From positions 1-15,572 of the forward strand of contig WALA01000053.1 of assembly GCA_015523085.1 (NCBI GenBank): a stretch of 15,572 nucleotides of DNA, read 5' to 3'. Positions 1-15,572 of this stretch are shown here, one piece after another (the first letter of the stretch is position 1; each line of letters begins with the position of its first letter). The DNA is from Candidatus Aenigmatarchaeota archaeon (GTDB lineage Archaea > Aenigmatarchaeota > Aenigmatarchaeia > GW2011-AR5 > WALA01). The notes below the pieces were generated by a model. The model made no database searches and had not been told where the DNA came from. It saw only the letters and a program-made list of their open reading frames with translations. A program made the position numbers and the translations under genes.

Positions 1-614
1 CTTCTTTCGCGCTTTTCGCGTACGCTTGGGTCGGATACTGGTACCTTTATTGGATAATGATAGGGTACATGATTCTTCTGCTCGGGTTCGAGTACGCAAA
101 GAGCAAAGTGAAGAAGCACGCGTTCTCGTACACGCACGCAAAGCGCATCGGAATTTCGTGGCTCATAATCACGCTCACAATATTCCTCATAGGATTCCCA
201 CACTTCGGGACGAGGATAATTTCGTCGACGATCATGTCCCCGTTCAGGACGATAAGCATATTCTCGTCGTCCGGCGGCATAAAGGGCGAGGAAGGCCAGT
301 TTCCGAACGTTTACGTCAGCGTCGCCGAGATGATGTCCCCCGGCGGCGTGGGAAAAATAATAAGGATGGATCCGACGATGTTCTTCCTGACGTTCCTTGC
401 GATAATTTATCTCTTCGTTGCGTACGTCAAGTACGGACGCCACATTGACACACTTTCCATACTCATTTCATGGCTCGCGGTGACTATGTACGCGTCAATA
501 ACCGCAGTAAGATTTACAATACTTCTCGCGATGCCCATAACCCTGGGGTCGGGAATAATACTGTCTAAAATATTCAGACTTTTGCTGGGTGAGGATAAAC
601 ATGCTTTCGAATGA
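1..614 (+). CDS. aglB: Oligosaccharyltransferase STT3/AglB, N-terminal membrane half (5' end outside window)
   Basis: The frame is open from base 3 to the TGA at 612-614, so the true start lies before the window. The product is strongly hydrophobic, with several membrane helices. It carries an SVAE motif (bases 318-329) in a loop between helices, matching the SVxE motif of external loop 5 in archaeal and eukaryotic STT3, whose Glu helps bind the acceptor sequon. A later helix contains A-V-R-F (Arg codon 510-512), like the conserved Arg in a late STT3 helix. By family knowledge this is the membrane domain that moves a lipid-linked glycan onto Asn of N-x-S/T on the outer face of the membrane. 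The frame stops before the last helices and the WWDYG-bearing soluble domain, which are encoded in the next, overlapping frame. It could be a natural split gene or a frameshifted single gene. Confidence 0.85.
   Translation, partial: SFALFAYAWVGYWYLYWIMIGYMILLLGFEYAKSKVKKHAFSYTHAKRIGISWLIITLTIFLIGFPHFGTRIISSTIMSPFRTISIFSSSGGIKGEEGQFPNVYVSVAEMMSPGGVGKIIRMDPTMFFLTFLAIIYLFVAYVKYGRHIDTLSILISWLAVTMYASITAVRFTILLAMPITLGSGIILSKIFRLLLGEDKHAFE
588..592 (+). promoter_or_regulatory. Shine-Dalgarno site for the C-terminal STT3 frame
   Basis: GGTGA lies 8 bases before ATG 601 and is complementary to the archaeal 16S rRNA 3' end (core GGAGGTGAT). It decides the start at 601 over the GTG at 589, which would sit inside the SD itself. 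A well-placed SD here supports separate initiation of the second half. Confidence 0.6.
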
Positions 615-1665
615 AAACAAATTTTACGCGTCCTTCGGCGTGTCGTTTTTGATAGGGCTTTACCTCATTTACAGGTATCTAAACTTCATAACATCGAGAG
701 TGAAGTACTCGCTGTACGTCATTTACGGCCTTTACCTGATTGCGTCTCTTTACTTCTACTTCAAATTCTCATCACCGACGAAGATAGCAGTCGCCGAAGT
801 GACGCTGTCGCTCGTTTTCATAGTGGTGTTCTCGGAGTTTATGGTGAGCTACGCAACATCCATAAGCCAGCCGCCCGTTCTCGACAACAACTGGTGGAAC
901 GCGCTGAACTGGATACGCAACAACACGCCGAATTGTTCTGTGATCGCGACGTACTGGGACCCGGGGCACTTCATAACGGGAATTGCGCAGCGCCCCGTCG
1001 TCTTTGATGGTGCGAGCCAAAACGCAAAGCTCATTGAGAACGTCAGCGGGCGGACGATCGTCAGAAGCCGCATACAGGACATAGCCACCGTGCTTTACAC
1101 GGACAACGAGACCAAGGCGCTGAAAATTCTGAAATACTACGAGATGCCTAACTGCTCGTCCATGTACTTCATAGCGTCGTCCGACCTCATAGGAAAGTCG
1201 CACTGGTGGGTTTACTTCTCAACTTGGACGCCGAAGACGCACAGCGGCGACAAGAACCCGATGGACAACTACTACTACGTCCCGTTGACTTCGAAGCGCC
1301 CGCTCATGAGCGGCAATGGAACGGAGTACATATTCGGAAACGTTTTCATGGTAATAGAGAACAACGGGACAGCCGTGCCGTATCTCATCCAGGGCAACGG
1401 GCAGTATGTAATGAAGATGTCAAAAATATTCTACTTTGAGAACGGCATTCCGAGGATGCTTGGATTCAACAACGCGTCTTTTGATGGGATGCTTTACGTG
1501 ACGCCGGGAATGAATTACGCGTTTTACATACCGAAGAATCTTGAGAATTCCCTGTTCACGAGAATGTACTTCTTCAACGGGCTCGGACTCAAGCACTTCA
1601 AGCTCGTGAAGAACTTCGGCGGCGAGGTCAAGCTCTTCAAGGTAGAGTTTAATGAAACAGAGTGA
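601..1665 (+). CDS. aglB: Oligosaccharyltransferase STT3/AglB, C-terminal half with WWDYG-like motif
   Basis: The product is 354 residues. Three hydrophobic segments (about 10-30, 38-58, 66-86) precede a soluble, presumably external domain. The stretch WNALNWIRNNTP followed by YWDPGH (Y118-W119-D120-P121-G122) and then RPVVFDGASQN aligns with the conserved STT3 region W.AL.WL..NTP..WWDYG..I...R....D. The WWDYG motif binds the +2 Ser/Thr of the acceptor sequon in known STT3 proteins; here it is changed at two positions. The N-terminal half ends at 614, so the frames overlap by 14 bases. The next gene also starts 14 bases before this stop. An SD at 588-592 supports initiation at ATG 601; GTG 589 is the alternative. 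Several N-x-S/T sites occur in the C-terminal domain. Identity as the STT3 C-terminal part is strong; whether it is a separate polypeptide is uncertain. Confidence 0.82.
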   Translation: MLSNENKFYASFGVSFLIGLYLIYRYLNFITSRVKYSLYVIYGLYLIASLYFYFKFSSPTKIAVAEVTLSLVFIVVFSEFMVSYATSISQPPVLDNNWWNALNWIRNNTPNCSVIATYWDPGHFITGIAQRPVVFDGASQNAKLIENVSGRTIVRSRIQDIATVLYTDNETKALKILKYYEMPNCSSMYFIASSDLIGKSHWWVYFSTWTPKTHSGDKNPMDNYYYVPLTSKRPLMSGNGTEYIFGNVFMVIENNGTAVPYLIQGNGQYVMKMSKIFYFENGIPRMLGFNNASFDGMLYVTPGMNYAFYIPKNLENSLFTRMYFFNGLGLKHFKLVKNFGGEVKLFKVEFNETE

Positions 1666-2332
1666 GTACAACAGGAAGATTTATGGAAACTTTCACGTCC
1701 CATTCAAAGAGCCGCGCGTGTTCAAGTCATTTAACATTCTTAAATCGCTTCCGCCGGGGCGAATACTTGATGTTGGCTGCTCCGATGGCGGATTCATAAG
1801 GGAGCTCGCGAAACTCGGTTGGGACGTCTTCGGGGTTGACATATCGCGCGCAATACCGCGCGACCTCAAAGTCGTCGTGAACAATCTCGACAACGGGCTT
1901 CCGTTCAAGGACGGATCGTTTGATTACGTTTACACGAGCGAAGTCATAGAACACGTTCTTGACACGTCCTTGTTCCTCCGTGAGATAAACCGCGTTATGA
2001 AGCAGGGCGGCGTGCTCGTTCTCACAACTCCGAACATGGCGTCGCTCACGCGGAGGGTCGCGCTCTTTTTCGGAGCTCAGCCGCCTCTCCTCGGGTACGA
2101 CTACGAGCACAATGACGCGGGACACGTTAGATACTACACTGGCCATGTCTTGTACGAGCAGATTCGCGAACACGGATTCAAAATACTCAAATCGTACGGC
2201 GACTACATACACCTCCCCCGCGTTGGATACGGAGTCAAGAAAGTTCTCTCCTACCCGGCGTCCCTGCCCGTGCTGAAAAATTTCGCAAACTCGTTCATAG
2301 TCGTCGCGAAAAAAGTCAAAGACGTTCAATAG
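1652..2332 (+). CDS. Class I SAM-dependent methyltransferase (Methyltransf_11 type)
   Basis: The 226-residue protein has motif I LDVGCSDGGF (39-48), an acidic residue ending strand 2 (GVD, D63), and the LPFKDGSFDYVY...EVIEHVLD segment (83-104) typical of UbiE/COQ5-like methyltransferases, followed by the GGVLVLTTPN strand (119-128). It should use S-adenosylmethionine in the cytoplasm; the substrate cannot be read from the sequence. The start at ATG 1652 lies inside the end of the STT3 C-terminal frame (14-base overlap), with AGGT 8 bases upstream, so translation is probably coupled to the oligosaccharyltransferase. This placement suggests methylation of a glycan or lipid-linked intermediate, which is inference. 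No membrane helix is evident. Confidence 0.85.
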   Translation: MKQSEYNRKIYGNFHVPFKEPRVFKSFNILKSLPPGRILDVGCSDGGFIRELAKLGWDVFGVDISRAIPRDLKVVVNNLDNGLPFKDGSFDYVYTSEVIEHVLDTSLFLREINRVMKQGGVLVLTTPNMASLTRRVALFFGAQPPLLGYDYEHNDAGHVRYYTGHVLYEQIREHGFKILKSYGDYIHLPRVGYGVKKVLSYPASLPVLKNFANSFIVVAKKVKDVQ

Positions 2333-2341
2333 TCGGACGTT

Positions 2342-2369
2342 TCTGAAATGAAAAATCGTTTTCATCAGA
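2342..2369. repeat. Inverted repeat between methyltransferase and glycosyltransferase genes
   Basis: ATGAAAA (2348-2354) and TTTTCAT (2359-2365) are perfectly complementary around a 4-base loop. The flanks TCTG (2342-2345) and CAGA (2366-2369) extend the pairing after a 2-base bulge. It starts 10 bases after the methyltransferase stop and ends just before the TATA box of the next gene. It could be a 3' hairpin of the upstream operon or a regulator site at the promoter; the sequence does not decide. Confidence 0.45.
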
Positions 2370-2378
2370 TTTATATTT
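2370..2378 (+). promoter_or_regulatory. TATA box of the GT4 glycosyltransferase gene
   Basis: TTTATATTT is centred about 24 bases upstream of ATG 2398, and no SD is visible before that ATG. This arrangement is expected for a leaderless archaeal transcript. Confidence 0.6.
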
Positions 2379-2397
2379 TTCTCGTTCAATTATCCTT

Positions 2398-3426
2398 ATG
2401 AAAATCGCGCTCATGACGGATTTGTTTTATCCCTACCTTCTCGGTGGAGGAGAACGCCAATTTTACGAGATTGCGAAGCGTCTCGCGCGCCGCCACGACG
2501 TCCACGTGTTCACACTGCGGACTCTTCCAACGGAGCTCCCTGGCGTCCACGTGCATCGCTTCGGGGCCGTGCATCCGATGAACGGTCGTTCATTCTTCAA
2601 GCTCCTGAGCGTTCCGATGATGTTTCCGAAAGTGCGCGGCTTCGACGTTGTCCACGTCAACCAGGGAATAAGCGCCCTCTACGGAATGTACGAGAAGCTG
2701 TTCCGGGGGAACGGAAAGATAGTCGCGACGTTCCACGACCTGTACATAAACGATTGGGGAAAGTACTACGCGTTCCCATCGTCGCTTTTCGGGCGCGTTC
2801 TTGAATTTCTCTGGATGCGAACGCCTTACGACGATGTCATAGTTCCAAGCGCGTCCACACAGCGGAAACTCAAATTCTTCGGCGTGAGCTCGACAATAGT
2901 TCCAAACGGCATAGACTTCGAGAAGTACAAAATCAAGCGGAAGGAGAAAACAATACTTTACATCGGACGCCTCGTGAAGTACAAGCACGTTGACGACTTG
3001 ATACGCGCAGTGCGCGGCCTCGATTACAAGCTCAAGATAATCGGCCAGGGTGAGGAGATGGAGAATTTGACAAAACTTGCAAAGCGCCTTGGTGTTGACG
3101 CCGAGTTCCTCGGCTTCGTCCCCGAGGAGAGGAAGATAGATGAGCTCGCCCGCGCGGACATTTTCGTGAACCCATCAACGGTCGAAGGCTTCGGCATAGT
3201 CATTTTGGAAGCGCTTGCATCCGGGTGCAAAGTTGTTGCGCGCCCGCTTCCGGCGTACGACTTCTGCGAAGGGAACGCGATTTTCGACGACGACATTCGC
3301 CGTGGAATTGAACGCGCGATGTCGTGGAAAGTCAGCCGAGCTCGCTTGCGCGGCGCGGCGCGGCCGTTCTCGTGGGACAACGTAGTCAAGCAAATAGAGC
3401 GCGTTTACATGCGCGACAAAAAGTAG
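2398..3426 (+). CDS. GT4-family glycosyltransferase (GT-B fold)
   Basis: The 342-residue length is normal for the family. The N-terminal domain starts with a beta strand leading to YPYLLGGGER (11-20), the glycine-rich acceptor-side loop of GT4 enzymes. PNGID (169-173) marks the domain junction, YIGRLVKYKHVDDLI (188-202) begins the nucleotide-sugar domain, and EGFGIVILEA (263-272) holds the EX7E motif (E263, E271) that contacts the donor sugar. It should be a retaining transferase acting at the cytoplasmic face, probably adding a hexose to a lipid-linked glycan given the neighbouring STT3 and flippase genes. Donor and acceptor are unknown. It appears to have its own leaderless promoter. Its 3' end overlaps the convergent gene by 22 bases. 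Confidence 0.9.
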   Translation: MKIALMTDLFYPYLLGGGERQFYEIAKRLARRHDVHVFTLRTLPTELPGVHVHRFGAVHPMNGRSFFKLLSVPMMFPKVRGFDVVHVNQGISALYGMYEKLFRGNGKIVATFHDLYINDWGKYYAFPSSLFGRVLEFLWMRTPYDDVIVPSASTQRKLKFFGVSSTIVPNGIDFEKYKIKRKEKTILYIGRLVKYKHVDDLIRAVRGLDYKLKIIGQGEEMENLTKLAKRLGVDAEFLGFVPEERKIDELARADIFVNPSTVEGFGIVILEALASGCKVVARPLPAYDFCEGNAIFDDDIRRGIERAMSWKVSRARLRGAARPFSWDNVVKQIERVYMRDKK

Positions 3427-4298
3427 AATGTTATTCCGAGAAGCCCGACGAACCAGAGCGTCACGATTCTGTACGTTAGTATTACCGTCATAACGACCTT
3501 GAGATTCGCAAACGAGAACATCGCAAACAGGACGCCGTCTATCGAACCTATGCCCGCCGGGAGGAAAAGAACCGCAGAGCCGATTATCATAGATGCGCAG
3601 AACGCCGAAACCGCGTATATCCACGAAACGTTTATGGAGAATGCCTTGAGTATGAGGAAGAAAGTAGTTCCGTCGACGAACGACATGAGTATGGCGATTG
3701 ACATTATGCCGAGGAACTTCCTTCTGCTTATCTGGCCGGACTTGAAGAACGCATCAACATTCTTTCTTTTTATGAACCTGCTCATGAAGTTTGCTATTTT
3801 TATGCGCCCTCTCTTCGAGTATATGAGATCAACCGCGTAAATTATGAGGATTGCGAACACTATGGACGCTATGAAGAAGAACGTCTTGAACTTCCTCGGA
3901 ATGAAAAACACGGCCCAGAGGGAGACGATTATGTACGCTATGAAATTCGTCATCTCCTCCCACATTATGCGCGCGATGCCGCGCGACATGGGGATTCCGA
4001 ACTTTCTCTTTATCAGGTACGCCTTGAAAGCGTCGCCACTCTTGAACGGGCTGAATCCGTTCGCCGTAAGACCGACCATCTCGACCTTGAACAAATCGTA
4101 GAGGTTCACCTTTCCAAGGAGCGTCCTCAGCCGCCACGTTCTTATGAGAAGGGCAACGATTTCTGACACGATGGCGAGAACGAGAAAGAGCTTGTTTGAG
4201 CTCTCAAAGATTTCAACGAGTGTAGCCGGCTTTATTATGTAAATCATGATGGCGAAAAAAGCCAAAAGGGCAAAAATGGAAAAGTATTCCTTTTTCAT
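3405..4298 (-). CDS. Lysylphosphatidylglycerol synthase transmembrane / UPF0104-like integral membrane protein
   Basis: The 297-residue protein is mostly hydrophobic, with about 7-8 predicted helices. Diagnostic features are RTWRLRTLLG (53-62), the NGFSPFKSGDAFKAYL segment (80-95, matching the family's N..P.R.GE..R pattern) and LPAGIGSIDGVL near the C-terminus (the family's PGGIG..EG pattern). These place it in PF03706, the membrane part of bacterial MprF and of archaeal AglD-type proteins, here without a fused glycosyltransferase domain. Such proteins are thought to act in lipid or lipid-linked sugar translocation or modification; the exact role is unknown. It is transcribed divergently from the flippase gene and converges with the GT4 gene, overlapping it by 22 bases. 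A leaderless start at ATG 4298 fits the TATA box 24 bases away. Confidence 0.8.
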   Translation of the reverse strand: MKKEYFSIFALLAFFAIMIYIIKPATLVEIFESSNKLFLVLAIVSEIVALLIRTWRLRTLLGKVNLYDLFKVEMVGLTANGFSPFKSGDAFKAYLIKRKFGIPMSRGIARIMWEEMTNFIAYIIVSLWAVFFIPRKFKTFFFIASIVFAILIIYAVDLIYSKRGRIKIANFMSRFIKRKNVDAFFKSGQISRRKFLGIMSIAILMSFVDGTTFFLILKAFSINVSWIYAVSAFCASMIIGSAVLFLPAGIGSIDGVLFAMFSFANLKVVMTVILTYRIVTLWFVGLLGITFYFLSRM

Positions 4299-4315
4299 GA
4301 CACTAATTTCCGCTC

Positions 4316-4328
4316 AAATATTTAAAAT
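4316..4328. promoter_or_regulatory. Shared TATA region for two divergent membrane-protein genes
   Basis: AAATATTTAAAAT is centred at about 4322, some 24 bases from ATG 4298 (minus strand) and 26 bases from ATG 4348 (plus strand). The core AAATATTT is self-complementary, so it can be read as a TATA box in both directions. Only 49 bases separate the two starts, and neither has an SD. Confidence 0.55.
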
Positions 4329-4347
4329 CTTATTCAGATGTTTAATC

Positions 4348-5835
4348 ATGAATTACAAGTCGAAGATGGTCCGCGGTTCGATTGTACTCTTCCTTATGAC
4401 ACTCGTGGCGTCCATTTTCGGTTACGCAATACGAATGATACTCACGCGGACGATACCGAAAGTTGAATACGGTTACGTGTATTCCGTCATATCCTTGATG
4501 GGGCTCGTTGGCATTTTCTTTGACCTTGGTTTAATATATGCGGTCATACGCTTTTCGGCGTTTTACAAGGCGAGGAAAAATTACTCGAAGATAAAGGAAA
4601 TTTTTCTCATATCGCTCATATCGAAGGTCGTGCTCTCCATAATTTTCCTCGGTCCTATAATTTTGTTTTCGAAGGAAATCGCTTCCGGATTCTTTCACTA
4701 TCCATCTCCGCAGGTCATAGTCATTCTATCGATTGTGTTCTTCTTCTCAACGTTCTACTACGTGTTCCGCGGGCTTGCCCAAGGCCTTGAGCACATTTAC
4801 GCCTATTCCATTGGTGAAGCGCTGCTCACGGGCATTGTTTTGATTCTCGTCATCGTTTTCAAGAAGAGCGCCGTGTCCGTTGCATACGCGTACTTGGTGA
4901 GCACGGTTCTTTCGTCGCTGTTCTACATCGTCTACGACTACGCCACGGAGAAGCGCGTTTTTGATTCGCCGTCGTCAATACACTTTGAGACCATAAAAAA
5001 GGTTTTCGCCTTCTCCCTGCCCGTGTTCTTCAGCAGCATTGGGTACACGATAATGACGCGGACGGACACGTTCATGCTAACTTACTTCAAAGGATTGGAG
5101 CAGGTTGCCTACTACCAAGTCGCCGTGCCGACGTCCCAGTACCTGTGGAAATTCGCCGCATCCGTTGCTCCCATAATCTCGCCCATCGTGACGGGAATGT
5201 TTTCAAGGCGCGACAAGAAATCGTGGAGCGACTCGTTCTCATTTTCCGTGCTCATAACGATGCTCCCCGTCGTTCCCGCGATGTTCACGATGCTCCTCTA
5301 TCCGAAAATCATAATACGCATACTTTTTGGCAACGCCTACGTCGCTGGAGCTCAGGCGCTCCAAATACTATCTCTCGTCGCCGTGTTCTACTCGTACATC
5401 GTCATAATATCGACGTTCATAGGCGCAAGTGGCGACACGAAAAAGCTTTCCAATGCGGTTCTCGTAGCCGCCGGCGCAAACGTTGTGCTCAACGCGATTC
5501 TCATACCGCCTTACGGTATCGTCGGCGCGTCACTTGCGACGCTGCTCTCGTACGTTGTGGAATTCGTAATTCTTTCGTTTTACGCACGTGAGCTCGCCCT
5601 TCCGATGAGCTTCGACACGCTCGGAAAATTCGCGGTCGCAGGCGCTGCTTTTTCAGCGTCGGTTTACGTTCTGAAGCGCGTGCTCTCAATGAACGTTTAC
5701 GCAGAAATGGTCGTCGTGATTTCGATATCGCTCGTCGTTTACGCGCTCGCATGTTACGCGCTCGGCTTGATAAGTAAAGAGCGCATTCTCAGAATAAGAA
5801 AAATTTTATCGAAGCCGCGCGGAAAGAATTTGTGA
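4348..5835 (+). CDS. Polysaccharide flippase, Wzx/MATE-like (MOP superfamily)
   Basis: The 495-residue product is hydrophobic throughout, with some 12-14 membrane segments, the usual size for Wzx-type transporters. The opening pattern (M-V-R-G-S, then LFLMTLVASIFGYAIR, R-T-I-P-K-V-E-Y-G-Y) and the GIFFDLGL segment are typical of PF01943/PF13440 proteins; the later LFGNAYVAGAQALQIL and GIVGASLATLLSY segments match the second half of the family. The likely role is moving a lipid-linked glycan across the membrane for use by STT3. The reading frame extends upstream to 4246, but that would overlap the divergent gene. ATG 4348 is preferred because the TATA box sits 26 bases upstream and the transmembrane domain begins soon after. 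Only 6 bases separate its stop from the end of the convergent phosphoesterase gene. Confidence 0.85.
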   Translation: MNYKSKMVRGSIVLFLMTLVASIFGYAIRMILTRTIPKVEYGYVYSVISLMGLVGIFFDLGLIYAVIRFSAFYKARKNYSKIKEIFLISLISKVVLSIIFLGPIILFSKEIASGFFHYPSPQVIVILSIVFFFSTFYYVFRGLAQGLEHIYAYSIGEALLTGIVLILVIVFKKSAVSVAYAYLVSTVLSSLFYIVYDYATEKRVFDSPSSIHFETIKKVFAFSLPVFFSSIGYTIMTRTDTFMLTYFKGLEQVAYYQVAVPTSQYLWKFAASVAPIISPIVTGMFSRRDKKSWSDSFSFSVLITMLPVVPAMFTMLLYPKIIIRILFGNAYVAGAQALQILSLVAVFYSYIVIISTFIGASGDTKKLSNAVLVAAGANVVLNAILIPPYGIVGASLATLLSYVVEFVILSFYARELALPMSFDTLGKFAVAGAAFSASVYVLKRVLSMNVYAEMVVVISISLVVYALACYALGLISKERILRIRKILSKPRGKNL

Positions 5836-5841
5836 TTGCAA

Positions 5842-6495
5842 TCAAGGTTTCATCTCATCTACCGTTCCCAGATACGTTCCGTCCAGGAGATAGACCTTTT
5901 TGTTTTTCATGCGGCGCGCTATGGGCCCCATAAGACCGCTTTCAAGGACATTCTTCCCACCGATTATGGGATTGAACGCGGGCATTACGATGGTCTTTCG
6001 CTTTTCATACTCGCCTATGACCCAAACCTTCTTGTACACACGGCCCGCTATGTCATTCAGCGCTATCATCGGGTGATTGTGCCCGATGACGATTGTCTTT
6101 ATCTTGTTCGTGAGCTTTGGCTTCATGTGGCCGTGACATATGTAAACGCTTCCCACAGTCAAGTCGTTTACGACGCCGTCGAAGACGCGGCGTATTCCCC
6201 CGTCGTGATTCCCCATTATGATTTTGACTTCGGCGTTCACTCCGTCGACGAACTTTTTCAGGTCCTTGATTTCCTGAAATTTCATGGACGGTATATTGTG
6301 CTTGAAGTCGCCGTTTATCACGAGCGTCCTTGTCCGCGTCCTTTTCAGGAGCGCGTTTGACCGCTCAATGAGCTCATCGACCTGATTCGGTATGAAGAAC
6401 CCGCGCCTCCAGTACTCGTACTCGACTCCTATGTGAAGATCTGAGATGATAAGGAACTTTTCAACCTTCAGCGCGGGCTCGTTTGTTATGAACAT
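5842..6495 (-). CDS. SbcD/Mre11-related metallophosphoesterase (archaeal)
   Basis: The 217-residue protein shows the full calcineurin-like metal-binding set: SDLHIG (D19, H21), NGDFKH (D63), GNHD (95-98), CHGHM (H121) and GHNHP (H139, H141). The FIPNQVDEL and PAFNP segments agree with the archaeal group described as SbcD-related putative phosphoesterases (TIGR00024). It should hydrolyse a phosphoester with two metal ions in the cytoplasm; the natural substrate is not known. The nuclease accessory regions of Mre11 are absent, so a recombination-nuclease role is not implied. The start at ATG 6495 fits a leaderless transcript from the divergent promoter shared with the small membrane protein gene. 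The gene converges with the flippase gene. Confidence 0.85.
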   Translation of the reverse strand: MFITNEPALKVEKFLIISDLHIGVEYEYWRRGFFIPNQVDELIERSNALLKRTRTRTLVINGDFKHNIPSMKFQEIKDLKKFVDGVNAEVKIIMGNHDGGIRRVFDGVVNDLTVGSVYICHGHMKPKLTNKIKTIVIGHNHPMIALNDIAGRVYKKVWVIGEYEKRKTIVMPAFNPIIGGKNVLESGLMGPIARRMKNKKVYLLDGTYLGTVDEMKP

Positions 6496-6506
6496 GAATG
6501 AATTTC

Positions 6507-6523
6507 ATATTTAAGTTTTAAAT
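6507..6523. promoter_or_regulatory. Overlapping back-to-back TATA boxes between divergent genes
   Basis: ATATTTAAG (6507-6515) is about 25 bases before ATG 6536 on the plus strand. TTTTAAAT (6516-6523) reads as ATTTAAAA on the minus strand, about 25 bases before ATG 6495. The two elements abut inside a 40-base intergenic space; both genes look leaderless. Confidence 0.55.
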
Positions 6524-6535
6524 TCAATTTAGTGC

Positions 6536-6889
6536 ATGAAAGATTACATCAAGGCAATTTTCATCGGGCTCGTGCTCATATCGCTCTCGTACCCGGTGGT
6601 GTTCCTCTTCGGCGTTTCGCGCATTTCAATGACGATTCTCTTTTACATAATACCCATCGCGTCGTTCGCCGGGTACGCGTTCACATCGAATGGCGTCCAG
6701 CGCGGTCGGGCTGTGGTGCGAACAAAAAGCGGACGCGCGATAGAATGTGATGTCGTCGGGGTGAGCTCGGACTTTCTCATAGTTGACGACGGGAAAAAGA
6801 AAATGATAAAAATGGACGAAGTGACGTCCATCGAATACCTCAATACTTCCACTGGCTCGACTGAACGTTCGGAACCTCAATATTCTTGA
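6536..6889 (+). CDS. Small two-helix membrane protein with cytoplasmic beta-rich domain, function unknown
   Basis: This 117-residue protein is not recognised. Two hydrophobic helices (about 6-26 and 32-50) with a positive N-terminus (MKDYIK) are followed by a short soluble domain (about 58-103). The alternating pattern GRAVVRTKSGRAIECDVVGV, then DFLIVDDGKKKMIKMDEV, suggests a small beta barrel resembling Sm-like folds, but that is a guess from pattern only. The tail from about residue 104 is Ser/Thr-rich and is encoded antisense to the end of the convergent secreted-protein gene (50-base overlap). The start at ATG 6536 has a TATA box about 25 bases upstream. A real gene is supported by the promoter position, the continuous frame and the charged/hydrophobic pattern. 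Confidence 0.65.
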   Translation: MKDYIKAIFIGLVLISLSYPVVFLFGVSRISMTILFYIIPIASFAGYAFTSNGVQRGRAVVRTKSGRAIECDVVGVSSDFLIVDDGKKKMIKMDEVTSIEYLNTSTGSTERSEPQYS

Positions 6890-7454
6890 GTGCGCTCTTC
6901 ATCTTGTCGGCGTACTCGTTCATCTCGTCCTTTGCGTCTTCCCATCGGGATTCGATTTTTCCGACCTGTCCCGTGCAGCTTTCCGAAATCTCGCCGTTCT
7001 CTATGAGCTTGTAGCACGTTCCTTCGGGCGATGAGAACTCCTCCCTGACGTGCGAGAAGTGCTTTTCCGACGTCAGCGTGAAGTTGTTCGTTCTTAGGGT
7101 CCATATCTGCCTTGGAGTTCCGTTGTTTATCGTTTCCGCCGTGAAGACGACGTCGCCGTTGGAGAGCGATTCCTTGATGTCGAGAACGTCCTTGTTGGAT
7201 ATGTCAACAACGAGGTTTCCGAACGCGGTCGATGTCTCGTAATGGAAACCGTTTGGTCCGAATTTTTCCGTGGACGAGCCGGGGTAGTACTTCGCGTCGC
7301 TTGTTGAAACGTTCTCGCCGAGTATGGGGCCGAGACCTTCGTTGTAGTTGTCGACGGCAGAAATTGTCACGCTGTTGGATAGGAACGGAATGGACGCAAG
7401 TCCAAGAAGAACGAGAGCTACGGTCACTATGTTTCCCAAATTCTCTATTGCCAT
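6840..7454 (-). CDS. Predicted exported, membrane-anchored protein downstream of the pilin gene
   Basis: The 204-residue protein has one N-terminal hydrophobic segment (about 8-30) and an otherwise hydrophilic body, consistent with an uncleaved anchor or signal sequence. It has three N-x-S/T sites (N48, N111, N124), two cysteines (C147, C160) that could form a disulfide, and a charged, probably helical C-terminal stretch (about 164-192). No family is recognised. The N-terminus lacks the K/R-G processing site of class III signal peptides, so it is not a standard pilin. It lies 77 bases after the pilin gene on the same strand with a perfect AGGAGGT SD 6 bases before ATG 7454, suggesting a shared transcript. 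A surface or pilus accessory role and N-glycosylation are inferences from context. Its 3' end overlaps the convergent gene by 50 bases. Confidence 0.7.
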   Translation of the reverse strand: MAIENLGNIVTVALVLLGLASIPFLSNSVTISAVDNYNEGLGPILGENVSTSDAKYYPGSSTEKFGPNGFHYETSTAFGNLVVDISNKDVLDIKESLSNGDVVFTAETINNGTPRQIWTLRTNNFTLTSEKHFSHVREEFSSPEGTCYKLIENGEISESCTGQVGKIESRWEDAKDEMNEYADKMKSALKNIEVPNVQSSQWKY

Positions 7455-7460
7455 TTCTCA

Positions 7461-7467
7461 ACCTCCT
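7461..7467 (-). promoter_or_regulatory. Strong Shine-Dalgarno site of the exported-protein gene
   Basis: AGGAGGT on the minus strand lies 6 bases before ATG 7454. It fixes this start and indicates a leadered, probably co-transcribed message. Confidence 0.75.
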
Positions 7468-7507
7468 CGAAGTTTTCAAAAGGCGAAAAAGAAAAGATAA
7501 CGCATAA

Positions 7508-7521
7508 AATTGCGAGCAATT
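7508..7521 (-). terminator. Small palindrome followed by U-rich stretch between pilin and companion genes
   Basis: AATTGC and GCAATT are separated by 2 bases. On the minus strand the palindrome is followed by a pyrimidine-rich run (about 7479-7498, mostly T). It may reduce read-through from the pilin gene to the companion gene, giving more pilin than companion, or mark a processed 3' end. The 2-base loop is too tight for a stable full stem, so confidence is low. Confidence 0.3.
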
Positions 7522-7531
7522 GAAAGCGACA

Positions 7532-7936
7532 TCACTCGCACGTTGCCGTGTCCGTTCCACCTGGGGCGTTCACATCGACTTCGTCACCGGACGGGCAAGT
7601 CGTAGAGCACGTGGTTACGTCTCCCGGGCTGATCGTGTTTTTGTCCCACGAGCAACTCACGGTCGCACCATTCACAAACACGGCGAGCTTATTCGTGTCG
7701 ATTGAGTACGTTCCGCTGTTCCTAATCGTAATCGAACCGGTTGAATTAGATGCCTTTATAATCGTGACCTTCTGACCCATGGCCTTCTGCTGCTCGTTCA
7801 AAGAGCTCGACGTTGAGTTCGCGGCGCTGCTGAAAACCCGTTTCATCCAAACGTACGTAAAGCCGACCATGGCTATGGTTATCATCATAAGAAGGATTAT
7901 CGCTATCACAGGTGTTATTCCCTTTGACCCTTTCAT
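7532..7936 (-). CDS. Archaeal type IV pilin-like protein (class III signal peptide)
   Basis: The 134-residue protein begins MKGSKG then ITPVIAIILLMMITIA, the classic archaeal pilin/archaellin N-terminus (PF07790-like). A prepilin peptidase should cut after G6, leaving the hydrophobic helix (about 7-30) for filament assembly. The body is Ser/Thr-rich with N-S-T sequons at N40 and N64 and four cysteines (C95, C110, C114, C133), possibly two disulfides. It would be inserted in the membrane and then built into a surface filament or pseudopilus. No assembly ATPase or platform gene is in the window. The start at ATG 7936 has GAGGTGA 5 bases upstream. The HTH gene lies 47 bases upstream on the same strand and the exported-protein gene lies downstream. 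Compared with longer archaellins it is short, as expected for a minor pilin or adhesion pilin. Confidence 0.88.
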   Translation of the reverse strand: MKGSKGITPVIAIILLMMITIAMVGFTYVWMKRVFSSAANSTSSSLNEQQKAMGQKVTIIKASNSTGSITIRNSGTYSIDTNKLAVFVNGATVSCSWDKNTISPGDVTTCSTTCPSGDEVDVNAPGGTDTATCE

Positions 7937-7941
7937 TTAGT

Positions 7942-7980
7942 TCACCTCTCGTATATATTATATATTCCACCATTTAAATG
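7942..7980 (-). promoter_or_regulatory. Pilin promoter and ribosome binding site
   Basis: GAGGTGA (7942-7948 on the minus strand) is the SD. The palindrome CATTTAAATG (7971-7980) is placed so that transcription would begin near 7949, giving a short leader containing the SD. A second AT stretch (7951-7965) is too close for a leader with an SD. The perfect palindrome at the TATA position could also be bound by a regulator. Confidence 0.5.
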
Positions 7981-7983
7981 TTT

Positions 7984-8448
7984 TTACCGCCGACCCATCG
8001 AGAACTTTTCCAAAATCTCTCCAATCTTCTTCCGCGCGATTTTGAAATTTTCAAGCATCTTCTCGACGCGATTGATGAGCTCCTTTTCCTGTCCGGGAAG
8101 AAAGTACCAGACCCCGTAATTCTCCCCGCCGCGGAAATTCCTCTCTACGACGAGGCGCTTTATCGTTATACCGCGCGCGGGTGCGAGGTTGTACAGGTCG
8201 TTGTGCTTCGGGAACGCCCGTTCGACTTTCGCGACGGGCGTCGGACCGTTGGTCGCGAGGTAGTCGGCGAACTCCTCAAGCTTGCTCTTCTTCGGCTCGT
8301 TCCCACGCAGCCACTGGTACACGGCCGAGTAGCTCACGCCGAGCTCGTCCGCGATGCCCTTTATGCTCAATCCTTTCGAGCGGAGCTCCTTTGCGCGGGC
8401 GACTTTCTCCGTGTAAAATTCCTTCCCCCTTCGCACGAGAATCACCAT
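7984..8448 (-). CDS. Helix-turn-helix DNA-binding protein, possible transcription regulator
   Basis: From ATG 8448 the product is 154 residues. Residues about 15-49 (VARAKELRSKGLSIKGIADE then LGVSYSAVYQWLRG) form a resolvase/Hin-like HTH. Residues about 55-119 look like a second small domain, perhaps winged (LEEFADYLATNGPTPVAKVE, ending YGVWYFLPG), and 120-150 form a charged helix that may dimerise. The frame continues upstream only to a TTG at 8478 next to an in-frame TGA (8479-8481), so ATG 8448 is preferred although it has no clear SD. It ends 47 bases before the pilin start on the same strand, so it may regulate the pilin or itself; this is inference from position. The DNA target is unknown. 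Confidence 0.75.
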   Translation of the reverse strand: MVILVRRGKEFYTEKVARAKELRSKGLSIKGIADELGVSYSAVYQWLRGNEPKKSKLEEFADYLATNGPTPVAKVERAFPKHNDLYNLAPARGITIKRLVVERNFRGGENYGVWYFLPGQEKELINRVEKMLENFKIARKKIGEILEKFSMGRR

Positions 8449-8556
8449 GAGCGCGGCTCCGAAGCTACCCTTTTGCAATCATATTGTATCATGCTGGAAC
8501 GGTCTCATCATCGCCGCAATAAGAATTAGTTCAAATAAATTTAAAGGAAAAAAGGA
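8449..8556 (-). promoter_or_regulatory. Intergenic leader of the HTH gene with TATA box and possible leader peptide
   Basis: A strong TATA-like stretch lies at 8533-8546 (minus strand CTTTAAATTTATTT), predicting a start near 8515. An ATG at 8509-8511 then opens a 10-codon frame (MMRPFQHDTI) ending at TGA 8479-8481, in the same frame as the HTH gene. A second weak TATA-like site (8480-8492) would give a short leader to ATG 8448. Which one is used cannot be decided here. Confidence 0.35.
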
Positions 8557-8820
8557 TCACTCCATCGTCGATGGCGTGACGTGCTTCATTATGACGACGT
8601 CTCCGATAGAGTGGATCATCGAGAACGGAATGATGACTCCTTTCTTGTCGCCGACCATTTCGGCCAAGAACGAGCCGCGCACGGCGTTCACGACAACGGA
8701 CTTCACCTTGAACCTCTCAAGGTCGAGCTCGATGTTGGATATCTTTCCGGAGTAGACGCCTTTTGTCGTGAAGACGTCCTTTCCAACCATGTCCGTGAAA
8801 CTTTGAATCGTTATGCTCAT
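8557..8820 (-). CDS. PRC-barrel domain protein
   Basis: This 87-residue protein matches the small archaeal single-domain PRC-barrel proteins (PF05239-like). DMVGKDVFTTKGVYSGKISN (10-29) is the typical opening (G.V.D..G..iG.v..), followed by an acidic strand (IELDLE), a central VVVN strand, and KKGVIIPFSMIHSIGDVVIM (59-78), the characteristic closing strand pair. PRC barrels bind RNA, proteins or regulators in different contexts; the single-domain archaeal forms have no settled function. The start at ATG 8820 has a perfect AGGAGGT SD 7 bases upstream, and a TATA box at 8862-8872 gives a leader of about 20 bases, suggesting good expression. It is probably transcribed alone. Confidence 0.85.
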   Translation of the reverse strand: MSITIQSFTDMVGKDVFTTKGVYSGKISNIELDLERFKVKSVVVNAVRGSFLAEMVGDKKGVIIPFSMIHSIGDVVIMKHVTPSTME

Positions 8821-8827
8821 TCAACCT

Positions 8828-8872
8828 ACCTCCTAACCTTCTGAATATAATTGGAGCTCAACAAATATAAAG
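8828..8872 (-). promoter_or_regulatory. Promoter and Shine-Dalgarno site of the PRC-barrel gene
   Basis: On the minus strand CTTTATATTTG (8862-8872) is the TATA box and AGGAGGT (8828-8834) the SD. The spacing predicts transcription from near 8841 with a leader of about 20 bases. Confidence 0.6.
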
Positions 8873-8891
8873 ATTTTTAATGCCCCAAGAA

Positions 8892-9347
8892 TCATTCGTT
8901 GGCCTTTCTGATTTTTTCGGCCAATTTCTTGAGCTCGGTCATATCAACTTTCGGACCGGTTTTTGTGGTGATGTAGCCTTCGTACTTATTGAAGAACACC
9001 TTTTCCTTGGACCACATTTCCTTGAATTTCTTCTTGACACCATGCAGAGGGTACAATTTTATGTGGGCGTGATTCACTCCCATTCCTTCCATGACCATGG
9101 CTACACGCGCGACGCCGAGACCTTTCTCAAGCATTTTGGCGACTTTTCTCGCCGCAAGCATGAATCTCAAGTAGACGTCTTCGGGCATATCGAACGCGTA
9201 GGAATCGTAGTGTTTCTTGGTCAGAACGAGGGCCATACCCTTTGTGTTCGGCATGACGTCAAGGATTGCAAGAAACTCATCGTCCTCCCAAATCTTCGCA
9301 GAATTTATTTCCCCGGAGACGATTTTGCAAAATACACAATCGCTCAT
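8892..9347 (-). CDS. HIT-family protein with H-x-H-x-K active-site motif
   Basis: From ATG 9347 the product is 151 residues. CVFCKIVSGE (4-13) is the zinc-ligand start of many HIT proteins, and VNHAHIKLYP (91-100) is the active-site strand. The usual H-phi-H-phi-H triad reads H93-A-H95-I-K97: the middle His, which forms the nucleotidyl intermediate in known HIT enzymes, is kept, and the third His is Lys. It probably hydrolyses or transfers a nucleoside phosphate in the cytoplasm; the substrate is unknown. The C-terminal third (about 105-150) is charged and helical. A TTG at 9356 is possible, but the TATA box 26 bases before ATG 9347 favours a leaderless start there. A second HIT gene lies 51 bases upstream on the same strand with its own TATA box. 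Confidence 0.87.
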   Translation of the reverse strand: MSDCVFCKIVSGEINSAKIWEDDEFLAILDVMPNTKGMALVLTKKHYDSYAFDMPEDVYLRFMLAARKVAKMLEKGLGVARVAMVMEGMGVNHAHIKLYPLHGVKKKFKEMWSKEKVFFNKYEGYITTKTGPKVDMTELKKLAEKIRKANE

Positions 9348-9368
9348 GATAAACAAATGCGCTGATAC

Positions 9369-9377
9369 TTTATAAAT
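9369..9377 (-). promoter_or_regulatory. TATA box of the first HIT gene
   Basis: ATTTATAAA on the minus strand is centred 26 bases upstream of ATG 9347 with no SD between, fitting a leaderless transcript and supporting that start over the TTG at 9356. Confidence 0.6.
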
Positions 9378-9398
9378 TCATGGAAACGCGCGATTGAA

Positions 9399-9878
9399 TT
9401 ATTCGCTTTTGTAATTTCCCATATGCGGAATGACGTGACGCACACCACCAACCGGATTTTCAACGTCTCCGAAGTATCTTGGAATTATGTGGATGTGAAG
9501 ATGATGTATCGTCCGTCCAGCCGCCTCCCCCTCATTAACCCCTATGTTGTATCCATCTGGCTTTCTATTTATGTACGGACGCTTCAACATTTGATCGCAG
9601 AACCACCTGGATTTTTCATTGAGCGGTGTTCTCGTGAAATTTTCGTACAATTTCTTTAAATCAGTTTTTTCTATAATTTTTATCACGTCTCTTATCGCAG
9701 GCTTTAGAAATTTCCACTCTTCGTCAGACAGATCTAGAAGCGACGCGACATGCCTCTTTGGGATCACTTCGGAATGCCCGGGAGAGGCGGGAAATTTATC
9801 GAATTGTGCGTAAAAATATTTGTTCTCGAATATTATGTCAATCTTTTCCTTGTAAATTTTGCAAAACAGACATCCCAT
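9399..9878 (-). CDS. HIT-family hydrolase with complete H-x-H-x-H motif
   Basis: The 159-residue protein begins MGCLFCKIY (zinc-type Cys pair C3, C6). It continues with the HIT core: FDKFPASPGHSEVIPKRHVA (26-45) and, near the C-terminus, GRTIHHLHIHIIPRYFGDV (121-139), where H126-L-H128-I-H130 is the canonical catalytic triad. The NPVGGVRHVIP segment after the triad is common in archaeal and bacterial Ap4A-hydrolase-like HIT proteins. It likely cleaves dinucleoside polyphosphates or related nucleotidyl compounds in the cytoplasm. The start at ATG 9878 has a TATA-like site about 24 bases upstream and no SD. Base composition is more AT-rich than in the first HIT gene, and the two proteins are not close copies, so this is not a recent tandem duplication. 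Confidence 0.9.
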   Translation of the reverse strand: MGCLFCKIYKEKIDIIFENKYFYAQFDKFPASPGHSEVIPKRHVASLLDLSDEEWKFLKPAIRDVIKIIEKTDLKKLYENFTRTPLNEKSRWFCDQMLKRPYINRKPDGYNIGVNEGEAAGRTIHHLHIHIIPRYFGDVENPVGGVRHVIPHMGNYKSE

Positions 9879-9893
9879 AAATAGGGTTCAACG

Positions 9894-9905
9894 AAAAATT
9901 TTAAG
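9894..9905 (-). promoter_or_regulatory. TATA-like site of the second HIT gene
   Basis: CTTAAAATTTTT on the minus strand is centred about 24 bases before ATG 9878, consistent with a leaderless transcript. Confidence 0.5.
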
Positions 9906-9932
9906 AATCTTGACGATCTTTGTATGAATGAA

Positions 9933-11573
9933 TTATTCCTTTCTTCCTATCAGCAGAATGTGTATACTTATACCAACGATGATTGGATGAGTACAAAGTT
10001 TATAATGCATATATAGCCAGTTGTGCCATGCTCTTTTATTTTTGGCAAGATTATTTATTGCTTTTCTATATGGAGTTGCTAAACCCTCTAGCCCAATCAA
10101 TTGGATTATTTTGAAATTTTTTCTCTTAAAATGCTCTTTGATTTCTTCGGGTGAAAAATAATGAGCATAATATTTTCCTTTCCATGAATAGCTTTCTCCT
10201 GTTCTTATAAATCTCTCAAAATATTTGGAACCAATTTCTTGGTCACTGTTGGAAGAAATCAAATTTAACCGTCCGAATTTTCCAAACACCGATATAAAAA
10301 TTGGTGCCATTGGTTTGGCAACCCTTATCAATTCAGAAATAGCCTTATCTCTTTGTTTCTCTCCTTTAATATGGGATAATGGACCACCCAAACACAAAAC
10401 AGCATCGAAACTATTGTTCTCAAATCTAGACAAATTCCTGACATCTCCTTGAATTATTGCTTTGACTTTTTTCTCAACTTTAGCTCTTTTTATTTGTTTC
10501 TTGGCAAATTTTAGATTTTCTTTAGCTAAATCTAACAAAACTATATCATATCCACGCTTAGCAAGCTCAATCGTATATCTTCCCGGACCACCGCCGGCGT
10601 CCAAAATCAAACCTTTCCTTGGAAGATATTTTTTAAGAAACAACATAGTAGTGTCAAACTCAAGTCGGTGATATGGATCTTTGATTAATCTTTTCCATTC
10701 GTCCTTTACTGATTTTTCATAATATTTTCTTATCATAAAATCATTGTATTGTTGTTGATTGATGAAGTATAGGTTTCCATAATCTCTTTTTTCTTCATAT
10801 AAAAGATTGAATCCATTCTTCTTCAAAAATCTTTTTACATTGTCTCTTATTTTCTCACTGTGCCATTCAACTACAATCTTACGAACTTTATCCAATATAT
10901 TTTTACTGTTTTTCAGAATGTCGAACTCCATCCCCTCAATATCAAGTTTAAGTATGTCCACACGGTCGATATTGTATATACGGAAAAGCCTTTCTAAAGT
11001 TATGCAATCAACTTTAATTTTTCTTATCATTTCTTTCTTTAACCACGGACGATCTATCACTCTGACGTCCCGGCCACCAATGGCGCTCACACTTTCAACT
11101 ATTTCTAGGGTCATTTTCCCATTTCTATTACAAATTGCTTTATTTACCAAAATAACCCCTTGGATTTTGTTTGATTCGATGTTCTTCTTCAAAATCTCAA
11201 ATGCCAATGGATTTGGTTCGATGGCCATGACTTTACACATGGGGTTGTTTTGTTTGATCTTTAATGTGTAATATCCTTCATTGGCTCCAATATCAACAAC
11301 CAAATCGGCATCTTTACCAGAAAATTCCGGAATTGAGAGGTGGTCGTTTTCTTTGAAGATTTCAGTATAAATATCTGCAGATGAATATGCACTGCATCTT
11401 CTGAACCAAATCTTATACTTCCCCAAATTAACTGAGAACGGACGACTACTTTTTATAAACTTTCCTTTTTCAAAGGCATCTTTATGCCATTTTTCAATTT
11501 TTTCAATCCATTTCTTACTCTTTTCATCTTTTGCAATTTTTCTAAGCCAATTGAAATCTGCTCCTTTTTCCAT
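9933..11573 (-). CDS. Fused FkbM-type methyltransferase and second class I SAM methyltransferase
   Basis: The 546-residue protein carries two SAM-binding domains. Residues about 85-272 are FkbM-like: VVDIGANEGYYTLK (92-105) is motif I, AIEPNP (117-122) holds the acidic ribose ligand, and ILKLDIEGMEFDIL (207-220) is the FkbM signature. Residues about 280-546 form a separate methyltransferase: GLILDAGGGPGRYTIELAKR (321-340) is its motif I, LLDLA (346-350) follows, then GDVRNLSRF and AVLCLGGPLSHI. The second domain is what archaea usually encode as a stand-alone protein starting with a YYEKS..DEW.RL sequence, here at about 284-295. Methylation of sugars in a surface glycan is the likely role, by family and context. 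The DNA is markedly AT-rich, with AAA and ATT codons where glycan genes at the left use AAG and ATA, suggesting different ancestry. A leaderless start is supported by a TATA box. Confidence 0.88.
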   Translation of the reverse strand: MEKGADFNWLRKIAKDEKSKKWIEKIEKWHKDAFEKGKFIKSSRPFSVNLGKYKIWFRRCSAYSSADIYTEIFKENDHLSIPEFSGKDADLVVDIGANEGYYTLKIKQNNPMCKVMAIEPNPLAFEILKKNIESNKIQGVILVNKAICNRNGKMTLEIVESVSAIGGRDVRVIDRPWLKKEMIRKIKVDCITLERLFRIYNIDRVDILKLDIEGMEFDILKNSKNILDKVRKIVVEWHSEKIRDNVKRFLKKNGFNLLYEEKRDYGNLYFINQQQYNDFMIRKYYEKSVKDEWKRLIKDPYHRLEFDTTMLFLKKYLPRKGLILDAGGGPGRYTIELAKRGYDIVLLDLAKENLKFAKKQIKRAKVEKKVKAIIQGDVRNLSRFENNSFDAVLCLGGPLSHIKGEKQRDKAISELIRVAKPMAPIFISVFGKFGRLNLISSNSDQEIGSKYFERFIRTGESYSWKGKYYAHYFSPEEIKEHFKRKNFKIIQLIGLEGLATPYRKAINNLAKNKRAWHNWLYMHYKLCTHPIIVGISIHILLIGRKE

Positions 11574-11593
11574 GGATATATTTTATTTTGAAT

Positions 11594-11604
11594 AATATAA
11601 ATTA
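11594..11604 (-). promoter_or_regulatory. TATA box of the methyltransferase fusion gene
   Basis: TAATTTATATT on the minus strand is centred about 25 bases before ATG 11573; there is no SD. Confidence 0.5.
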
Positions 11605-11631
11605 TTATGTGCTGTTTCAGTTGGATTGCAA

Positions 11632-12183
11632 TTATATCTCTTTCATCATTGGTTCCAACAGCAGCTTAATTGCCTTGTACTTCCCCATCATCATTTCTTT
11701 CGCCTCTGGTATCGTTAACTTTTTGTTCCAATCTCTCTCAATTTTTTCATAAACCCATTTTACTGCCTTTTCAATGCTGTTATCGTACTTTTTCAGACCA
11801 ATTTGAACCAGCATGGGAACGTTATCGAAATGAGCCATCGCATCGGCGTTTGCAACAATCTTGGCTGTTATTGTCCTGGGCTTTTTATTTTTGCTTCCTC
11901 TGTGTGTTTCGATACAATGTTTTACTTCATCAATGACTTTTTGAGACACACCAAATTTCTTAAGGATCTTCTTCGCCTCCGGAATGCCTGTTATTTCGTG
12001 GTTCTCTGGTCCAAACTTTATCCTTCCGATATCATGGAGCATGGCACCCAATTCCGCAAGTTCTTCATTGGCGTTAAGTTTTTTAGCTAACATCTTTGAA
12101 TATTTAACAACTGGTAATATGTGAAACTTCCAATCTTCATCTTTACATTCATTTTTAACAATTTCCCTAACTTTTTCAATCAT
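11632..12183 (-). CDS. HDIG-domain metal-dependent phosphohydrolase-like protein
   Basis: The 183-residue protein has the HD-domain ligands in order: H21 (KFHILPVVKYS), H50-D51 in AMLHDIGRIKFGPENHEITG (48-66, with the HDIG motif), H62, H94 in CIETHRGSK, and D114 in VANADAMAHFD. This resembles the small archaeal HDIG proteins grouped as TIGR00295, whose substrate is not known; HD-domain enzymes generally cleave phosphoesters of nucleotides or cyclic dinucleotides with bound metal. It is cytoplasmic, with no membrane segments. The DNA is AT-rich, like the downstream methyltransferase fusion gene, from which it is separated by 58 bases holding a separate promoter. ATG 12183 sits 25 bases from a TATA box and lacks an SD. 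Confidence 0.85.
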   Translation of the reverse strand: MIEKVREIVKNECKDEDWKFHILPVVKYSKMLAKKLNANEELAELGAMLHDIGRIKFGPENHEITGIPEAKKILKKFGVSQKVIDEVKHCIETHRGSKNKKPRTITAKIVANADAMAHFDNVPMLVQIGLKKYDNSIEKAVKWVYEKIERDWNKKLTIPEAKEMMMGKYKAIKLLLEPMMKEI

Positions 12184-12202
12184 GATTTCAGTTATTTTGA
12201 AT

Positions 12203-12214
12203 GTATTTAAAATT
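12203..12214 (-). promoter_or_regulatory. TATA box of the HDIG gene
   Basis: AATTTTAAATAC on the minus strand is centred about 25 bases before ATG 12183, indicating a leaderless transcript. It lies back to back with the tRNA promoter at 12258-12268. Confidence 0.55.
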
Positions 12215-12257
12215 CAACTTCAAATGAAACGTTAAACAGAGAATGTGCACTCAAAAA

Positions 12258-12268
12258 CATTTAAATCC
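12258..12268 (+). promoter_or_regulatory. TATA box of tRNA-Ser
   Basis: ACATTTAAATC-like sequence (core TTTAAAT) lies about 28-30 bases before the mature tRNA 5' end, with the usual short 5' leader in between. Confidence 0.6.
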
Positions 12269-12292
12269 TCGGAATCAAAATCTTGTTGGAAT

Positions 12293-12376
12293 GCTGGGGT
12301 CGCCTAGCCTGGTAGGGCGCTGGCCTGCTAAGTCAGTGGGCGAAAGCCCGCGTGGGTTCAAATCCCACCCCCAGCG
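12293..12376 (+). tRNA. tRNA-Ser (anticodon GCU)
   Basis: All arms can be folded by eye. The acceptor stem is GCTGGGG/CCCCAGC with discriminator G. The D arm contains GCC...GGC with the GG of the D loop. The anticodon stem CTGGC/GTCAG holds loop CTGCTAA, giving anticodon GCT. The long class II variable arm is GGGC-GAAA-GCCC. The T arm is GTGGG-TTCAAAT-CCCAC. The long variable arm with discriminator G is a serine-tRNA feature. It reads AGC/AGU serine codons. CCA is not encoded (the next bases are TCA), and no intron is visible. No T-run terminator follows directly. Confidence 0.97.
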
Positions 12377-12466
12377 TCAGAACCTATGGCTCAGTCACCT
12401 AAAATCTGATTATTTGTGTATGATTTTCATGATATCATTTATGATGATGTTTCGCCGTTCATGAAA

Positions 12467-12509
12467 CTTTTTAAATGTTTGTATGGATAAATATAGAGAA
12501 CCAGAGGTG
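12467..12509 (+). promoter_or_regulatory. Promoter and Shine-Dalgarno site of ribosomal protein L10e gene
   Basis: CTTTTTAAATG (12467-12477) with upstream purines (GAAA, a plausible BRE) is a strong TATA element. GAGGTG (12504-12509) is the SD, 6 bases before ATG 12516. The predicted start near 12498 gives a leader under 20 bases. The rest of the 139-base gap after the tRNA holds only a small palindrome (ATGATATCAT, 12429-12438). Confidence 0.65.
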
Positions 12510-12515
12510 TCATAA

Positions 12516-13037
12516 ATGGGGCTTAGACCAGGAAAATGCTACAGAAAGCCGCACAGGCCTTGGACGAGGCAGTCGCGAAGAAAGCCTAGAAAAGGCTATG
12601 TAAAAGGTGTTCCTGGGTCGAAAATCCACCAATTCAACGTTGGTGACATCTCGAAGGATTACAACGCAAAATTATACTTGATTTCTGAACAAAACATCCA
12701 AATACGCCACAACTCGTTGGAGGCGGCGCGTATTGCGGCTGTCCATTACCTGGACCAGAAGCTCGGGCAGGGAAACTACTTCCTTCGCGTCCGACCGTAT
12801 CCGCACCAGGTCCTCCGCGAAAACCCACTCGCCACGGGCGCAGGGGCGGACAGGTTCCAGCAGGGAATGCGGGCGTCGTTTGGCCGACCCATTGGAACGG
12901 CGGCCATCGTCAAGGAAGGTCAGATAGTCATGGAAATTTGGCTGAAGCAGGAACAAGTCAAGGACGGAAAAGAGGCCCTTCGCCGCGCAAAGCACAAGCT
13001 TCCTCTGAAGTACAGAACGAAATTCGAGGCGGCGTAA
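12516..13037 (+). CDS. rpl10e: 50S ribosomal protein L10e (uL16 family)
   Basis: The 173-residue product is full length for archaeal L10e. The N-terminus GLRPGKCYRKPHRPWTRQSR (2-21), then KGVPGSKIHQFNVG, is characteristic of the archaeal/eukaryotic uL16 family. The central YFLRVRPYPHQVLRENP segment and the ADRFQQGMRASFGRPIGTAA segment, which lies near the ribosomal functional centre in known structures, are intact. It assembles into the large subunit and helps position tRNA at the A and P sites. It has its own promoter and SD and is apparently transcribed alone, next to tRNA-Ser. Its stop lies 8 bases from the end of the convergent peptidase gene. GC content returns to the level of the left part of the window in the second half of this gene. 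Confidence 0.98.
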   Translation: MGLRPGKCYRKPHRPWTRQSRRKPRKGYVKGVPGSKIHQFNVGDISKDYNAKLYLISEQNIQIRHNSLEAARIAAVHYLDQKLGQGNYFLRVRPYPHQVLRENPLATGAGADRFQQGMRASFGRPIGTAAIVKEGQIVMEIWLKQEQVKDGKEALRRAKHKLPLKYRTKFEAA

Positions 13038-13045
13038 ATCTCATC

Positions 13046-14365
13046 CTAGGCGCGAACTTTTTCAGCGCTCATTTCTTTGACGAGCTCCGTCAGGAACTTC
13101 CAGAACCTTTCGACGCTTCTCATGTCGACCATTTCATTCGGAGAGTGGGCGTTCTTTATTGTCGGGCCAATTGAAATGACGTCAAGATTAGGGAACTTGC
13201 TCTTTATGACCCCGACCTCCAGGCCAGCGTGAATTGCCGTGATTTTCGGCGCCTTGCCGAACAATCTTTTGTACACGGACGCGGCGATTTTTATCGCCTC
13301 GGAATTCTTGTCCGTCTCCCACCCAGGATATTCGTTGCGCTGAATAACTTTCGCTCCTACAAGGCGGCCGTGAGCCTTCAGCTGGCGTTCAAGCGCGCGC
13401 AGTGCGGACATTGATGAGCTCCGGCTGGACTCGACTATTTCAACGGAGTCCGCCGTTCTCACACTCGCAAGATTGGTCGACGTCTCGACGAGGCCCTTTA
13501 TCTTCGTGCTCAGCTCGAGGACGCCGTGAGGCAGGCTGAGTATGAAGTCGATTATGCGCCGCCCGTTGACTATGTAATCGTGCGCTTCCACGGGGCGGAC
13601 GTCTGCTTCGATGTCCTCAATGCGCTCTGCGAAGACGATGGCGCGCGCCTCCCTCGGTATGGCGTTCGGTTTGTTTCCGCCGTCTATGGAGACGAGCTTG
13701 AAATCAATTCCATCGAGGAGCTCTGCGAGCCGTTTTATCGCGTTTCCGCGATGGAGATGTATCTCCGTTCCTGAGTGCCCGCCGCGGAATCCGCGAACGG
13801 TTATCTCGAACGCGCTTCCGCTGTAGCTCTCTCGCTTGATCGGGATATTGAATATCGTGTCCACGCCGCCGGCACATCCAGTGTAGAGGACGCCTTCTTC
13901 CTCCGTGTCGAGATTTATCAGGTACTTTCCCCTTATCGGAAGGTCGAGGTTCAGAGCGCCGCTCATGTCCGTTTCCTCGTTCACCGTGAGAAGCGCTTCA
14001 ACGCAGGGGAGCTCATCAAGCGCCGCAAGGGCCGCAGCCATTCCAACTCCGTTGTCCGCTCCGAGCGTCGTGCCGTTTGCCATGAGCCATTTGCCTTTCC
14101 GAATGAGCTCAATTGGGTCCTTTGAGAAGTCGAAATTCACGTTCTCGTTCTTTTCGCAAACCATGTCCATGTGCGCCTGTAATGTGATGGGATTGTCGCA
14201 GTGCTTTCTTATGAGAACGTTTCCGATGCGGTCTTGCAAGATTTCGAGTCCGCGCGCCTCGGCGAAATTCCTCAGATAGTCGAAAATTTTCGAGTAGTTG
14301 CCCGTGCATCTCGGTATGCGGCGTATCTCGTCGAACCGCCTCCAAACGGCGTTGACCCCATTCAT
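13046..14365 (-). CDS. pepD: PepD-like M20 aminoacyl-histidine (cytosol non-specific) dipeptidase
   Basis: The 439-residue protein has the M20/PepD metal centre: AHMDMV (H65, D67), LGADNGVGMA (D104 bridging), NEETDMSGA (E130 catalytic, E131 metal), LDTEEEG (D153) and NAHSPNE near the C-terminus (H407). The dimerisation or lid domain begins with FRGGHSGTEIHLHRGNAI (193-210). Together these match the PepD subgroup (TIGR01893) rather than ArgE or carboxypeptidase G2. It should hydrolyse dipeptides, including Xaa-His, in the cytoplasm with two zinc-type metals. It is some 40-50 residues shorter than bacterial PepD; the shortening seems to lie in the lid domain since all metal ligands are present. 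It is transcribed divergently from the epimerase gene from a shared TATA region and converges with the L10e gene with 8 bases between. Confidence 0.9.
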   Translation of the reverse strand: MNGVNAVWRRFDEIRRIPRCTGNYSKIFDYLRNFAEARGLEILQDRIGNVLIRKHCDNPITLQAHMDMVCEKNENVNFDFSKDPIELIRKGKWLMANGTTLGADNGVGMAAALAALDELPCVEALLTVNEETDMSGALNLDLPIRGKYLINLDTEEEGVLYTGCAGGVDTIFNIPIKRESYSGSAFEITVRGFRGGHSGTEIHLHRGNAIKRLAELLDGIDFKLVSIDGGNKPNAIPREARAIVFAERIEDIEADVRPVEAHDYIVNGRRIIDFILSLPHGVLELSTKIKGLVETSTNLASVRTADSVEIVESSRSSSMSALRALERQLKAHGRLVGAKVIQRNEYPGWETDKNSEAIKIAASVYKRLFGKAPKITAIHAGLEVGVIKSKFPNLDVISIGPTIKNAHSPNEMVDMRSVERFWKFLTELVKEMSAEKVRA

Positions 14366-14384
14366 GAAATATAAATCCCACGAG

Positions 14385-14397
14385 TAATATTAAAAAG
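14385..14397. promoter_or_regulatory. Shared TATA region of peptidase and epimerase genes
   Basis: TAATATTAAAAAG is centred at about 14391, 26 bases from ATG 14365 (minus) and 27 bases from ATG 14418 (plus). AATATT is self-complementary and can serve both directions. Neither gene has an SD. Confidence 0.55.
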
Positions 14398-14417
14398 TTT
14401 TTCTCCTCAATATCAGT

Positions 14418-15341
14418 ATGAAAATCGCGATAACGGGGGGCGCCGGGTTCATAGGGAGTCATCTCGTGGACGCGCTCATTGGCAACGAACTTTTGGTCAT
14501 CGACAACTTATCATCTTCTACGACAAAGTACATTCAGAATTACATCGACAACGGCGACATCAGGTTTGTGAACGCCGACATAGCGTCGCTAGATAGCTCG
14601 CTGCTCGAAGGCGTTGACATCGTCTACCACTACGCTGCGTGCCCTGATGTGCGGCTCTCTTCAGAGGCAACCGAGAAAATTTATCACGACAATGTCCTTG
14701 GAACGTTCCGCGTTCTCGAAGCCATGCGCAAGAACGATGTAAAGAAAATAGTGTTCGCATCGACGTCAACCGTGTACGGGAATGCGGAGAAGATACCGAC
14801 ACCCGAAGAGTACCCGAGCCGTCCGATAAGCAACTACGCTGCGTCGAAAGTTTTCGGCGAGGCGTTCATACAATCGTACGCTGCAACGTACGGCTTCGAC
14901 TACACTATAGTCCGCTACGCAAACATTTTCGGGCCGCGGAGCAATCACGGCGTGATATGGGACTTCTACCACAAGCTCATGAAGAACCCGAATGAGCTCC
15001 TCATACTTGGCAACGGTCTCCAGAACAAATCATACCTTTACATAGACGACACCGTGGAGGCCACGCTGCTCGCAGCGAAGGCGAGTGGAATATTCAACAT
15101 AGGATCGGAAGAGCAGATAACGGTCAATGAAATCGCGAAGATTGTCGCAGGCGAGCTCGGCCTGAATCCAAAATTCAAGTACACAGCCCCGGTGGCGGAC
15201 AAGCCGGTCGGTGGGTGGAAGGGCGACGTTCCGGCGTTCCTGCTCGACGTGACGAAGATAAAAACGGAGCTCGGCTGGTCTCCGAAAACCCCGATAAGGG
15301 AAGCCATAAAGAAATACATCGATTGGATGAGGAAGGGATAG
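14418..15341 (+). CDS. NAD-dependent nucleotide-sugar epimerase/dehydratase (extended SDR, GalE-like)
   Basis: The 307-residue protein begins MKIAITGGAGFIGSHL, with the Rossmann GxxGxxG loop (7-13). D29 at the end of strand 2 favours NAD. The HYAACPDV segment (71-78), FASTSTVYG (113-121) with the catalytic Ser/Thr, and YAASK (140-144, Tyr-x3-Lys) complete the extended-SDR active site. The RYANIFGPRSNHGVI segment and DVTKIKTELGWSPKTPIREA near the C-terminus are typical of UDP-glucose 4-epimerase-like enzymes. It likely converts a UDP- or dTDP-sugar for glycan synthesis in the cytoplasm; exact substrate specificity cannot be read. The leaderless start at ATG 14418 fits the TATA box 27 bases upstream. 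A further gene starts 4 bases after its stop, suggesting an operon. Confidence 0.92.
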   Translation: MKIAITGGAGFIGSHLVDALIGNELLVIDNLSSSTTKYIQNYIDNGDIRFVNADIASLDSSLLEGVDIVYHYAACPDVRLSSEATEKIYHDNVLGTFRVLEAMRKNDVKKIVFASTSTVYGNAEKIPTPEEYPSRPISNYAASKVFGEAFIQSYAATYGFDYTIVRYANIFGPRSNHGVIWDFYHKLMKNPNELLILGNGLQNKSYLYIDDTVEATLLAAKASGIFNIGSEEQITVNEIAKIVAGELGLNPKFKYTAPVADKPVGGWKGDVPAFLLDVTKIKTELGWSPKTPIREAIKKYIDWMRKG

Positions 15342-15345
15342 AAAA

Positions 15346-15572
15346 ATGAAGAATTGTGGTTTTATTCAATATTTATTTGCACCAGTTAACACCAAATTGA
15401 ATGGCTTGATCAATACTATAAAATACGTTGAGAATTGGTATGATGTTATATTTTATCGTTTGAACCTGAAGAAAAAAATAAAGATAAAAAGTCGAAATGG
15501 AAAAGTATATCAGATAAACAATTTTAACGATTATAAAAATTTTTGGAATGATCCCACAGGAAAGTTATCTTC
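15346..15572 (+). CDS. Partial AT-rich gene after the epimerase (3' end outside window), possibly glycan-modifying
   Basis: From ATG 15346 the frame stays open for 75 codons to the window end, which is notable in such AT-rich DNA. A weak purine-rich SD (GGAAGGG, 15331-15337) lies inside the end of the epimerase gene, and only 4 bases separate the stop from this ATG, so the two are probably co-transcribed. The visible product starts MKNCGFIQYLFAPVNTKL and continues with ENWYDVIFYRLNLKKKIKIK (29-48) and NGKVYQI. A tryptophan-tyrosine segment followed by a basic strand and an R-N-G turn is reminiscent of the region ahead of the SAM domain in some FkbM methyltransferases, but no catalytic motif is within the window. 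Base composition changes sharply at its start compared with the epimerase gene. Confidence 0.55.
   Translation, partial: MKNCGFIQYLFAPVNTKLNGLINTIKYVENWYDVIFYRLNLKKKIKIKSRNGKVYQINNFNDYKNFWNDPTGKLS

Follow-up and report, generated by a model that had tools for sequence, protein, structure and literature searches.

Positions 1–1665 of the analysed DNA very probably encode the two subunits of a naturally split STT3/AglB oligosaccharyltransferase, as judged from homology, motifs and gene arrangement. The window, meaning the whole stretch analysed, is a complete contig of 15,572 bases, and its parent draft genome (G000) comprises 431,682 bases in 65 contigs at 80.8% completeness. Two genes, here called A and B, are conserved across an order. 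The substitutions in both genes are mainly synonymous, the catalytic residues are divided between them, and normally one set is present per genome.

Genes A and B and their junction in the window

The features of the window that bear on the split are as follows.

1–614, + strand: 3' part of gene A, the STT3 transmembrane half with the EL5 SVAE loop and the conserved Arg helix (ORF list, TIGR04154, motifs)
318–329, + strand: SVAE, EL5 loop, in frame A
504–515, + strand: AVRF, Arg helix, in frame A
588–592, + strand: GGTGA, Shine-Dalgarno-like site for gene B, eight bases 5' of ATG 601 (sequence; Shine-Dalgarno enrichment at B starts)
601–614, + strand: overlap of the A stop and the B start, ATG...TGA, 14 nt (sequence)
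601–1665, + strand: gene B, starting at ATG 601, 354 aa, with the last transmembrane helices and the C-terminal domain (ORF list, TIGR04154, profile alignment, motifs)
952–966, + strand: YWDPG at the WWDYG position, in frame B
1183–1197, + strand: DLIGK, the D...K pair, in frame B
1652–2332, + strand: SAM-dependent methyltransferase gene, the start of which overlaps the B stop by 14 nt at 1652–1665 (ORF list, Pfam)

Frame A runs from 3 to 614 (203 codons, stop codon at 612–614) and has no start, being open at the contig edge. The contig starts within gene A, only 600 bases upstream of the A–B junction, and the 5' part of the gene is missing from the window. Frame B is open from 559, with an earlier GTG candidate start at 589; the two open frames overlap at 559–614, and B is +1 of A. 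The GGTGA site sits within the codons of the A tail GEDKHAFE (588–611).

Both frames were compared to the archaeal STT3 model TIGR04154. Frame A gave a weak match to model positions 269–437 (E 0.0017) and frame B matched positions 462–606 (E 4.5e-8), so that the matched segments follow each other in order without overlapping. An earlier note on this DNA had described an STT3 split over two overlapping frames, with SVAE and the Arg helix in the first and a WWDYG-like domain in the second. The frames at 3–614 and 601–1665, the ordered model matches and the location of the motifs bear this out. The correctly spaced GGTGA before ATG 601 and the identical 14-base overlaps at both junctions, which it also reported, were found in the sequence. 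Taken alone, neither of the window's frames passed a Pfam cut-off.

Shine-Dalgarno matches of at least five bases were present at 10 of 29 B starts versus 32 of 1069 internal ATGs. For matches of at least four bases the counts were 25 of 29 versus 200 of 1069. In both counts the first ATG was taken as the B start, and related loci are included, which makes the counts non-independent.

The independent same-genus MAG G001 has the same junction and the same 14-nt overlap. Its DNA is 94.5% identical to the window over 207–700, and across 207–2400 (about 2.2 kb) the two sequences show 75 differences and 0 indels. At 207–600, 20 of 25 differences fall on third positions of frame A; at 615–1651, 33 of 38 fall on third positions of frame B; inside the overlap 601–614 there are none. 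The changed codons are 18 synonymous and 4 non-synonymous in A, and 35 synonymous and 3 non-synonymous in B. The end of G001 contig C64 encodes 212 residues from the N-terminal part of A, among them NIDSY (EL1) and GGDPDSD (EL2). The final 64 bases of this contig correspond to window 1–64 at 97%, and contig C16 resumes at window 207, the link between the two contigs being read through the window and not from G001 by itself. Four more B proteins, 60–83% identical, have 354–355 aa and similar N-termini. A sequencing error is excluded because an independent genome has the same junction, with a codon-position signature that switches frame there. These results confirm that the A–B split is real, as the earlier note had proposed.

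Several other genes were noted in the window. A GT4 glycosyltransferase, an LPG_synthase_TM protein and a polysaccharide-flippase-like protein lie beside the split STT3 at 2398–5832, and together with it they probably form a surface-glycan gene cluster. An ORF on the minus strand at 7532–7936 has, by eye, a pilin-like N-terminus (KGITPVIAIILLMMITIAMVGFTYVWM). The plus-strand ORF at 12516–13037, judged by its sequence, presumably encodes ribosomal protein L10e, and a tRNA-Ser lies near it at 12292–12378.

Distribution and history of the split

All genomes compared were drafts, and nearly all were titled MAG. The genome search returned B matches in 53 of 59 genomes. Among 40 loci from 40 genomes, A adjoins B in 28, and one gene lies between them in two (G003, G019). 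B lies away from A, with another gene upstream, in two (G042, G048) and is cut by a contig edge in one (G025). The seven others are single-chain (G014, G034, G035, G041, G044, G050, G055).

Comparison of related genomes at the junction, the check that had been proposed, showed the split in 27 of the 31 genomes of the window genome's order; in the 30 split rows of the main clade (see below), A ends at a near-constant distance past RF. This count takes in the window, and G025 and G027 were read from named loci L101 and L102. One genome of the order is fused (G014), and another, which is 70% complete, gave a weak B match and no A match (G026). Neither half was found in G010 and G023.

The 32 named loci (28 from Candidatus Aenigmatarchaeota and four labelled archaeon) include 29 split, one single (L089) and two with B only (L094, L103). 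In the 29 split loci, the distance from the A stop to the first B ATG ranges from −271 to +648 nt in all three frame relations; the −271 nt case (L099) may reflect a wrongly chosen start. The open frames A and B have no overlap at all in L076, L078, L083 and L092. B comes directly after the A stop, in frame, in G008, G024 and G025 (L090, L080, L101). In G003 and G019 the interposed gene encodes a methyltransferase (by Pfam for the G019 copy).

Family f11 (11 genomes) shows mixed arrangements. A adjoins B in G054, G149, G150, G153 and G154, the two are fused in G035, and they lie on different contigs in G042, G048, G151 and G152. G155 has a B fragment and no A match in a genome that is 65% complete. 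Different contigs alone do not prove a distance between A and B. B is preceded by a gene other than A in G042 and G048, and downstream of A in G042 and G151 there is no B, an ATPase-like ORF (by eye) following instead. In G151, the contig ends place A and B at least about 21 kb apart.

Partial copies were also seen in this family. At L116 of G151 (2009–6057), two ATPase-like ORFs (by eye) come after A, and between these ORFs lies a partial copy of the 3' end of A (4442–4648), an arrangement that suggests insertion with duplication. Stray fragments occur in G152, one of the A 3' end (C24) and one of B (C13:8260–8604). In L109, L110, L113 and L114 (G149, G150, G153, G154), query residues 330–408 were matched twice in gene A, which seems to be an internal duplication of the last helices.

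PF02516 (STT3) was over its cut-off exactly once per genome in 27 of the 31 genomes of the order, the fused G014 among them; the A–B pair is thus normally the sole STT3 found. The complete A homologues L090 and L081 reached 86 bits against a cut-off of 24.5. A second PF02516 match in G008 is below the cut-off, and the window genome lacks a match, its A being truncated at the contig edge. Weaker matches to A1, query B or PF02516 in G006, G008, G021, G025, G027 and G028 were considered as alternative B subunits and rejected, since the ORFs of at least 250 aa there, identified by eye, have no WD-x-G motif.

The protein search gave 255 B-like and 228 A-like clusters. The A-like clusters have 386–519 aa among the best 120 of the 228, in a search where lengths above about 700 aa could not appear. 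Among 12 relatives of the fused G014 in the protein search, P0124 (691 aa; 37% identical to G014 over 94%) and P0133 (739 aa) are long enough for a fusion. Pfam gave nothing for the B-like P0112 up to E 0.01. P0080 is labelled Thermoplasmata and P0112 Woesearchaeota.

The tree contained 55 rows, 35 split and 20 single. It took part of the single-chain genomes from the phylum search, G039 forms a long branch, and seven rows with one half incomplete were left out (G001, G025, G027, G042, G048, G149, G155). The split/single label changes at least four times on it. The main clade (100/99) unites the order with f11 and holds 30 split rows and two single ones (G014, G035); the five rows of family f9 lie elsewhere. 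G014 is placed within the order at 100/99 and with G005, G004 and G009 at 98/95, and G035 falls within f11 at a weak 65/65. A grouping of the 30 main-clade split rows without G014 and G035, both tested together, was rejected (p-AU 7.9e-8), and one origin for all splits including f9 was weakly rejected (p-AU 0.019).

An old split, with a probable second one in family f9, agrees best with the tree. Re-fusion is clear in G014 and less firmly indicated in G035; the motif tyrosine that both share with the split proteins fits re-fusion. The earlier note had held that close relatives with one continuous frame would speak against a split. Such relatives do exist in G014 and G035, but they are nested in the split clade, share the motif tyrosine and fit re-fusion better than error.

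Division of the catalytic residues and alternative readings

The published AglB residues are D47, R154, D161, H163 and E360, together with the WWD motif, the DK motif and an arginine that meets the pyrophosphate of the lipid-linked oligosaccharide (LLO), as given in parts of PMC7226087 and PMC3703281. The A profile aligned to A. fulgidus AglB (3WAJ) at 3–272 and 378–448 (E 9.6e-25). This alignment covers the EL1 and EL2 ligands and the RF arginine, with EL5 outside it, and the acidic ligands of EL1 and EL2 were aligned to AglB and human STT3A. For the B profile, the aligned part of STT3/AglB chains was the region of the last TM helix and WWD, with E 5e-7 for the best chain and 2e-4 for 3WAJ. 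By position and family knowledge, we take SVAE to be the position of AglB E360 and the R of RF to be the LLO arginine.

All 55 tree rows share the EL5 Glu, the TM Arg, D-x-x-x-K and, within the WWD-type motif, the second W, the D and the G. The EL1 D is present in 25 of 30 main-clade split rows (four gaps, one K) and the EL2 D-x-D in 29 of 30 (one gap); both are present in 5/5 f9 rows and unreadable in the window. Of the 35 split rows, 34 have residues at the two EL2 positions, and these are D at both in every one. Among the 18 single-chain rows outside the main clade, the EL1 column is D in 15 (three gaps) and the EL2 columns are D in 14 and 15.

The first W of the WWD motif is replaced by Y in 30/30 main-clade split rows and in both re-fused rows (G014, G035), versus W kept in the other 23 rows (five f9 rows and 18 single chains). 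At the Y of WWDYG, 49 of 55 rows have P. With YWDPG in place of WWDYG, recognition of the acceptor Ser/Thr may differ. The spacing of D-x-x-x-K is one off the DXXKXXX(M/I) motif, for which part of PMC3703281 describes insertion variants.

The chain lengths on either side of the cut were as follows. Of the 30 main-clade rows, 28 have 29–34 residues between the R of RF and the A end, and the other two (G015, G022) have 41; all five f9 rows have 46. The A C-terminus reads GED(K/A/S) plus 4–5 residues in 12 of 30 main-clade A proteins, the window's included. From the B start to WD there are 60–71 residues in the shortest B proteins, 118 in the window and up to 216 in others. Single-chain relatives have a stretch of variable length at this position. 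Homology places the cut in the predicted loop between the Arg helix and the last TM helix, which would be cytosolic as in AglB/STT3. Hydropathy helix counts were uneven, with 7–11 in A (five in the window's partial A) and 1–6 in B before WD; homology is therefore the basis for the helix numbers and for placing the cut on the cytosolic side.

PF02516 is over its cut-off in most of the order, and the A–B pair occupies two genes, not the one polypeptide of the STT3/AglB/PglB family. Therefore, in our usage, the pair is treated as a putative split homologue of this family and not as a standard single-chain member. Since the metal ligands, the EL5 Glu and the Arg lie in A, and WWD and D...K lie in B, we infer, with its geometry by homology, a composite active site of the kind that the earlier note had proposed, to which both chains would contribute.

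In the proposed enzyme, subunit A, of about 400 aa when complete, would span the membrane several times and carry the metal-binding acids, the glutamate of EL5 and the arginine that is taken to touch the lipid-linked oligosaccharide. In the window, A is missing its first half and by itself matches weakly. Subunit B (354 aa) would contribute at least one transmembrane helix followed by an extracellular domain for recognition of Ser/Thr at sequon position +2. The two would be translated separately, and in the window the Shine-Dalgarno site and the overlap would couple B translation to that of A. Both would insert in the membrane and associate via the helices that are neighbours in single-chain AglB, with the metal, EL5 and LLO sites of A facing the Ser/Thr pocket of B. 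Assembled in this way, A and B would work like single-chain AglB. A further reading is a doubtful one: the pair would be an ancient, lineage-wide two-subunit core in which the acceptor-reading half B, carrying Tyr for the first Trp of the motif, could be regulated, diversified or relocated separately from the donor half A, with an altered sequon preference.

Other explanations of the junction were weighed against a genuine split. The probability of a sequencing or assembly indel in an intact single-chain gene is practically nil. The window does come from a draft MAG whose contig begins shortly before the junction, but G001 shares the junction with zero indels and third-position changes that switch frame there, the further B proteins of 354–355 aa begin similarly, and the distance from RF to the A end is nearly constant in the 30 main-clade rows. 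Programmed +1 frameshifting or stop read-through near the A stop, which would join the frames into one chain, is very improbable. The frame overlap and the +1 relation in the window would suit frameshifting, and the three genomes with B in frame directly after the A stop would suit read-through. Against these stand the wide range of A-stop-to-B-ATG distances in three frame relations, the four loci without open-frame overlap, the gene between the halves in two genomes, the separate contigs in four, and the Shine-Dalgarno enrichment at B starts. A frameshift gene would have overlapping open frames in all members, and these are absent from part of the loci. The gaps, in-frame stops, interposed gene and separate contigs thus exclude frameshifting as the mechanism of the lineage, and the earlier note's reading of a genuine split, with a +1 frameshift (programmed or erroneous) as its alternative, is supported.

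A decaying pseudogene, or halves with other jobs (B as a peptide-binding protein, A as another glycosyltransferase), is improbable, though less so than frameshifting. Genome reduction is frequent in such archaea and the first Trp of the motif is replaced by Tyr, but the changed codons are mostly synonymous in both genes (18/4 in A, 35/3 in B), the catalytic residues are invariant in both halves, and A and B each normally occur once per genome; the pseudogene is rejected. Other small archaea are known to have split genes whose products inteins join, which would fit halves joined after translation by protein trans-splicing. This is scarcely credible here: with A ending 29–46 residues past the RF arginine and the shortest B proteins starting 60–71 residues before WD, intein halves would not fit at the junction. 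A genuine two-gene split is the reading retained below.

Comparison with known systems

No report of a split STT3 was found in a search of open-access papers. The main text of an archaeal fusion/fission survey (PMC11237513) contains neither STT3 nor oligosaccharyl. Gene splits of glycan enzymes and in small archaea are already known.

The split in 27 of 31 genomes of the order, with a probable second origin and re-fusion, marks where the enzyme tolerates a break. A natural split would also be a ready-made two-part oligosaccharyltransferase with which donor and acceptor functions could be separated, and it explains why these genomes contain short STT3-like proteins. That the C-terminal half receives no name follows from Pfam: B of the window stays below every cut-off, and P0112 has no match up to E 0.01.

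Alg13/Alg14 and EpsE/EpsF, halves of MurG-like enzymes, are not oligosaccharyltransferases and are not known to be homologous to them. Like A–B, these glycosyltransferases are split into membrane and catalytic halves and are fused in some lineages, according to parts of PMC4973528 and PMC8993221. Nanoarchaeum equitans and Nst1 are likewise small archaea with split protein genes; in the portion of PMC3655853 that we cite, STT3 is named once, as a divergent homologue and not as split.

Single-chain STT3 proteins of other families of the Aenigmatarchaeota class (G044, G050, G034) have the same order of elements as A–B, on one continuous chain of 627–861 aa instead of two genes. The 18 single-chain rows outside the main clade keep the E, R, second W, D, G and D...K, and 17 of the 18 have WWDPG. 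The catalytic subunit of N-glycosylation is described in parts of PMC7226087 and PMC3703281 as one chain in all three domains of life. AglB, STT3 and PglB, each one catalytic chain of 13 TM helices plus a C-terminal domain, share with A+B the order of elements and, by the same parts of these sources, the metal-ligand acids, the EL5 Glu, the TM Arg, a WWD-type motif and a comparable, differently spaced D...K pair. A–B differs from them in being two genes cut between the Arg helix and the last TM helix, and in having YWDPG versus WWDYG.
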